The translations under genes were made by a program, and so were the position numbers. From Oceanidesulfovibrio marinus (GTDB lineage Bacteria > Desulfobacterota > Desulfovibrionia > Desulfovibrionales > Desulfovibrionaceae): a stretch of DNA of 64,000 bases. Numbering within the stretch: the stretch's first letter is position 1; every line of letters begins with the position of its first letter. The stretch spans positions 4,247,322 through 4,311,321 of the forward strand of contig NZ_CP039543.1 of the NCBI RefSeq assembly GCF_013085545.1. The letters run 5' to 3'. Below the pieces are notes generated by a model, which saw only the letters and a list, made by a program, of their open reading frames with translations, made no database searches and was not told the DNA's origin. Below are positions 1 through 64,000 of the stretch, one piece after another.

Positions 1-30
1 GGCCCGCGCTTGATACAAGCACGGGCCTTT
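1..30 (+). terminator. rho-independent terminator at window edge
   Basis: GGCCCG (1-6) pairs with CGGGCC (22-27) and GCTTG (8-12) with CAAGC (16-20) around an ATA loop, followed by TTT and a T-rich stretch. It probably ends a plus-strand transcript from a gene lying left of the window. I see no gene in 31-252. Confidence 0.7.
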
Positions 31-252
31 CGCTTCTCGGGCAATGCCGATCGGCACGGTAGGCTTTCAGAACGCCGCCTTTGCGGCAAAGAGAGAGGAG
101 ATACCGCCAGGAAAAAGCGGTGACGGAACAGGTCAATCCAGACAACAGGGCCGATGGGGAGCCGACCGGACCGCGAACGCCGCGCCGGGACAACGCCTCC
201 ATCGTGTCGTTGAGCGAGCACCGGCCATGGAGCCGGTGAAGGAGGGTTTGCT

Positions 253-1641
253 ATGTTTTTCCGGCAGATTCAGGTCCAGGGTCTCGGATGTCTTTCATAC
301 GTGCTGGGGTGTCCGCAGGCAGGAACCATGATCGTGGTCGACCCCAAGCGGGACATCCAGGACTACCTGGACATCTCCCGCGACGAGGGCATGCGCATCA
401 CCCATATCGTGGATACGCACGTGCACGCCGACCACGTTTCCGGCGCGCATGAGCTGGCCTCGCGCACCGGCGCGGAGATATGCATGCATCCGGACAGCCC
501 CGTGGACTTCACGTTCACGCCGCTGCCGGAAGGCCACGTGCTCCAGGCCGGCAACGCCAGGCTGCGGGTGCTGCACACCCCCGGCCACACTCCGCACTCC
601 ATCTCCCTGGTGGTCTCGGACCTTGCGCGCTCCGAGGAGCCGTGGATGGTGCTCACAGGCGACCTGCTCTTTGTGGGCGACATCGGCCGGCCCGATTTGG
701 CCGGCTCGGAGATTCTGGATGCGCAAGTCAAGAACCTCTACAACTCCCTGTTCGAGAAGGTCGGGGGCCTGCCCGAGTTCCTGGAGGTCTATCCGGCCCA
801 CGGCGCAGGCTCCCTGTGCGGCAAGGGCATGAGCCCCAAGAACAGCTCCACCCTGGGCTACGAGATGCGTCACAACCCCAGGCTGCAGTATGGCTCCTTC
901 GAGGAGTTCGCAGGCGAGATGGGCGGCGAGTTCCCGCTGCGCCCCAAAAGCTTCACGCACATCATCTCCACCAACATGAACGGCGCGCCGCTGCTGGACC
1001 GCTGCCCGCTGGAGCGCGCCCTTACCGTGAGCGACTTCGAGAAGCTCATGGCCGAAGGCGCCGTGGTCATCGACACCCGCGACGGCCCGGCCTTCGGCGG
1101 CAGCCACATCCCCGGCTCGCTGAACATCGGCTTTGAGAAGAGCATGGCCAACTGGGTGGGCATGGTGGTGGACCCCAAGGCGGACATCCTGCTCGTGGTG
1201 CAGGACAGGCCGGCCTACGACGCCATGCGCACCGAGCTGCACCGCATCGGCTACGACAACATCCTGGGCTACCTCTCCGGCGGCATCCAGGCCTGGATCT
1301 TCGCCGGGAAGCCCGTGGACAAGCTGGAGCAGGTCTCCGGCGCGGAGCTTGCCGAGCGGCTGCAGAACGGCGACAGGCCTGCGCTGCTGGACGTGCGCAC
1401 CGACGCCGAGTGGGACGGCGGCTTCATCCACGGCGCGCAGCACATGTCCTTCAACGAGATCCTGGACGCCTGCTGCTCCCTGCCCACGGACGAGGAGGTG
1501 GTCGTCTACTGCGGCAGCGGCTACCGCTCCAACATGGCCGGCTCCTACATGCAGGCCCACGGCTACGCCAACGTCAAATCCCTTGCCGGCGGTGTGATGG
1601 CCTGGTCCAGGGCCGGGCGGCAGCTTTCCGCCGATCTGTAG
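253..1641 (+). CDS. MBL-fold hydrolase with two rhodanese domains (persulfide-dioxygenase-like)
   Basis: 462 residues. Residues 1-250 form a metallo-beta-lactamase domain: THVHADH metal motif at 55-61, then HTPGHTPHS and the TGDLLFVGDIGRPDL stretch typical of the glyoxalase II/ETHE1 branch. Two rhodanese domains follow, about 263-355 and 365-455. The second has the active-site loop CGSGYRS with Cys420. The first has VVQDR at the equivalent place and so lacks the catalytic cysteine. The family handles glutathione or other low-molecular-weight persulfides and sulfane sulfur in the cytoplasm. AAGGAGGG ends about 6 nt before the ATG. A terminator follows at 1654, so it is probably monocistronic. 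The exact substrate in an anaerobe is unknown. Confidence 0.85.
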   Translation: MFFRQIQVQGLGCLSYVLGCPQAGTMIVVDPKRDIQDYLDISRDEGMRITHIVDTHVHADHVSGAHELASRTGAEICMHPDSPVDFTFTPLPEGHVLQAGNARLRVLHTPGHTPHSISLVVSDLARSEEPWMVLTGDLLFVGDIGRPDLAGSEILDAQVKNLYNSLFEKVGGLPEFLEVYPAHGAGSLCGKGMSPKNSSTLGYEMRHNPRLQYGSFEEFAGEMGGEFPLRPKSFTHIISTNMNGAPLLDRCPLERALTVSDFEKLMAEGAVVIDTRDGPAFGGSHIPGSLNIGFEKSMANWVGMVVDPKADILLVVQDRPAYDAMRTELHRIGYDNILGYLSGGIQAWIFAGKPVDKLEQVSGAELAERLQNGDRPALLDVRTDAEWDGGFIHGAQHMSFNEILDACCSLPTDEEVVVYCGSGYRSNMAGSYMQAHGYANVKSLAGGVMAWSRAGRQLSADL

Positions 1642-1653
1642 CGTGTGTGTTCT

Positions 1654-1696
1654 GGCGCGGGAACCGTCTTGCCGGCGGTTTCCGCGCCTTCATTTT
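1654..1696 (+). terminator. rho-independent terminator
   Basis: A 13-bp stem (1654-1666 with 1676-1688, one G-T pair) is followed by TTCATTTT. It separates the MBL/rhodanese gene from the peroxiredoxin, which therefore probably has its own promoter in the AT-rich stretch 1700-1750. Confidence 0.8.
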
Positions 1697-1759
1697 CCAT
1701 GAGGCGCGTCAAGATGGTAACATATTAAAATAACAAATAATCGAAAATAAGGAGGAACA

Positions 1760-2485
1760 ATGTCCGATTCGAACAAGCCGCTCTGCGACAGACCGGGGGG
1801 AGGTCCCGTCGGCCAGGATGCGCAGCCAGCGCAACCCGATGAACCACGCATCGAACAAGAAAAAGGAGGAACCATGATTACTGTCGGTCAAAAAGCTCCT
1901 GATTTCGAGGCCCCAGCCTACTTCAAGGGCGAGTTCACCAACGTCAAGCTCTCCAGCTACCTGGGCAAGTGGGTGGTCCTGTGTTTCTATCCCGGTGATT
2001 TCACTTTTGTTTGAGCAACCGAGGTCTCGGCGGTCGCCGAGAAGAATTCCGAATTCGAGGAGCTCGGTGTGCAGGTCCTGTCCATGAGCGTTGATTCCGT
2101 CTTCGTTCACAAGATGTGGGTGGACCATGAGCTCTCCAAAATGATCACCGCAGGCACCGTACCGTTCCCCATGCTCTCCGATGGCGGCGGCAAGGTAGGC
2201 GAGCTGTACAGCGTGTACAGCCCGGAGAACGGCGTGGATGTACGCGGCCGTTTCCTCATCGACCCCGACGGCGTAATCCAGGGCTTCGAGGTGCTCTCGC
2301 CGCCCGTGGGCCGCAACGTGTCGGAAACCCTGCGACAGATTCAGGCGTTCCAGTTGGTGCGCGAGACCCAGGGCGGCGAAGTCACGCCGTCCGGCTGGCG
2401 TCCGGGCTCGACCACTCTTAATCCGGGGGTCGGCCTGGTCGGCAAGGTCTGGGAAAAATGGAAGGTCACTGAAGCCTTCGAGTAG
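1760..2485 (+). CDS. selenocysteine-containing peroxiredoxin (AhpC/PrxU type), TGA read as Sec
   Basis: Thiol peroxidase of the AhpC/Prx1 family, reducing H2O2 and organic peroxides in the cytoplasm. The reading frame is interrupted only by TGA at 2012-2014, exactly where the family has its peroxidatic Cys: [20 protein letters not shown] instead of the usual FTFVCPTE. On both sides the sequence is normal peroxiredoxin. There are two in-frame ATGs, each with a near-identical AAGGAGG site: 1760 (Sec85, 241 residues) and 1874 (203 residues, Sec47; [14 protein letters not shown] is the usual family start). The extra 38 residues are hydrophilic and contain one Cys at position 9. The region that normally carries the resolving Cys (GEVCPA) reads GEVTPS, with Thr171 in the short numbering, so no classical 2-Cys disulfide can form. 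A conventional annotation would split this into two broken genes. Sec decoding is inferred from the SECIS-like hairpin next to the TGA. Confidence 0.88.
2012..2042 (+). promoter_or_regulatory. bacterial SECIS-like hairpin after the Sec UGA
   Basis: TGA at 2012-2014 is followed 11 nt later by a stem CTCGGC (2026-2031) / GCCGAG (2036-2041), extendable by T2025-A2042, with loop GGTC. Spacing and a short GC-rich stem with G and U in the apical loop match the bacterial SECIS type recognised by SelB. The hairpin lies inside coding sequence, as bacterial SECIS elements must. Confidence 0.75.
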
Positions 2486-2530
2486 AGTAGCGGGTAATTC
2501 GTAAGGAATTGCCAAAGCAATATGAAAAGC

Positions 2531-2566
2531 AACGCCCCCGAGCAGATGTTCGGGGGCGTTATATTT
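2531..2566. terminator. bidirectional terminator between convergent genes
   Basis: A perfect 10-bp stem AACGCCCCCG (2531-2540) / CGGGGGCGTT (2551-2560) is followed by ATATTTT on the plus strand, with an A-rich flank on the other side. It lies between the peroxiredoxin and the converging efflux operon. Confidence 0.85.
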
Positions 2567-2616
2567 TGGGATAGCGGTATTACCGCCAGAGCTTCTCAGG
2601 ATCGGAGCCGCTCACA

Positions 2617-5600
2617 TCAGTCGTACGTCTCTCCGCGGCGTCTGGCCATCTTGTACCGCCACTCCTCCACGGCGCAGAACAGCACCGGCACCACGAACAC
2701 CGTGAGCAGGGCCACGAGCATGCCGCCGAAGGACGGTATGGCCATGGGCACCATGATGTCCGCGCCACGGCCGCTGGAGGTGAGCACCGGCAGCAGGGCG
2801 AGGATGGTGGTGGCCGATGTCATCAGCGCGGGCCGGATGCGGCGCTCGGCGCCGGCCACCACGGCGTCGCGGATCTGCGTCGTGTTCTCGGTCTGCATAT
2901 TGTCCTTGGACTCCAGCAGGTAGGTGGCCATGAGCACGCCGTCGTCCGAGGCGATGCCGAACAAGGCCAGGAAGCCCACCCAGATGGCTACCGAGAGGTT
3001 CACCGGGTGCACCTGGAAGAGCGTTCGCAACGACTCGCCGAAGAGATCGACGTTGAGGAACCACTCCTGCCCGTATAGCCAGATGAGGATGAAGCCGCCG
3101 GCCCAGGCCACGGCAATGCCCGAGAAGACAATGCCCGTCAGCGGCAGCTCCTTGAACTGCAGGTAGAGGATGAGGAAGATGACGGCCAGGGCCACGGGCA
3201 GGATCACGGCGAGCCGCTTCTGCGCGCGGATCTGGTTCTCGTAGCTGCCGGCGAATGTATAGGACACGCCCTTGGGCAGGACGAACTCGCCAGAGTCCTG
3301 CTTGGATTGCAGGTAGTTGCGCACGTTGTCCACCACGTCCACCTCGGCGAATCCAGGCTTCTTGTCGAAGAGGACGTAGCCCACCAGGAAGGTGTCCTCG
3401 CTCTTGATGGCCTGCGGACCGCGCACGTAGCGGATGTGGGCCAGCTCGCGCAGGGGGATCTGCTCGCCGGACATGGAGGCGACCAGGATGGAGCCCAGGG
3501 CCTCCGGGGAGTCGCGCAGCTCGCGCTGGTAGCGCACGCGCACGGGGTAGCGCTCGCGGCCTTCCACCGTGGTGGTGAGCTGGCGGCCACCCACGGCGGT
3601 CTCGATGATCCGCTGCACGTCCTCCAGGGGCATGCCGTAGCGGGCAATGGCCGTGCGGTCGATCTCGATCTCCAGGTAGGGTTTGCCCACGATGCGGTCG
3701 GCCACCACTGCCTCGGGCTGCACCGTCGGCACTTCCTTGAGCAGCTTTTCCAGCTCCAGCCCCACGCTCTGGATGGTCTCCAGGTCCGGGCCGCGGACCT
3801 TGATGCCCATGGGCGCTCGCATGCCGGACTGCAGCATGACGATGCGCGCGGCAATGGGCTGCAGGTACGGGGCCGAGGTCGTGCCGGGGATGCGCGCGGA
3901 CTTCTCGATCTCGTCCCAGATGTCCTGCGGCGTCTTGATGCCTTCCCAGGCGTCGCGGTCCTTGTTGATGGATGGATCGATGGCCGGCCGCCAGAGCCGG
4001 AAGGGCATGCCGCTGGCGTCCGGTATCAGCTTGCCGTCCTTGTCGCGCAGGAACTTGCCCTGCACCAGGTAGGGCAGGCCGTCCGGACCGGGCACTGGCG
4101 CGCCATCCGGCGTGCGGAAGTAGTCCAGCTTGTCCTTGCGATACTTGAAGCGGAGCTGCTTGCCGGATTCGTCCACGATGAACTCGGGCTTGTAGTTCAC
4201 CACGGTCTCGATCATGGAGAGCGGCGCCGGGTCCAAAGATGTGTCGGCACGGCCCAGCTTGCCCACGGCCGTGTCCACCTCGGGCACGGCGTTCATGGCC
4301 ATATCCTGCTTGGAGAGCACGTCCTTGACCTCGCCGATGGAGGCGTGCGGCATGGTGGTGGGCATGAACAGGAACGAGCCCTCGTCCAGCGGCGGCATGA
4401 ACTCCTTGCCCAGGCCTGGGAAGGCGTTGGCCATGGCCACGGCCGGCCTGGAGCCGAGCACGGAATGCGGCAGCCAGCCGAACACCGTGGGGAAGCCCAG
4501 CCAGACAAGCAGGCCGATGAGCACCACCGAGACGGGCAGGAGCATGAAGAGCGCTTTGAAGTTCAGTATTCTACGGAGCATGAACGGGTAAAAGTACTGG
4601 AACACGGCAAAGAATCCCAGCAGCGAGCCCATGAGCAGCAGGGTGAAGATGGCGTTCACCGCCAGGCTGTGCTCCGGCCCCAGGGGCATCCAGTGCGCCG
4701 AAAGCATCACAGCCACGGCCACGGCCAGCAGGATGATGGCCCCGCGGGTGAGCCAGAACGCGCCGCGCGGGGGCAGCAGCAGAGCGGCGAAGCGCGATGC
4801 ACCCACCAGGATGATGGCCCCGCCGATCCACCACGTGCCGAACCAGGCCACGGCGGCGCCGGCGAGGATAACCAGCACCGTGAGCACCCGGCTGGTGTCC
4901 TGTCCGCCCTTGCCCCGGCGCAGGAAGAACGTGGCCAGTGCGGGCAGCACCGTGACCGAAACCACGATGGAGGCGAAAAGCGCGAAGGTCTTGGTGAAGG
5001 CCAGGGGCTTGAACAGCTTGCCCTCCGCGCCCTGCATGGCGAACACGGGCAGGAAGCTGACGATGGTGGTGGCCACGGCCGTGAGCACGGCGCCGGCCAC
5101 CTCGCCGGAGGCGTCGCGGATTATCTCCCTGGTAGGCATGCCTGGCGGCGCGTCCTCGAACCGTTTCAGGATGTTCTCGGTGATGATGATGCCCATGTCC
5201 ACCATGGTGCCGATGGCGATGGCGATGCCCGAGAGCGCCACGATGTTCGCATCCACTCCGAACTGCTTCATGGCCGCAAAGCACAGCAGCACGGCCATGG
5301 GCAAGAGCGAGGCGATGAGCATGGAGCTTTCCAGGTGCATCACCGTGACCAGGACCACGACGATGGTCACGAGGATTTCATCGACGAGCGCGGTGTTCAG
5401 GGTGCCGAGGGTCTCGTGGATCAGGCCGGAGCGGTCGTAGAACGGCACCACCGAGAGCTTGCTGGTGCGGCCGTCCGGCAGCACCTTGGAGGGCAGGCCT
5501 GGCTCCAGCTCGCCGATCTTCGTCTTGACGTTGTCGATGACGGCAAGCGGGTTTTCGCCGTAGCGGGCGACGACCACGCCGCCCACGACCTCGGCCCCGC

Positions 5601-6525
5601 CCTTGTCCAGCACACCGCGCCGCATGGCCGGGCCGAGCTGCACCGAGGCCACGTCGCCTACGGTGATGGGCTGGTCGCTGCGCGCCATGACCACGGATTT
5701 CTCCAGGTCCCCGATGTTCTTGATGAACCCGACACCGCGGACGATGTACTCCGCGCTGTTGACCTCGATGGTCCGCGCGCCCACGTCCAGGTTGGAGCGC
5801 GCCACGGCGCGCATCACCATCTCCAGGGTAACGTTGGCCGCGCGCATGGCCTCCGGGTTCACGTCCACCTGATACTCGCGCACAAAGCCGCCGATGGAGG
5901 CCACCTCACTGACGCCGCCGGCCGACTGCAGGCCGTAGCGCATGTACCAGTCCTGCACGCTGCGCAGCTCATCCAGGTTCCAGCCGCCGGTGGGGTTGCC
6001 GTCTGCGTCGCGTCCCTCCAGCGTGTACCAGTACACCTGGCCCAGGGCCGTAGCATCCGGCCCCAGGGTGGGCTTCACCCCTTGTGGCAGGCTGCCGGCC
6101 GGCAGGCTGGCGAGCTTTTCCAGAAGGCGCGAGCGCGACCAGTAGAACTCCACGTTCTCCTCGAAGATCACGTAGATGGAGGAGAAGCCGAACATGGAGA
6201 CGCTGCGCACGGTCTTGACGCCGGGGATGCCGAGCAGGGCCGTGGTCAGGGGGTAGGAGACCTGGTCCTCCACGTCCTGGGGCGAGCGGCCGGGCCACTC
6301 CGTGAACACGATCTGCTGGTTTTCGCCGATGTCCGGAATGGCGTCCACGGGCACGGGATTGCGCGGGATGGACTTGAGATCCCAGTCAAAGGGCGCCACC
6401 GAGATGCCCCAGAACAGGAGCAGGGCAAAGACCGTGAAGACGACGACGCGATACTGCAGGCAGAAGCCGACGAACTTCTCGGAGAGCGTTTGCGGGGGGC
6501 GGCTGAATCCGTTTTTGTCGATCAT
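2617..6525 (-). CDS. cusA: CusA/CzcA-type heavy-metal efflux RND pump, extended form
   Basis: 1302 residues against about 1040 for typical CusA. It is an inner-membrane proton-driven pump that moves metal ions from periplasm or cytoplasm into the CusB/TolC channel. The N-terminal RND start, the TM4 motif GIAIAIGTMVDMGIII and the porter segment FMPTTM...PLSMIE are CusA-like; the conserved methionines suggest Cu(I)/Ag(I). Two insertions explain the length: about residues 545-650, a run of roughly four extra hydrophobic segments after the sixth TM helix, and about 803-885, a charged Pro/Gly/Asp-rich periplasmic segment. Its ATG is one base past the cusB stop (TAG-G-ATG), so translation is probably coupled. 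It is the last gene of a four-gene operon. Confidence 0.9.
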   Translation of the reverse strand: MIDKNGFSRPPQTLSEKFVGFCLQYRVVVFTVFALLLFWGISVAPFDWDLKSIPRNPVPVDAIPDIGENQQIVFTEWPGRSPQDVEDQVSYPLTTALLGIPGVKTVRSVSMFGFSSIYVIFEENVEFYWSRSRLLEKLASLPAGSLPQGVKPTLGPDATALGQVYWYTLEGRDADGNPTGGWNLDELRSVQDWYMRYGLQSAGGVSEVASIGGFVREYQVDVNPEAMRAANVTLEMVMRAVARSNLDVGARTIEVNSAEYIVRGVGFIKNIGDLEKSVVMARSDQPITVGDVASVQLGPAMRRGVLDKGGAEVVGGVVVARYGENPLAVIDNVKTKIGELEPGLPSKVLPDGRTSKLSVVPFYDRSGLIHETLGTLNTALVDEILVTIVVVLVTVMHLESSMLIASLLPMAVLLCFAAMKQFGVDANIVALSGIAIAIGTMVDMGIIITENILKRFEDAPPGMPTREIIRDASGEVAGAVLTAVATTIVSFLPVFAMQGAEGKLFKPLAFTKTFALFASIVVSVTVLPALATFFLRRGKGGQDTSRVLTVLVILAGAAVAWFGTWWIGGAIILVGASRFAALLLPPRGAFWLTRGAIILLAVAVAVMLSAHWMPLGPEHSLAVNAIFTLLLMGSLLGFFAVFQYFYPFMLRRILNFKALFMLLPVSVVLIGLLVWLGFPTVFGWLPHSVLGSRPAVAMANAFPGLGKEFMPPLDEGSFLFMPTTMPHASIGEVKDVLSKQDMAMNAVPEVDTAVGKLGRADTSLDPAPLSMIETVVNYKPEFIVDESGKQLRFKYRKDKLDYFRTPDGAPVPGPDGLPYLVQGKFLRDKDGKLIPDASGMPFRLWRPAIDPSINKDRDAWEGIKTPQDIWDEIEKSARIPGTTSAPYLQPIAARIVMLQSGMRAPMGIKVRGPDLETIQSVGLELEKLLKEVPTVQPEAVVADRIVGKPYLEIEIDRTAIARYGMPLEDVQRIIETAVGGRQLTTTVEGRERYPVRVRYQRELRDSPEALGSILVASMSGEQIPLRELAHIRYVRGPQAIKSEDTFLVGYVLFDKKPGFAEVDVVDNVRNYLQSKQDSGEFVLPKGVSYTFAGSYENQIRAQKRLAVILPVALAVIFLILYLQFKELPLTGIVFSGIAVAWAGGFILIWLYGQEWFLNVDLFGESLRTLFQVHPVNLSVAIWVGFLALFGIASDDGVLMATYLLESKDNMQTENTTQIRDAVVAGAERRIRPALMTSATTILALLPVLTSSGRGADIMVPMAIPSFGGMLVALLTVFVVPVLFCAVEEWRYKMARRRGETYD

Positions 6526-6526
6526 C

Positions 6527-9280
6527 CTACTGCGCTCCGAGAGGGCGTTTGATTTCGCCGCACTGCAGCATGGACTCTCCGAAGTACGGGTTTTCTATGG
6601 TTTCTCCTTCCTGGACCCATGTGCCGCCGGTATCGTCGAAGGCCATGGGGCAGAACGCCTCATATAAGCCGCGTTGCTTTCCGGCGCCGAGCCGGTCCAC
6701 CACGGTGAGCATGGCCTGGGACAGGGTGCGGAAGCCCACGCGGGCGGCTGTGAGGTCAGGCGAGGACTCCACCGCGGCGGCGCCTTTTTCCAGGGCGGCG
6801 CGGGTATCGCTCCAGATGGCGGCCGGGGCTTCGCTCAGCACCGAGTCGTCCACCATGGGCAGGGCCAGGGAGATGGCCTTGGCCTGATTCTTGGCCGCGG
6901 CCAGGTCATCCTTGGCCAGCTCCTGCTGCATGGAGAGATAGGCGCTGACAATGGGAGCCAGGGCCTGGCGGAAGGAGTCCGGGGTATCCAGGATGGACGA
7001 GGGCTTTGCGCCGGAGGTCCCAGGCGCGGCCTGGGTTGTCTCGGCCGGCTCTATCTCGCGCTGCACCTCGCCGCAGCCCAGCATGGCCTGGCCGTAGTAG
7101 GGGTTGAGCACGTCCTTCTGCGTTTGCAGCCATGTGCCGCCCTTGCCGCCAAAGGCCATGGAGCAGAACATCTCGTATATGGGCGCGCCGTTGGGGCCGC
7201 CGAAGCGAGTGAGCAGGCCGGAGAGCGCCGTGGACAGGGGTTGGAAGGCGTTGCGCACCGAGTCCAGATCCTTGCCGCTCACGACCGGGCCCAGGGCGTC
7301 GAGCATCTCCTCGGACGATTGCTGCCAGACGTCAGCCGCGTCATCGCTCAGATTATCCGCCGGGGCTTTGTTCACCTGGTTTTGGATCTCCTGCGCTGCT
7401 GCGTGGGCCGCGTCCAGGTCGTCGTTGGCCAGGGCCGCATGCAGCGCCAGGTACGATTGCAGGATGCGCGAGAGGGACTCGCCGAACTCCGGTGTTGTGG
7501 GCAGGGTTGCCGCCTGGGCCTTGGGCTGGAGCGGGAATGTCCGGGACAGCGTGTCGAAGTGGCCCTGGAACTCCTTGAAGATGCGCGCTGCCTCGTCAAT
7601 GTCCTCGGCCTCGCTGCCCAGGTAGGAGTCGTTGCGCAGGAGCATGGAGAGCTCTTTCCACTGCAGGGCGGCTTCCTTGTCGGTGATCGCCGTGGGGTCG
7701 ATGCCGCAGATGGCGTCGTAGAACTGCTTGTACAGGCCGCGCACGGTGGTCACGCCGGTTGCGCCCTGCTGCGCCGCGTACACGCCGTCCTCGATCACGG
7801 CGAAATGCTGGGCGAGCTTGGGCAGCTGTTTGGCGAAGTCATAGGGAATATCGTAGGCGTAGGTGTTCATCTCCATGTCGGCCATCTCGGCGGCCGGACT
7901 GGCCGGAGCGCCTTCGGTGTGGTGCTCGTGCCCGGCCGGGGCAGGCGCGCCCGTATCCGGGTTCATCATGGACGGCCTGGCCTTGATCTGCACGGCCGAG
8001 TCGATTTTGAACGCGCCGCTGGTGACCACGAGATCGCCTTCGGACAGGCCCTCGCGCACGATGTACACGTTGCCGGCCCGCGGTCCCAGCACGATCTCCC
8101 GGCCGTAGTAGAGCGCGGGATCGTCCGGGTCCTGTAAATAGACCACGGCGCGTTTGCCCGTGAGCAGCGGCGCGGACGCCGGGATGACCAGCGGGGCCTC
8201 GCCGCCTCCGGTCTCGGAGCGCTGCGCCGCGGTGACGAACATGCCGGGCTTGAGCTGGCCGTCCTCGTTGTCTACGTCCAGGCGCACGCGGATGGTGCGG
8301 GTGCTCTTGTCCACGTAGGGGTCGATGTAGACCACATTGCCCTCGAAGGTCTCGCCGGGGTGGGCCTCGGTGGTGAAGCGGACCGTGCGGTCCATCTGAA
8401 TCCACGGCAGGTCGGACTCGTACGCCTCCAGCACGACCCAGACGTGGGAGAGATCGGCCACGGTGAAGAGGGGCGAGCCGGTCTTGACGTAGGCGCCCTC
8501 GGTGACGTGGCGCTCGATGACTACGCCGCTGGAGGTGGATGTGACCACGACGTGGTCCGAGGGCTTGCCGCGCTTGAGCACGGCTGCGATCTGCGCATCG
8601 GACAGCCCCAGCAGGGCGAGCTTCTTGCGCGCCGCATCCAGGGTGAGCTGTGCCGTGTTCTTGGTCAAAGAGGAAGGGGAGCCGGCCAGCCGGGTCAGGG
8701 CGTCATTGGCCTGGATGAGCTCGGCCTGGGCCGAGAAGAGCTCCGGGCTGTAGATGGAGGCAAGGCGCTCACCGCGCTTCACCTCCTGGCCGGTGTAGTC
8801 CACGTACAGGGTGTCCAGCCGGCCGCCGACCCAGGATGTTATCTCGTTGAGCCGGGTCTCGTCGTAGGCCACCTTGCCGGTCAGGCGGGTGGTCAGGCCC
8901 ACGTTGCGCCTGGCCACCGGGGTAACCTCCACCTCGGCCAGGGCCTGGGCCCTGGGGGAGAGGCGTATCTGCCGCAGGCTCACCTCGTCGCCTCCGCCTT
9001 CGTCATCGGTCACGGGGATCAGGTCCATGAAACAGATCGGGCACTGTCCCGGCTCCGGCAGCCGTATCTGCGGATGCATGGAGCACGTCCAGACGACGTT
9101 GCTCTTTTTGCCGCTATCTGATGCGGATGCGGTCTCATTACCGGATGCCTGGTCTTTCGTTGCATTGTGCCCGGCGGCCGTGTGTTCAGGGGCTCGGGAT
9201 GGGGAGCCGGCAAGATAGCCGACGATGAACACCGCGAGAACGAGCAGAATGATGCCGAATATGCGCGTGGAACGTTTCAT
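6527..9280 (-). CDS. cusB: CusB-type periplasmic adaptor with HMBD and duplicated C-terminal DUF3347-like domain
   Basis: 917 residues, roughly twice the usual CusB length. The N-terminus has a signal anchor (IFGIILLVLAVFIVGYLAG), then a heavy-metal-binding segment with CSMHPQIR and CPICFMDL (about 67-90), then the membrane-fusion hairpin, lipoyl and beta-barrel core (about 110-440). The C-terminal half is helical and contains a duplication: two units (about 597-740 and 768-912), each ending in an FC.MAF..(K)GGTW.Q....NPY(F/Y)G..ML.CGE pattern, the hallmark of DUF3347-like metal-binding domains. It presumably loads metal onto CusA and bridges it to the TolC-like protein encoded upstream. It starts 27 nt after the YHS gene. 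Confidence 0.88.
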   Translation of the reverse strand: MKRSTRIFGIILLVLAVFIVGYLAGSPSRAPEHTAAGHNATKDQASGNETASASDSGKKSNVVWTCSMHPQIRLPEPGQCPICFMDLIPVTDDEGGGDEVSLRQIRLSPRAQALAEVEVTPVARRNVGLTTRLTGKVAYDETRLNEITSWVGGRLDTLYVDYTGQEVKRGERLASIYSPELFSAQAELIQANDALTRLAGSPSSLTKNTAQLTLDAARKKLALLGLSDAQIAAVLKRGKPSDHVVVTSTSSGVVIERHVTEGAYVKTGSPLFTVADLSHVWVVLEAYESDLPWIQMDRTVRFTTEAHPGETFEGNVVYIDPYVDKSTRTIRVRLDVDNEDGQLKPGMFVTAAQRSETGGGEAPLVIPASAPLLTGKRAVVYLQDPDDPALYYGREIVLGPRAGNVYIVREGLSEGDLVVTSGAFKIDSAVQIKARPSMMNPDTGAPAPAGHEHHTEGAPASPAAEMADMEMNTYAYDIPYDFAKQLPKLAQHFAVIEDGVYAAQQGATGVTTVRGLYKQFYDAICGIDPTAITDKEAALQWKELSMLLRNDSYLGSEAEDIDEAARIFKEFQGHFDTLSRTFPLQPKAQAATLPTTPEFGESLSRILQSYLALHAALANDDLDAAHAAAQEIQNQVNKAPADNLSDDAADVWQQSSEEMLDALGPVVSGKDLDSVRNAFQPLSTALSGLLTRFGGPNGAPIYEMFCSMAFGGKGGTWLQTQKDVLNPYYGQAMLGCGEVQREIEPAETTQAAPGTSGAKPSSILDTPDSFRQALAPIVSAYLSMQQELAKDDLAAAKNQAKAISLALPMVDDSVLSEAPAAIWSDTRAALEKGAAAVESSPDLTAARVGFRTLSQAMLTVVDRLGAGKQRGLYEAFCPMAFDDTGGTWVQEGETIENPYFGESMLQCGEIKRPLGAQ

Positions 9281-9307
9281 GGACCTGCCTGATATGGTTT
9301 GCGCGGA

Positions 9308-9583
9308 TTACTCTTTCGGAGCCGGGGCCTTGTCGAACTCCACGCCCTGCTCTTCCATTTCCTTGATGTACTTCTCCGGGTCGGCCTTGAACTTGGCGTC
9401 GCAGCCCGGGCAGCAGAAGTAGATGCGCTTGCCCTCGTAGTCTACGTAGGTGTTCTTGTTGGTCAGCTTGTTGCCGAGCACCGGGCAGGTGTCCTGGGGT
9501 TTGGCGAACGCCGCGGCGGCGAGCAGCAGGGTGAGGCAGCAGGCCAGAATGGTGATGCGGCAGATGTTCTTGAAAGACGTCAT
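9308..9583 (-). CDS. small secreted YHS/TRASH-like metal-binding protein
   Basis: 91 residues with a clear signal peptide (ACCLTLLLAAAAFA, cleavage near residue 27). The mature part has CPVLGNKL, a YEGKRIYFCCPGC core and KADPEKYIKEM, the usual YHS layout. The three closely spaced cysteines are likely metal ligands. It sits 5 nt after the TolC-like gene and just before cusB, so a periplasmic copper chaperone or sensor role for the pump is the simplest inference. Function has not been shown for this type. Confidence 0.85.
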   Translation of the reverse strand: MTSFKNICRITILACCLTLLLAAAAFAKPQDTCPVLGNKLTNKNTYVDYEGKRIYFCCPGCDAKFKADPEKYIKEMEEQGVEFDKAPAPKE

Positions 9584-9588
9584 AGAAC

Positions 9589-11127
9589 TTACTCCGTAGC
9601 GTTTCGGGTGGTGGAGACGGGCGCGGTCAGGCGCGGTTTTTCCGCCTCCAGAGTGTAATTGAGCGGCGGCGTAAGCTTACCGCCGATGAGATCGCCGTGC
9701 ACGGCGCAGGGGATCTCCTTGCCGAGAATAGATTCCATTTCCGCCAGCCGCTGCGCTTGCTCGGAGAGGGCGCGCGCCTGGGCGAGCTCCAGCTCCAGAA
9801 GGGTGGTCTCGGACTGGAGGAAGTCGCCGATGGTGGCCAGGCCGGACTGGTAGGACTCCACCGTGGCGCCCAGGGCCTGGGTGGCCTTGGGGATAAGCGT
9901 GTCGGTGTACAGCGAGACCTGCCTGTTGGCGTCGCGGTACTTGGAAAGGGCCATGCGCAGATCGGCCTCCAGAGTCTTCTTCAGGTCGATCTCGGCGGAC
10001 ATGGCCGCGCGCTTCTTGGCCTTGGCCTCGCGCACGCCGGCCGCATTCTTGCCGAACCAGATGGGCAGCTTGACGGACAGGCCGGCTATGACCGGGTCGT
10101 TGCCCGCGCCTTCCGTGGTACGGGTGGCGGGAAAGTTGACGCCGTCCGGGGTCACGCTCTGGCTGCGGCGCAGCGCCGTGTTGTCCGTCAGGATGGTGGA
10201 GAGGCTCAGCGTAAAGTCGGGAAAATAGTCCTTGCGCGCCAGGTCCACGCCGGCCTCGGCCTTGGTCACGCGCAGGTTGCTGGCCACCAGCCGGGGCGCG
10301 CCCTTGTCCAGCAGGGCGAGGATCTCGTCATCCTTCAGGGAGGAGATCATGAGCGGCACGGACTTGGGCCAGGGCAGCTCCTGCTCCATGGGCTGGCCCA
10401 TGGCGGCGTTGAGCGCGGCCACCAGCGGCGGCTGGAGCTCCTCCAGGGTGCTGATGCGGTCCTCCAGCGTGGCCAGCTCCACCTGCAGGCGGATGACGTC
10501 GGAGTAGCCGGCCAGCCCGCTTTCGTAGCGGCTGCGGACCACGCCTTCCAGATAAGTGATGAGGTTCAGGGTCTCGCGGTTGATGGCCACGGCGCGCGCC
10601 ACGTAGGCGTACTCATAGTAAACGCGCTTGACCGTGTAGAAGATGCGGAAGGCCACGTCGTCCAGCAGCGCCTTGAGGGCGTCGGCCTCCAGCGCGGCCT
10701 GCCTCTCCTGCAAGGAGAGCTTGCCGAACCAGGGAAAGGACTGGGCCAGGCCGATGGAGAAGCGCTGGTTGCCGGTCCGGGTCTGCACCGGCTCCAGATA
10801 CCAGCCCAGGGAGACCGTGGGGTTGGGCAGATAGCCTTCCTGATTCACCTTTTCCGCGGCCGCCTTCCAGTTCTCGAACGCCGTCAGCAGCGCCGGGCTG
10901 TTCTCGGCTGCGATGTGCAGGTAGCGGGAAAGCTCTTCGGGCACGCGGATGGCGATGCACGCCGCGGCGTCTGTCCGTTCCGGCGCCGTCGCGTTCATGG
11001 CCATGGTAGTGGGTGCAGCCTTTTGAACCGGAGCGGCAGGTGGTTTCTCCTGTGCGAACCCGTTGGGGACCAGCATCGTGCAGAGAACGATTGTGAAGGT
11101 GAATATCGATAAATTTTTCATGGTCAT
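9589..11127 (-). CDS. TolC/CusC-family outer-membrane efflux protein
   Basis: 512 residues from the ATG at 11127, chosen because AAAGGG lies just upstream and a signal peptide follows at once (MTMKNLSIFTFTIVLCTMLV...GFAQ). Upstream in-frame codons run through non-coding-looking sequence. The mature protein has the paired helical repeats of outer-membrane efflux proteins (ENSPALLTAFENWKAA, then a second half with TKAEAGVDLARKDYFPD). No lipobox is obvious. It forms the outer-membrane exit duct for the CusAB-like pump and is the first gene of the operon. Confidence 0.87.
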   Translation of the reverse strand: MTMKNLSIFTFTIVLCTMLVPNGFAQEKPPAAPVQKAAPTTMAMNATAPERTDAAACIAIRVPEELSRYLHIAAENSPALLTAFENWKAAAEKVNQEGYLPNPTVSLGWYLEPVQTRTGNQRFSIGLAQSFPWFGKLSLQERQAALEADALKALLDDVAFRIFYTVKRVYYEYAYVARAVAINRETLNLITYLEGVVRSRYESGLAGYSDVIRLQVELATLEDRISTLEELQPPLVAALNAAMGQPMEQELPWPKSVPLMISSLKDDEILALLDKGAPRLVASNLRVTKAEAGVDLARKDYFPDFTLSLSTILTDNTALRRSQSVTPDGVNFPATRTTEGAGNDPVIAGLSVKLPIWFGKNAAGVREAKAKKRAAMSAEIDLKKTLEADLRMALSKYRDANRQVSLYTDTLIPKATQALGATVESYQSGLATIGDFLQSETTLLELELAQARALSEQAQRLAEMESILGKEIPCAVHGDLIGGKLTPPLNYTLEAEKPRLTAPVSTTRNATE

Positions 11128-11523
11128 AGCGTACCCTTTGCATACGATGCCGGCAAGATTCCCGCACGATTTCCCATACTCAAAGCACATATCATACCAA
11201 TACGGTTTAGAACGAGCGTGCTTCAATTCTGCCTTGATTCTACAGGAAAAAACACGGGACGGAAACGGGGCTGGACCGACTCGGTAGGGGAATTTGTCGG
11301 GGGAGTGTACAAATACAATACAGGCGAGGTGCTTAGGCTGTATATAAACGATACATATGCCGCCGCAGGCAGCGCGGGCCGGGACCCTAAAGGTATCGAG
11401 CCGGCTGCCCGACAGGGGGGGTATGCGGTTGATCCGCGCATGACGGTATATTAGGGATGGTCTGATGGACGGTCGCAAATCAAATACATAGATTCTCAAA
11501 ATAGATTTTTAATCGAGGTGGAC
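11128..11523. other. divergent intergenic region, no gene
   Basis: 396 bp between the minus-strand efflux operon and the plus-strand chemoreceptor; it must hold both promoters. It is AT-richer than its neighbours and contains related motifs at about 11308-11325 (GTACAAATACAATACAG) and 11339-11355 (GTATATAAACGATACAT) that could be operator half-sites. I cannot assign a regulator, and no metalloregulator gene is adjacent. Confidence 0.35.
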
Positions 11524-13098
11524 ATGAAACAACTCGCCGTCATCCTGGCAGGAGCCCTGGGGGTCGTGCTCATTTTTTCCATCGTTATCCTGGCCAGGGG
11601 GGCTGACGGCGGCGCCTCCGTCTCCTGGGTGCTGGCGTTGAGCGTGGTCGCTGTCGCCGCGCTGGCTGTCTCGTTGGTGCTGGCGTTGAAGCAGCAGGCG
11701 GCGGCCAAAGGGGTATCCGCCATGGCGGCGCGGGCAGCGGCCGGCGAGGCCATTGACGCCGACGAGCTGCGCAAGGCCGGGGATCTGGGCGCAAGCCTGG
11801 GCGCGCTGGTTCAGGAGATACGCCGGCAGAAGGGTCTGGTGCAGGGAATACTCGTGGGCCTGCCCACCCCGTTCCTGCTGGTGGACGCCGACGAGCGCAC
11901 GCTGGTGACCAACCAGGAGACCATGGACATGCTGGAGATCGACGGCCCGCCCGAAAAGCAGCACGGCCGCACCCTGTCCGAGGTCTTTTACAACGACCCC
12001 ACCCGCAAGACCGCGGTGGGCAAGGCCATCCACAACGGCGAGGTGTTCCGCAATCTGGAGGTCACCATCACCGGCCACAAGGGCGGGCAGCGCCATGTGC
12101 TGGCCAACGTCTATCCACTGTATGATCTCGACGGCAAATGCATTGGCGGCTTCTGCCTTTACCTGGACATGACGCAGCTGAAGGAGAAGGAGCAGGAGAT
12201 CTGCGACCAGAACGAGATTATCTCCCGCGCCGCGGTCCGGGCGACGTCCGTTGCCGAGAGCATGGCTTCGGCCTCGGACGAGTTCGCCGCCCAGGTGGAG
12301 CAGACGCGCGCCGCCACGGAGCAGCAGCGCACGAGCACCAGCGAGGCGGCCAGCGCCATCGAGGAGATGAGCGCCTCCATCATGGAGGTGGCCAGCAACG
12401 CCCGCTCCGTGTCTGAGCTGGCGGAAGGCTCCCGCAACAAGGCCGGCGCAGGCTCCGGCGAGGTGGAGCGCACGCGCACCATAATCCTTGGCATGCAGAA
12501 CGAGGCCGAGACCCTGATGCGCGACATGGAGGGCCTGGGCGAGCAGGCCGAGCGCATTGGCGAAGTGCTGGGCGTGATCAACGACATTGCCGACCAGACC
12601 AACCTGCTGGCCTTGAACGCAGCCATCGAGGCGGCCCGCGCCGGAGAGGCGGGCAAGGGCTTTGCCGTGGTGGCGGACGAGGTGCGCAAGCTGGCCGAGA
12701 AGACCATGCAGGCCACCAAGGAGGTGGGCGGCGTGGTGCAGGCCATCCAGGGCAGCGCCAAGGAGAGCCGATCCTCCACGGAGTCGGTGGTGAGCTCGGT
12801 GAACGAGGGCGTGGAGTCGGCCGGCGCTACCCAGAAGACCATCCGCGAGATCCTGGAGATGATCGAGCAGACGGCCGAGCGTGTGCACGGCATCGCAGAC
12901 GCCGTGGAACAGCAGTCCACAGCCAGCGACCAGGTGGCCGAGGCCACCCACCATATCCAGGCTGCGGCGTACGAGACGGCCAGCTCCATGGAGGAGTCGG
13001 CCCGCGCCGTGAGCGAGCTGGCCGCCATGGCCGGAGAGCTCAAGGAGATCATCCACGACATGCAGGCCCAGGTGCCCGAGGAGTGCGACTCGCTGTAG
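11524..13098 (+). CDS. methyl-accepting chemotaxis protein with cytoplasmic PAS domain
   Basis: 524 residues from ATG 11524, preceded by GAGGTG. Two N-terminal TM helices (about 4-24 and 35-58) are separated by only a few residues, so there is no periplasmic sensor. A PAS domain follows (about 95-215; [17 protein letters not shown]), then the long coiled-coil signalling domain with the conserved tip [21 protein letters not shown] at about 352. It senses an intracellular cue, plausibly redox or energy state through a PAS cofactor, and passes it to CheA/CheW. No che genes are nearby. A terminator follows. Confidence 0.9.
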
Positions 13099-13172
13099 AG
13101 ACGCTGGCTCTGGTCGGCACGACCCGCCGATCGGCAGGACAACACTTGGGGGAGCCATCCCTAATATTGATC

Positions 13173-13213
13173 AAGGCCCGGTAACGCGACGGATGCACCG
13201 GGCCTTTGCTTTT
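13173..13213. terminator. bidirectional terminator
   Basis: A perfect 10-bp stem AAGGCCCGGT (13173-13182) / ACCGGGCCTT (13197-13206) followed by TGCTTTT. It lies between the chemoreceptor and the convergent trkA. Confidence 0.87.
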
Positions 13214-13220
13214 CCGGGGC

Positions 13221-13886
13221 TCAGGTCCAGTGCGCGCCGGTGGTTCGCGTCCAGCGCTCGTACAGGGCGTCCATGTTCTTGCTGTGCGTCAGCAAGACCA
13301 CTTCGTCCTTGTTGCGGATTTCCGTGGACTCGTCGGCTAGGATGAAGTCCGCGCCGCGATAGAGACAGATGACCTTCGCTTCCGACGGCAGGTCCAGGTC
13401 CTCCACGTTGCCGGCGTCGTCCTTTCCGGCGGTGAATGAGAAGATGCGCGCCGCGCCCTTGATGACGGTCCGCAGCTCCAGCACGTCCACGCCGATGACC
13501 ATGTCCGCGAGAAAACGGCTGATGGTCCGCGTGGGGATGATGGTGTCCGTGAGCCCCAGCTCCCGGCAGATGGGCTCGAAGTCCGGGTCGATGATGCTCA
13601 CGATGACGCGCGTGAAGCCCATGGACCGGCCCACCAGGCCGGCGATGAGGTTGTCCTGATCGCTGTCCGAAAGGCAGAGCAGCACATCCGCCTCTTCGGG
13701 GTTGGTTTCCTTGAGCACAGCGGGGCTGCTGCCGTCGCCGTGAAGAAAGCTGCAGTCCATGGTTTCGATGAGCTGGTCGATGCGCTCCTTTTTCTTTTCA
13801 ATGATGACGACCTCGTATTGCTTGTCGATGAGCAGCTCGGCCGTGCGGATCGTGGTGTCGCTTGCGCCGATAAAGACGATTCTCAT
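13221..13886 (-). CDS. trkA: TrkA-family potassium uptake regulatory subunit
   Basis: 221 residues: one RCK_N Rossmann domain (about 1-115) and one RCK_C domain (about 135-215), half the size of E. coli TrkA, which has two copies. It gates the TrkH channel from the cytoplasmic side in response to nucleotide. The first loop reads FIGASDTTIRTAELL, so the GxGxxG glycines are partly replaced, and nucleotide preference cannot be read from it. The start overlaps the trkH stop by 4 bases (ATGA), with AAGGAGAG upstream. Confidence 0.88.
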   Translation of the reverse strand: MRIVFIGASDTTIRTAELLIDKQYEVVIIEKKKERIDQLIETMDCSFLHGDGSSPAVLKETNPEEADVLLCLSDSDQDNLIAGLVGRSMGFTRVIVSIIDPDFEPICRELGLTDTIIPTRTISRFLADMVIGVDVLELRTVIKGAARIFSFTAGKDDAGNVEDLDLPSEAKVICLYRGADFILADESTEIRNKDEVVLLTHSKNMDALYERWTRTTGAHWT

Positions 13887-15343
13887 GAGTTGGCTCTCCT
13901 TGCGAACCAGGACGTGGGGTTGAGCAGGACCAGGATGGCGAAGATCTCCACGCGGCCCATGAGCATGTCCAGACAGAGGACCAGCTTGAGCGGCGCGGGC
14001 AGGGAGGCGGCGGTGACCCCGGTGGAGAGGCCCACCGTGCCCACGGCGGAAACCACGTCGAAGAGCGAGTCGAGTGGAGCGTAGCCGTACGCAAGGAAGG
14101 CCATCCAGGAGATGAGGACCGTGAAGATGTAGAGCATGGTGAGCAGCAGGGCGTTGCGGATGACGTCTTCGTCCATCTCCATGCCGAGAAGCTGAGGCGG
14201 CCGCACGGCGTGGCGGGGCATGTTCACCCGTGCGAGGAACGTGCGCAGCAGACCGAAGAAGAGCAGTAGCCGCAGAATCTTGAAGCCGCCTGCCGTGGAG
14301 CCGATGCAGCCGCCCGTGAGCATGGCCGGCAGCAGCACCGCCTTGGTCACGGCGTGCAGAGGGGCCAGGTCCATATCGGCGAACCCGGCCGTGGACTGGG
14401 CCGAAAGCGCCATGACCGGCGCGTGCTCCAGCGCGTCTGTCCAGCCCACACCCTCCAGGTACCGCAGGCAGAGCATGAACAGCACCACGAAAGCGATGCC
14501 CAATCCGGCCAGGGTGACGCTTTCCAGCCGCATCATCCTGGCGCCGCGCGTTTTTCGGTAGGGCGGCGCGTACAGCACCAGCGGCGTGGCCCCCAAGAAA
14601 CAGACAATGGTGGTGATGTATTGCGGCAGCACGCCGATGGCGGCCAGGCTTGCATCGTACGGCGCGAATCCGCCGGTGGAGACGGCCGCCAGGGTGTAGA
14701 CCACGCTGTTGAAAAAGGATGCCCCGGAAATCGCCATGGCCGCTATGCCCGCGGCCGTGAGCACGAGGTAGGCCACGAGCACGCGGCGGGCGTAGGCCTT
14801 GGTGCCACCCCAGAGGTCCTCGCCGATGTCCTCGGTTGCGGAAAGGCGCTTGGCGATGCCGCCAGGCCGGAACACCAGAGCCAGGGAGAAGACCACGATG
14901 CCGAGGCCGCCGTACCACTGCATCCAGGCGCGGGCAAAGAGGAACGGCCTGGGCATGCCGTCCACGCTCGGCAGGGTGCTCAGTCCCGTGGTGGTGGCGC
15001 CGGACAACGCCTCGAAATACGCGTCCACAAAGGGAATGTCGGCCTGCATCATGGGGTAGGTCATCAGCAGGGGGACCAGCAGGAACAGCAAGGCGACCAG
15101 GGCGAAGACCTCGTTGGTCTGCATGCTGGCAAGGGAAATGCGGATGCGCCGCGTAACCAGGAACAGGGCAAGAAGAAAAAGGATGATGAAGCCGTAGCTC
15201 CTGGCGATGGCGTACTCGTAGAACACGAAGGAGACGGCCATGGGCACCAGGGTCAAAGCCACCAGGATGGGGCTCATGGCGCCGAAAGACTTCACGAGAA
15301 GCAGCGGCCGGATGGCGTATGTGAGTGGCGCGTCCGTGCTCAT
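13883..15343 (-). CDS. trkH: TrkH-family potassium uptake channel protein
   Basis: 486 residues, polytopic. The four selectivity-filter-like P-loops of the Trk/Ktr/HKT family are visible: SGATTTGLST, AVSTGGFAPYD, AQSTAGFADMD and AVGTVGLSTGV. It moves K+ (with H+ or Na+) into the cell and pairs with TrkA. It lies 81 nt downstream of the cotransporter-like permease and overlaps trkA, so the three genes are probably one osmotic/ionic homeostasis operon. Confidence 0.92.
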   Translation of the reverse strand: MSTDAPLTYAIRPLLLVKSFGAMSPILVALTLVPMAVSFVFYEYAIARSYGFIILFLLALFLVTRRIRISLASMQTNEVFALVALLFLLVPLLMTYPMMQADIPFVDAYFEALSGATTTGLSTLPSVDGMPRPFLFARAWMQWYGGLGIVVFSLALVFRPGGIAKRLSATEDIGEDLWGGTKAYARRVLVAYLVLTAAGIAAMAISGASFFNSVVYTLAAVSTGGFAPYDASLAAIGVLPQYITTIVCFLGATPLVLYAPPYRKTRGARMMRLESVTLAGLGIAFVVLFMLCLRYLEGVGWTDALEHAPVMALSAQSTAGFADMDLAPLHAVTKAVLLPAMLTGGCIGSTAGGFKILRLLLFFGLLRTFLARVNMPRHAVRPPQLLGMEMDEDVIRNALLLTMLYIFTVLISWMAFLAYGYAPLDSLFDVVSAVGTVGLSTGVTAASLPAPLKLVLCLDMLMGRVEIFAILVLLNPTSWFARRANS

Positions 15344-15424
15344 GGCTATTGTGTGGGTGCGTTCCGCCTGCGGAAGAGGCGCAGGGCGGGCCGGGTAACG
15401 GATTCAGGAGATGCGGTCATGGCA

Positions 15425-17776
15425 TCAGACCAGCGCATTTTCGCGGTCGGAGTCCATGGCGAAAAGGCACGGCGTGCGGACCCGTTTCCCCCGCGTGCGC
15501 AGGGTGTCGAACTCGGCCGGCGCAACCATGCTGAAGATCGTGATTGCCGGAGGCTCCTCGCCTGCCGCCACGCTGTAGTCCAGCTCTTCTTCGCTTTCCG
15601 CCAGCCGCAGCATGGCGTTCGGGATGCGCGCCAGCTCCACGGCGGCGCGCAGGTAGTCCAGCGCGTCCTTGCGCTCGTCGGCGTTCTGGATGCGCGCGGT
15701 GATGGTCAGCCGGGTCTTCCAGTTGGTCTTGAGCTTGTACGCCAGGAGCGTTGCCAGGTCGGCGTGGCCCAGGTCCGTGCCGATGCGCCAGCCGTCCTCC
15801 GGTGTGTCGATCACCAGATGCACGCCGCCTTCGCGGCTGGCAGTGGTCCGCAGCGCGTCTTCGGTGGGCTCCTCCGCGTCGTCCGGACGTTCTCCGGTCT
15901 CCGGCGCGGCCCCCAAGTAGATGAGCGCGCCCAGCCGGTACGTCTGCGCGTCGCCCACCAGTCGCTCGAACTCGGCGTCGCGCTGCGTGTTGTCGCTGAG
16001 TCGCAGGAAGATCATGTTGGAGCGGAAGAACGCCCCGCCCAACGCCTCCAGCCCGGCGGCCACGTTCTCGCTGAATGTCGCCGCGCGCACCACGGTCCAG
16101 GTGGCGAATACCGAATCGTCCTGCAGCCTGTCGGCAAGGGCGGGCAGATGCTCCGTCAGCTCCTCGTAATTGCGCTGGCCGGTGAGGCCCAGCAGCCGCA
16201 CGAATCCCTTGGGATAGGCGATGTTGCGCAGCAGGCCATAGACCTTGGCCGCCTGGGCCGAGTTCTCCACCGGCACCAGCATGTTCGCCTTCCATGTCTT
16301 CTGCCTGGGGCCGGTGACGGACTCCATCTTCTTGGCCGCCCACTCGGCCATGGCGGCGAGCAGGCCGCTACGCACGTCGCCGAAGGGCGCCTTGAGATGC
16401 TTGCGCATGAGATATGTGTGCAGGGCCAGCACCACGGCCACAGCCACGAGGCTGAAAGTGGGATTGACGATGAACATGGCGAACACGCAGCCGAAGGCGC
16501 CCGCCAGGGAGACCGCCCGCGGAATGCGCAGGAGCGGCCGGAAGCTGACCAGCTTGAGGCTCTGCTCCAGCAGCACCACCACGTTGATCATGGCGTAGGT
16601 GACCAGGAAGAACATGGTGATGAGCGGGGCGATGGCGTTGAGGTTGCGCAGAAGAAGCGCCGCGAGCACCAGCGCGCCCGTGGCGATCATGGCGTTGCGT
16701 GGCTCGCCGGTTGCGCTCTTTTTGGCGAACCAGGAGCTGCCGGGCAGGATGTTGTGCTCCGCCAGGGCCTGCAGGATGCGCGGCGCGCCCACGATGGAGG
16801 AGAGGGCCGAGGAGAAGGTCGCGCCCAACAGACCACCCAGCACGGCAGGGCCCCACGCGGCCTTGTCCACCATTACCGTGTAGTTGCCGGTGAGCTCGTC
16901 CACCGTGGCGCTGGAGGCCAGCCAGAACGCCAGGACAAGATAGACCAGCAGGCTGAGGGCGATGGCGCTCAAAGTGCCCAGGGGGATGGACTTGCGCGGG
17001 TTGGCCAGCTCGCCGGACATGTTGGCTCCGGCCATGATGCCTGTGGAGGCCGGGAAGAACACGGCGAAGACCGCCCAGAAGCCGATGCCGGCAAAGCCTG
17101 TCTCCGGGCTGCCGGGGAAGTTGCCCCACCACTGGATGGATTCACTCATGGAGCCGCCGTAGGCGGCCCAGCCCACGGAGACCAGCGAGCCGATGATGAT
17201 GGCCAGGATGACGTACTGCACCTTGAAGGCCAGGCCGGCGCTCACATAGCCGATGCCGAAAAGGATGGCGAAGGCCGCGAAATCCACCACGATGGCCGGA
17301 TGGTCCGGGAAGATGTAGGTCCAGCCGGCGCGGAAGCCGAAGATGTACATGGCTACGGCCAGGGCCTGGGATATGTACAGCGGGATGCCGATGGAGCCGC
17401 CCATCTCCAGGCCCAGGGACTGCGAGATGATAGAGAAGGCGCCGCCGGAGCCGATGCGGATGTTGGTGACAACGGAGGCCAGGGAAAGGGCCGTGCACGA
17501 GGTGATGGCGAACGAGAGCAGGATGATGAGCCACGCGCCGGCAAGGCCGGCGTTACCCACCACCCAGCCTTCGCGCAGGTACATGATGACGCCGAGAATG
17601 GTGAGCAGCGTGGGTGTGAACACGCCGCTGAACGTGCCGAACTTTTTGGCTGCGCCCTTGTGGGTAATGGTCTCCTCAACGGCCTCGCGCACCTCGCGCT
17701 CGGCGCTGGTCGGAGTCTCCACCGTACCGTCGGTCTCCTGGTCCGTTGCCTCGGGCATGTCCGTGCGGTCCGCCAT
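15425..17776 (-). CDS. cation-chloride cotransporter-like (SLC12/APC superfamily) permease
   Basis: 783 residues: a short acidic N-terminus, about 12 TM helices (residues 45-475) and a soluble C-terminal domain of about 300 residues. The N-terminal signature FGTFSGVFTPTLLTILGVIM and the segments GSGGAFSIISQSLGLEMGG and ANMSGELANPRKSIPLGTL are those of cation-chloride cotransporters rather than simple amino-acid permeases. Eukaryotic members move Na+/K+/Cl- electroneutrally; bacterial substrates are poorly known. Being first in a run with trkH and trkA supports K+ or Cl- as substrate, but amino-acid transport cannot be excluded. Confidence 0.8.
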   Translation of the reverse strand: MADRTDMPEATDQETDGTVETPTSAEREVREAVEETITHKGAAKKFGTFSGVFTPTLLTILGVIMYLREGWVVGNAGLAGAWLIILLSFAITSCTALSLASVVTNIRIGSGGAFSIISQSLGLEMGGSIGIPLYISQALAVAMYIFGFRAGWTYIFPDHPAIVVDFAAFAILFGIGYVSAGLAFKVQYVILAIIIGSLVSVGWAAYGGSMSESIQWWGNFPGSPETGFAGIGFWAVFAVFFPASTGIMAGANMSGELANPRKSIPLGTLSAIALSLLVYLVLAFWLASSATVDELTGNYTVMVDKAAWGPAVLGGLLGATFSSALSSIVGAPRILQALAEHNILPGSSWFAKKSATGEPRNAMIATGALVLAALLLRNLNAIAPLITMFFLVTYAMINVVVLLEQSLKLVSFRPLLRIPRAVSLAGAFGCVFAMFIVNPTFSLVAVAVVLALHTYLMRKHLKAPFGDVRSGLLAAMAEWAAKKMESVTGPRQKTWKANMLVPVENSAQAAKVYGLLRNIAYPKGFVRLLGLTGQRNYEELTEHLPALADRLQDDSVFATWTVVRAATFSENVAAGLEALGGAFFRSNMIFLRLSDNTQRDAEFERLVGDAQTYRLGALIYLGAAPETGERPDDAEEPTEDALRTTASREGGVHLVIDTPEDGWRIGTDLGHADLATLLAYKLKTNWKTRLTITARIQNADERKDALDYLRAAVELARIPNAMLRLAESEEELDYSVAAGEEPPAITIFSMVAPAEFDTLRTRGKRVRTPCLFAMDSDRENALV

Positions 17777-17924
17777 GCACTCCCCCCCGTTGGTATTGAT
17801 AAGAACGAATAGAACAATTCCAGTATGATATAATACCAGAATCCGGCTGAGAGTAAAGCGCGTGACGGAGAATACCCGAGACTGCGGGGTCGGCGGGTCG
17901 ATTCGACGTATGGGTGCAGGGCTG

Positions 17925-17970
17925 TTTCAAAGAGAACGCCCGCACCACCATCGGCGGCGCGGGCGCTTTT
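17925..17970 (-). terminator. terminator after the protease gene
   Basis: CGCCCGC (17937-17943) pairs with GCGGGCG (17959-17965). Read on the minus strand the stem is followed by TTCTCTTTG; on the plus strand CTTTT follows. The rest of 17777-18002 shows no gene and should carry the promoter of the cotransporter-trkHA operon. Confidence 0.7.
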
Positions 17971-18002
17971 CATACATCAACGATTTCAGCTGGGCCTAGG
18001 TG

Positions 18003-18677
18003 CTAGATAGCTTCCTCCCCCTGGCTCTCCAGCAAGGCCACGGCGTATTCGCTGGAGATGGCGTAGGACAGGCCGAGCGCTGCCGTCACCTCCTCGCGGA
18101 ATCTGCCCGGACCGGCTTCTTCCGGGTCGAACCGGCCGCCTACGATACCGATGATCCGGCCATCGTAGGCGCTGACCAGCGGGCTGCCGCGCATGCCTTC
18201 CTGCACCGTGGAATCGAAGAGCAGGATGCGCGTTTCATTGCGGGAAATGACCTTGGCGCTGACGATGCACGCCTGGATTACCTGGCTGAAGACGTTGTAG
18301 AAGCCGTAGGGAAAGCCGATGCAGGCTGCCGTCGATCCCACCGGGATCTCGTCGGGGCGGCCCATCACGTGGTCCGGCAGGCTCAGCTCCATGGGCTCGT
18401 CGAACTTCAGCAGGGCGATGTCGTGCTCCTTGTCCATGGCCACGACCGACACCGGCATGGCGGTGAACGTGTTGACCAGGCCGGGGGCGAACTCTTCGCT
18501 GAAGTCAGCCGAGGTGACCATGAGAGTTTCGGTTTTGTAGAGGATGTGGGCCACCGTGACGAGGTAGCCCTCCTGATGTGCGAGAAAGGCGGTGCCCATG
18601 AAGGTCAGCTCCCCCTCCACAAGGCAGAAGAGCTTCATGCACCCGCCGCGGTATCTGAGATAAACGTCCTGCAGCAT
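18003..18677 (-). CDS. cytoplasmic trypsin-like serine protease
   Basis: 224 residues with a chymotrypsin-fold triad: His44 in VTVAHIL, Asp86 in KEHDIALLK and Ser165 in GMRGSPLVS. There is no signal peptide or PDZ domain and it is shorter than HtrA/DegP, so it looks like a single-domain cytoplasmic peptidase. It starts 21 nt after the betaine-binding-protein gene and is the third gene behind the BCCT transporter. A role in stress proteolysis or transporter turnover is only a guess. An alternative ATG at residue 14 (MKLFCLVEG) is possible. Confidence 0.75.
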   Translation of the reverse strand: MLQDVYLRYRGGCMKLFCLVEGELTFMGTAFLAHQEGYLVTVAHILYKTETLMVTSADFSEEFAPGLVNTFTAMPVSVVAMDKEHDIALLKFDEPMELSLPDHVMGRPDEIPVGSTAACIGFPYGFYNVFSQVIQACIVSAKVISRNETRILLFDSTVQEGMRGSPLVSAYDGRIIGIVGGRFDPEEAGPGRFREEVTAALGLSYAISSEYAVALLESQGEEAI

Positions 18678-18698
18678 ATTTTCTCCCGGTATTGATTC

Positions 18699-19631
18699 TC
18701 AGTCGAGCCACGAGGCCACTTTGTCCGGATGAGCGCGCATCCAGCGCTGGGCGTTCTCGTAGGCGTATGGTCTGCCGCTTTCTTCGTTCCAGAGCATGAG
18801 CTGCTCCATGTCGTCGGCCGTCCAGTGGAAGCGGTTCAGAAAGGCGTATGCCTCGGGCATGTCTTCCTGGAGCCCTTTGCGGGCCACGGTGTGGATGTTC
18901 TCGTAACCGCCGAAAACATTTTTTGGGTCGTCGAGGAAGTCGAGCTTCCAGCGCGCGAACATCCAGTGCGGCTTCCAGCCTGTCACAACGATCCATTCCC
19001 GGCGGCGCACCGCTCGTTCCAGCTCTTTGATCATGGCCTGCTCGTCGCCCCGGATGAGCCGCCAGCCCTGGAGGTCGTACTCCTCGATGGCGAGTCTGGC
19101 CTTGCGCATCACGCCGGCTTCGGGGTCGATGCCCACGATGCGGCGGCCGAACTCATCGCCGTACCGGGCGAGATCCTCGATGGACGTGGCCGTGACCACG
19201 GGGCGGTTGGTGATGCCCGTGCCGGTGGTGGGTCGGCCCACGGTGAGGCGCGGTACCACGAGGCCCACGCGAGCGCCCTCAAGGTTCGGGCCCAGGTCGT
19301 CCACACTGTCCAGGTTGGCTGCGGCGTATGCGGCGTGGGTATCCGGCAGCCAGGCCGAGAGCATGGCGTCAGCCTCCCCGGACGCGACCATCCGCCACAT
19401 GGAATCCGCCGTGGTCTCCACAAGGCGGCAGGGGATGCCGAGCCTGTCCTGGAGCACGGCGCGCACGAGGTTGGATGCGGCCACGGAGCTCGACCAGTTC
19501 ACGTATGCGATGTGCAGGGCGTCCTTGGTCTCGGCGGCGGATGGCGATGGAAACGCGATGAGCGCACCGAGAAGAAGGCACAGCGCCAGGGCCATGGAAC
19601 AGAGCGGCGTCTTCGGGATAAGTAGTCGCAT
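18699..19631 (-). CDS. glycine betaine/choline ABC-type substrate-binding protein (OpuAC family)
   Basis: 310 residues with a signal peptide (to about residue 33, ...FPSPSAAETKD). The OpuAC/ProX fold is recognisable from YVNWSSSVAASNLV, DAMLSAWLPDTH and VTGWKPHWMFARW, whose tryptophans build the aromatic cage for a quaternary ammonium. It starts 13 nt after a BCCT transporter gene and no ABC permease or ATPase is present in the window. It either serves a transporter encoded elsewhere or works with the BCCT carrier. Confidence 0.87.
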   Translation of the reverse strand: MRLLIPKTPLCSMALALCLLLGALIAFPSPSAAETKDALHIAYVNWSSSVAASNLVRAVLQDRLGIPCRLVETTADSMWRMVASGEADAMLSAWLPDTHAAYAAANLDSVDDLGPNLEGARVGLVVPRLTVGRPTTGTGITNRPVVTATSIEDLARYGDEFGRRIVGIDPEAGVMRKARLAIEEYDLQGWRLIRGDEQAMIKELERAVRRREWIVVTGWKPHWMFARWKLDFLDDPKNVFGGYENIHTVARKGLQEDMPEAYAFLNRFHWTADDMEQLMLWNEESGRPYAYENAQRWMRAHPDKVASWLD

Positions 19632-19644
19632 GGCGTCTCCTTGG

Positions 19645-21309
19645 TTACCACAGCTTGCGACGGCCGAAGGTTTTCTTCAAGGACGGCTTGCGCGTCACGC
19701 GGAACTCGGAGGGTTCCTTCTTGCCTGCGCCCACGGTCGTCTCCTGCGGGCCGGAGTACTCGGAAAGGCCCTTCCACAAGGCATAGCACATGCCGAGCAG
19801 GATGGCGGCAAAAGGCAGGCCCGTTGTGATGGTCGCTGTCTGAAGCGCGGCAAGGCCGCCGCCCAGGAGCAGGGCCGCAGCCACAAAGCCTTCCAGCAGC
19901 GCCCAGAACAACCGCGAGAGCACAGGCGGGTCCGGATTGCCGCCGGAGGTTATGATGTCGATGACCATGGAGCCGGAGTCCGACGAGGTGACGAAGAAGG
20001 TTATGATCACGACCACACTCAACGCGGATGTAAGCGAGCTCAGCGGGAAGTCTTCCATGAGCACGAACAGCGAGGTGGGGATGTTTTCCTGCACAGCCTT
20101 GGCAATGCCGCCGACGCCGAACATCTCGATGTAGAGCGCCGTGTTGCCGAAGATGGTGATCCACAGGAACGTGACCAGGGTGGGCACGAGCAGCACACCC
20201 AGCAGGAACTCCCGGATGGTCCGGCCGTAGGAGACGCGGGCGATGAACATGCCCACGAAGGGCGACCAGGCGATCCACCATGCCCAGTAGAAGATAGTCC
20301 AGCCGTGCTGCCACTGGGTCTGCTCGTAAGTCTCGTTCCAGGTGGAGAGGGCCGGCAGGTTCTGGATATAGTAGCCGATGTTCTCCAGCACGGCGTTGAG
20401 TATGAACAGCGTGGGCCCCACGAGCAGCACGAACAGGGCGAGCAGGCCGGCCAGGGTCAGGTTGATTTCGGAGAGCCGGCGGATGCCCTTGTCCAGTCCG
20501 TTGACCACGGACCAGGTGGCCACGGCCGTGATGCAGGCGATGAGAATGACCTGGATGAGCCGCGTCTGGCCGATGCCCAGGAGGTGGTCCAGGCCGGCGT
20601 TGACCTGTTGTACGCCCAGACCCAGGGAGGTGGCCACGCCGAAGAGGGTCGCCACTGTGGCCACGATGTCCACGATGTTGCCGGGCCAGCCGTAAATCTT
20701 CTCGCCGAAGATGGGATAGAAGGCCGTGCGGATGGACAGGGGCAGCCCCTTGTTGAAAGAGAAGAAGCCCAGGGAAAGTCCGACCACGGCGTAGACCGCC
20801 CAGGGGTGCAGTCCCCAGTGGAGGAAGGTGATGTCCATGGCCGTTCGCGCCGCGTCCGGCCCGCCTGCGTGGGAGATGGGGTTGGCCACGTAGTGGAACA
20901 TGGGCTCGGCCACGCCATAGAAAAGCAGGCCGATGCCCATGCCGGCGGAAAAGAGCATGGAGAACCAGCCAAAGGTGCTGAATTCCGGCCGGGCGTCCGG
21001 CCCGCCCAGGCGTATCTCGCCGAATCTGCTCAGAAAAAGCAGGCCCATCACAAACAGGAAGACCACGTTCATGGTCATGATGAAGAACCATCCCGCGTAG
21101 AGGGACATGGCCGACTGGAGCTTGGTGAAGGCGTCGCCCACGAATGCCTGGAAGAGGATGGTCCCTGCGACGAAGAAGATGATCACCCCGGCGGCGATGA
21201 AAAAGACCTGCGGGTGGATGTCCAGGTGGAACCAGCCCTCCTTCTCTGGGGGGCTCTCGGTTTCGGCGGGTTCAGGAATGTTTTCGTTGGGTTTGGTATC
21301 GTCTGGCAC
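19645..21309 (-). CDS. BCCT-family choline/glycine betaine/carnitine transporter
   Basis: 554 residues, 12 TM helices. Characteristic stretches are GMGIGLLFYGVAEP in the third helix region and WWIAWSPFVGMFIARVSYG, the substrate-site tryptophan motif of BetP, BetT and OpuD. The hydrophilic N-terminus (about 50 residues, Glu/Pro-rich) precedes the first helix; the C-terminus is short and basic. It imports trimethylammonium compounds with Na+ or H+. It lies divergently from gntR-betA-betB, so choline is a likely substrate. The start has a weak GGAGACGAG site. Confidence 0.92.
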   Translation of the reverse strand: MPDDTKPNENIPEPAETESPPEKEGWFHLDIHPQVFFIAAGVIIFFVAGTILFQAFVGDAFTKLQSAMSLYAGWFFIMTMNVVFLFVMGLLFLSRFGEIRLGGPDARPEFSTFGWFSMLFSAGMGIGLLFYGVAEPMFHYVANPISHAGGPDAARTAMDITFLHWGLHPWAVYAVVGLSLGFFSFNKGLPLSIRTAFYPIFGEKIYGWPGNIVDIVATVATLFGVATSLGLGVQQVNAGLDHLLGIGQTRLIQVILIACITAVATWSVVNGLDKGIRRLSEINLTLAGLLALFVLLVGPTLFILNAVLENIGYYIQNLPALSTWNETYEQTQWQHGWTIFYWAWWIAWSPFVGMFIARVSYGRTIREFLLGVLLVPTLVTFLWITIFGNTALYIEMFGVGGIAKAVQENIPTSLFVLMEDFPLSSLTSALSVVVIITFFVTSSDSGSMVIDIITSGGNPDPPVLSRLFWALLEGFVAAALLLGGGLAALQTATITTGLPFAAILLGMCYALWKGLSEYSGPQETTVGAGKKEPSEFRVTRKPSLKKTFGRRKLW

Positions 21310-21547
21310 GCTCGTCTCCTTGCTGGGGTTGCCCCGGCAGGGGCTCGTTCTTGCCGATTTTGTTCACAAATCGAGGCCGCCGAGTCTAACGAGAATAGCA
21401 GAATCATGCTGGCCTGTCAGCCCGCAGCGCTGGAAATCGCGCCTTGTCGGGCGACCGGGGGCTCTCTGGGGAGCCCGAAGGACGGGCCGGGGCTGCGGCG
21501 CCGGCTTTTTCGGACAGCGGTTGACAAACACGGTTCGAGCTGTCAGA

Positions 21548-21561
21548 AAGGTCGGACCAAT
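21548..21561. promoter_or_regulatory. operator-like site O1, AAGGTCGGACCAAT
   Basis: First of three copies of AAGGTNNGACCAAT. The core GGTNNNACC is a short palindrome of the kind bound by FadR-subfamily GntR regulators. It lies about 190 bp upstream of the gntR start, on the BCCT side. Confidence 0.6.
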
Positions 21562-21706
21562 GGCAAGGGCGGATGTGCTGTTCCCAGAATGCCAACTCGT
21601 CTGTCAAGCACGTTGAACATCCATATATAGCCGACCAGGGTGGTGCGTTTTCCCTGTGTGCGCCCCCTTTGTCCGGGTGCAGTGGTCGGCTTCAGGAACC
21701 AACAAA

Positions 21707-21736
21707 AAGGTAAGACCAATTAAAGGTACGACCAAT
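21707..21736. promoter_or_regulatory. tandem operator-like sites O2 and O3 abutting gntR
   Basis: AAGGTAAGACCAAT (21707-21720) and AAGGTACGACCAAT (21723-21736) are 16 bp apart, and the gntR ATG begins at the next base. The AAAGGT of O3 is also the best ribosome-binding site. Bound regulator would therefore block initiation of its own gene, suggesting autorepression. Confidence 0.65.
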
Positions 21737-22516
21737 ATGGCGACTATCCATACCCATGCGCTCTTCATGCCGGCCAAAAGCGGCCGCAGCAGCGAGGACG
21801 TGGCCCTGCAGATCGAGGCCGCCATCCTTGCCGGCAAGATTCTGCCCGGCGAGAGTCTGCCCAGCGAGCGCGAGATGCAGCACCAGTTCCAGGTGAGCCG
21901 CGGCGCCGTGCGCGAGGCTCTGCGCGCGCTCAAGGAAAAGGGCATGCTGGATATCCGCAAGGGCGCCAAGGGCGGCGCCTTTGTCAAAGAGGTGGAGGTT
22001 TCCAACGTGAGCGCCTCCCTGGCCCTGTTCCTCAAGCAGCACCCCATCGCCCCGGAGCAGCTCATCGAGTTCCGGGAGAACCTGGACCGCACCGTGACCA
22101 TGCTGGCCATCGCCCGTTCTTCCAAAGGAGACCGCGAGAAGCTGCTGGATGGCGCGCACAAGCTTCAGGACGCTGCGGAAGAGCCCGACCTGGACATGGA
22201 GATGCTGGGCGAGATGGACCGCGAGCTCAATCTGCTGCTGGGCCGCATGAGCCACAACCCCATTTTCGAGTGGGTCATGGGCGCGTTGCAGCAGGGCTTC
22301 AGCTCCCACGACTACGCCCTGTACGAGGACCCGGATTTCAGACGGCAGACCGTGGACAACTGGGTGGAGACGGCGCGGCAGATCGCCGCCGGCGAGCCCT
22401 TGCTCGCGCTCTCCAGCATCAGCAACCACTACGTGCTGCTGCGGCGCTGCGTGGAACGCCGGGCAGGGGACGCAGGCGCGGCCGAGACGGTCCGCGGAAC
22501 CAGTCCCGATCAGTAG
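21737..22516 (+). CDS. GntR-family (FadR-like) transcriptional regulator of choline/betaine genes
   Basis: 259 residues from ATG 21737; the frame is open further upstream but runs through the operator repeats. An N-terminal winged helix (about 15-80) contains ILPGESLPSEREMQHQFQVSRGAVREALRAL, followed by GMLDIRKGAKGGAFV. The C-terminal helical FCD domain (RENLDRTVTMLAIARS...HNPIFEWVMGAL) binds an effector. Linked choline genes are more often controlled by the TetR-type BetI, so a FadR-type regulator here is unusual. The ligand may be choline, betaine aldehyde or betaine; this is inferred from context only. Confidence 0.85.
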   Translation: MATIHTHALFMPAKSGRSSEDVALQIEAAILAGKILPGESLPSEREMQHQFQVSRGAVREALRALKEKGMLDIRKGAKGGAFVKEVEVSNVSASLALFLKQHPIAPEQLIEFRENLDRTVTMLAIARSSKGDREKLLDGAHKLQDAAEEPDLDMEMLGEMDRELNLLLGRMSHNPIFEWVMGALQQGFSSHDYALYEDPDFRRQTVDNWVETARQIAAGEPLLALSSISNHYVLLRRCVERRAGDAGAAETVRGTSPDQ

Positions 22517-22555
22517 AAACGACCATCAGGTCCCCAACGAGCAATCGGAGGAGAT

Positions 22556-24223
22556 ATGAGCAAGCATTACGATTACATTATAGTCGGCGGCGGATCGGCA
22601 GGCAGCGTTCTGGCCAACCGTCTGAGCGCTAACCCGGACGTCAAGGTCCTGGTGCTGGAGGCCGGCCGGGTGGACCATCGCTGGGACTTCCGCATCCACA
22701 TGCCCGCCGCGCTGACCTATCCCCTGGCCGGCAGGTACTACAACTGGTGGTACGAGTCCGAGCCCGAGCCGCACATGAACAATCGCCGCATCTACCAGCC
22801 GCGCGGCAAGGTTCTGGGCGGTTCCAGCTGCATCAACGGCATGATCTACATCCGCGGCAACGCCATGGACTACGAGAAGTGGGCCAAAGAGCCGGGGCTG
22901 GAGAACTGGGACTACGCCCACTGTCTGCCGTACTTCAAGCGGTTCGAGTACCATCTGAGCGGCGCGGACGAGTACCAGGGCGGCGCAGGCCCGCTCTATC
23001 TGACCACGCCCAAGTGCAAGAACCCGTTGTTCGAGGCGTTCTTCGGCGCGGTGCAGGAGGCCGGCTACCCCCTGACCAAGGATGTGAACGGCTACCGCCA
23101 GGAGGGCTTCGGCCGCTTCGACGGCACCATCTACCGCAGCCGCCGCTGGAACGCGGCGCGGGCGTACGTCCATCCGGTGAAGTCGCGGCGCAACCTGAAG
23201 GTCAAGCTGCACTCCCAGGCGTTGAAGATCCTCTTCTCCGGCAACCGCGCCGTGGGCGTGGAGTATGCCAAGGGCAAACGCGTGCGCAAGGCCTTCGGCA
23301 AGGAGATCATCTGCTGCGGCGGAGCCATCAACTCGCCCCAACTCCTGCAGCTTTCGGGCATCGGCAACGGCGAGGAGCTGCGCAAGCTCGGCATCGACGT
23401 GGTGCGCGACCTGCCCGGCGTGGGCGAGAATCTGCAGGACCACCTGGAGCTTTACGTGCAGTACGCCTGCAAGGAGCCCGTGAGCATGTACCCGGCGTTG
23501 AAGTGGCAGAACCAGCCCATGATCGGCCTGAAGTGGCTCTTCGGCCGGACCGGCGCCGCGGCCACCAACCACTTCGAGGCCGGCGGCTTCATCCGCTCTA
23601 ACGATGAGGTGGCGTACCCCAACCTGCAGTACCACTTCCTGCCCATCGCCATCCGCTACGACGGCTCGGTGGCCCAGGGCGGGCACGGCTACCAGGTTCA
23701 CGTGGGCCCCATGAACACCGACGTGCGCGGCCACGTGAAGCTGAAGTCCAGCGATCCCAAGGAGTACCCCGAGATCTTCTTCAACTACCTCTCCACGGAG
23801 CAGGAGCGTCAGGACTGGATCGACGCCATCCGCGTCACCAGGAAGATCATGACCCAGCCCGCCTTCGACCGTTTCCGCGGCGATGAGCTGGCGCCGGGCG
23901 AGAACGTGCAGACCGACGAGGAGATTCTGGACTTCGTGGCGCGCGAAGGCGAAAGCGCCTACCACCCGAGCTGCACCTGCAAGATGGGCACGGACGAGAT
24001 GGCCGTGGTGGACGCCGACCTCAAGGTCCACGGCGTGGACGGCCTGCGCGTGGTGGACGCCTCGGTCATGCCGTACGTCACCAACGGCAACATCTACTCC
24101 CCGGTGATGATGATCGCCGAGAAGTCCGCGGACATCATTCTGGGCAACACGCCGCTGGAGCCCCTGGACCATGCATTCTACAAGCACGAGCAGGCCGGAA
24201 AATCCGCTCCGGCCGAAGGGTAA
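22556..24223 (+). CDS. betA: choline dehydrogenase (GMC oxidoreductase)
   Basis: 555 residues. FAD-binding YIIVGGGSAGSVLANRL at the N-terminus, GMC signature GKVLGGSSCINGMIYIRG, and the C-terminal active-site region YHPSCTCKMG with the conserved His. It oxidises choline to betaine aldehyde and probably passes electrons to quinone at the membrane. A strong GGAGGAG site precedes ATG 22556, 39 nt after gntR, and betB follows 6 nt later, so all are one operon. Confidence 0.92.
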   Translation: MSKHYDYIIVGGGSAGSVLANRLSANPDVKVLVLEAGRVDHRWDFRIHMPAALTYPLAGRYYNWWYESEPEPHMNNRRIYQPRGKVLGGSSCINGMIYIRGNAMDYEKWAKEPGLENWDYAHCLPYFKRFEYHLSGADEYQGGAGPLYLTTPKCKNPLFEAFFGAVQEAGYPLTKDVNGYRQEGFGRFDGTIYRSRRWNAARAYVHPVKSRRNLKVKLHSQALKILFSGNRAVGVEYAKGKRVRKAFGKEIICCGGAINSPQLLQLSGIGNGEELRKLGIDVVRDLPGVGENLQDHLELYVQYACKEPVSMYPALKWQNQPMIGLKWLFGRTGAAATNHFEAGGFIRSNDEVAYPNLQYHFLPIAIRYDGSVAQGGHGYQVHVGPMNTDVRGHVKLKSSDPKEYPEIFFNYLSTEQERQDWIDAIRVTRKIMTQPAFDRFRGDELAPGENVQTDEEILDFVAREGESAYHPSCTCKMGTDEMAVVDADLKVHGVDGLRVVDASVMPYVTNGNIYSPVMMIAEKSADIILGNTPLEPLDHAFYKHEQAGKSAPAEG

Positions 24224-24229
24224 CGAGCC

Positions 24230-25705
24230 ATGATCCGCAAGAAAATGTACATCGACGGCGAGTGGGTGGAGGCGCGCTCCGGCGCGGTCAGGCAGTCCAT
24301 CAATCCCTGCGACGGCCAGCCCATTGCCGAGGTGCCGGAAGGGGGACGCGAGGACGCACAAGCCGCCATTGCCGCGGCTAGGCGCGCATTCGATCATGAC
24401 GGCTGGCCCCAGACCCCGGCGGCCGAGCGCGGAGCCATGCTCTACAAGCTCTCGGAGCTCATCGTCCGCGACAAGGAGGAGCTGGCGCAGTTGGAGACCC
24501 TGGACACGGGCAAGACCCTGGAGGAGTCCCGCTGGGACATGGATGATATCGCCGGCATCTTCCGTTACTTCGCCGGCCTGGCCGACAAGGACGGCGGCGA
24601 GGTCATCGACTCGCCCATTCCGGACTCCACCAGCACCGTCATCCGCGAGCCCGTGGGCGTGTGCGGGCAGATATCGCCGTGGAACTACCCGCTCCTGCAG
24701 GCCTCGTGGAAGATGGCCCCGGCCCTGGCCGCTGGCTGCACCATCGTTATGAAGCCCAGCGAGATCACCCCGCTGACCACCATCAAGGTCACGGAGCTGG
24801 CCGAGGAGGCCGGCTACCCCAAGGGCGTGGTCAACCTGGTGCTCGGCCCCGGCGCTAGCGTGGGCGACGAGCTGTCATCAAACCATGATGTGGACCTGAT
24901 ATCCTTCACCGGCGGCATCGTCACCGGCAAGAAGATCATCCAGGCGGCCAGCACCAATGTGAAGAAGATCGCGCTGGAGCTGGGCGGCAAGAACCCCAAT
25001 ATCATCTTTGCCGACGCCGACTTTGACACGGCCGTGGACTACGCCCTCAACGGCGTGTTCTTCCACGCCGGGCAGATCTGCTCGGCCGGCGCCCGCGTCA
25101 TGGTGGAAGATCCCATCTACGACAAGTTCGTGGCCGCGCTCAAGGCGCGCATGGAAAAGATCGTGGTGGGCAAGTGGACCGACGAGAAAACCCAGATGGG
25201 GCCGCTCATCTCGGCCCAGCACCTGGCCAAGGTAAAGGGATACGTCGAGATCGGGCAGCAGGAGGGCGCGAAACTTCTGCTGGGCGGAAATCTCCCTGAA
25301 GATCCGGAGCTCAGGAACGGGTACTTCTATATGCCCACCCTCTTTGCCGACTGCACCAACGACATGCGCATCGTGCAGGAAGAGGTCTTCGGCCCGGTCA
25401 TCACCGTGGAGCGTTTCAGCACGGAAGACGAGGCGGTAGAGCGCGCCAACAGCACCGTCTACGGCTTGTCCGCCGGCTTCTGGACCCGCGACCCGGACCG
25501 CATCCAGCGCGTCTCGCGCGCCCTGCGCTTCGGCACCGTGTGGGTCAACGACTTCAACGTCTACTTCGTGCAGGCCCCCTGGGGCGGCTACAAGCAGTCC
25601 GGCATGGGCCGGGAGCTGGGCCGCATCGGCCTGGAGGAGTACACCGAGGTCAAACACATCTACCAGAACCACAAGACACAGGCCCTGAACTGGTTCGGGG
25701 CCTAG
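24230..25705 (+). CDS. betB: betaine aldehyde dehydrogenase
   Basis: 491 residues, aldehyde dehydrogenase superfamily. Catalytic Cys284 in GQICSAGARV, general-base Glu250 in ALELGGKNPN, and the cofactor segment GQISPWNYPLL. The C-terminal PWGGYKQSGMGRELG is typical of BetB. It converts betaine aldehyde to glycine betaine with NAD(P)+. It is directly downstream of betA with a 6-nt gap, which supports the assignment over other ALDHs. Confidence 0.92.
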   Translation: MIRKKMYIDGEWVEARSGAVRQSINPCDGQPIAEVPEGGREDAQAAIAAARRAFDHDGWPQTPAAERGAMLYKLSELIVRDKEELAQLETLDTGKTLEESRWDMDDIAGIFRYFAGLADKDGGEVIDSPIPDSTSTVIREPVGVCGQISPWNYPLLQASWKMAPALAAGCTIVMKPSEITPLTTIKVTELAEEAGYPKGVVNLVLGPGASVGDELSSNHDVDLISFTGGIVTGKKIIQAASTNVKKIALELGGKNPNIIFADADFDTAVDYALNGVFFHAGQICSAGARVMVEDPIYDKFVAALKARMEKIVVGKWTDEKTQMGPLISAQHLAKVKGYVEIGQQEGAKLLLGGNLPEDPELRNGYFYMPTLFADCTNDMRIVQEEVFGPVITVERFSTEDEAVERANSTVYGLSAGFWTRDPDRIQRVSRALRFGTVWVNDFNVYFVQAPWGGYKQSGMGRELGRIGLEEYTEVKHIYQNHKTQALNWFGA

Positions 25706-25786
25706 CGCCCCGAGCTCACGCAGGGGTACTTCGGGAGCGCCGGCCGTGCGGCCGGCTGACTCCAGAACCTGAACCAAGGAGTTGCG

Positions 25787-26743
25787 ATGTCTGGTTACGC
25801 GAAAAAAATTCTGACTGTTGTTCTGGCCCTGACCCTGTCCGTGGTCTTCTTCTGCGGATCGGCCATGGCCGAGAAAAAGGAAATCCGCTTTGTCTACGTC
25901 GGCTGGACCGGCGTGACCATCAAGACCGAGCTGGCCAAAACCATCCTGGACTGCCTGGGCTACGAGACCGAGTCCAACCTGGTCTCCGTGCCCATCGCTT
26001 ACAAGGCCATGGCTCTGAACGAGTCCGATATTTTTCTGGGCAACTGGATGCCCTCCATGAAGTCGGTGGCCGACCCGTTCTTCAAGGATGGCAGCGTGGT
26101 GCAGTACGTGGCCAACATGCCCGGCGCCAAGTACACCCTGGCCGTGCCCACCTATGAGTACGAGGCCGGCCTGCAAAGCTTCGAGGATATCGCCAAGTTC
26201 GGCGACAAGCTCGACTGGAAGATCTACGGCATCGAAGAAGGCAACGACGGCAACCAGATCATCCAGGCTATGATCGACAAGGATATGTACGGCCTGGGCA
26301 AGTTCGAGCTTGTGCCCTCCAGCGAGCCGGCCATGCTCATGCAGGTGCAGTCCTACGCCAAGGACAAGCAGTGGATCGTGTTCCTCGGCTGGGCCCCCCA
26401 CAGCATGAACGAACGCATCGACATGAAGTACCTCAAGGGCAGCACGGCCGAAACCTTCGGCGAAAACGACGGCACCGCCACCGTGTACACCAACATCCGC
26501 AAAGGCTTTGCCGACGAACACCCCAATGTTGCAAAGCTCCTGCAGAACCTGAAGTTCCCTGTGCCCATGATGAACCAGATCATGCTCGCCATGCATCAGG
26601 ACCAGGACCTGAAAGCCAAGGATGCCGGCATCGCCTGGCTGAAAAAGAACCCCGACACCTACAAGGGCTGGCTCGACGGCGTGACCACTGCCGACGGCAA
26701 ACCGGCTCTGCCCGCATTCGAAGAATGCCTCTCAGGGATGTAA
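25787..26743 (+). CDS. glycine betaine/choline ABC-type substrate-binding protein (OpuAC/ChoX-like)
   Basis: 318 residues with a signal peptide ending at about residue 28 (FFCGSAMAEKK). Ligand-box segments YVGWTGVTIKTEL, IFLGNWMPSM and FLGWAPHSMN mark the OpuAC family. It is 81 nt after betB with GGAG upstream, and is followed by a terminator. It is the second periplasmic binding protein of this locus without a permease or ATPase. It differs clearly from the one at 18699, so this is not a recent duplicate. Confidence 0.88.
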   Translation: MSGYAKKILTVVLALTLSVVFFCGSAMAEKKEIRFVYVGWTGVTIKTELAKTILDCLGYETESNLVSVPIAYKAMALNESDIFLGNWMPSMKSVADPFFKDGSVVQYVANMPGAKYTLAVPTYEYEAGLQSFEDIAKFGDKLDWKIYGIEEGNDGNQIIQAMIDKDMYGLGKFELVPSSEPAMLMQVQSYAKDKQWIVFLGWAPHSMNERIDMKYLKGSTAETFGENDGTATVYTNIRKGFADEHPNVAKLLQNLKFPVPMMNQIMLAMHQDQDLKAKDAGIAWLKKNPDTYKGWLDGVTTADGKPALPAFEECLSGM

Positions 26744-26787
26744 GCCCGCTAAAGCTACCCTTCTTCGGGATATAATCACCTGGACTG

Positions 26788-26826
26788 AACGCCGGGGAGC
26801 AGAGCGCTCTCCGGCGTTTGGTTCTT
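26788..26826 (+). terminator. rho-independent terminator of the gntR-betAB operon
   Basis: A 12-bp stem (26788-26799 with 26807-26818, one G-T pair) and a 7-nt loop, followed by TGGTTCTT. Confidence 0.8.
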
Positions 26827-26851
26827 GTGGAGGTGTTGCCCTAAGGTTTAG

Positions 26852-26938
26852 CCGAGGGCTCTGCCCTCGGGCACCCGCCAGGGAGCTTAGCTCCCTGGAC
26901 CCATATAATGGGGTCCGGGGACCAGTTGTCCCCGGCAG
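26852..26938 (-). repeat. modular palindromic repeat, copy R1 (C-B-A order)
   Basis: Three hairpins: CCGAGGGC/GCCCTCGG (26852-26870), CCAGGGAGC/GCTCCCTGG (26878-26898) and CCGGGGAC/GTCCCCGG (26915-26935), joined by CACCCG and ACCCATATAATGGGGT spacers. It is the same element as 28274-28363 in reverse orientation. The remainder of 26744-27093 holds the terminator and no gene. Confidence 0.85.
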
Positions 26939-27093
26939 GAGGCGTGGGGGGCAGTATAAGCGTCCCCCGCACCGTCGGGAGCCCTTTTCAGCAACAAGGG
27001 GAACGCGGATTCGTGTTATAAAGGGATTTAGGCTACGAGGAAGGGCAAATAGGAAAGCATGTTAAAAAAAGCAGTGCAGAAGGTTAAAAAGCC

Positions 27094-27690
27094 ATGCCTG
27101 AAGCGATCTGGGGCGTTTTCTCAATTCTCGTGACGTATCTCGTATACACCCTCGGGGAGTTGGTCGCTGTTGGCATCGTCTTCCTGGTGGTGTGGACCGT
27201 GCTGGACTGGACAGTCGTCACTGCACTCTACAAGAGAGTGGTGTGGAAACGGTTGGCTCATGAGAATGGGAAGGACGCCAAGGACCTGCATGATCTGATA
27301 ATGCGAGACAAACTGCTGTCCTACGAGGCGTTGATGGATCTGCTGGGGAATGATCGGCTAGACTTCGTATATCGCGTCCGAAACCATGAGTTGCCTCGGC
27401 ATCTGAGGTTCCTCGGACATCGGGTGCTATTTCCGCCCAAGTGGTTCGAAAAGCTGCTGAGCAGATGTTCCGTGCAAAAGAAGCACTTCCGGCAGTATGT
27501 TTTCTGCAAGCATTGCCGTTTCTTAGACGATGATATCGAGATCGGCGAGTTGGCAACAGAGGTGGATAGCATCCTGAGGCAAAGGAATGTCCGTGAAGTT
27601 GTTGAGTTGCTTGAAGATTATTTGTTGTTGCACAGGCATGCCGGGATCAAGACGTTGCGGGAATGGGCTCCTACTCTTCACCAGCCCTAA
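27094..27690 (+). CDS. hypothetical membrane-anchored protein
   Basis: 198 residues, not recognised. Residues 5-45 are hydrophobic (ILVTYLVYTLGELVAVGIVFLVVW), enough for one or two TM segments. The rest is charged and mostly helical, with a FCKHCRF CxxC pair near residue 137 that could bind metal. The base composition is visibly less GC-rich than its neighbours and the ribosome site is weak (AAGG). It lies between palindromic repeats R1 and R2, and its stop codon touches R2. This suggests acquired or rapidly evolving DNA. Confidence 0.55.
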   Translation: MPEAIWGVFSILVTYLVYTLGELVAVGIVFLVVWTVLDWTVVTALYKRVVWKRLAHENGKDAKDLHDLIMRDKLLSYEALMDLLGNDRLDFVYRVRNHELPRHLRFLGHRVLFPPKWFEKLLSRCSVQKKHFRQYVFCKHCRFLDDDIEIGELATEVDSILRQRNVREVVELLEDYLLLHRHAGIKTLREWAPTLHQP

Positions 27691-27746
27691 TATAAGGGTC
27701 AAGGGAGCCGTGCTCCCTTGTGGGTGTCCGAGGGCAAGGCCCTCGG
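27684..27746 (+). repeat. modular palindromic repeat, copy R2 (B-C, hairpin A missing)
   Basis: AAGGGAGC/GCTCCCTT (27701-27719) and CCGAGGGC/GCCCTCGG (27728-27746), preceded by the spacer CCCTAATATAAGGGTC. Each loop is 3 nt. It overlaps the stop of the preceding gene. Confidence 0.85.
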
Positions 27747-27817
27747 GAACTTGGACAGATGGGTGTTCGCGTTGCGGCGGGTTTTCAGGTAGAGGGGGCA
27801 AAAAAGAGAGCATCCCC

Positions 27818-28240
27818 ATGGAATACGTCGCCATACTGTTCATCTGCTTTTTCAGCCTGCATGTCTTCTGGCGCAAAGCCAAGAGCGCCAAGCCGGAGAT
27901 GGCCCTGGACCAGAAGCCGCAGCGCGAAGCCACGTTCCAGATCGCCGATGTGGACGCGTTCCTGAAACGGCTCATCAACCAAGCCAAGTGGGCGGACTAC
28001 GCTCTGGAAATCGAGCGGAAAGACGAGGGGAAGCTTGTGTTCAGCGACGCCCCGGACACCCTTTCCTTCGGCTTCTTCTACTCGGTCGTGCTGGGCCCCA
28101 CCCTGGACGGGACGACCACAGTCACCGTGGGCATCACCTCGCGCGTCATGAAGATGGAAATCGTGGCCGCGCGCAAGTTCGAAAAGTTCACCAAGCTCGT
28201 GGATGAATGCCTCACCGAGGGTGACGGCGCCTCCCAATAG
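27818..28240 (+). CDS. hypothetical membrane-anchored protein
   Basis: 140 residues from ATG 27818. An N-terminal TM helix (EYVAILFICFFSLHVFW) is followed by a soluble domain of about 110 residues (DVDAFLKRLINQAKWADYALEIE...LVFSDAPDTLSFGFFYSVV). No family recognised. The ribosome site is weak (AGAGAG). Codon use is like the neighbouring GC-rich genes, unlike the preceding gene. Bracketed by repeats R2 and R3. Confidence 0.55.
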   Translation: MEYVAILFICFFSLHVFWRKAKSAKPEMALDQKPQREATFQIADVDAFLKRLINQAKWADYALEIERKDEGKLVFSDAPDTLSFGFFYSVVLGPTLDGTTTVTVGITSRVMKMEIVAARKFEKFTKLVDECLTEGDGASQ

Positions 28241-28273
28241 GCCTGTGCGGGTGACGCTGTCCCTCACGCCCCC

Positions 28274-28363
28274 TGCCGGGGACCACTGGTCCCCGGACCC
28301 CATGTTATGGGTCCAGGGAGCAGTGCTCCCTGGTGGGAGTTCGAGGGTGAAACCCTCGAAAAC
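28274..28363 (+). repeat. modular palindromic repeat, copy R3 (full A-B-C)
   Basis: A: CCGGGGACC/GGTCCCCGG (28276-28296). B: CCAGGGAGC/GCTCCCTGG (28313-28333). C: TCGAGGGT/ACCCTCGA (28341-28359). All loops are 3 nt. Between A and B lies ACCCCATGTTATGGGT. This is the most complete copy. Confidence 0.87.
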
Positions 28364-28381
28364 CATTTTCCTTCTTCTCTC

Positions 28382-29884
28382 CTAAAAATAATAGCTCAGC
28401 CAGCAGTAGACGCTGTCCGGTGGCCGGAGGTCGAAGTCGGCGCCGGAAGGGACCACGCCGCCGTACTCGGTGCGGCGGGCGCCGGCTGCGATGTTGCCGC
28501 CCAGGAGCATGTCGATGTTGTCGGTGATGGACCAGACAAAGCGCGGCTGGAACAGGGCCGAGGGGTCGGCGGCGTTGACGATGGTGGTGACGTAGAAGTT
28601 GAGCAGCGGGTGGAGCTCCACATTGAGGTTGGTGGCCACGTAGACCGGGCCGAGGGTGAAGAGCTCGCCGCGGGCGATGCGCTCGGTGTAGACCGGATCG
28701 TCCAGGGTGGCGGGGTAGTTGGTGTCGGCCAGGGTGTTGAGGTAGGCCTCGACGTAGCCGTACCAGTTCTTGCCGAACCAGACCCAGGAGTAGTCCATGT
28801 TCGCCACCAGGGCGAGATAGCCGTAGCGGCCGCGGCTTTCCTCGTGCAGGAAGGTCCAGGTGGCGCTGGTGCGCCAAGCCGCGTCGCCCCAGTAGCCGGT
28901 AGCACCAAGGCCGAGCACGAAGTCCTGGTAGTGCTTGGCGGCCATCAGATCCCACTCGATATGCTGCCAGGTGGCGTGCAGCTTCCCGCCTAAGGATGCG
29001 TCATCCCAGAGCACCTTGTGGGAGTCCGGGTCGCGCCGCGGCACGCCCACCAGCTCCAGACCGCCGATGCCGGCGTCAGCCTGCACATAGGCGAGGTCGT
29101 CGCCCAGCTTGTAGTCGCGGATCACGTCGGTGGGGGCAAAGGGGTTGAGCAGGTCCATGGGGTTGAAGAGGAAGCCGTTGCCCCAGGTAACGGCCTGGCG
29201 GCCCAGGCGGACCATGCGGATGGGCCCGGACAGCGGCATGAAGCTCAGGTTCAGGCGGTCGAAGCGCTGCTGGATGTAGAGGTCGTCGTTTTCCTCGATG
29301 AACCAGGTGAGGTCCATGAACCGGCGGTCGTCGTTGATGGCCGTGCCCAGGCCCAGGCCGCGGGTGGACGAGCCGGCTGTGGACGCCCCGCCGCCGCTCC
29401 CGCTGAGCTGGGAGCTGATACGGCGGGTGTCTCCGCCCACAAGAAAGTTCTCAAAGTGGGCCTCGAAGGCGGCCCAGTTCTCGTAGTAGAGGTTGGCCTT
29501 GAGCCGCAGCTCGGCCTGGCCGTCGAGCAGGGCGGATTGCGTCTGCTGCCCCAGGATAGAGTCCGGCAGGGCGTAGCCCATGGAACCGTAGAGCTTGACG
29601 TGGCCGCCGAGCTGGAGGTCGAAACCGTCGGTCCAGGATTTTTTTTCGGGAGATGCGACTTCGGCAGCGACCTGGGTGGCGTTGGACTCCTGGGGCGATG
29701 GGCTGGCGGACGTGCTGTTTGAGGACGTGGCGTTGCTGTTATCCGTGGTCGCGGCCGTCGCATTCACCGCCGCATTGCCCGCACCCCTATCCCCGACGGC
29801 CAGCGCCGGAGTCGCCAGCAACAGAGGCAACAACAGCGCCGCACAGAGGACCGCAGCGCAATGCATGGCGGCGCGCCGGATCAC
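28382..29884 (-). CDS. outer-membrane beta-barrel protein of a LolCDE-like export operon
   Basis: 500 residues. Signal peptide to about residue 29, then a low-complexity Asn/Ser/Ala/Thr linker (about 35-75). The rest is amphipathic beta-strand sequence ending in VYCWLSYYF, a C-terminal aromatic of the kind used by the BAM machinery. Segments such as LGRQAVTWGNGFLFNPMDLLNPF resemble DUF1302-type barrels. It overlaps the ATPase gene by 4 bases (ATGA), so it belongs to the export operon. It is probably the outer-membrane terminus or acceptor for the cargo. Confidence 0.72.
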   Translation of the reverse strand: MIRRAAMHCAAVLCAALLLPLLLATPALAVGDRGAGNAAVNATAATTDNSNATSSNSTSASPSPQESNATQVAAEVASPEKKSWTDGFDLQLGGHVKLYGSMGYALPDSILGQQTQSALLDGQAELRLKANLYYENWAAFEAHFENFLVGGDTRRISSQLSGSGGGASTAGSSTRGLGLGTAINDDRRFMDLTWFIEENDDLYIQQRFDRLNLSFMPLSGPIRMVRLGRQAVTWGNGFLFNPMDLLNPFAPTDVIRDYKLGDDLAYVQADAGIGGLELVGVPRRDPDSHKVLWDDASLGGKLHATWQHIEWDLMAAKHYQDFVLGLGATGYWGDAAWRTSATWTFLHEESRGRYGYLALVANMDYSWVWFGKNWYGYVEAYLNTLADTNYPATLDDPVYTERIARGELFTLGPVYVATNLNVELHPLLNFYVTTIVNAADPSALFQPRFVWSITDNIDMLLGGNIAAGARRTEYGGVVPSGADFDLRPPDSVYCWLSYYF

Positions 29885-30579
29885 ACGCCGACCTTTTCGC
29901 GCACCTCGTCACCCACGATGCGGCCGTCCTTGAGCCGCACCAGCCGCCTGGCGTGTTCCATGACCATGTCGTCGTGGGTGGAGAAGATGAAGGTGACGCC
30001 CTTGTTCTCGTTCATGTCGTGCATCATCTCCAGCAGCCCTTCGCCGGTGGTGGAGTCCAGGTTGGCCGTGGGCTCGTCGGCCAGCACAATGGCCGGGTCG
30101 GAGACGATGGCGCGGGCCACGGCCACGCGTTGCTGCTGCCCGCCGGAGAGTTCGGTCGGCCGGCGGTTGTACATGTTGGCCAGTCCCACGTCGTCCAGGA
30201 TGGCGCGGGCCTTGTCGCGACGCTCATTTTCCGCAACGCCCTGCAGCAGCATGACGAACTCCACGTTCTCCTGGGCCGAGAGCACCGGGATGAGATTGTA
30301 GGCCTGGAAGATGAAGCCGATCTTCTTGAGCCGCATGTCGGCCAGGTCGCCCTGGCTCAGGCCGTTGAGCTCATGCCCGTCCACGACCACGGTGCCGGTG
30401 TCGGGCCGGTCCAGGCCGCCGATCATGTTGAGCAGGGTGGTTTTGCCCGAGCCGGAAGGCCCGGCCAGGGCCACGAATCCGCCGGAATCGATGGTCAGAC
30501 TGACCTTGTCCAGGGCGTGCACCTTGGTCTGCCCCTGCGTATAGACCTTGGATAACTCGTGACATGCAACAATGCTCAT
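29881..30579 (-). CDS. LolD/MacB-type ABC transporter ATPase
   Basis: 232 residues. Walker A GPSGSGKTT, Q-loop FIFQAYNLIPVL, signature LSGGQQQRVAVARA, Walker B IVLADEPTANLDS, and the H-loop in FSTHDD. This is the LolD/MacB/FtsE branch, which powers mechanotransmission rather than substrate passage. It works with the two FtsX-type permeases encoded immediately upstream (21-nt gap). Confidence 0.92.
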   Translation of the reverse strand: MSIVACHELSKVYTQGQTKVHALDKVSLTIDSGGFVALAGPSGSGKTTLLNMIGGLDRPDTGTVVVDGHELNGLSQGDLADMRLKKIGFIFQAYNLIPVLSAQENVEFVMLLQGVAENERRDKARAILDDVGLANMYNRRPTELSGGQQQRVAVARAIVSDPAIVLADEPTANLDSTTGEGLLEMMHDMNENKGVTFIFSTHDDMVMEHARRLVRLKDGRIVGDEVREKVGV

Positions 30580-30600
30580 GGCGTTTCTCCGCTGCCCGCG

Positions 30601-31839
30601 TCAGGTGTGGGTCAGGGCCTCCACCGGGGTGAAGCGCGCGGCCTTCACCGCCGGATACACGCTGACCAGCGCGCCCAGGACGAATACAAGAAGGTTGGCC
30701 GCCACCACGTTGTTGAGCGTGATGACGGGGTAAACCACCCGCGACATGCCGAAATACTGGGAGCCGCGGGCAAAAGCCGAAAAATCGATGCCCGTGTGGG
30801 ACAGGGCGGCCACGCTGGCAAAGCCCAGGAGATTGCCGCCGATCATGCCGATGACCAGGAGCAGCACGGCCTCGGCCAGCACCAGGCGCACGATCCACCA
30901 TGGCTTCATGCCCAGCGCCTTGAGCAGGCCGAACTCCCGGATGCGCTCCAGCACGGCCATGAGGATGGTGTTCACGATGCCGAAGCCCATGGCGATGAAG
31001 ACCACGAGGTACCAGAGGTACATGTACGTATCCACGTTGCCCAGATAGGCGGAGATCAGCGGCAGCAGCTCTTTCCAGGTATCCACCTCGTAGGCCGTGC
31101 CCGGGTCGTCCTGTTTCAGTGCCGCGGATATCTTCTGGGCCACGGGCGCGCTCTGGCTGATGTCCGGCAGGAGCACGGCGAACTCGGAGATCTGCTTGTC
31201 CAGGCCGAGCATGTCACGCGCCGCCGGGATGGAGACAAAGACGTAGCCCTTTTCCGTGGCCTCCAGCTCCGCCGTGTAGATGCCTTTTATCCGGAAGGCG
31301 CGGGAGGCGATCTCGCCCGAGGTGTCCTGGGCCATGAGCACCATCTTCTTGCCCACGCCGGTGTCGAAGTCCTTGGCCAGAGCGCGGCCCACCACGATGG
31401 CATAGGGGTCGTCCTTGCCGAGCATTGCGCCTTCCGCCAGGGCCTTGGGTCCAAAAAATGAGACAGCGGCCTCGCGCTCCGGGTCCACGCCCACGATGTT
31501 CACGCCGGCCGTGTCGCGCGCCGTGTTCACCACGCCGTCCATGCGGATGCGCATGGTCCAGTGGCTGCCCTGGGGCAGGGTCTCGCGCAGCGCATTTTCC
31601 ACCGGCGCGCCATCGGGCATGGCGTTCTGGATCACGGGATCATCCCGGAACCCTTGCGCATGCACCTGGATATGGCCGGTGAGGGTGTTGATGGCGTTGT
31701 GCATCATGCTGTCCAGCATGCCCATCATGAACGCGGTGAAGAATATGAGGCTCCAGACGCCGACCAGGATGGCGGCCAGCAGCACAAAGGTGCGCTTGGG
31801 GTTGCGCCAGAGGTTACGCCAGGCCATTTGGAAAAACAT
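30601..31839 (-). CDS. FtsX/LolC/E-type ABC permease
   Basis: 412 residues. One N-terminal TM helix (about 18-42), a periplasmic domain of about 220 residues (MacB-PCD type), then three TM helices. The coupling segment MAVLERIREFGLLKALGMKPW is diagnostic of FtsX/LolC/LolE proteins. Its N-terminus (MAWRNLWRNPKRTFVLL) parallels the next permease (MGWRNIWRNPRRSVLTM), so the pair arose by duplication. It is expected to form a heterodimer with it. Confidence 0.9.
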   Translation of the reverse strand: MFFQMAWRNLWRNPKRTFVLLAAILVGVWSLIFFTAFMMGMLDSMMHNAINTLTGHIQVHAQGFRDDPVIQNAMPDGAPVENALRETLPQGSHWTMRIRMDGVVNTARDTAGVNIVGVDPEREAAVSFFGPKALAEGAMLGKDDPYAIVVGRALAKDFDTGVGKKMVLMAQDTSGEIASRAFRIKGIYTAELEATEKGYVFVSIPAARDMLGLDKQISEFAVLLPDISQSAPVAQKISAALKQDDPGTAYEVDTWKELLPLISAYLGNVDTYMYLWYLVVFIAMGFGIVNTILMAVLERIREFGLLKALGMKPWWIVRLVLAEAVLLLVIGMIGGNLLGFASVAALSHTGIDFSAFARGSQYFGMSRVVYPVITLNNVVAANLLVFVLGALVSVYPAVKAARFTPVEALTHT

Positions 31840-31854
31840 AGAGTCCTCGCCGGA

Positions 31855-33096
31855 TCAGACAGTGGCCAGCGCGTCCACCGGTTTGATGGAGCGGACCTTG
31901 AAGGCCGGGAACAGGGCCGTGACAAAGGTGATGACCAGCACGATGCCCGGCCCCACGGTGAGCGGAATGAGGCTGAGCCTGGGGTAGAGCCGCTCCGGGA
32001 TGCCATACTGCTGGGCCATCTGCTGCACGCTTTCGCCCAGGGGAATGCCGTAGTGCTCGAAGAAGATGGTGACGCCCACGCCCAGGGCGAATCCGGCGGC
32101 CACCCCGGCCAGGGTCAGGAAGGTGGACTCCATGAGCAGCAGCTTGGTGAGCTTGCCGGGCCGGGTGCCCAGAGCCATGAGCACGCCGAACTCGCGCGTG
32201 CGCTCGAACACGGCCATGAGAAAGGTGTTCAGGATGCTGAAGGCGACCACCACGGAGAGCATGATGTACATGATGACGCCGCTGATGAAGTCCAAAGAAA
32301 TGGACTCCTGCAGGCCGGGCATGAGCTCGTCCCAGGTGAGGGCGGTCAGGGGCGGATCATTTTGGACAGAGCCCAGCTTTGCGGTCAGCGCCTGCTCCAC
32401 GTCGGGCACGACATCCAGGGAATCCGCCACGACAACCATTCTGTGCACGGCGCCGCGCATGGCAAACGTGTCCTGGAAGTTTTTGAGCGGCACCTGGATG
32501 GAGGAACGGTCGAACTCGTCCTGGCCCGAGGAATAGATGCCTTTCACGGTGTAGATCATGGCGGCGATGGAGCCGTCACGGCCGTTGCCTAGCATCACGA
32601 TCTCGTCGCCCAGCCCGATCTTGAGGTTCTTGGCCAGCAGACGGCCCACCAATGCCTGGGGGCCATCGTCCGGGGAGAGGTACTCGCCCTCGCGGATGAT
32701 GGACTTGAGCGTGGAGACGCGGGCCTCGGCCTCGGGATCGATGCCCACGACCATGCCGCCGTAGGTGCGCTGGTCCGAGGAGAGCAGGGCAAAGCCGTTG
32801 GCGCGCGGGGCGTAGGCCTTCACACCGGGGATGGAGTCCAATAATCTGGACACCTGGTCCGGGTGCTCCACCACCTGCCACATCTTGTGATCCTTGTGAT
32901 AGCCCGTGGCCTGCACCTGGATGTGGCCGGTGCGGATGGTCACGGCGTTCTCGATCATGGCGTGGTAGGTGCCCATCTGGAAGGAGAGCATGAACACGAG
33001 CAGGGCCACGGCGAATGCGATGGCCGTCATGGTCAGCACGGAACGCCGCGGGTTGCGCCAGATGTTGCGCCAGCCCATCCGCGATTCAATGGACAT
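31855..33096 (-). CDS. FtsX/LolC/E-type ABC permease
   Basis: 413 residues with the same 1+3 TM layout and a large periplasmic domain. The coupling region reads MAVFERTREFGVLMALGTRPGK. It starts 6 nt after the LolA-like carrier gene and ends 15 nt before the partner permease. In LolCDE the periplasmic domain of one subunit hands cargo to LolA, which fits the gene order here. Confidence 0.9.
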   Translation of the reverse strand: MSIESRMGWRNIWRNPRRSVLTMTAIAFAVALLVFMLSFQMGTYHAMIENAVTIRTGHIQVQATGYHKDHKMWQVVEHPDQVSRLLDSIPGVKAYAPRANGFALLSSDQRTYGGMVVGIDPEAEARVSTLKSIIREGEYLSPDDGPQALVGRLLAKNLKIGLGDEIVMLGNGRDGSIAAMIYTVKGIYSSGQDEFDRSSIQVPLKNFQDTFAMRGAVHRMVVVADSLDVVPDVEQALTAKLGSVQNDPPLTALTWDELMPGLQESISLDFISGVIMYIMLSVVVAFSILNTFLMAVFERTREFGVLMALGTRPGKLTKLLLMESTFLTLAGVAAGFALGVGVTIFFEHYGIPLGESVQQMAQQYGIPERLYPRLSLIPLTVGPGIVLVITFVTALFPAFKVRSIKPVDALATV

Positions 33097-33102
33097 GGGA
33101 TG

Positions 33103-33861
33103 CTACCTCAGCGGCCGCTTGAGCGCTTGCACGGTGAAGAGGTCATCGGACAGGTCCACGTCGAAGTGCAGCTCCTTGTAGTCCAGCACGGTGTACTCGT
33201 CCGTGACGTCGGTCTTGTGCATCTTCCAGACCGTGGGGTAGAGCTTGCCGCCCATCTCGCTGATCTTCAGCATCTCCAGTATCTTCACGGACTGCATGTC
33301 CTCGTCGAAGAACTCCTGGGAGATGTAGATGTCGTCCTCGCGGACCTTGAGCACCTGCTTGCCCCAGACCACGGGCGCGTGCGGCTTGGGGATGGACTCG
33401 ATGACGTACACGGTCTTGCCCTCGTGCTGCTCCTGACCGATGATTGTGTGGGTGTAATCCGTAAGGATGGTGTCGGACTTGGCAAGGTCGTTATTGGAGA
33501 AGTCCGAGCCCATCCACGACTGCGACATCATGGACGGCGGGATCTTGATCACGCGGTTGATCTTGGGGTTGTAGGTCCACATCTCGTGGCCCAGCTTGAG
33601 CGTGCCGTTGTCCTTGTCCTTGGCCGGCTCGATGATCTTGAAGATGCTGTCCTCCACGCCGCGGGTCCAGGCCTTGATGGTCATGGACCGCTCCCAGCTG
33701 GGGCGGTGGATGGTCATGTCCACCACGGAGACGGAGGTCCTGCCGCGCAGGTAGTCGTGCGCGCGCTGCACCAGCTCGTCGGCGGTGACGGCGGAGGCGG
33801 TCTGCGCCCCGAGGATCAGGGCGGCCGCAGCCAGTAGGATGGAAGAAATCCGAATGCGCAT
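33103..33861 (-). CDS. LolA-like outer-membrane lipoprotein-sorting protein
   Basis: 252 residues from ATG 33861. The signal peptide is ISSILLAAAALILGAQTASA. The mature domain has the half-barrel pattern of the LolA/LppX fold: SVSVVDMTIHRPSWERSM, MWTYNPKINRVIKIPPSMM, SQSWMGSDFSNNDLAKSD. It should carry a lipid or lipoprotein through the periplasm from the FtsX-type permeases to the barrel protein. It is distinct from housekeeping LolA in length and sequence and lies 17 nt after tetR. Confidence 0.85.
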   Translation of the reverse strand: MRIRISSILLAAAALILGAQTASAVTADELVQRAHDYLRGRTSVSVVDMTIHRPSWERSMTIKAWTRGVEDSIFKIIEPAKDKDNGTLKLGHEMWTYNPKINRVIKIPPSMMSQSWMGSDFSNNDLAKSDTILTDYTHTIIGQEQHEGKTVYVIESIPKPHAPVVWGKQVLKVREDDIYISQEFFDEDMQSVKILEMLKISEMGGKLYPTVWKMHKTDVTDEYTVLDYKELHFDVDLSDDLFTVQALKRPLR

Positions 33862-33878
33862 ACGTGTGCTCCAGAAAA

Positions 33879-34493
33879 TCAGGCTTGGGGGATAAGCCCC
33901 GTGAGCATTGCGTCGAGAAAACCGCGGTTCACGCTTTCCACGTCCAGGTCCGTAAACATCCAGGCCTGCAGGCCCAGGGCGTCCCACATGCCGACCAGGG
34001 CGGTGGCCACAGCCTCGACATCCACGCCGGGGCGAATTTCGCCGTGCTCCTGGCCCTGGTGCAGAATGTCGGCGATGAACTCCCGGTACTGGAGATAGCC
34101 CTGGCGGAAGGCGGCCATGAGCCGGTCGCGCATGGGGGAGGTGCCGGCAGCGGCCCAGAACTCCAGGGTCAGGCTGTACGCCTCGCTGGTATGGTTGATC
34201 CACGCCACGAAAGCCTCGGAAAAGACGCGCAGCTGCTCCACAGCGCTTCCGCCGGGATGCTGGGTGGCCAGATCCTCGGCGAGCTGGCCCATGAGCAGCT
34301 CGAAGACGGCAAGGAAGATGTCCTCCTTGCTGTCAAAATACTCGTACACCGTGCCCTTGCCCACGTCGGCGCTGGCGGCGATGCCCGCCACGGTGGCGCC
34401 GGCGAACCCGCGTTCCGCGAACACGGCGGCTGCGGCCTGGATGATGGCCTCGCGCTTGGCGCTTTTTCTGTCCTGTGTAGTGCTGGAACCCAT
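33879..34493 (-). CDS. TetR-family repressor of the envelope-export operon
   Basis: 204 residues. The N-terminal helix-turn-helix (about 14-60; AAAVFAERGFAGATVAGIAA...GKGTVYEYFDSKEDIF) is standard TetR. The C-terminal ligand domain is unassigned. It is the first gene of its operon, and a perfect 16-bp palindrome sits 25 bp upstream of the start, so it is almost certainly autoregulated and controls the five genes behind it. Confidence 0.9.
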   Translation of the reverse strand: MGSSTTQDRKSAKREAIIQAAAAVFAERGFAGATVAGIAASADVGKGTVYEYFDSKEDIFLAVFELLMGQLAEDLATQHPGGSAVEQLRVFSEAFVAWINHTSEAYSLTLEFWAAAGTSPMRDRLMAAFRQGYLQYREFIADILHQGQEHGEIRPGVDVEAVATALVGMWDALGLQAWMFTDLDVESVNRGFLDAMLTGLIPQA

Positions 34494-34518
34494 ACTGTTT
34501 TCTACCCTTTTTCTAACC

Positions 34519-34534
34519 GACCGACCGGTCGGTC
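34519..34534. promoter_or_regulatory. TetR operator, perfect 16-bp palindrome
   Basis: GACCGACCGGTCGGTC is its own reverse complement and matches the common TetR-family operator core. It lies between tetR and the AT-rich stretch upstream. Confidence 0.8.
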
Positions 34535-34777
34535 AATTCAAGAATGTGGCAGAACCACCTGCGTGTCAAGCAGGATCGTGCACAAAAAAGTGTACCCGGG
34601 GATCAGAAGGAGGAGGGAGCCGAAGACCGTTTGGATATGTCGTAATGACAATACTAGTAATACACAATTCCGCCATATGATTGCAAAAAATGTACAGTAG
34701 GTATAACCTGAAAGTTTGAGGGGTGGATCAATTTTCAAAAATGTATGTGCGATATCGAACACGAGGAAGGGGACATC

Positions 34778-36943
34778 GTGATCTCATCAATTAAAACAAA
34801 GCTTGTATTTCTCATTGCCATTATCTCGATGGTGTTCATTGCGGGGTTTGCCATGCTCTTCCGCAATGCCTCGGAAATGTCCGAGGAGTATAAAGCAGAA
34901 GTCATGCAGAAGGTCGAGCAGCGCATCGGAATCGAGCGCGAGAAGATCAGCTCGTACATGGAGCTGATGGAAGACAAGGCCAAAGACATGGCGCTGGCCG
35001 GCGAGTCGTTCTACAATATCGCCAAGGCAAGCGGGAATACGAACCTGGACGATGTGAATGCATTTGTCACAACATTCGTTCAGGAGTTCAAAAACGCCAT
35101 TGGGGCCGGGTTGTGGTACGATCCGCATGTCTATCTGCCGGATCAGAAGTATCTCGGCCTGTACGCGTACTGGGATAACGGCAAGGTCGTATTCACCACG
35201 GAATACAACACCGAGGAGTACGACTATCCCAACCAGGAGTGGTACACCTCGGCCATTCCCAAAAGCTGGCCGCGGGATAAACCGCTGCCCCAGCGCATCC
35301 ACTGGTCCGAGCCGTACTTCGACGCCGCCGGCTCCATGGCGCTCATGGTCACGGTCTCGAGCGTCATGTACGGCGCAGACGGCACCATCATCGGCATGTC
35401 CACGGCCGATCTGAGCATGGAGAACCTGAGCGCGCAGGTGCAGGCCATCAAGCCCACGCCCTCGTCCATGGCCTTTGCCGTGGAGACCGGGAGCGGCTCT
35501 CTGACCGCGCATTCCACGGACCAGGACATGGTGCTCAAGCCCGTGACAGAGCTGCCTTTTGGCAGGGACCTGCCCACGCCGGATAAGCTCGGCGCCGGCG
35601 AGATGGTCGAGATCGAGCAGACCATCGACGGCCGCGACCAGATCGTCTTCTACACCATCACCAACACCGGCATGGGCCTCGGCGTGGTGGTTCCCAAGGA
35701 CGAGCTCTTCGCCAAGCAGCAGGGACTGGCGGACTTCAACACGACCATCGCCGTGATCGTGGGCGCCGCCGTGCTGGGCCTGATCATTCTGGCGTATTTC
35801 CTGCTCAACCGCTGGGTGGTCGCGCCCATCAAGTCGCTTGTGGACTACTCCCGCCAAGTTGCCTGCGGCAAGCTGGACGCCAGCTGCTCCCACAAGCTGG
35901 AGGCCGAGATGGCCCAGCTCCACGAGGCCATGGTGGGCATGGTCGGCTCGCTGGAAGAGATGATGGGCGAGGCCAACACGCGGACCGAGGAGGCGCGCCG
36001 GCTCTCGGACGAGGCGGCCGCGGCGCGCGACACGGCCGAGGAGGCCACGCGCCAGGCGCAGCGTGCTCGTCAGGACGGCCTGCTGGAAGCGGCCGACAAG
36101 CTGGATCAGGTGGTGCACGTGGTTTCTTCGGCGTCCACGGAGCTGGCGCATCAGATCGATGAGTCGCGGAACGGCGCGAATGCGCAGTCCACCAGGATCA
36201 GCGAGACAGCCACGGCCATGGAGCAGATGTCCTCATCCATCGTGGAGATCGCCAGGAACGCCGAGCAGTCCGCGGTGACCTCCGACGCCACCCGCTCTTC
36301 CGCAGACGACGGCTCCAACCAGGTGCAGTCGGTAAAGAGCAACGTGGATGAGATCGCGTCCACATTCCAATCGCTGTACGAGTCCGTCTCCGACCTCAAC
36401 GTGAAGGCCGAGGGCATCGGCGCTATCGCCCAGACCATCGAGGACATCGCCGACCAGACCAACCTGCTGGCGCTCAACGCGGCCATCGAGGCGGCGCGTG
36501 CCGGAGATGCTGGACGCGGCTTCGCCGTGGTCGCAGACGAGGTGCGCAAGCTGGCCGAGAAGACTATGACCGCCACCAAGGAGGTAGGCGGCTCCATTTC
36601 CGGCATCCAGAACGGCGTGGAGCACACCCTGGGCAGTATGGACTCGGCCAAGCAGATCATTGAGAAGTCATCCGGCGAGGCGGACGAGGCCGGCAGGCTG
36701 TTGCACGAGATCGTCCGGAACGCCATGACCTCGTCCGACCAGATCCGCGCCATCGCGACCTCCTCGGAGGAGCAGGCGAGTGTGACCGAGGAGATCGGCC
36801 GCTCCATCGATGACGTAAACGCCATCTCCGCCAAGACGGCGGATGCCATGAGCGAGGCGGCCCAGGCCGTGTCCGAGCTCAACGAGCAGGCCCTGGCGCT
36901 GAAAAAGCTCATCGATGAGCTGCGCAACGAGGGACGCGTCTAA
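34778..36943 (+). CDS. methyl-accepting chemotaxis protein with periplasmic dCache sensor
   Basis: 721 residues from GTG 34778, chosen because GAGGAAGGGG lies 6 nt upstream and the first TM helix starts at once ([21 protein letters not shown]). An ATG at 34745 in the same frame has no ribosome site. The periplasmic part (about 30-318) is a double-Cache domain with the NQEWYTSAI...[17 protein letters not shown] pattern of small-molecule (amino or organic acid) receptors. TM2 (about 322-345), HAMP, and a signalling domain with tip [21 protein letters not shown] at about 558 follow. Monocistronic, with a strong terminator. Confidence 0.9.
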
Positions 36944-36980
36944 CGCGGTATCCGACCGGCGCAACAACATACACCGGCAC

Positions 36981-37032
36981 GACCGCCGCTCGCGAAGGGA
37001 CAGCTCCTTTGCGGGCGGCGGTCTCGTTTTTT
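36981..37032 (+). terminator. rho-independent terminator
   Basis: GACCGCCGC (36981-36989) pairs with GCGGCGGTC (37015-37023), with further pairing of AAGG/CCTT inside, and is followed by TCGTTTTTT. The rest of 36944-37274 shows no gene. Confidence 0.85.
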
Positions 37033-37274
37033 CAGCCTCCGGCGTGCGGTCGCAGCGGCGTCCATGCTCCCCATAGAAGGCAGAAAGCGTGCACAACGAA
37101 GGGGTGTCTATATGGCCTGGTAATTCTGCGAGTAACGACATGATGTTATGGACGACGGTCCGGCAAATTGCTACGTTCCCCCGAGAAATATCACGTCGTT
37201 TCCTGCGGGGATTGCGTTTCCCGCTGTGATGAACCTCGCCAGGATGTGGTCCGTACCGTCAAGCAAGAGGGCTG

Positions 37275-37832
37275 ATGAGAATGAAAGTGTACGATTTCAA
37301 GACGCGGCTGTGCTATCTGCCGTTCGCTGCGGCGGCAGCCCTTGTCGCATTCGTGTTGTTTGTCATTCCAACGCCGCCGCTCTCTGAAATACGTCTGACG
37401 GACTGGATTTCCTTTCTTGTCTTTGTGGGCGTCGTATTCACCGCCGGGTATGTGAGCTACCGCTTCATTGTCAGTGGCATCGTGATCAAGAATGATCGCG
37501 TGGCCATGGATTACATGACGCGGACAAAGCTGCTGGATGTACGGCATCTTGAGGAGGTCCACGGTCTCAATGCGTTATGCATGGGATTGCTCAAGATACA
37601 CTATGGCGGCGAGACCGTGTACGCGGCCGTGATGATACCGTTCTGGCGCGAGGGCGCATCCGATTCCTTCGAGCGTCTGGTGGATGCGCTGGGGTATCGT
37701 ACGGCGCCGTTCCAGAACGGAGCGATGCTGGCGAAGGACAACGCGCCGCAAGGCGTCCGGCCAGCAGCCGAGGACGGCGGCGAGTTCCCGGACCTTTTCG
37801 ACCCCCTGCCCGACGAGCCGCACGAAAAGTAG
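37275..37832 (+). CDS. hypothetical two-TM protein with PH-like domain
   Basis: 185 residues, not assigned to a family. Two TM helices (about 12-32 and 43-65) precede a soluble part starting SYRFIVSGIVIKNDRVAMDYM, which looks like the strand pattern of bacterial PH-like (bPH) domains. The tail is acidic and Pro-rich. Start at ATG 37275 or 37281; AGAGGG precedes both. No operon partner. Confidence 0.5.
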   Translation: MRMKVYDFKTRLCYLPFAAAAALVAFVLFVIPTPPLSEIRLTDWISFLVFVGVVFTAGYVSYRFIVSGIVIKNDRVAMDYMTRTKLLDVRHLEEVHGLNALCMGLLKIHYGGETVYAAVMIPFWREGASDSFERLVDALGYRTAPFQNGAMLAKDNAPQGVRPAAEDGGEFPDLFDPLPDEPHEK

Positions 37833-38189
37833 CATCCCTTCCGGAAATACCGGCGACACGCCATCTGCCCAGGCCAAGCGCCTTTCGCCGGGTAGGCAAC
37901 CCACGGGCGCTGCCCATCGCAAGTCTGCCGAGGAACACAGCTTTCTGACCCCTGAGACTTGCGATCCCTCGGCCCCCGGGCGCTGCCCACTGCCCATGAC
38001 CACGGGTGCGCCGCGTTTGCGGAAGGCGTCGGCTATCTGGTATGCCCTGGCGCAGCGGACAGTTGCGCCGTGAGAGCGGCGAGGTCGGTGAGTGCGGAGC
38101 CTTCGGCCTGAAGATGGAGTCGTTACCGGCATGCGCTGCCGGACCAGGGAAATCAACAGCAGGGTATACGCGAGGGCCTGGACGTGGGT
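37833..38189. other. intergenic, nothing recognised
   Basis: 357 bp. Open frames here have no ribosome site and no protein-like sequence. No clear terminator, RNA gene or repeat was found. Confidence 0.4.
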
Positions 38190-38657
38190 ATGAAAGTCAA
38201 AAGGAAGATAAGCTCCCGGGTTATCTACCATACCAGCACGCTGGGCATAATCGAAGTGCAGCAAGTGGGCGTGGCCAGGCTGGACGCCAGGGCATTCACC
38301 GTGCAGCTCGATCCCAACGGCAAGGGCCCCGGCCTGGACCTCGGCGTAGCCTTCCACCGCATCCAGGCCGTCAAAGCGTTTCAGAAAAAGTCCAGCAGCT
38401 CCTCGTTCTACATCGTGGAGATCGAGTATGTGGACAACAGCGGCGCACTCCAGTCCATCACCCTGGAGCTGCGCGTATTTCTGCGCCAGAGCCAGGCCCT
38501 GAAGACGGCCAAGGCCTGGAAGCAGGTCTTTGCCACGCTACAGGAAGAAGCGGGCATCGCCCCGGCTGAGCAGCCCGAATCCACCACAGAATCCACAGAG
38601 TCCACAGAATCATCGGAACCCGCGGAATCCAAAGAGTCTGTGGAGTCCAGGGAGTAA
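38190..38657 (+). CDS. hypothetical protein with acidic Ser/Glu-rich repeat tail
   Basis: 155 residues from ATG 38190. The folded part (about 1-120) alternates strands and a helix (VIYHTSTLGIIEVQQVGVARLD...FYIVEIEYVDNSGALQSITLEL). The last 30 residues are a low-complexity tail of TES/ESS/KES units encoded by short tandem TCCACAGAA-like repeats (about 38578-38650). No family recognised, no signal peptide. The ribosome site is poor, so the call is moderate. Confidence 0.45.
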   Translation: MKVKRKISSRVIYHTSTLGIIEVQQVGVARLDARAFTVQLDPNGKGPGLDLGVAFHRIQAVKAFQKKSSSSSFYIVEIEYVDNSGALQSITLELRVFLRQSQALKTAKAWKQVFATLQEEAGIAPAEQPESTTESTESTESSEPAESKESVESRE

Positions 38658-38802
38658 CGGCCCGGCCCGCGCTTCTGCATCTCCATCCTCTCGTTCGACT
38701 CGCATCCTGAGAGCCCGCCCGCAAGGGCCGCTGCCTGAAAAAGCAGTGTACATCGCCGGACCCGGCACCTCCCGTCTTGCGATTCCTTCAGTTCCCTTTA
38801 CA

Positions 38803-38835
38803 CAAAAGAAAGGGCGCCGCGCGAAGGCGACGCCC
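38803..38835 (-). terminator. terminator of the glpSTPQUV operon
   Basis: On the minus strand the stem is GGGCGTCGC / GCGGCGCCC (38835-38827 and 38820-38812, one G-T pair), followed by TTTCTTTTG. Confidence 0.8.
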
Positions 38836-38866
38836 CTGTTGTTGCGGATCGGAATAGCCAGGGTGG

Positions 38867-40615
38867 TTATTTCACCTTGCCTTCCTTCCAGGCCTGGATC
38901 AGATCGTCGTAGTTCACGGTCTGGCCCTGAGGCTTCTCGTTTTCCAGCTTGGGCTTGGGGGCGCCGGGCTGGCTGAGCCAGTACTCGGGATCCCTGGGCT
39001 CGTTCAGCTTGGGACCGCATACGGGCAGGACGTTGGCGCGCTCCAGGCGCTCCATGATGCGGTCCTGCTCGGCGGCCAGGTTGTCCATGGCGGTGTCCAC
39101 GGTGACCTCGCCGGCAACGGCCTCACCGATGTTCTGCCACCACAGCTGGGCCAGCTTGGGGTAGTCGGGCACGTTGGTGCCGGTGGGGGTCCAGGCGACG
39201 CGGGCCGGGCTGCGATAGAATTCCACCAGGCCGCCCAGCTTGGGCGCGCGCTCGGTGAAGGATTTGTCGCGGATGTCGCTGTCGCGGATCGGGGTCAGGC
39301 CCACGTGGGCCTTCTTCAGCGAGGTCGTCTTGGCCACGCAGAACTGGGCGTAGAGCCAGGCGGCCTTGCGGCGGTCCACCGGGGTGGACTTCAGCAGGGT
39401 CCAGGAGCCGCAGTCCTGATAGCCGAGCTTCTGGCCTTCTTCCCAGTACGGGCCGTGGGGCGAGGGAGCCATGCGCCACTTGGGCGTGCCGTCCTCGTTG
39501 ACCACGGGCGTGCCTTCCTCGACCACGGAGGGGACGAAGCTGGTGTACCAGAAGATCTGCTGGGCCACGTTGCCCTGGGCCAGGTACGGCAGGGACTGGT
39601 AGAAGTCCATGCCAAGGGCTCCGGGAGGCGCATAGCGGCGCAGCCAGTCCATGTACTTGCGCAGGGCGTACTTGGCGGCCGGGCCGTTGGTGGCGCCGCC
39701 GCGGGACACGGAGGAGCCGACCGGATGGCAGTCTTCCACGCGGATGCCCCACTCGTCCACGGGCAGGCCATTGGGCAGACCCTTGTCGCCGGCGCCGGCC
39801 ATGGAGAGCCAAGCGTCGGTGAAGCGCCAGCCGAGGTCCGGGGCCTTCTTGCCGTAGTCCATGTGGCCGTAGATGGCCATGCCGTCGACCTCTTTCACGC
39901 GGTCGGTGAAGAACTCGGCGATGTCTTCGTATGCGGACCAGTTGACGGGCACGCCCAGGTCGTAGCCGTAGATGTCCTTGAACTGCTTCTGGTACTCGGG
40001 GTTGTTGAACCAGTCGTAGCGGAACCAGTAGAGGTTCGCGAACTGCTGGTCGGGCAGCTGGTAGACCTTGCCGTCCGGAGCCGTGGTAAAGGAGATGCCC
40101 ATGAAGTCGTCGAGATCGAGTGTGGGCAGGGTGACGTCCTTGCCTTCGCCGGCCATCCAGTCGGTCAGGTTGACCACGTAGCCGGAGCGGAAGTGCGTGC
40201 CGATGAGGTCGGAGTCGTTGACGTAGCCGTCAAACACGTTCTCGCCCGACTGCATTTGCACCTGCAGCTTCTCGATAACGTCGCCTTCCTGGATCAGGTC
40301 GTGGGTGACCTTGATGCCGGTGATTTCCTCGAAGGCTTTGGCGAGGACCTTGGACTCGTACTCGTGGGTGGGGATGGTTTCGGAGACCACGCGGATCTCC
40401 ATGCCGCGGAAGGGCTCCGCCGCTTTGGTGAACCATTCCATCTCCTTCATCTGCTCTTCCTTGGAGAGCGTCGAAGGTTGGAACTCGTCATCAATCCATT
40501 TTTTTGCCGCGTCCGAGTATTGATCCGCAGCGGCGATGCTCGCGACACAGAAGAGAGCCGTGAGCATGGTCCCCAGACAGAGGAGACGCAGGAAAATCCT
40601 GTGCTTCATCGACAT
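38867..40615 (-). CDS. glpV: glycerol ABC transporter substrate-binding protein
   Basis: 582 residues from ATG 40615, behind a strong AGGAGGTGG. Signal peptide to about residue 30 (...VASIAAADQ). The sequence is that of the long (about 580) GlpV-type binding protein rather than UgpB: FEEITGIKVTHDLIQEGDVIEKL, DGKVYQLPDQQFANLYWFRYDWF, DCGSWTLLKSTPVDRRKAAWLYAQFC. It captures glycerol in the periplasm. It is the last gene of the operon, 111 nt after glpU, and its strong site fits the excess usually needed for a binding protein. Confidence 0.87.
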   Translation of the reverse strand: MSMKHRIFLRLLCLGTMLTALFCVASIAAADQYSDAAKKWIDDEFQPSTLSKEEQMKEMEWFTKAAEPFRGMEIRVVSETIPTHEYESKVLAKAFEEITGIKVTHDLIQEGDVIEKLQVQMQSGENVFDGYVNDSDLIGTHFRSGYVVNLTDWMAGEGKDVTLPTLDLDDFMGISFTTAPDGKVYQLPDQQFANLYWFRYDWFNNPEYQKQFKDIYGYDLGVPVNWSAYEDIAEFFTDRVKEVDGMAIYGHMDYGKKAPDLGWRFTDAWLSMAGAGDKGLPNGLPVDEWGIRVEDCHPVGSSVSRGGATNGPAAKYALRKYMDWLRRYAPPGALGMDFYQSLPYLAQGNVAQQIFWYTSFVPSVVEEGTPVVNEDGTPKWRMAPSPHGPYWEEGQKLGYQDCGSWTLLKSTPVDRRKAAWLYAQFCVAKTTSLKKAHVGLTPIRDSDIRDKSFTERAPKLGGLVEFYRSPARVAWTPTGTNVPDYPKLAQLWWQNIGEAVAGEVTVDTAMDNLAAEQDRIMERLERANVLPVCGPKLNEPRDPEYWLSQPGAPKPKLENEKPQGQTVNYDDLIQAWKEGKVK

Positions 40616-40726
40616 TAGCCACCTCCTAGCGCATTGCAGGTTGTTGAAGTTACGCCATGGCAAATGTGTCATAAAAACGTGCATTTCTACACGCTTTTTC
40701 TGTCGGATGCGGCAATCTGTATCGTT

Positions 40727-41005
40727 CTACCCCCAGCGCAGCATGGCTGCGAGAAAGGACAGCGCAAGCACGAGGGCGTACCACAGGGAAAGTTGCGTCA
40801 GACCCACCCAGATCAGCAGAATGTAGGCGCCGCCCAGAAGACCCATGAAGAGCCTGTCCCCCCGGGTGGTGGTCAGGGGCAGGAGCCCCCGCCGCGCTAT
40901 GGTGGGGGAGACGACCTCCCAGACGGCCATTATGGCGAGCACCACGCCGATGAAGATGAAGAACCCGGCCGTTACCGGCGTCCATGCCATCCATTCGAAA
41001 TCCAT
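40727..41005 (-). CDS. glpU: small membrane subunit of the glycerol ABC transporter (DUF2160)
   Basis: 92 residues with two to three TM helices (MAWTPVTAGFFIFIGVVLAIMAVWEV; LFMGLLGGAYILLIWVGL; YALVLALSFLAAMLRW). It matches the small GlpU protein that accompanies GlpSTPQV transporters. The exact role is unknown. It lies between glpQ and glpV in the conserved order. Confidence 0.85.
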   Translation of the reverse strand: MDFEWMAWTPVTAGFFIFIGVVLAIMAVWEVVSPTIARRGLLPLTTTRGDRLFMGLLGGAYILLIWVGLTQLSLWYALVLALSFLAAMLRWG

Positions 41006-41025
41006 GGTCGCGGCCTCCTACGGGA

Positions 41026-41829
41026 TTAGACCCGGCCCAGGGCGAAGCCCTTGGCCAGATGGTTGCGCACGAACCAGATGACCAGCGCGCCGGGCACGAT
41101 GGTCAGAATGCCGGCGGCGGCAAGAAGGCCCCAGTCCAGACCCGTGGCGCTCACGGTGCGCGTCATGGTCGCGGCAATGGGCTTGGCGTTGGTCGTGGTC
41201 AGCGTGCGCGCGAGCAACAGCTCCACCCAGCTGAACATGAAGCAGAAAAACGCCGTAACGCCAATGCCGGCGCGGATGAGCGGCAGGAAGATGGTGATGA
41301 AGAACCGCGGGAAGCTGTAGCCGTCGATGAACGCCGTCTCGTCGATCTCCCTGGGCACGCCGGACATGAAGCCTTCCAGAATCCAGACCGCCAGCGGCAC
41401 GTTGAACAGGCAGTGGGACAGGGCCACGGCGATGTGCGTGTCGATGAGGTTGAAGGTGGAGTAGAGCTGGAAGAACGGCAGCAGGAAGACCGCGGGCGGC
41501 GCCATGCGGTTGGTCAGGAGCCAGAAGAACACGTGCTTGTCGCCGATGAAGCGGTAGCGCGAGAAGGCGTACGCCGCAGGCAAAGCGGTCAAAAGCGAGA
41601 TGACCGTGTTCATCGTGACGTAGATGATGGAGTTGATATAGCCCGAGTACCACGAGGAGTCCGTGAATATCTTCAGGTAGTTCTGCAGCGTCGGGCTTGA
41701 GGGGTACAGGGCGAAGCCGCTCAGAATGTCCGCGTTGGTGCGCAGGGACATGTTGAGCATCCAGTAAATGGGCAGAAGCAGCAGGAACAGATAGAGGATC
41801 AGGCCCCAGTGTCGTTTTTGTATTTTCAT
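41026..41829 (-). CDS. glpQ: glycerol ABC transporter permease
   Basis: 267 residues, six TM helices, MalG-type. The EAA coupling loop reads EIDETAFIDGYSFPRFFITIFLPL. The start at 41829 overlaps the glpP stop by 4 bases (ATGA). The name follows the Rhizobium glycerol ABC system and must not be confused with glycerophosphodiester phosphodiesterase GlpQ. Confidence 0.88.
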   Translation of the reverse strand: MKIQKRHWGLILYLFLLLLPIYWMLNMSLRTNADILSGFALYPSSPTLQNYLKIFTDSSWYSGYINSIIYVTMNTVISLLTALPAAYAFSRYRFIGDKHVFFWLLTNRMAPPAVFLLPFFQLYSTFNLIDTHIAVALSHCLFNVPLAVWILEGFMSGVPREIDETAFIDGYSFPRFFITIFLPLIRAGIGVTAFFCFMFSWVELLLARTLTTTNAKPIAATMTRTVSATGLDWGLLAAAGILTIVPGALVIWFVRNHLAKGFALGRV

Positions 41830-42698
41830 CCTTTCTCTCCTGTCCCCACGGCTTGGAGGGCTTGATAGAAAAGGAAGCAGAACAGCAGCACGATGAGGAA
41901 GTAGACCAGGGAGAAGGCTGCCGCCGGCCCCAGGTCGAACTGTCCCACCGCCACCTTGACCAGGTAGATGGACAGGAACGTCGTGGAGTTGCCTGGCCCG
42001 CCGCCCGTGAGCACGAACGGTTCGGCGTAGATCAGGAAGCTGTCCATGAACCGCAGGAGCAGGGCGATGGTCAACACGCCGCGCATCTTGGGCAGCTGGA
42101 TGTACCAGAACACGGCCCAGCGCGAGGCGCCGTCGATCTTGGCGGCCTGGTAGTATGCCTCTGGAATGGCCCGCAGGCCGGCATAGGCCAGCAATGCCAC
42201 AAGCGGCGTCCAGTGCCACACCTCCATGAGCATCACTGTTATCCAGGCGTCCAGCGGACTGGCCGTGTGGTCGAAGGGTATGCCCGTTTGATTGATGAAC
42301 GCGCCCATCAGCCCGATGTCCGGCCGGGTGAAGATGATCCAGATGGTGCCGATGACGTTCCACGGAATGAGCAGCGGCAGGGCCAGCAGCACCAGCACCA
42401 GGGACGCTGTCCAGCCCTTCTTGGGCATGGCCAGGGCTATGAGCACGCCCAGCGGCATCTCGATGAGCAGCACCAGGCCCGAGAACAGGAACTGCCGCCA
42501 CAGGGCGGCGTGGAGCCGTTCGTCATGGAGCACCTCGCGGAACCACTCCGCGCCGATGAAGTAGCGCTGCCCGGGGCCGAAGATGTCCTGCACCGAGTAG
42601 TTCACCACCGTCATCAGGGGGATGATGGCGCTGAAGGCCACGATGACGAAGACCGGTATGACCAGGAACCAGGCTCTGTTATTGTCCCATTTGACCAT
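41826..42698 (-). CDS. glpP: glycerol ABC transporter permease
   Basis: 290 residues from ATG 42698, MalF-type permease with six TM helices. EAA loop AIPEAYYQAAKIDGASRWAVFWYIQLPKM. It starts 5 nt after the glpT stop; the frame is open further upstream but only through the end of glpT. It pairs with GlpQ. Confidence 0.88.
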   Translation of the reverse strand: MVKWDNNRAWFLVIPVFVIVAFSAIIPLMTVVNYSVQDIFGPGQRYFIGAEWFREVLHDERLHAALWRQFLFSGLVLLIEMPLGVLIALAMPKKGWTASLVLVLLALPLLIPWNVIGTIWIIFTRPDIGLMGAFINQTGIPFDHTASPLDAWITVMLMEVWHWTPLVALLAYAGLRAIPEAYYQAAKIDGASRWAVFWYIQLPKMRGVLTIALLLRFMDSFLIYAEPFVLTGGGPGNSTTFLSIYLVKVAVGQFDLGPAAAFSLVYFLIVLLFCFLFYQALQAVGTGEKG

Positions 42699-42703
42699 GA
42701 CGC

Positions 42704-43795
<1,092 letters not shown>

Positions 43796-43833
43796 GTAGT
43801 GCTCCCCTCCCTTTCTCGGCCGCTCGCGCCGCC

Positions 43834-44910
43834 CTAATCCAGGTCCGGCGCCTTGGTCAGATGGCCCGTATCGTCGAAAACGTAGAAGTATCTGGGCTGT
43901 ACGTAGACGTGGATGAGGCTGCCCACCCTGTAGGGGTGCACGCCTTCTTCCTCCAGGACCAGGGATCTGTTGCGATAGTGGAAATGGACGAACGTCTGCG
44001 AGCCGTTGATTTCCGCAAGCTCGACCGTGGAGGCGATCTCGATGTCCTCCTCGGTGTGTTTGTTGATGGAGAAATGGTGCGAGCGAACGCCGAAGGTGTA
44101 GGGTCCGGGAGGCAGGTCCTTCAGGTGCCCGGTCAGCGGGAAGCGGATGCCTATGCGCAGCTGGGCCTCGCCTTCGCCCACGTCGGCGTGGATGAAGTTG
44201 ATGGGCGGATCGCTGAAGACCTCGGCGACCTTGGTGGTGGACGGCTTCTGGTAGACCTCGGTGGTGGGGCCGGTCTGCAGGATGCGGCCCTCGTGCATCA
44301 CGATGATGTTGCCGCCCAGCATCAGCGCTTCTGATGGCTCCGTGGTGGTGTAGACCACGATGGACTCGCGCTTGGTGAAGATGGACAGAAGCTCCTGGCG
44401 CAACTCCTCGCGCAGCTTGTAATCCAGGTTCACCAGGGGTTCGTCCAGGAGCAGCAGGCCCGTGTCCTTGACCAGGGCGCGGGCAATGGCCGTGCGCTGC
44501 TGCTGGCCGCCGGAGAGCTCGACCGGCAGGCGGTCCAGAAGGTGCTCGATGTGCAGGATGGAGGCGGCGTGGCGGACGCGCTGGTCCACCTCGGCCTTGG
44601 GGATTCCCCGCAGGGGGGAGGCGATGTTCTTGTAAACGGAGAGGGACGGGTAGTTGATGAACTGCTGGTAGACCATGGCCACGTTGCGCTTGCGCACGGA
44701 TTGGCCTGTCACGTTGGTCCCGTCCACCAGAACCGAGCCCTTGTTGGTCGGCCTGTCCAGACCGGCCATCACCCGCAGCAGCGTAGTCTTGCCGGCGAGC
44801 GTGCGGCCCAGGACGACATATCGGGAGCCGGACTCCAACGCGAGGTTGATGTCCTTCAGGTAGATCTCTTGATCAACGACCCTGTCAACGTCTTTGAGTA
44901 CGAGCCCCAT
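43834..44910 (-). CDS. glpS: glycerol ABC transporter ATPase
   Basis: 358 residues. The signature LSGGQQQRTAIARALV and Walker B LLLLDEPLVN are canonical. The P-loop reads GRTLAGKTT in place of GPSGSGKTT, with the Lys and Thr kept. Its intact signature complements GlpT. It is the first gene of the importer operon, 156 bp downstream of glpR, across an AT-rich region with CGAAA half-sites. Confidence 0.87.
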   Translation of the reverse strand: MGLVLKDVDRVVDQEIYLKDINLALESGSRYVVLGRTLAGKTTLLRVMAGLDRPTNKGSVLVDGTNVTGQSVRKRNVAMVYQQFINYPSLSVYKNIASPLRGIPKAEVDQRVRHAASILHIEHLLDRLPVELSGGQQQRTAIARALVKDTGLLLLDEPLVNLDYKLREELRQELLSIFTKRESIVVYTTTEPSEALMLGGNIIVMHEGRILQTGPTTEVYQKPSTTKVAEVFSDPPINFIHADVGEGEAQLRIGIRFPLTGHLKDLPPGPYTFGVRSHHFSINKHTEEDIEIASTVELAEINGSQTFVHFHYRNRSLVLEEEGVHPYRVGSLIHVYVQPRYFYVFDDTGHLTKAPDLD

Positions 44911-45015
44911 TGAGCGTTCCCCTCGGCTGATTACGGCAAGGAGTTTATCCAGGACTGATCGGTTTCGTGTCAGACTTGTTTCAAATACATAACACCGTCA
45001 TGAAATTTTCTCAAT

Positions 45016-45058
45016 CGAAAGAGAAAGCGAAAATAAGAAAAAAAACGAAAAAAACGAG
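45016..45058. promoter_or_regulatory. candidate GlpR operator array upstream of glpS
   Basis: CGAAA occurs at 45016, 45028 and 45046, with a further CGA at 45055, in a purine-rich tract. DeoR-family regulators such as GlpR commonly bind repeated TTTCG/CGAAA half-sites. It is placed about 105 bp upstream of the glpS start. Confidence 0.5.
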
Positions 45059-45066
45059 CCGGCCTC

Positions 45067-45939
45067 TCACTCCTTGATATCTCCGTTGGCCACGAAAAGC
45101 TGCACCCCGGCCCGCTCCAGCTCCTCGATCAGGGGCGGCGGGGGCATGAAATCCGTGAACAGCGCGTCGATGTCCTCCAGCGTGCCCATGCGCACCATGG
45201 CGTTGCGGCCGAACTTGGAGTGGTCCGCCACCAGGAAGACCTTGCGCGCGTTTTCGATGATCGCCTGGGCCGCGCGGACCTCGCGGTAGTCGTAGTCCAG
45301 CAGAGTGCCGTCCAGGTCGATGCCGCTGATGCCGATGATGCCGTAGTCCACCTTGAACTGGCGGATGAAGTCGATGGCCGATTCGCCCACGATGCCGCAA
45401 TCCCTGTGGCGTACCACGCCGCCGGCCACCAGGGTTTCGATGTTTTCGTTGCCGCGCAGGATGGTGGCGACATTAAGGTTGTTGGTGATCACCCGCAGCC
45501 GCTCGTGGCCGTGCAGGGCCTTGGCTACCTCCTCTGTGGTGGTGCCGATGTTGATGAACAGGGAGGCGCGCGAGGGGATGTTTTCCGCCACCATCCGCGC
45601 GATGAGCCGCTTCTCGGCCTGGTAGAGGACCTGGCGGTTGGTGTAATCCACGTTCTCCGTGCTGTAGGTGACGCCCACGCCGCCGTGGTGGCGCTGGACC
45701 AGCCCCTTGGAGCAGAGGGTGTTGATGTCCCGGCGCACGGTCTGCGGGGTGACGTTGAAGGCCTCGGCCAGGTCCTGGACCGTGACGAAGCCGTGCTCCT
45801 GGACGATCTCGAACATCTGCTTGTGCCGCTTGACCACCGAGGCGTGCTTGACGTCCTGGTGGAAGGCCTGCTCGCGCTGGCTGGGGAGCCGGCAGGAGCT
45901 GCCTTCCACGAACGGGGGGAGTCTGAGCTGCTGAGACAT
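45067..45939 (-). CDS. glpR: DeoR-family glycerol-3-phosphate regulon repressor
   Basis: 290 residues. An N-terminal extension of about 35 residues precedes the DeoR helix-turn-helix (RHKQMFEIVQEHGFVTVQDLAEAFNVTPQTVRRDINTL, about 38-72). The sugar-phosphate-binding domain follows (FINIGTTTEEVAKAL, FGRNAMVRMG). It is expected to release DNA when glycerol-3-phosphate binds. It lies between the importer operon and the divergent catabolic genes, so it probably controls both. Confidence 0.88.
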   Translation of the reverse strand: MSQQLRLPPFVEGSSCRLPSQREQAFHQDVKHASVVKRHKQMFEIVQEHGFVTVQDLAEAFNVTPQTVRRDINTLCSKGLVQRHHGGVGVTYSTENVDYTNRQVLYQAEKRLIARMVAENIPSRASLFINIGTTTEEVAKALHGHERLRVITNNLNVATILRGNENIETLVAGGVVRHRDCGIVGESAIDFIRQFKVDYGIIGISGIDLDGTLLDYDYREVRAAQAIIENARKVFLVADHSKFGRNAMVRMGTLEDIDALFTDFMPPPPLIEELERAGVQLFVANGDIKE

Positions 45940-45964
45940 GGTGATTCCTGGCGTTTTTGTTCGG

Positions 45965-45972
45965 TTTCGAAA
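45965..45972. promoter_or_regulatory. candidate GlpR half-site pair, TTTCGAAA
   Basis: TTTCGAAA is a perfect 8-bp palindrome 25 bp upstream of the glpR start. A further CGAAAAAAA occurs at 45999. Fits autoregulation by GlpR. Confidence 0.5.
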
Positions 45973-46113
45973 GAAAAATATCTGATTATGTTCTGCTGCG
46001 AAAAAAAGTAATGACGATAAACACGCCGTGTGCTAGATTTTAGCCCACGAATGACGCAAGCTTGTCATCTGTGCTTTGAAATTGTCATACTATCGGGCAA
46101 ATTAATTCACAAC

Positions 46114-46132
46114 CGAAAGATAAACTTTTTCG
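46114..46132. promoter_or_regulatory. candidate GlpR operator CGAAA-N9-TTTCG
   Basis: Inverted repeat CGAAA (46114-46118) and TTTCG (46128-46132) in the AT-rich stretch about 150 bp upstream of glpA. The region 45940-46279 contains no gene and should hold the divergent glpR and glpA promoters. Confidence 0.55.
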
Positions 46133-46279
46133 TTTCCATGTCGGTTGTGATGGTGAAAAGTCTGAGTACCGGGGACGGCTCCACAGCCCTGGCCGCGTGG
46201 TTGCACCACGGCCGGGCACTGCGGAACGATCCGCTCGCGATCCACGGGAGCGGTGAACGCTGCACGACAGGAGGCGGCA

Positions 46280-47875
46280 GTGACAAAAGCCTTGAAGCCA
46301 GACGCTGCACGCGTGCTCATCATCGGCGGCGGGGTAACCGGCACCGGCGTGGCGCGCGACCTCGCCCTGCGCGGCATCCCCAGCCTGCTCGTGGAAAAGC
46401 GCGATCTGGCCGCAGGCGCCTCCGGCGGCAACCACGGCCTTCTACACAGCGGCGCTCGCTACGTGGGCTCCGACCCCGAAGCCGCCCGCGAGTGCATGGA
46501 GGAGTCCGCGCTGCTCAAGCGCCTCGCCCCCCACTGTATAGAGGATACCAAGGGCCTGTTCGTGGCCGTTCCCGGCGACGACGAGCACTACATCGCCGAG
46601 TTCCCGGACCTCTGCGCCAAGGTCGGCCTGCCGGCCAAAGAGCTCGACCCCAAGACCGCCATGGCCATGGAGCCGCACCTCGCCCGGGACGTCATCGCCG
46701 CCTACGAGGTCCGCGACGGCACCATCGACCCCTTCATGCTCTGCCTGGACAACATCAGCCACGCCTGCAGCCTGGGCGCGCAGATGCTCCGCAACACCAA
46801 GGTCACGGCCCTGAATGTGGAGGGCGGGGCCATCCGCACCGTCTCCCTGCACAACGAAAAAACGGGGGATGAGCTCGTCATTGAGCCCGAGCTGGTGATC
46901 AACGCCTCCGGCGCCTGGGCCGGCATCGTGGCCGATATGGCCGGCGCGCCGCTCTCCGTGGTTCACTCCCAGGGAACCCTGGTCATCACCCAGGACCGCC
47001 TTTCCGCCCGCGTGGTCAACAGGCTGCGCATGGCCTCGGACGCCGACATCCTCGTGCCCGGCGGCTCCGTCTCCATCCTCGGCACCACCTCCGTACGCAT
47101 CGACGATCCGGACGACTGCCGCCCCACCGTGGAGGAGGTGGACCGCATGCTGGACGACGCCATAGCCATGGTCCCCATTCTGGAGACCACCCGCTACATC
47201 CGCGCCTACGCCGGGGTCCGGCCCCTGGTGGCCGATACCAACGGCGACGCCAATGGCGACGGTGACTCCAACGGCGGCGACCGCAGCGTGAGCCGCGGCT
47301 ACACCCTGAAGGACCACGCTTCCCAGGGGGTGGCGAACTTCATCACCATCACCGGCGGCAAGCTGACCACCTTCCGCTACATGGCGGAAAAGGCCGGGGA
47401 CTTGGCCTGCCGCAAACTGAAAGTAGACGTGCCGTGCCGCACGCGGACCGAGCCTTTGCCGCCGTCCGACGCCGGCCGCTGGACCGACCCTAGGCTGGGC
47501 GCGCGCACCTGGGTGGACCGCGCCGAAGAGGGCGACGTGATCCTCTGCGAGTGCGAGATGGTCTCCGGCCGCGTGGTGGACTCCATGATGCAGGAGATGG
47601 CGCAGGACTCGAAGCTTTCCGCCCTGAGCGCCCTGAACATCCGCAGCCGGGTGGGCAAGGGCCCGTGCCAGGGCTGCTTCTGCGGGCCGCGCGTTACGGC
47701 CCATCTGTATGACGAGGGTTGGCTGGAAGCCGACCGCGGCCTGGACGAGCTCAAGGAGTTTGTGGGCCGCCGCTGGCGCGGCAAGGCGCCCATCCTCTGG
47801 GGCGTGCCCTTGCAGCAAGCCGAGCTCCAGGAGGCGCTGCTTTGCGGCATGCTGGAGCTGGAGCGCAAGCCGTAA
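46280..47875 (+). CDS. glpA: anaerobic glycerol-3-phosphate dehydrogenase subunit A
   Basis: 531 residues from GTG 46280, chosen for AGGAGGCGG directly upstream. FAD-binding VLIIGGGVTGTGVARDLALRG, then the substrate domain (GAYEVRDG-like DGTIDPFMLCLDNI; TGGKLTTFRYMAEKAGDLAC). The C-terminus has a BFD-like [2Fe-2S] set CEC...CQGCFC. It oxidises sn-glycerol-3-phosphate to dihydroxyacetone phosphate. Oddity: a 12-15 residue Asn/Gly/Asp-rich insertion (DTNGDANGDGDSNGGD) encoded by short tandem repeats at 47236-47283. glpB follows 62 nt later. Confidence 0.92.
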   Translation: MTKALKPDAARVLIIGGGVTGTGVARDLALRGIPSLLVEKRDLAAGASGGNHGLLHSGARYVGSDPEAARECMEESALLKRLAPHCIEDTKGLFVAVPGDDEHYIAEFPDLCAKVGLPAKELDPKTAMAMEPHLARDVIAAYEVRDGTIDPFMLCLDNISHACSLGAQMLRNTKVTALNVEGGAIRTVSLHNEKTGDELVIEPELVINASGAWAGIVADMAGAPLSVVHSQGTLVITQDRLSARVVNRLRMASDADILVPGGSVSILGTTSVRIDDPDDCRPTVEEVDRMLDDAIAMVPILETTRYIRAYAGVRPLVADTNGDANGDGDSNGGDRSVSRGYTLKDHASQGVANFITITGGKLTTFRYMAEKAGDLACRKLKVDVPCRTRTEPLPPSDAGRWTDPRLGARTWVDRAEEGDVILCECEMVSGRVVDSMMQEMAQDSKLSALSALNIRSRVGKGPCQGCFCGPRVTAHLYDEGWLEADRGLDELKEFVGRRWRGKAPILWGVPLQQAELQEALLCGMLELERKP

Positions 47876-47937
47876 GACTTGACGATACTGGCAGGGGCGA
47901 CGCGGAGTTCACGCGTATTACTGAAGGAGCAGCAGAC

Positions 47938-49308
47938 ATGCCGACCGACACTGCGAGTAAAGCGCACGCCATGGAACCGGATTGTTCCTGCGACCTCATG
48001 GTTGTAGGCGCGGGCATGGCCGGCATGGCCGCGGCGCTGTTCGCTTCCTCGCGCGGGCTCAGCGTTGCCCAGGCAGGCGCCCTGGGGGGCATCGATTTCA
48101 GCACCGGCATGCTCGATCTCCTGGGCATGCACCCTGTCGAAGAGCTGCACGCGGTGGACAACCCCTGGCAGGGGTTGGAGGCGTTGCGCCGCGACGAGCC
48201 GCACCATCCCTACGGCCTGGTGCCGGATGCGGACGTGCGCGCCGCTTTCGAGGATTTTACCGCGTTCCTGGCCGAGGCCGGCCTGCCGTACGACGGCTAC
48301 GCCGACCGCAACGCCCGCGTGCTCACCTCCCTGGGCACTGTGAAGCCCACGTACCGCGCGCCGTGCTCCATGTGGCCTGGGGTGCAGGCCATGGAGCGGA
48401 AGCTGCCGTGCCTGATCATCGATTTCATCGGGCTCAAGGGGTTCAGCGGCCGGCAGATCGTGGAGGTCCGCGGACCGGAGTGGCCCGGGCTGCGCAGCGT
48501 CCGCATTCCCTTCCCTGGCTGCGCCGGCGAGCTCTACCCGGAGCACCTGGCATGGTCGCTCACCGAGATGGACGTGGTGGACTGGCTGGCGGAGTCCGTG
48601 GCGGAGCACGTGCAGGATGCGCAGGCCGTGGGCTTTCCGGCCGTGCTCGGCCCGTACGCCGCGCCGGCGTCCACGGCGTCTTCCACAGCCAGCGTCGGAG
48701 CCGCCAGCTCCGGCCTGTACGACGTCATCGCCCGGCTCAGGGAACGGCTCGGCGTGGAGATCTTCGAGATTCCGACCATGCCGCCCTCCATTGCCGGGCT
48801 GCGGCTGCGCGCCGCTTTCGAGACTTTTCTGCCCGGCCGCGGCGTGCGCATCTACCCGCAAAAGCGTGTGGCCGAGTGGGAACGCACGGACAACGGCGGG
48901 TTCCGCTTCCACATTGCCGGCGCCGGGGAGGGCGACATCGAGGCCGTGGTGGAGGCGCGCGGCGCCATCCTTGCCGGCGGCCGGTTCTTCGGCAAGGGCC
49001 TGACGGCGGACAGGCACGCCGTGCACGAGCCGCTCTTCGGGCTGCCGGTCCTGCAGCCCAAGCACCGGGACGAGTGGCACCGCGAGGACTTCTTCGATGC
49101 CCGGGGACATCCGCTGAACAGGACCGGCGTGGAGGTGGACGCCCGGTTGCGGCCGCTCTCGGAGAACGGCCACCCAGCGTTTCCCAACCTTTTCGCGGCG
49201 GGTTCCATTCTGGCCAATCAGGACTGGATGCGCGCCAAGTGTGGCGCAGGCCTGGCAATCGCCACGGCGTATGCCGCGGTGCAGTCGTACCAGAACAGTC
49301 TGTCGTGA
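47938..49308 (+). CDS. glpB: anaerobic glycerol-3-phosphate dehydrogenase subunit B
   Basis: 456 residues from ATG 47938 (AAGGAGCAGCAGAC upstream). Flavin-binding DLMVVGAGMAGMAAALFASSRG at the N-terminus and ILAGGRFFGKGL near the C-terminus match GlpB, which relays electrons from GlpA. It is slightly longer than E. coli GlpB because of an Ala/Ser-rich loop (about residues 240-262). No GlpC follows; instead the next gene is a NarI/HdrC-like membrane protein. Confidence 0.87.
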   Translation: MPTDTASKAHAMEPDCSCDLMVVGAGMAGMAAALFASSRGLSVAQAGALGGIDFSTGMLDLLGMHPVEELHAVDNPWQGLEALRRDEPHHPYGLVPDADVRAAFEDFTAFLAEAGLPYDGYADRNARVLTSLGTVKPTYRAPCSMWPGVQAMERKLPCLIIDFIGLKGFSGRQIVEVRGPEWPGLRSVRIPFPGCAGELYPEHLAWSLTEMDVVDWLAESVAEHVQDAQAVGFPAVLGPYAAPASTASSTASVGAASSGLYDVIARLRERLGVEIFEIPTMPPSIAGLRLRAAFETFLPGRGVRIYPQKRVAEWERTDNGGFRFHIAGAGEGDIEAVVEARGAILAGGRFFGKGLTADRHAVHEPLFGLPVLQPKHRDEWHREDFFDARGHPLNRTGVEVDARLRPLSENGHPAFPNLFAAGSILANQDWMRAKCGAGLAIATAYAAVQSYQNSLS

Positions 49309-49482
49309 GAGGAAGCCGGCAGGTGATGTCGGTACCTGACGTACGAGGACTTTTCGGCCCGGCAGGTGATGCCACTGCCTGCTGCGGGAGAACTTTTTCG
49401 ACAGCTTCATAGGCCAGCCGGCGAGGGCTGCCGGCGCGTGGCGTGAACCAATCAAGAAGGTGCGGCACCGGAAGCAGTGTCC

Positions 49483-51258
49483 ATGGATTTTCTCACAGGA
49501 GGTCTCCTTATTTCCCTGGCCGCGTGCCTGGCCGGATTCGCCTGGCGGATTCGGCGCAGTCGCGGTGGGGTACGAATCAGCAGTGAGGCCCACGAGCCCC
49601 CGCATCGAGCACCCTGCCCAAAGAAGGCCGGTGAACGTGGCGGCGCAGGATTGGGCGTCCTCCGCTACCTCAAGGCTTTCTTGCTCGACGTGCTTTTCCA
49701 GGCGCACCTGGTACGGGCCAGTGTGTCGCGCTGGACCATGCACTTCCTCCTGGCCGCGGGGTTCGTGGGCCTTCTGCTAATGCACGCCATGGACGGCGTG
49801 TTCTCCCGCGCCGTTCTGCCCATGTACGAGCCCACGCTGGACCCGTACCAGTGGCTGCGCAACCTGTTCGGCCTCATGGTGCTGGCGGGCGTGGCCCTGG
49901 CCGTGTACCGCCGGCTCACAATCACCGGGCTCAAGCGCACCACCCGCAGGGACGACTGGTTCGCCCTGGCCATCATCGCAGCCATCGTCCTCTCCGGCTT
50001 TGTTCTGGAAAGCGCCAAGATCACCTCCCAGAGCGAGTTCGACAGCATGGTGGCCGACTACTTCGTGAGCGACGACCCGGCCGAGATAGCCGGCCTGCAA
50101 ATGGTCTGGGCCAACGAGTACGGCGTGGTCTTCACCCACCCGGCGCCCGAGCCCATGGACATGACTCCGGACGAGCTCCTGGCCCTGGGCCGGGAGGTCA
50201 ACGACTTCGCCTGCACTTCCTGCCACTCGGACACGGCCTCGGCCTTTGTCTCCTACCCGCTCTCCAGGGCGCTCAAGCCGGCGGCGCCGGTGTTGGGCTC
50301 GGCCGGCGGGGTGTCCACATTATGGTATGTCCACGTGCTGCTCTGCTTCCTGGGCATCGTCTACCTGCCATTCGGCAAGATGGCGCACGTCTTCCTCACG
50401 CCGCTCAATCTGCTGGTTCAACCCACGCGGCCCAGGCCGGAGCGCGGCGCACAGCCAGACGCCTGCGGCGGCGCTCCCGGCACCGCCACAACGCTTCGCC
50501 GCACCATCGGCATGGAAGCCTGCATGCACTGCGGCATGTGCAGCGAGCATTGCAGCGTGGCCGCGTCTTACGCCGTGCTCGGCACCGCGGAGATCCTGCC
50601 TTCGGAGAAGCTGCGCGGCCTCAGGCACAAGGGCGCGGGCGAGCTGGACCCTGCCGAGGCTTTCGCATTCGCCGAAGGCAGCTTTGTCTGCACGGAGTGC
50701 CACCGCTGCACGGACGTCTGCCCGGCGCGCATCGATTTGCAGGAGTTGTGGATATCCTCCAAGCGGACGCTGATGGCCGAGGAGGCCGGCGGCGCCGGCG
50801 TGCGCGGCGAACCCCATCGCCAGATGACGCGTTTTACGGCCGGTCAGTGGGCCGAGCGGTTCTCACAAGGACTGCTGCACAAGCCTTCGCAGGAAGAGAC
50901 CGAGCGGCCCGTGGTGCTGGCCGATCGTCCGCAGACCTTCTGGGCCTGCGTGCAGTGCACCACCTGCACTAATGTCTGTCCGGTGGTGGCGGCCGCCACA
51001 GATCCGGTGCAGGAGCTGGATCTGACCCCGCAGCAGATCATGAACATGCTGCGCATGGGCCTGCGGGACCACGTGCTGGGCGCGCGCATGGTCTGGAGCT
51101 GCGTGACCTGCTACAAGTGCCAGGAGCATTGCCCCCAGGGCGTGCGTGTGGCCGACGTGCTCTTCGAGCTGCGCAACATCGCCTCGGCCAGGCTGCGCCA
51201 CGCCGCGCTGCACAATGATGCGGATAGGGACACCCATCATCAGGGAGGCGCCGCGTGA
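49483..51258 (+). CDS. NarI-like cytochrome b fused to four-cluster HdrC-like Fe-S protein, probable GlpC replacement
   Basis: 591 residues. TM1 (about 3-22) is followed by a basic cytosolic stretch, then TM2-TM5 with His-bearing helices (RWTMHFLLAAGFVGLLLMHAM; WYVHVLLCFLGIVYLPFGKMAH) of the NarI/DsrM type, which bind b hemes. The loop between TM4 and TM5 carries C244TSCH248, a c-type heme motif, and by the positive-inside rule this loop is periplasmic. The C-terminal cytoplasmic half has four CxxCxxCxxxC motifs (CMHCGMCSEHC, CTECHRCTDVC, CVQCTTCTNVC, CVTCYKCQEHC), double the HdrC number. Its stop overlaps the next gene. It probably passes GlpAB electrons to menaquinone. Confidence 0.8.
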   Translation: MDFLTGGLLISLAACLAGFAWRIRRSRGGVRISSEAHEPPHRAPCPKKAGERGGAGLGVLRYLKAFLLDVLFQAHLVRASVSRWTMHFLLAAGFVGLLLMHAMDGVFSRAVLPMYEPTLDPYQWLRNLFGLMVLAGVALAVYRRLTITGLKRTTRRDDWFALAIIAAIVLSGFVLESAKITSQSEFDSMVADYFVSDDPAEIAGLQMVWANEYGVVFTHPAPEPMDMTPDELLALGREVNDFACTSCHSDTASAFVSYPLSRALKPAAPVLGSAGGVSTLWYVHVLLCFLGIVYLPFGKMAHVFLTPLNLLVQPTRPRPERGAQPDACGGAPGTATTLRRTIGMEACMHCGMCSEHCSVAASYAVLGTAEILPSEKLRGLRHKGAGELDPAEAFAFAEGSFVCTECHRCTDVCPARIDLQELWISSKRTLMAEEAGGAGVRGEPHRQMTRFTAGQWAERFSQGLLHKPSQEETERPVVLADRPQTFWACVQCTTCTNVCPVVAAATDPVQELDLTPQQIMNMLRMGLRDHVLGARMVWSCVTCYKCQEHCPQGVRVADVLFELRNIASARLRHAALHNDADRDTHHQGGAA

Positions 51259-52124
51259 AATACGTGTGGTTTCCGGGCTGCAAGATCCCGTACCACCAGC
51301 CGCAGTACGGCGAGGCGTCCCGCGCCGTGTGCGCGGCCCTGGGCGTGGAGCTCGTGGACCTGGAGTTGGGCTGCTGCGGCTATCCGGTGCGGCACCAGAG
51401 CTTCGAGGCCTCGGTGCTCTCCTCGGCGCGCAACCTGGCCCTGGCCGCAGCGGAAGGCCTGCCCATCCTCACGCCGTGCAAGTGCTGCTACGGCAACCTG
51501 CGGCACGCCATCTACTGGATGGAGCGCAACGAAACACTGCAGAAACGGATACGGCGGCTGCTCGCCCAGGAGGGGCTGCACCTGCCCACACGGCCGGTCG
51601 ACTGGCCCGAGCCCGTGCATCTGCTCACTGCCCTGGACCGCGACGTGGGCGCACCCGCCATCGCCGTCGCGGTCACGAATCCGCTGACCGATATCAAGAT
51701 AGCGGCGCATTACGGCTGCCACGCGCTGCGGCCCGGCAACGTGACGCGCTTCGACAACCCGCTCCAGCCCACACTTTTCGAGCGTCTCGTGGAGGCGGCC
51801 GGGGCCACGGCCGTGTACTGGCCCATGCGGCTGGAGTGCTGCGGCAACCCGCTTTTCGGCAAGGACGACCGCATGGCCCTCAAGCTCGCGCGCAAGAAGC
51901 TCGTGGACGCCATGACCGCCGGGGCCCAGGTGCTCGCCACCGCCTGCACCTACTGCCAGCTCCAGTTCGATACGCACCGCAGCCTGCTGCATGAGCTCAT
52001 GCCGCTGGAAGGGGCGCCGCCGTCCGTGCTCTACCCGCAGCTCCTGGGCCTGGCCCTGGGCCTGCCGCCCGCCACCCTGGGCCTGCACCGCAACGTGACG
52101 GACTGGGCACGGATATTGGGGTAG
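51255..52124 (+). CDS. HdrB-like CCG-domain protein
   Basis: 289 residues with two CCG domains: GCKIP...LGCCGYP...TPCKCC and YGCHALRP...LECCGNP...ACTYC. These bind the non-cubane [4Fe-4S] clusters of HdrB or a degenerate version. It overlaps the preceding gene by 4 bases. Together they look like an HdrC/HdrB (DsrMK, GlpC, TmcB-like) module attached to GlpAB. Whether it has its own disulfide-reducing activity or only transfers electrons cannot be told from sequence. Confidence 0.83.
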   Translation: MKYVWFPGCKIPYHQPQYGEASRAVCAALGVELVDLELGCCGYPVRHQSFEASVLSSARNLALAAAEGLPILTPCKCCYGNLRHAIYWMERNETLQKRIRRLLAQEGLHLPTRPVDWPEPVHLLTALDRDVGAPAIAVAVTNPLTDIKIAAHYGCHALRPGNVTRFDNPLQPTLFERLVEAAGATAVYWPMRLECCGNPLFGKDDRMALKLARKKLVDAMTAGAQVLATACTYCQLQFDTHRSLLHELMPLEGAPPSVLYPQLLGLALGLPPATLGLHRNVTDWARILG

Positions 52125-52160
52125 GGAAGGCCTCCGGTGGACGCTGTCCCCCGGTTCCCC

Positions 52161-52224
52161 TGCCGGGGACCAGTGGTCCCCGGACCCCTATTATAGGGTG
52201 GGAGCCCGAGGGCAACGCCCTCGG
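52161..52224 (+). repeat. modular palindromic repeat, copy R4 (A-C, hairpin B deleted)
   Basis: A: CCGGGGACC/GGTCCCCGG (52163-52183). C: CCGAGGGC/GCCCTCGG (52206-52224), with the ACCCCTATTATAGGGT spacer kept and hairpin B cleanly missing. It lies between the HdrB-like gene and glpK. Confidence 0.85.
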
Positions 52225-52328
52225 TTGAATCAAGTGCAGGGCGTGGCCCTTTCCATTTGTGCCGGCATCTCGTAGGTGGGAGATAGGCAGGGGACTGGTG
52301 GTGTGTGAGTGAGACCAAGGAGAGAGTG

Positions 52329-53840
52329 ATGGCCAAGTATATCGGAGCGGTGGATCAGGGAACCACGAGCAGCCGGTTCATCATATTCGACGAGCGCGGC
52401 CGCATTGTGACGCTGGACCAGAAGGAGCACCGGCAGTTTTTCCCGCAACCGGGCTGGGTGGAGCACGACGCCCTGGAGATCTGGGAGAACACGCAGGAGG
52501 TGATCCGCGGCGCCCTGGCCAAGGCCGGGCTCAGGGGCGGCGATCTGGCGGCCATCGGCATCACGAACCAGCGCGAGACACTGCTGGTGTGGGACAGGCG
52601 CACGGGCAAGCCGTACTACAACGCCATTGTCTGGCAGTGCACGCGCTCCCACGAGATCTGCAAGGAGCTCATTGCAGAGGGCGGGCAGGACCGGTTCCGC
52701 GACAAGACCGGTCTGCCCGTGGCCACGTACTTCAGCGGGCCCAAGATCAAGTGGGTGCTGGACAACGTGGACGGCGCGCGCAAGGCCGTGGAGGACGGCT
52801 CGGCCATCATCGGCACCATGGAGACGTGGATCATCTGGCAGCTCACGGGCGGGACCATGGGCGGAGCGCATGTGACCGATGTGACCAACGCCAGCCGCAC
52901 CATGCTGATGAACCTGCATACTTTGGATTGGGACGATGAGATTTTGTCCATCCTGAATATTCCGCGCCAGGGGTTGCCGCGCATCGTGCCGTCCAGCGAT
53001 CCGAACTCCTGGGGACCCACGGACGAGGACGGCCCGCTCCGGGCGCGCGTTCCGGTGTGCGGGGCCTTGGGCGACCAGCAGGCCGCCCTGGTGGGCCAGG
53101 CGTGCTTCAGCAAGGGCGAGGCCAAGAACACGTACGGCACGGGCTGCTTTCTGCTGCTGAACACGGGCGAGACGCCGGTGCCTTCCACGCACGGGCTGGT
53201 CACCACGCTGGCCTACCAGATGGGCACGGACAAGCCGGTCTACTGTTTGGAGGGCTCCATCGCCATTGCCGGCGCGTTGGTACAGTGGGTGCGCGACAAC
53301 CTGGGCCTCATCCAGAGCGCGCCGGAGATCGAGGAGCTGGCCGCCCAGGTGGACGACAACGGCGGCGTGTACGTGGTGCCGGCGTTTCAGGGACTTTTCG
53401 CCCCGTACTGGCGGCCGGACGCTCGCGGCGTGATCTGCGGGCTGACGCGGTACGTGACCAAGAACCACATCGCCCGCGCCGTGCTGGAGGCCAACGCCTA
53501 CCAGACCAAGGACATAGTGGAGGCCATGAACAAGGACTCGGGCGTGGCGCTCAAGCGGCTCAAGGTGGACGGCGGCATGGTGGCCAACGACCTGCTCATG
53601 CAGTTCCAGGCCGACGTGCTCGACGTGCCCGTGATCCGGCCCAAGGTGGCGGAAACCACCTGCCTGGGCGCGGCGTACGCGGCCGGGTTGGCTGTGGGCT
53701 TCTGGGACAGCTGCGACGAGCTGCGCAAGAACTGGGAAGAGGACAAGGCCTGGGAGTCGCAGATGAGCGAGGCGGACCGCGCCAAGGGGTATGCCATGTG
53801 GGGGAAAGCTGTCGAGCGTACTCTCAACTGGCTCGACTGA
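52329..53840 (+). CDS. glpK: glycerol kinase
   Basis: 503 residues from ATG 52329 (AAGGAGAG upstream). FGGY-family kinase: [18 protein letters not shown] phosphate-binding loop, [10 protein letters not shown], and C-terminal [21 protein letters not shown]. The length is standard. It makes sn-glycerol-3-phosphate from glycerol imported by GlpSTPQUV. It is separated from the upstream Fe-S genes by repeat R4 and from glpD by a hairpin element and R5. Confidence 0.95.
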
Positions 53841-53849
53841 TTTTTTATC

Positions 53850-53970
53850 GGGCTGCTGAAAATCCCGTCCTGGCGGCGTTGCTTCAACACATTCAAATCC
53901 TCACGTATTGTTCATACGCTCCGGTTTGAAAGGTGTTGTCCGCCTTGCCAGCAAAGTTTTTGAACAGCCC
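53850..53970. repeat. 121-bp MITE-like inverted-repeat element
   Basis: The ends GGGCTGCTGAAAA and TTTTTGAACAGCCC are imperfect inverted repeats, and the interior also folds back on itself (CTGGCGGCG...CAACACATTCAAA against TTTGAAAGGTGTTG...CCTTGCCAG, meeting at CGTATTGTTCATACG). It has no coding capacity. It could be a mobile non-autonomous element or an extended terminator hairpin for glpK. Confidence 0.6.
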
Positions 53971-54074
53971 TGAGTGGTATGGGAATCGGGTTGGGATCAT
54001 ACCGGTACAGAGTTGCACCGGTTTGCTTGGACGAATTATTGTAACAAACGTAGCATACCTATCACCCGTTCCCC

Positions 54075-54141
54075 TGAACCTAGAATAGGGTCAAGGGAGC
54101 AATGCTCCCTTGCAGGGAGTTCGAGGGACAGCGTCCCTCGA
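54075..54141 (+). repeat. modular palindromic repeat, copy R5 (B-C)
   Basis: B: CAAGGGAGC/GCTCCCTTG (54092-54112). C: TCGAGGGAC/GTCCCTCGA (54121-54141), both with 3-nt loops. It lies just upstream of glpD; a longer glpD frame would run through it, which argues for the downstream start. Confidence 0.83.
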
Positions 54142-54209
54142 CAGCATATCGCCCTGAGCTGTTTGCCAGGCAATATAAGGGCAAGACGTATGAGTACTGG
54201 AGGATTCAA

Positions 54210-55769
54210 ATGAACAGGGACGCCATGCTCCACGCCGTGCGGCAGGAGCTGGGATATTGGGACATTATCATTATCGGCGGCGGGGCCACGGGTTTGGGCG
54301 TGGCTGTGGACGCGGCCTCGCGCGGGTACGCCACGCTGCTTCTGGAACAGCACGACTTTGCCAAGGGCACGTCCAGCCGCTCCACCAAACTGGTGCACGG
54401 CGGCGTGCGCTATCTACGCCAGGGCAACATCTCCCTGGTGCTGGAGGCGCTCAACGAGCGCGGCCTGATGCGCCAGAACGCGCCGCATCTCGTTACCCAC
54501 CAGGCCTTTTTGGTGCCCAACTACGACTGGTGGGACGGCCCGTTCTACGGCGCGGGCCTGCGCGTGTACGACATGCTTGCCGGCAAGCTCGGCCTGGGAC
54601 CGTCCAAGCGCGTATCCAAGGACGAGACCATGCGCCGCATCCCCACGCTGCGGGACACGGGCCTCAAGGGCGGGGTAGTCTACTACGACGGCCAGTTCGA
54701 CGATTCGCGCCTGGCCGTGAACCTGGCCCAGACCGCGGCCGAGAACGGCGGCGTGCTCCTCAACTACATGCAGGTCACCGGGCTGATGAAGTCCGGCGAC
54801 ATGGTCAGCGGCGTCACGGCTGTGGATCAGGAGAGCGGCGAGGAGCTGCACATCCACGGCCGGGTGGTGGTCAACGCCACGGGCGTCTTCACGGACAGCG
54901 TGCTGCAGATGGACGACCCGAAGGCGCAGCAGATCATCCGGCCCAGCCAGGGCGTGCACATCATTCTGGACAAGGAGTTCCTGCCCGGCAACACGGCCAT
55001 CATGGTGCCGCAGACCGAGGACGGCCGCGTGCTCTTTGCCGTGCCGTGGCACGACAAGGCCGTGGTGGGCACCACCGACACCCCGGTGGACGCCCCCAGC
55101 CTGGAGCCCAGGCCGTTGGAGGAGGAGATCGAGTTCATCCTGCACCACGCGGCCATGTACATGAGCAAGGTCCCCACCCGCGCGGACGTGCGGAGCGTGT
55201 TCGCCGGGCTGCGGCCCCTGGTGGAGCCGGGCGGCGGCAAAACCACCTCGTCCATTGCGCGCGACCACTTCCTGGTCGTGTCGCCCTCCGGCCTGGTGAC
55301 CATCACCGGCGGCAAGTGGACCACCTATCGCAAGATGGCGCAGGAGGCCGTGGACAACGCGGTGCTTATCGCCGGTCTGGAGGAAAAGTCCTGCGTGACC
55401 AAGCACCTGCGCATTCACGGCTGGCTGAAGCACGTGGACCGGAAGGACCCGCTGCACGTGTACGGCTCGGACGAGCCCTTTATCCGGCACCTTGTGGAGG
55501 ACAAGCCCGAGCTGGGCGAGCTGCTGCACGAGAGCCTGCCGTACATCAAGGCCGAGGTGGTCTGGGCCGTGGAGAACGAGATGGCCCGGACTGTGGAGGA
55601 CGTGCTCGGCCGGCGCACCCGCGCGCTGCTGCTGGACGCCCGGGCGAGCATCGAGTGCGCGCCGGAGACGGCGCGGATCATGGCCGAGGCCTTGGGCAAG
55701 GACGATGCCTGGGCCCAGGACCAGGTGCGCCAGTATACCGAGCTGGCACAGGGCTATGTGATCGACTGA
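54210..55769 (+). CDS. glpD: FAD-dependent glycerol-3-phosphate dehydrogenase, single-subunit type
   Basis: 519 residues from ATG 54210, preceded by TGGAGGATTCAA. N-terminal IIIIGGGATGLGVAVDAASRG, the GTSSRSTKLVHGGVRYL signature, and the substrate segment TITGGKWTTYRKMAQEAVDNA. It is a membrane-peripheral enzyme giving electrons directly to quinone. It is a second route beside GlpAB for the same reaction. No clear operon partner; a terminator follows at 55809. Confidence 0.93.
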   Translation: MNRDAMLHAVRQELGYWDIIIIGGGATGLGVAVDAASRGYATLLLEQHDFAKGTSSRSTKLVHGGVRYLRQGNISLVLEALNERGLMRQNAPHLVTHQAFLVPNYDWWDGPFYGAGLRVYDMLAGKLGLGPSKRVSKDETMRRIPTLRDTGLKGGVVYYDGQFDDSRLAVNLAQTAAENGGVLLNYMQVTGLMKSGDMVSGVTAVDQESGEELHIHGRVVVNATGVFTDSVLQMDDPKAQQIIRPSQGVHIILDKEFLPGNTAIMVPQTEDGRVLFAVPWHDKAVVGTTDTPVDAPSLEPRPLEEEIEFILHHAAMYMSKVPTRADVRSVFAGLRPLVEPGGGKTTSSIARDHFLVVSPSGLVTITGGKWTTYRKMAQEAVDNAVLIAGLEEKSCVTKHLRIHGWLKHVDRKDPLHVYGSDEPFIRHLVEDKPELGELLHESLPYIKAEVVWAVENEMARTVEDVLGRRTRALLLDARASIECAPETARIMAEALGKDDAWAQDQVRQYTELAQGYVID

Positions 55770-55808
55770 GCCGCGCTCTGCTGAGGCGGATCAAAATTCG
55801 AAGAAAAC

Positions 55809-55838
55809 GAGCCTCGCTGCGAACGTGCAGTGGGGCTC
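55809..55838. terminator. terminator between convergent glpD and AMP-binding gene
   Basis: A 12-bp stem with two G-T pairs (55809-55820 with 55827-55838). On the minus strand it is followed by GTTTTCTTCG; the plus-strand T tract is weak. Confidence 0.6.
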
Positions 55839-55923
55839 GATGCGTTTATAGAGATGGGGGGCGCGAAGCGCGTTCCACGGGTCGGTCAGGAACCTGTGCA
55901 GACGACGGGAACGGGCTTGTTTT

Positions 55924-56865
55924 TCAGCCGCCGCATTTGCTCATGTCCGCAGCCTTGCGCAGCTGGCCGCCGGTCTTCGCGGCGTAGTCGCTGTCGAGGT
56001 CCGGCGGAATTTTGTCTCCATCCACGTACAGCGCGGTGAGACCGGCGTAGAGCGCGGGATCGAAGCCGGGGGCGTCCAGCATTGCGCGCAGCAGGCCGGG
56101 CGGCAGGTTTGCGTAAGTGGGCCGCCAGCGCCGCATGAGCCAGTGCATGGCGTGCGGTTCCTGGTTGCGGGAGCAGATGACCGCGCCGCCGCACAGGGCT
56201 ATGGGCAGGAGCAGGCCGGCAAGGTGTGCGCCGTGGCAGAGCGTGGCCGCGGTGAGGAATCTCGTGTCGCCGGCGAGCTTGAGCGTGGCGGCGTAGTCGC
56301 GGGCCCGGCAGGCCAGGGAATGGGCGGAGTGGGTCGCGCTATTGGGCACATCCGCGCCGGTGAAGGCGTCGATGACCACGGCCGGATCGTTATCGGCGCT
56401 CACATGCGGGAGCGGAGGATCGCACGCCCCGCCCAGGGTCTGCTCCTCCCAGGAGGGTATTTTGCCAGCCGGATCGCCACCAATGACAAAGCACTGCTCC
56501 AGACCCGGGGCACACTCGCGCACGGCCGGCAGCGTGTGCAGTTGCTCCTTCCCGATGACCAGGATTTTCGCCCCGCAATCGCTGATGGCGCGGGCCAGCT
56601 CTGGCGCGGTGTCGCAGCAGCGTAGGGGCGCGGCCACAGCACCAATATAGAAGCAGCCGAAGCAGAGCGGCGCGATGTCCAGGCGGTTGCCCATGTGGAA
56701 GGCCACGCGGTCGCCGGGGCACACGCCCAGGCACTGCAGGGCGCGGGCGTTGGCCAGCGTGGTCTTGTGCAGCTGCCGGTAGGTGAGCACGTCCTCGTCC
56801 ACAATCAGGCAGGGCCTTTCCGGCCCGGCCAGCAGCGCGTCCTCGTACAGCCTGGACAGGTTCAT
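55924..56865 (-). CDS. truncated, degenerate AMP-binding (adenylate-forming) protein
   Basis: 313 residues from ATG 56865 (CGGAGAC upstream). It begins like a fatty-acyl-CoA synthetase or NRPS adenylation domain (ERPCLIVDEDVLTYRQLHKTTLANARALQCLGVCPGDRVAFHMGNR). It stops about where the A5 motif would be, so the C-terminal lid domain is missing. The ATP-binding loop normally TSGTTGxPK reads DAFTGADVPNS, so adenylation is unlikely. It could be a decayed gene or a ligand-binding pseudoenzyme. No frameshift or second half was found in the flank. It is divergent from the E1 genes. Confidence 0.6.
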   Translation of the reverse strand: MNLSRLYEDALLAGPERPCLIVDEDVLTYRQLHKTTLANARALQCLGVCPGDRVAFHMGNRLDIAPLCFGCFYIGAVAAPLRCCDTAPELARAISDCGAKILVIGKEQLHTLPAVRECAPGLEQCFVIGGDPAGKIPSWEEQTLGGACDPPLPHVSADNDPAVVIDAFTGADVPNSATHSAHSLACRARDYAATLKLAGDTRFLTAATLCHGAHLAGLLLPIALCGGAVICSRNQEPHAMHWLMRRWRPTYANLPPGLLRAMLDAPGFDPALYAGLTALYVDGDKIPPDLDSDYAAKTGGQLRKAADMSKCGG

Positions 56866-57124
56866 GAAGTCTCCGGTTGCGTCAAGGGAGGGGGGTGAGT
56901 CGGCATGAATCGTCCTGAATCGTTCTGACCGGGGGCGATGGAGGAGGTGCGTCTCATAAAAATCAAGGGAAGGCGGCACGCCAGTGTTGCCAGATACATA
57001 CACTGCGAACGAGTGGTCCGGCAATGGTGGAGAGACCATGTTTGCGGCGGGAGCAGTTGCGAAAACGATTCTCTTGTGTAATCGTGTTCACAAACATATT
57101 TCGGCATTCCGAAAGGAGGTGCGT

Positions 57125-58108
57125 ATGGCGACTGCCGGCGATGCGGGCATCAGGCTGCAGATCCTGGAAAAAATGATCCTGTCCAGACGCTTTGAAGACC
57201 AAATCACTGAACTCGCCGAGGAGCAGGGACGGCTGCCCGGCATGCAGATACTCGCCACAGGGCAGGAGGCCGCGGTCGCCGCGGTGCTGGCCCTGCAGGA
57301 CGACGACGTTATCGTGACGAACCACCGCAGCCATGCGCATATCCTGGCGCGCGGCGCCGACCCCAACACGCTTATGGCCGAGATCATGGGCAAGGAAAGC
57401 GGCGTAAACCACGGCAAGTCCGGCACCCTGCACCTCATCGTGCCGGAGGTGAACGTGCTGATGACCTCCACGGTGGTCGGCGCGGCGCCGCCCCTGGCAG
57501 CCGGCGCTGCCTTTGCCCAGCAATATACGGAGAGCGGAGCCATCACTGCCGTCTTTTTCGGCGACGGCGCCGCTGCAGAAGGCTCGGTGCACGAGGCCAT
57601 GAATCTGGCCGGGGTGTGGAAACTGCCGCTGCTCTTCATCTGCGAGAACAACTGCTGGGCCGGAGCGCAGAGCTACCAGGAGCACTGCTCGGTGGGCAAC
57701 ATCGCCTCCCGCGCCGGATCGTACGGCATGCCCGGCGACCTGGTGAACGGCAACGACGCCGACGATGTGCTCAAGACGGCCAGGGACCTGGCCGCGCGGT
57801 GCCGCGAGGGCAAGGGCCCGGCGCTGATGGAGCTGGCCACCTACCGCATGCACGGCCACGGCGAGTTTGACAAGCAGCACTACGTGGACCCGGAGGAGCT
57901 CAAGGAGTGGGCGGCGCGCGATCCCCTCACCATGTATCGTAAGCGGCTTACCGAGGAAGGCGTTGCCACGGCCGAACAGATTGAGTCCATGGAGCAGGAA
58001 GCCGCCCGTATCGTGGAAGAGGCAGTGCGCTTTGCCGAGGAGAGCCCGTATCCGGCTCCCGAGGCCGTCCTGGACCATGTATGGGCCGAAGCCCGCGCGA
58101 CCCGATAG
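57125..58108 (+). CDS. TPP-dependent 2-oxoacid/acetoin dehydrogenase E1 alpha subunit
   Basis: 327 residues from ATG 57125 (AAGGAGGTG upstream). The thiamine-pyrophosphate motif begins FFGDGAAAEGSVHEAMNLAG and ends FICENN. The His-rich loop NHGKSGTLHL and the start LQILEKMILSRRFEDQI fit the pyruvate/acetoin/branched-chain E1 alpha group; acetoin dehydrogenase is closest by eye. It forms an alpha2beta2 decarboxylase with the next gene. No E2 or E3 gene lies in the window. Confidence 0.87.
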   Translation: MATAGDAGIRLQILEKMILSRRFEDQITELAEEQGRLPGMQILATGQEAAVAAVLALQDDDVIVTNHRSHAHILARGADPNTLMAEIMGKESGVNHGKSGTLHLIVPEVNVLMTSTVVGAAPPLAAGAAFAQQYTESGAITAVFFGDGAAAEGSVHEAMNLAGVWKLPLLFICENNCWAGAQSYQEHCSVGNIASRAGSYGMPGDLVNGNDADDVLKTARDLAARCREGKGPALMELATYRMHGHGEFDKQHYVDPEELKEWAARDPLTMYRKRLTEEGVATAEQIESMEQEAARIVEEAVRFAEESPYPAPEAVLDHVWAEARATR

Positions 58109-58122
58109 GAGGAGACCAACTC

Positions 58123-59097
58123 ATGCGCGAAATGCATACCGGCGTAGCGATTCGTGAGGCCCTGACTCTGGCCATGGAGCAGGACGAGCGGGTTTTTCTG
58201 GCGGGCGAGGGCATAGGTACCTCCATCCACGACAACCCGCTCATGCCCACGTACGGGCTGCTGGAGAAGTTCGGGTCCAAACGGGTGAAGGACACCCCGG
58301 TCAGCGAGGCGGCCATCGCCGGCCTGGCCGTGGGCGCATCCAACATGGGGCTCCTGCCCGTGGTGGAGATCATGTTCTTCCCCTTCATGACCCTGGCCTC
58401 GGACATGGTGGTGAACCACGCGGCCAAGCTGCGCTACCTGAGCGGCGGCAAGAGCGCGTTCCCGCTCACGGTGCGGGTCAAGGCGGGCCTTTTCCCGGCC
58501 GGCTGCCAGCACTGCCACAACCTGGAGGCGTGGATGGCGCACGTTCCCGGCCTGAAGATGACGTTCGCCTCCAACCCGGCGGACGCCAAGGGCCTGTTGC
58601 TCTCGGCCATCTTCGACCCCGACCCGGTCATCGTGGTGGAGGACATGGGCCTCTACTTTATGCTGGGCGAGGCGCCCGAGGGCGACGTGCGCGTGCCCCT
58701 GGGCAAGGCGCGCATCGCGCGGCAGGGGACGGACGCTACCGTGGTGGCCTACGGCGGCGCAGTGCATACCGCCATGGCCGCGGCCGGCATGCTGGAGGCC
58801 GAAGGCGTCAGCCTGGAGGTCATCGATCTGCGCACGCTGGTGCCGCTGGACAAGGAGACGGTGCTTGAGTCCCTGGGCCGCACGGGCCGGTTGGTCACGG
58901 TGCATGACGCGACCAGGTTCTGCGGCTACGGGGCCGAGCTCGCGGCCATTGCGGCCGAGGAGGGCTTTGCCTCGCTCAAGGCGCCCGTGCGCCGGGTGGC
59001 CGCGCCCAACACGCCCGCGCCTTTTACTCCGCCGCAGGTGGAGTACTACAAGCCCGGCGCCGAGGATGTTGTCGAGGCAGTGCGGTCTATACTGTAG
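58123..59097 (+). CDS. TPP-dependent 2-oxoacid/acetoin dehydrogenase E1 beta subunit
   Basis: 324 residues, 14 nt after E1 alpha with AGGAGGAG upstream. The transketolase pyrimidine-binding part (FLAGEGIGTSIHDN..., DTPVSEAAIAGLAVGA) and C-terminal part (LEVIDLRTLVPLDKETVLES) are complete. The pair is followed at once by a terminator, so the operon has only E1. Acyl transfer must use an E2 from another locus, or the enzyme ends at a different acceptor. Confidence 0.88.
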   Translation: MREMHTGVAIREALTLAMEQDERVFLAGEGIGTSIHDNPLMPTYGLLEKFGSKRVKDTPVSEAAIAGLAVGASNMGLLPVVEIMFFPFMTLASDMVVNHAAKLRYLSGGKSAFPLTVRVKAGLFPAGCQHCHNLEAWMAHVPGLKMTFASNPADAKGLLLSAIFDPDPVIVVEDMGLYFMLGEAPEGDVRVPLGKARIARQGTDATVVAYGGAVHTAMAAAGMLEAEGVSLEVIDLRTLVPLDKETVLESLGRTGRLVTVHDATRFCGYGAELAAIAAEEGFASLKAPVRRVAAPNTPAPFTPPQVEYYKPGAEDVVEAVRSIL

Positions 59098-59172
59098 GGG
59101 CTGATTCAGCCACAAGCCTGAACTTCTGTTTTTTTGATGGCTTCGGCTTCTGGTCAGATCTGTTGAATTCAG

Positions 59173-59237
59173 AGCGGAGCGCGGATCGGCATTGCAGGGC
59201 AGAAAAGTCCCGGCGGCCGGTCTGCGCTCCGCTTTTT
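59173..59237 (+). terminator. rho-independent terminator
   Basis: An 18-bp imperfect stem (59173-59190 with 59216-59233) followed by TTTTTG. It lies between the E1 operon and the convergent histidine kinase. The region 59098-59318 has no gene. Confidence 0.8.
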
Positions 59238-59318
59238 GTATGATTCGCGTGGCAACGGGCAGGTTGGGCACAACGAATAAGGATATGGTCCCCAAAACCA
59301 CATCCCATTTCCTCTCGC

Positions 59319-60812
59319 TCACACCCCAGTCAACACAGACGACGTACTCGCCTTCAGCTTTGGCTCCACTGTCTCGCCCTCGGTCTGTGCGGCCTCGCTC
59401 CGGGGCTCCGCGCTGCTGCTTTCGGGTGGGGTGATCTCCAGGGTCTTGAGCAGGGGCAGCGTGATGGTGGCCTGCAGGCCCGCGCCCGTGCGGTTGGCCA
59501 GCTCGATGGCGCCGCCGTGGCGCTCGCTGACCAGCTTGGCAATGGCCAGGCCGAGGCCGGCCTCGCCGCGGTTCTCGCCAGCCTGCTTGAAGGGCTCGAA
59601 GACCTCCCGCAGCATCTCCGGCGACAGGCCGGGCCCCTGGTCCTGAATGGTGATGCGCGCGGCCTCGGCCTTGGCGTCGTGCTCCAGGCAGATGCGCACC
59701 TCGCCCCGGGCCGGGGTGTGGCGGAGGCCGTTGGCGGCCACGTTCCGGACCATGCTGTAGAGCTGGGACTCGTTGCCCATCACGCGGCATTCGCCGCGAC
59801 CGGAGAAGACCACGCGTTTTTCCTGCTCCCTGGCCTCGGCGTTCAGCTCCTCGGTCAGGCTGCGGAGCATGCCGTCCAGCTCCAGGGGAATACGGCGCGA
59901 GTAGCTCCACTGCAGGCGCACGTGCTCCATAAGCTGCTCGGAGATGGCGTTGAGCTTTTCGGAGTCAGCCTTGATGCGCGCCAGCAGCTGGTTGGCCCGG
60001 TCCGGGCTGGTGTTCCGCGCCAGCTCCATGGCCAGGGCCATGCGCGTGAGGGAGGAGCGCATGTCGTGGGTGAGATCGGTGATGAGGAAGCGCTGCTCGG
60101 CCTGCTTGCCGGCCAGGCTGGTCACTGTGGTGTTGAAGTCCTTGGCCAGCTTGGAGAACGGATCGTTGCGCCGCTCCAGGGAGGAGTCCACGCGCACGCC
60201 GAAGTCGCCCTGGGCCAGCAGCCGCATGGCCGCGCGCAGCTCGCGGGAGGCCGTACCGGAGATGCGGAGCAGGAGAAAGAGCACGACCGTGGCCACGCAT
60301 GCGCCCACGATGATGAAGACTAGCGGCTTGGGCACGCGCGGCGGCGGCATGAGACCGGGCCGCATCGACAGGGTGAGGACGTACGGCCGGCTGTCCCTGC
60401 CGAGAAACATGAAGGACTCCATGGGCGGCTGGCGCATGGGCGGTTTGAAGAACCCGTTTTCCGTATCAATGAATGCGTAGCCGCCGCCCTGCAAGGACTG
60501 CTTGCTCAGATCGCGCAGGGCCTGGTCCGGCTTGACCCCGGCGATGACCCGGCTCTCGGCGTCCAGCAGGGAGTAGACGCGGCCGTGCTCCTGCTGGTCC
60601 CGGATGTAGGCGTCGATGGCCTCCACGGCGCCGCTCCTGCGCCACTCCAGCAGCAGCCGGCCCACGTTCTCCAGAACCTCGCTCCGCTGCATGGCCCGAA
60701 ACTGGAGCATGTTCTCCCTGTCCACCGTGTGGGTGTAAACCATGACGGATATGCCGGACGCGCCGAGTGTGATGAGCAGAAAGACGAGGGCGCGGAGCAG
60801 CCAGACTTGCAT
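59319..60812 (-). CDS. sensor histidine kinase (CpxA-like layout)
   Basis: 497 residues from ATG 60812 (AAGGAGG upstream). Two TM helices (about 6-26 and 166-190) flank a periplasmic domain of about 140 residues. HAMP, then a HisKA domain with phosphoacceptor His249 in LTHDMRSSLTRM, and an HATPase_c domain with NVAANGLRHTP, DQGPGLSPEM and GEAGLGLAIAKLV. The C-terminal tail is Ser/Glu-rich. It starts 11 nt after its response regulator. The layout matches CpxA/EnvZ-type envelope sensors; the stimulus is unknown. Confidence 0.9.
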   Translation of the reverse strand: MQVWLLRALVFLLITLGASGISVMVYTHTVDRENMLQFRAMQRSEVLENVGRLLLEWRRSGAVEAIDAYIRDQQEHGRVYSLLDAESRVIAGVKPDQALRDLSKQSLQGGGYAFIDTENGFFKPPMRQPPMESFMFLGRDSRPYVLTLSMRPGLMPPPRVPKPLVFIIVGACVATVVLFLLLRISGTASRELRAAMRLLAQGDFGVRVDSSLERRNDPFSKLAKDFNTTVTSLAGKQAEQRFLITDLTHDMRSSLTRMALAMELARNTSPDRANQLLARIKADSEKLNAISEQLMEHVRLQWSYSRRIPLELDGMLRSLTEELNAEAREQEKRVVFSGRGECRVMGNESQLYSMVRNVAANGLRHTPARGEVRICLEHDAKAEAARITIQDQGPGLSPEMLREVFEPFKQAGENRGEAGLGLAIAKLVSERHGGAIELANRTGAGLQATITLPLLKTLEITPPESSSAEPRSEAAQTEGETVEPKLKASTSSVLTGV

Positions 60813-60823
60813 CAAGCCTCCTT

Positions 60824-61591
60824 TCACCTGGAGCCGAGGGCTCGGTCTTCGTCGTCGTTATCGTCCGGGCCGTTCCGGCCCGTGGTGTCGTCGGCCTGCT
60901 CGAAGGCGGTGTACAGATATCCGGCGCCGCGGATGGTGGTGATGCGGCCGCCGCCCCACGGCGCGGAGCCCAGCTTGCGGCGCAGGTTGCTGATGTGGAC
61001 GTCGATGCTGCGGTCAAAAGGCGCAAGCTCCCTGTTGAGCGCCTGGAGGGAGATGTCCTCGCGGCTCACCAGGTTGCCTTCCGCGGTCAGCAGCATCTGC
61101 AGGATGGTGAACTCCACGTTGGTCAGCGGCACCTGCTTGCCGTTGACGTAGACCAGCCGCGATCCGGCGTGGAGCACCAGGTCGGCCGCGGTCAGGGTTC
61201 TGGAGTCCGGGGAGGGCGGCGCGCCGGCCTTGCGATGGCGGCGAATGATCGCCCGGACGCGCGCAAGAAGCTCCCGCGGCTCGAACGGTTTGGCCAGGTA
61301 GTCGTCCGCGCCGATCTCCAGCCCCACGACTTTGTCGACCACCTCGCCCCGGCCGGTGAGCATGAGCACCGGGACATCGGATTGGGTCCGCAGCTCGGCC
61401 AGCAGCTCGAACCCGTTCAGGTCCGGCAGGCAGACGTCCAGGATGACGAGGTCCCACTCCTGGGACAACGCCGCCTCCAGGCCGCCCGCGCCGTCGTAGC
61501 ACGAGTGGACCAGCAGCCCCTCGCCCTGGAAGTACTCCTGAAGCATCGAACACAACTCCGTATCGTCGTCGATCAGTGCGATTCTGTGCAT
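60824..61591 (-). CDS. OmpR/CpxR-family response regulator
   Basis: 255 residues from ATG 61591. Receiver with phospho-Asp52 (LVILDVCLPDLNG), Thr79 and Lys101 (YLAKPFEPREL), then a winged-helix DNA-binding domain (about 135-235; SREDISLQAL...SIDVHISNLRRKLG...TTIRGAGYLY). The acidic tail (DDTTGRNGPDDNDDED) is unusual. First gene of the two-component operon, divergent from the sigma-factor gene. Confidence 0.92.
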   Translation of the reverse strand: MHRIALIDDDTELCSMLQEYFQGEGLLVHSCYDGAGGLEAALSQEWDLVILDVCLPDLNGFELLAELRTQSDVPVLMLTGRGEVVDKVVGLEIGADDYLAKPFEPRELLARVRAIIRRHRKAGAPPSPDSRTLTAADLVLHAGSRLVYVNGKQVPLTNVEFTILQMLLTAEGNLVSREDISLQALNRELAPFDRSIDVHISNLRRKLGSAPWGGGRITTIRGAGYLYTAFEQADDTTGRNGPDDNDDEDRALGSR

Positions 61592-61828
61592 AGTTATCTC
61601 TCTGGTAGCAGCCAAAGCAGGTGATGCCCCATTCACCAGCAAGGATAAGGCCAACAAGAGATTGGCAAAACATAAGAAGTGTAAAGCGAATTTTGGAATC
61701 CTTGAGCAATCTTAGGGGCCGCTGAAGGGAATCGGGCGCTGACCCTGCACCGTGAGTACGTGCGGGAAAACATTTCCCGGACTCAAACCCCAAAGCGCTG
61801 CAAAAGACAAGCGAAAGGAGCCGCGACA

Positions 61829-62512
61829 ATGCATAAGGACACGCACTCTGAAAATACAGGACCCTGCCGCACGCTGGACATGAACGATCTGGACGCCTGC
61901 CTGGCCGGTGACGAGAAGGCCTGGCGCAGGCTCATAACAGAGTACGGACCGCTGCTGCGCCGTGCCGTGCGCTGGACCCTGCGGCACAGGGCGGCAAAAA
62001 ATTCCTACCCCACGCTGGAGGCGGATACGGACGACGTGTTCCAGGAGATTTGCTTCCGGCTGGTACGCAGCGAGTACCGGCTGCTGAAAACCTACGACCC
62101 CAAGCGTAGCGCCTTTTCCACATGGCTCTGCGTCGTGGCGCGCAGCGCGGCGCTGGACCATCTGCGCAACCGCCGGGACATGGTGCAGATGTCGCCGGAC
62201 GAGGTGGACCAGCTCGTGGCGGTCCAGGACGGGGAGGGCGGCATGCTGGCCCTGCCGCGGGGCGTTCTCTCCGCCCGGCAGGCTTATGTGCTCCACCTGG
62301 CCTTTGAAAAGGACGCCAGCACCGGCGAGATCGCCTCGCTGATGGATGTGCATCCCCAAACAGTGCGCAGCATGCGCAACAGCGCGCTGGCCCGTCTGCG
62401 CTGGCACTACACCAACAATGATGGACGTCAAGAAAACATTAAGGATAGCTCAAGAAATCGTAAGCAAGTGCAAAGTAGTGTAAGATTGCTGCAACATATC
62501 GGAATATCTTAA
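61829..62512 (+). CDS. ECF-type RNA polymerase sigma factor
   Basis: 227 residues from ATG 61829 (AAAGGAG, 9-nt spacing). Region 2 is visible as DDVFQEICFRLVRSEYRLL...FSTWLCVVARSAALDHLRNRR, and region 4 as LSARQAYVLHLAFEKDASTGEIASLMDVHPQTVRSMRNSALARLRWH. No anti-sigma gene is adjacent. A basic, Gln/Asn-rich tail of about 30 residues follows region 4. It lies 116 bp upstream of flagellin and divergent from the two-component system, with either of which it may be functionally linked. Confidence 0.87.
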   Translation: MHKDTHSENTGPCRTLDMNDLDACLAGDEKAWRRLITEYGPLLRRAVRWTLRHRAAKNSYPTLEADTDDVFQEICFRLVRSEYRLLKTYDPKRSAFSTWLCVVARSAALDHLRNRRDMVQMSPDEVDQLVAVQDGEGGMLALPRGVLSARQAYVLHLAFEKDASTGEIASLMDVHPQTVRSMRNSALARLRWHYTNNDGRQENIKDSSRNRKQVQSSVRLLQHIGIS

Positions 62513-62628
62513 AAACTGAGGTGGGCGAAAATTGCCGACTTCTCCGCGAATGTTCGAAGTGAACACTGGAGGCCACTTGGACGGCATCCACGTTTGTTCA
62601 ACATGTCATACATTCAAGGAGGAGTGTT

Positions 62629-63504
62629 ATGAGCCTGGTTATCAACCACAACCTGATGGCGGCGAACGTTCAACGCAACCTGAGCAGCGCGTACGCAAAC
62701 CTGTCCACTTCCACGGAGCGTCTTTCTTCCGGACTGCGCATCAACAGCGCGGCTGACGATGCAGCCGGTCTGGCCATCCGCGAGCTTATGCGCTCGGACA
62801 TTGCAGCGCTCAACCAGGGCGTGCGCAACGCCAACGACGCCATCAGCCTGATCCAGACGGCGGACGGCGCACTGGGCGTCATCGACGAAAAGCTGATCCG
62901 CATGAAGGAGCTGGCCGAGCAGGCCGCCACCGGCACCTACAACTCGGACCAGCGGCTGATCATCGACTCCGAGTATCAGGCCATGGCCTCGGAGATCACC
63001 CGTATCGCCAACGCCACGGACTTCAACGGGGTCTACCTGCTCAACGGCAACCTGTCTTCGAGCAGCCACGACGGCTCCGGCATGCAGGCCTCCGGCAAGA
63101 TGAAGATCCACTTCGGCACGGCCAACGACTCGGCGGAAGACTACTACTACATCCAGATCAATACGGCCACGGCCGAGGCGCTGGGCCTGGGCTCGGCCGC
63201 CGGCAACTCCATCTCCACGCAGGAGGCCGCCCAGAAGGCCCTGGACATGATCGACAATGCCATCATCTCCAAGGACAACATCCGCGCGAACCTGGGCGCG
63301 CTGCAGAACAGGCTGGAGAACACCATCTCCAACCTGGAGATCCAGTCCGAAAACCTGCAGGCCGCGGAGTCGCGCATCTCGGACGTGGACGTATCCCTGG
63401 AGATGACTCAGTTCGTGCGCAACCAGGTGCTTACGCAATCAGCCGTGGCCATGCTTTCCCAGGCAAACTCCCTGCCCCAGATGGCCATGCAGCTTCTTGG
63501 CTAG
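62629..63504 (+). CDS. fliC: flagellin
   Basis: 291 residues. Conserved N-terminal D0/D1 (SLVINHNLMAANVQRNLSSAY, STERLSSGLRINSAADDAAG) and C-terminal D1/D0 (SRISDVDVSLEMTQFVRNQVL...MLSQANSLPQMAMQLL) regions with a short variable middle. Strong AAGGAGGAG before the ATG. It is the filament subunit, exported by the flagellar type III system. A strong terminator follows directly. Confidence 0.95.
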   Translation: MSLVINHNLMAANVQRNLSSAYANLSTSTERLSSGLRINSAADDAAGLAIRELMRSDIAALNQGVRNANDAISLIQTADGALGVIDEKLIRMKELAEQAATGTYNSDQRLIIDSEYQAMASEITRIANATDFNGVYLLNGNLSSSSHDGSGMQASGKMKIHFGTANDSAEDYYYIQINTATAEALGLGSAAGNSISTQEAAQKALDMIDNAIISKDNIRANLGALQNRLENTISNLEIQSENLQAAESRISDVDVSLEMTQFVRNQVLTQSAVAMLSQANSLPQMAMQLLG

Positions 63505-63540
63505 GCGCTTCAGTCCCCCCTGGCTGCCTGCCCAAGACAA

Positions 63541-63576
63541 GACGGCCCTCGAACGCATTCGGGGGCCGTCGTTTTC
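63541..63576 (+). terminator. terminator of the flagellin gene
   Basis: A 13-bp stem with one G-T pair (63541-63553 with 63558-63570), 4-nt loop CGCA, then GTTTTC. Confidence 0.87.
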
Positions 63577-63596
63577 TGGAGACAGAGAACCCTTAA

Positions 63597-63647
63597 CAAA
63601 ACCGGTCGTTGCACCGGGCGCGAACGGGTTCGGTTCGCGCCCGGTGC
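63597..63647 (-). terminator. terminator downstream of fliD
   Basis: A perfect 15-bp stem (63611-63625 with 63633-63647). Read on the minus strand it is followed after 9 nt by TTTTGTTAA. Confidence 0.7.
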
Positions 63648-63656
63648 AGCCGGTGG

Positions 63657-64000
63657 TTACTCCAGGTCGGCGATAAGGGACTCCAGCGAGGAGTTGACAT
63701 CCTCGTACTCGCCCAGCAGCGCCTCCAGGGCCGCATACTTCTCCACCAGGTTCTGGTGCTTGAGCTCAAGCCGCGCCTCCTCCTTCTCCATGGCGGTCTT
63801 GTTGTTCTTGATGATGTCCTTGTAGCTGTCTTCGATGATATTCAAGGTGCCTCCTTCCGCCGAGGTGAACGAATCCAGCGCGTCGAGGGTCTGGTTGATC
63901 TTGCCCTGGCGCAGGTAGATGGTGCCGCTGTATGTGCCGTCGGCATGCATGTTGGCCGTCACTGCCAGGCCGGAGCTGTCGCCGGTGACGCTGGTGATGG
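63657..64000 (-). CDS. fliD: flagellar hook-associated protein 2 (filament cap), 3' part only
   Basis: About 114 C-terminal residues; the frame stays open to the window edge, so the 5' end is missing. GLAVTANMHADGTYSGTIYLR followed by QGKINQTLDALDSF and a terminal coiled coil (AMEKEEARLELKHQNLVEKYAALEALLGEYE) are typical of the FliD C-terminus. It caps the growing filament and guides flagellin folding, which fits its place convergent to fliC. Confidence 0.85.
   Translation of the reverse strand, partial: ITSVTGDSSGLAVTANMHADGTYSGTIYLRQGKINQTLDALDSFTSAEGGTLNIIEDSYKDIIKNNKTAMEKEEARLELKHQNLVEKYAALEALLGEYEDVNSSLESLIADLE

Follow-up and report, generated by a model that had tools for sequence, protein, structure and literature searches.

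Which protein takes the electrons from an anaerobic glycerol 3-phosphate (G3P) dehydrogenase when the place behind glpA and glpB is held by something other than glpC? The question is raised by a locus in the window (the whole stretch of 64,000 nucleotides that was analysed), where two genes, designated here as P3 and P4, stand between glpB and glpK.

Gene organization of the locus

The genome of the window is one contig of 4.76 Mb, and dsrA was recognized on it over cut-off. From position 46280, the window reads from left to right glpA, glpB, P3, P4, and glpK (Table 1). GlpA reached 557.5 bits with the NCBIfam equivalog TIGR03377 (cut-off 552.8), and GlpB 553.5 bits with the equivalog NF003725 (cut-off 345). 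The GTG start of glpA was picked by eye from the ribosome-binding site, and its ORF is open already from 46253. A BFD-like CxC..CxxC cluster motif at the C-terminus of GlpA was seen by eye only, in a part without Pfam match. The position of the divergent GlpR-like regulator is common to most relatives. Two sigma-70-like matches were found in the scanned region, with 0.8 expected. Beyond the regulator, in the opposite direction, there are two UgpC-like ABC ATPase frames below the family cut-off, and three more frames without NCBIfam match at 1e-30; judged by its position, this gene set may be a glycerol importer. A glpD-like gene lies just behind glpK at 54102-55769 (297 bits, cut-off 360) and is possibly a second G3P dehydrogenase of the same genome, which could oxidise G3P by itself. 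Between P4 and glpK, a G+C-rich inverted-repeat-like stretch was noticed by eye at 52139-52190.

Table 1. Features of the glp locus in the window, and loci of the split module in relatives
Feature	Position	Strand	Basis or remark
DeoR/GlpR-like regulator, divergent	45067..45939	-	NF008154, 315 bits, just under cut-off 331
Sigma-70-like promoter match upstream of glpA	46062..46091	+	weak
glpA, anaerobic G3P dehydrogenase subunit A	46280..47875	+	TIGR03377, NF008313 above cut-off; GTG start
glpB	47938..49308	+	NF003725, TIGR03378 above cut-off; ATG start
P3, membrane protein, 591 aa	49483..51258	+	helices, CxxCH, Fe-S motifs; ATG start
Predicted periplasmic loop of P3, residues 182-274	50026..50304	+	heme-c motif and invariant Met189
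P4, HdrB-like, 289 aa	51255..52124	+	two complete CCG motifs, PF02754 in two stretches; GTG start
glpK, glycerol kinase	52329..53840	+	TIGR01311, 741 bits, cut-off 590; order kept in relatives
Split module	L165:2230-6944
Split module	L166:2436-7141
Split module	L167:4724-9459
Split module	L168:2043-6760

Domains of P3 and P4 and the search for GlpC

The sequence-only reading had described P3 as a protein of 591 residues with NarI-like helices, a CxxCH, and four CxxCxxCxxxC motifs, and Pfam and motif scans gave the same picture. Nitrate_red_gam (38.1 bits, cut-off 22.9) and Fer4_8 (72.2 bits, cut-off 27) were matched, and the Fe-S motifs start at residues 347, 403, 489, and 540 in the 591-residue numbering, which is two lower than a numbering from GTG. 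The heme-c motif at 244-248 reads CTSCH. Another CxxCH, CTECH at 403-407, belongs to the second Fe-S motif, and most relatives are without it at that place. The overlap of P3 with an HdrB-like two-CCG protein was also found again, as the reading frames of P3 and P4 share 4 bases and P4 matches CCG in two stretches (89 bits, cut-off 20.6). All ten CCG cysteines of P4 are kept in 22/22 glp-linked rows, L020 left out.

Canonical GlpC unites two [4Fe-4S] motifs with two CCG domains, which are divided here between the final part of P3 and P4. In the alignments, the third and fourth Fe-S motifs of P3 correspond to the beginning of both the GlpC and the HdrC model, and P4 corresponds to HdrB and to a section of the GlpC model. 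The helices and heme motifs of P3 are extra to GlpC, however, and both proteins are far below the GlpC models: P3 has 44.2 bits with TIGR03379 (cut-off 279.9) and 56.2 with NF008369 (cut-off 278), and P4 has 40.8 with the latter. In comparison, the HdrC model gave 73 bits on P3 (GlpC models 56 and 44) and the HdrB model 168 on P4 (GlpC 41), and the arm is therefore Hdr-like rather than a split GlpC. P4 is HdrB-like only, with 168.2 of the 345 bits set as cut-off for HdrB (CoB-CoM) TIGR03288.

P3 was rejected by score as DsrM (29.2 of 300 bits) and as QmoC (77.2 of 300 bits). Of the DsrMK/Hdr-style module proposed earlier, the Hdr likeness was retained and the kinship to DsrMK was dropped; HdrF, EtfD/EMO, and the HotSeep-1 complex are nearest.

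No frame above cut-off was found when the genome was searched for GlpC. The two best matches reached 140 and 127 bits against a cut-off of 279.9. Each scores best with LdhH, although below the LdhH cut-off, and each comes after a GlcD-like frame, which suggests that they belong to other dehydrogenases. A canonical GlpC elsewhere in the genome, the objection that the sequence-only reading had itself raised, was rejected on these grounds.

Predicted hemes, topology, and fold of P3

Five helices are predicted in P3, at about residues 3-21, 81-106, 124-147, 160-178, and 277-295. In an alignment of 64 P3 rows, net charge is positive in the three stretches predicted as inside (62/63, 62/64, and 64/64 rows) and negative in the two predicted as outside (54/64 and 63/64), the last of which holds the CxxCH. 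These charges fit five helices with the CxxCH loop outside, in agreement with the periplasmic position predicted before. At 54-72, a less pronounced hydrophobic peak (1.37) makes a further helix conceivable; we take it as surface-bound and without crossing, because its flanks (24-60 positive, 103-122 negative) allow only one crossing.

The residues H101, M189, C244, C247, H248, H284, and H302 are invariant in 64/64 rows, and H87 in 63/64; the row without H87 is L020, whose contig begins nearby. Two His in helix 2 and two others, 18 apart, in or just after helix 5 resemble the diheme-b pattern of NarI. P3 is accordingly patterned in its sequence as a binder of two hemes b, which are predicted at H87/H302 and H101/H284, this pairing being the probable one.

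The CxxCH occupies one alignment column in all 64 rows, whose pairwise identity averages 42%, and it arose in 0.07% of shuffles of each loop's own letters; a chance motif was rejected by the comparison of this rate with 64/64 rows. Other cysteines are missing from the loop in 62/64 rows. Met189 is a candidate second ligand of the heme, since of all Met, His, and Lys residues in the loop of the window's P3, it and His248 alone are invariant. As in a c-type cytochrome, the CxxCH on the predicted periplasmic side is accompanied by cytochrome c maturation genes in the genome, with three matches to the assembly family over cut-off. The cytochrome c3 family has 9 matches there, four of them within one 653-residue frame.

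The AlphaFold model of P3 was computed from a 15-row alignment and has middling confidence (mean pLDDT 68.3), with mostly 65-94 in the first 310 residues except 21-60, and mostly under 60 at about 311-450. Its best Foldseek match is EtfD (PDB 9ojn) with E 9e-5, so P3 is predicted to have the fold of the EtfD/EMO membrane arm; VIA-align with 9ojn gave Z 16.9 over 249 residues at 3.5 A, and the profile match has E 4.5e-7. The match with NarI (Z 11.7 over 178 residues) is in the range where helical proteins can match by chance and is backed by the Pfam match. HdrC matched residues 475-572 of P3 with Z 8.3 over 90 residues.

Distribution, neighbours, and phylogeny

The same arrangement beside glpAB, which the sequence-only reading suggested to seek in other genomes, is frequent. 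Among 14 P3 loci of the named genomes, 11 have glpA-glpB-P3-P4; the contigs of L018 and L020 start within the operon, the remainder of which agrees, and L025 has P3-P4 without glpAB. Culturable relatives that carry the operon include strains of Pseudodesulfovibrio, Halodesulfovibrio, and Desulfomicrobium. A full-length or nearly full-length P3 is coded in 9 of 59 related genomes (own included), with a copy beside glpB in 9/9; two of the nine are the same contigs as, or near-copies of, the named loci L032 and L017, and the counts overlap to that extent. G001 and G037 code for a second, diverged copy. That of G001, a genome of the window's own genus, is L046. P3-P4 copies near AprA-like flavoprotein and HdrA-like genes were observed in L046:1792-9274 and in L125.

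In the phylum (395 genomes, in each of which no more than 3 or 4 candidates were scored), P3 was found in 54 genomes as 65 matching stretches (E 1e-60), GlpA in 73 (1e-80), and GlpC-like proteins in 59 (1e-60). The GlpC count is too low, as G065, G294, and G431 are without listed match yet have a GlpC-like frame beside glpAB. GlpC accompanies GlpA in 51/73 genomes and P3 in 13/73, and 41/54 P3 genomes have no GlpA at the threshold. With P3 mostly occurring without GlpA, P3-P4 is to be seen as a more general module, on which GlpAB draws over part of its range. P3-type matches of G129, G427, G104, G192, G091, G135, G197, and G356 contain in-frame stops (TGA, TAG, or TAA), which may stand for selenocysteine, frame ends, or errors.

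The 64 rows of the alignment and tree (the window and 63 others) come from 68; the duplicate loci L068, L080, L085, L032, and L118 were dropped, the broken copy L169 and the split copies L165-L168 stayed outside, and phylum matches were taken in part. Within 3.5 kb on either strand, glp genes adjoin 23 of these P3 and HdrA 18, and neither was seen at 23, a group labelled 'alone' which includes unknown neighbours because some fetched stretches were short. The 23 glp-linked P3 were classified together in one clade (SH-aLRT 99, quick tree with no bootstrap). L046 and L047 have long branches, and in L122 the second Fe-S motif is short of one cysteine. P3 linked to HdrA and solitary P3 keep the CxxCH just as invariably. 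A restriction of this CxxCH to the glycerol branch was rejected, and being family-wide it need not serve glycerol oxidation.

In the tree of GlpA, a lineage of 28 rows (99) includes all 18 P3-P4-linked GlpA and 0 of 10 GlpC-linked ones. Nine further loci of this lineage have neither GlpC nor P3-P4 adjoining, and one has HdrA and an HdrD-like protein; a strict one-to-one link between GlpA lineage and P3-P4 was rejected for the nine. As seven of these nine genomes are without P3 at E 1e-60, GlpAB of this lineage can do without P3-P4. The contig of L152, one of the nine, ends 42 bases after glpB. In L146-L151, L154, and L163, glpAB of the same lineage stands with neither GlpC nor P3-P4 next to it; glpK comes directly after in L147-L149, and in L154 the place after glpB is taken by a frame of 407 residues that has two Fe-S motifs. 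In G191, where P3-P4 and glpAB are not linked, P3 (L108) nevertheless branches as the sister of the glp clade, and GlpA (L147) falls among the P3-P4-linked GlpA.

A split module is coded in G138, G102, G197, and G356. Its order is a six-CxxCH frame, a membrane protein of 716 residues with seven CxxCH, a separate four-cluster Fe-S protein, and the HdrB-like protein corresponding to P4 (Table 1); in L165, HdrA comes after it. Two of the 716-residue proteins were scanned with Pfam and revealed stretches of cytochrome b561, class III cytochrome c, and Nitrate_red_gam. This multiheme variant is a different branch, and by analogy it supports the single CxxCH of P3 as a putative outward electron port. 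Two other arrangements were observed. L145:5879-15612 (G140) has glpA-glpB, an HdrA-like frame, a frame with CCG, Fer4, and FlpD stretches, and then glpK, so that GlpAB adjoins a helix-free Hdr arm. Near 1589663 and 2731882 of G000:C1 (L010, L011), two HdrC/HdrB-like gene pairs scored equally and may have arisen by duplication.

Comparison with known systems

HdrF was named in the genome paper of Desulfobacterium autotrophicum HRM2 (2009, PMC2702500), where, in the text available, it stands beside glpAB and etfBA and passage of GlpAB electrons through HdrF was already proposed as possible. HdrF1/F1' and HdrF2 of HRM2 combine, like P3-P4, a membrane region with HdrC- and HdrB-like domains, are encoded by one gene or by two, and adjoin glpAB. 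Compared by description, P3-P4 fit this type, with helices and HdrC-/HdrB-like domains beside a dehydrogenase; dicarboxylate transporter genes, however, adjoin HdrF in HRM2, and no c heme is named for HdrF in the text of PMC2702500 that was covered.

EtfD is described in the accessible part of PMC13083937 as conducting electrons of ETF to menaquinone via Fe-S clusters and one heme b, and its structure is known. The protein of Mycobacterium smegmatis (9ojn) resembles P3-P4 in heme b, a cubane pair, two CCG-type clusters, and the path from a flavoprotein to menaquinone. It differs as one chain with one heme b, two cubanes, and ETF as partner, and the same part of the paper names no c heme. No etf genes were found as neighbours of P3-P4, which are glpAB, glpK, and the GlpR-like gene. 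EMO (ETF:methylmenaquinone oxidoreductase) of Syntrophus is, in the visible text of PMC8805022, a diheme/Fe-S protein that reduces methylmenaquinone and is used in reverse electron transfer by a reverse redox loop, with hemes at -80 and -220 mV. By description, it shares two hemes b and Fe-S clusters with P3, but its partner is ETF and a c heme is not named in that text. For HotSeep-1, a heme-c/CCG/HdrA complex with proposed flow from cytochrome c to DsrC was reported in 2023 (PMC10553843, as far as accessible). It is similar by description to the P3-P4 family in heme c and the CCG domain and is HdrA-linked as in many relatives, but glpAB are not mentioned in the accessible text.

DsrMK, QmoC, HdrDE, and NarI share the NarI-like b-type arm and/or HdrC/HdrB-like clusters with P3-P4, but have other partners. 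Titles and visible abstracts of the open-licence literature name no c heme in a GlpAB-linked complex, which is not to be read as its absence from print. The present analysis adds three points: the GlpAB-linked form has a predicted c heme that is invariant, it makes up one clade, and along the GlpA tree it and GlpC replace each other.

Proposed electron path and alternatives

The products of glpA-glpB-P3-P4 probably form one G3P dehydrogenase complex, in which GlpC is replaced by an HdrF/EtfD-type membrane arm with a predicted periplasmic c heme. Electrons of G3P, at about -190 mV, would enter the flavins of GlpA/GlpB and pass to the two CCG clusters of P4, from there to the C-terminal HdrC-like [4Fe-4S] pair of P3 and to its middle [4Fe-4S] pair. 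The cytoplasm-side heme b (H87/H302) and the periplasm-side heme b (H101/H284) would follow, and from the latter, menaquinone and/or the c heme at C244-H248 could be reduced. We think that menaquinone is the main acceptor, with the c heme as another outlet, on the periplasmic side, to c-type cytochromes.

The closest competitor, clearly less probable than this complex with two outlets, is an arm that serves the quinone alone. P3-P4 would then deliver to menaquinone like EtfD and EMO, and the c heme would be structural, tune a heme b, or be left over from a cytochrome-using ancestor. The fold match of P3 to EtfD, described as ETF-to-menaquinone wire in the accessible part of PMC13083937, and the methylmenaquinone reductase activity given for EMO in that of PMC8805022 agree with such a role; a leftover would nevertheless be expected to decay, and CxxCH and Met189 have persisted in every row at 42% identity, in a loop nearly always free of other cysteines. 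Four relatives even have the seven-CxxCH membrane protein in this place, together with the six-CxxCH frame.

Somewhat more doubtful is the opposite extreme, in which GlpAB-P3-P4 would be a transmembrane G3P:cytochrome c oxidoreductase bypassing menaquinone. Electrons would enter inside, cross via the two hemes b helped by the membrane potential, and go from the c heme to c3-type cytochromes and further to a periplasmic hydrogenase or formate dehydrogenase. Such an export straight to the cytochromes of the periplasm fits the layout, and the results are equally compatible with the menaquinone-first reading.

It is improbable that P3-P4 work in reverse or elsewhere and are merely co-regulated with glpAB, electrons of periplasmic cytochromes or menaquinol then being led to a cytoplasmic disulfide such as DsrC. 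The complete CCG cysteines of P4, the flow from cytochrome c to DsrC proposed for the HotSeep-1 complex (accessible text of PMC10553843), and HdrA or no recognised partner near P3 in 41/64 rows would suit this role, but one P3 clade is tied to glpAB, beside glpK and the GlpR-like regulator, in a genome where no GlpC was found above cut-off. Hardly credible is a P3 with hemes b only, for although a motif alone is no proof of heme, the invariance of the CxxCH, its predicted periplasmic side, the cytochrome c assembly genes of the genome, and the multiheme versions of the module all speak for a heme site.

With the GlpAB-P3-P4 complex as preferred here, the glycerol catabolism of sulfate reducers would be tied to a modular membrane wire, which seems to be plugged into other cytoplasmic oxidoreductases in relatives. 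How electrons of middling potential are moved outward in sulfate reducers and syntrophs is, in our view, an open question of bioenergetics, and the one CxxCH is a concrete place where cytoplasmic electrons could reach the periplasmic cytochrome pool. If direct transfer to cytochrome c is true, a single complex would accomplish reverse electron transfer during glycerol oxidation, in syntrophy or in hydrogen cycling, and relatives would use this wire with HdrA-type or multiheme partners.
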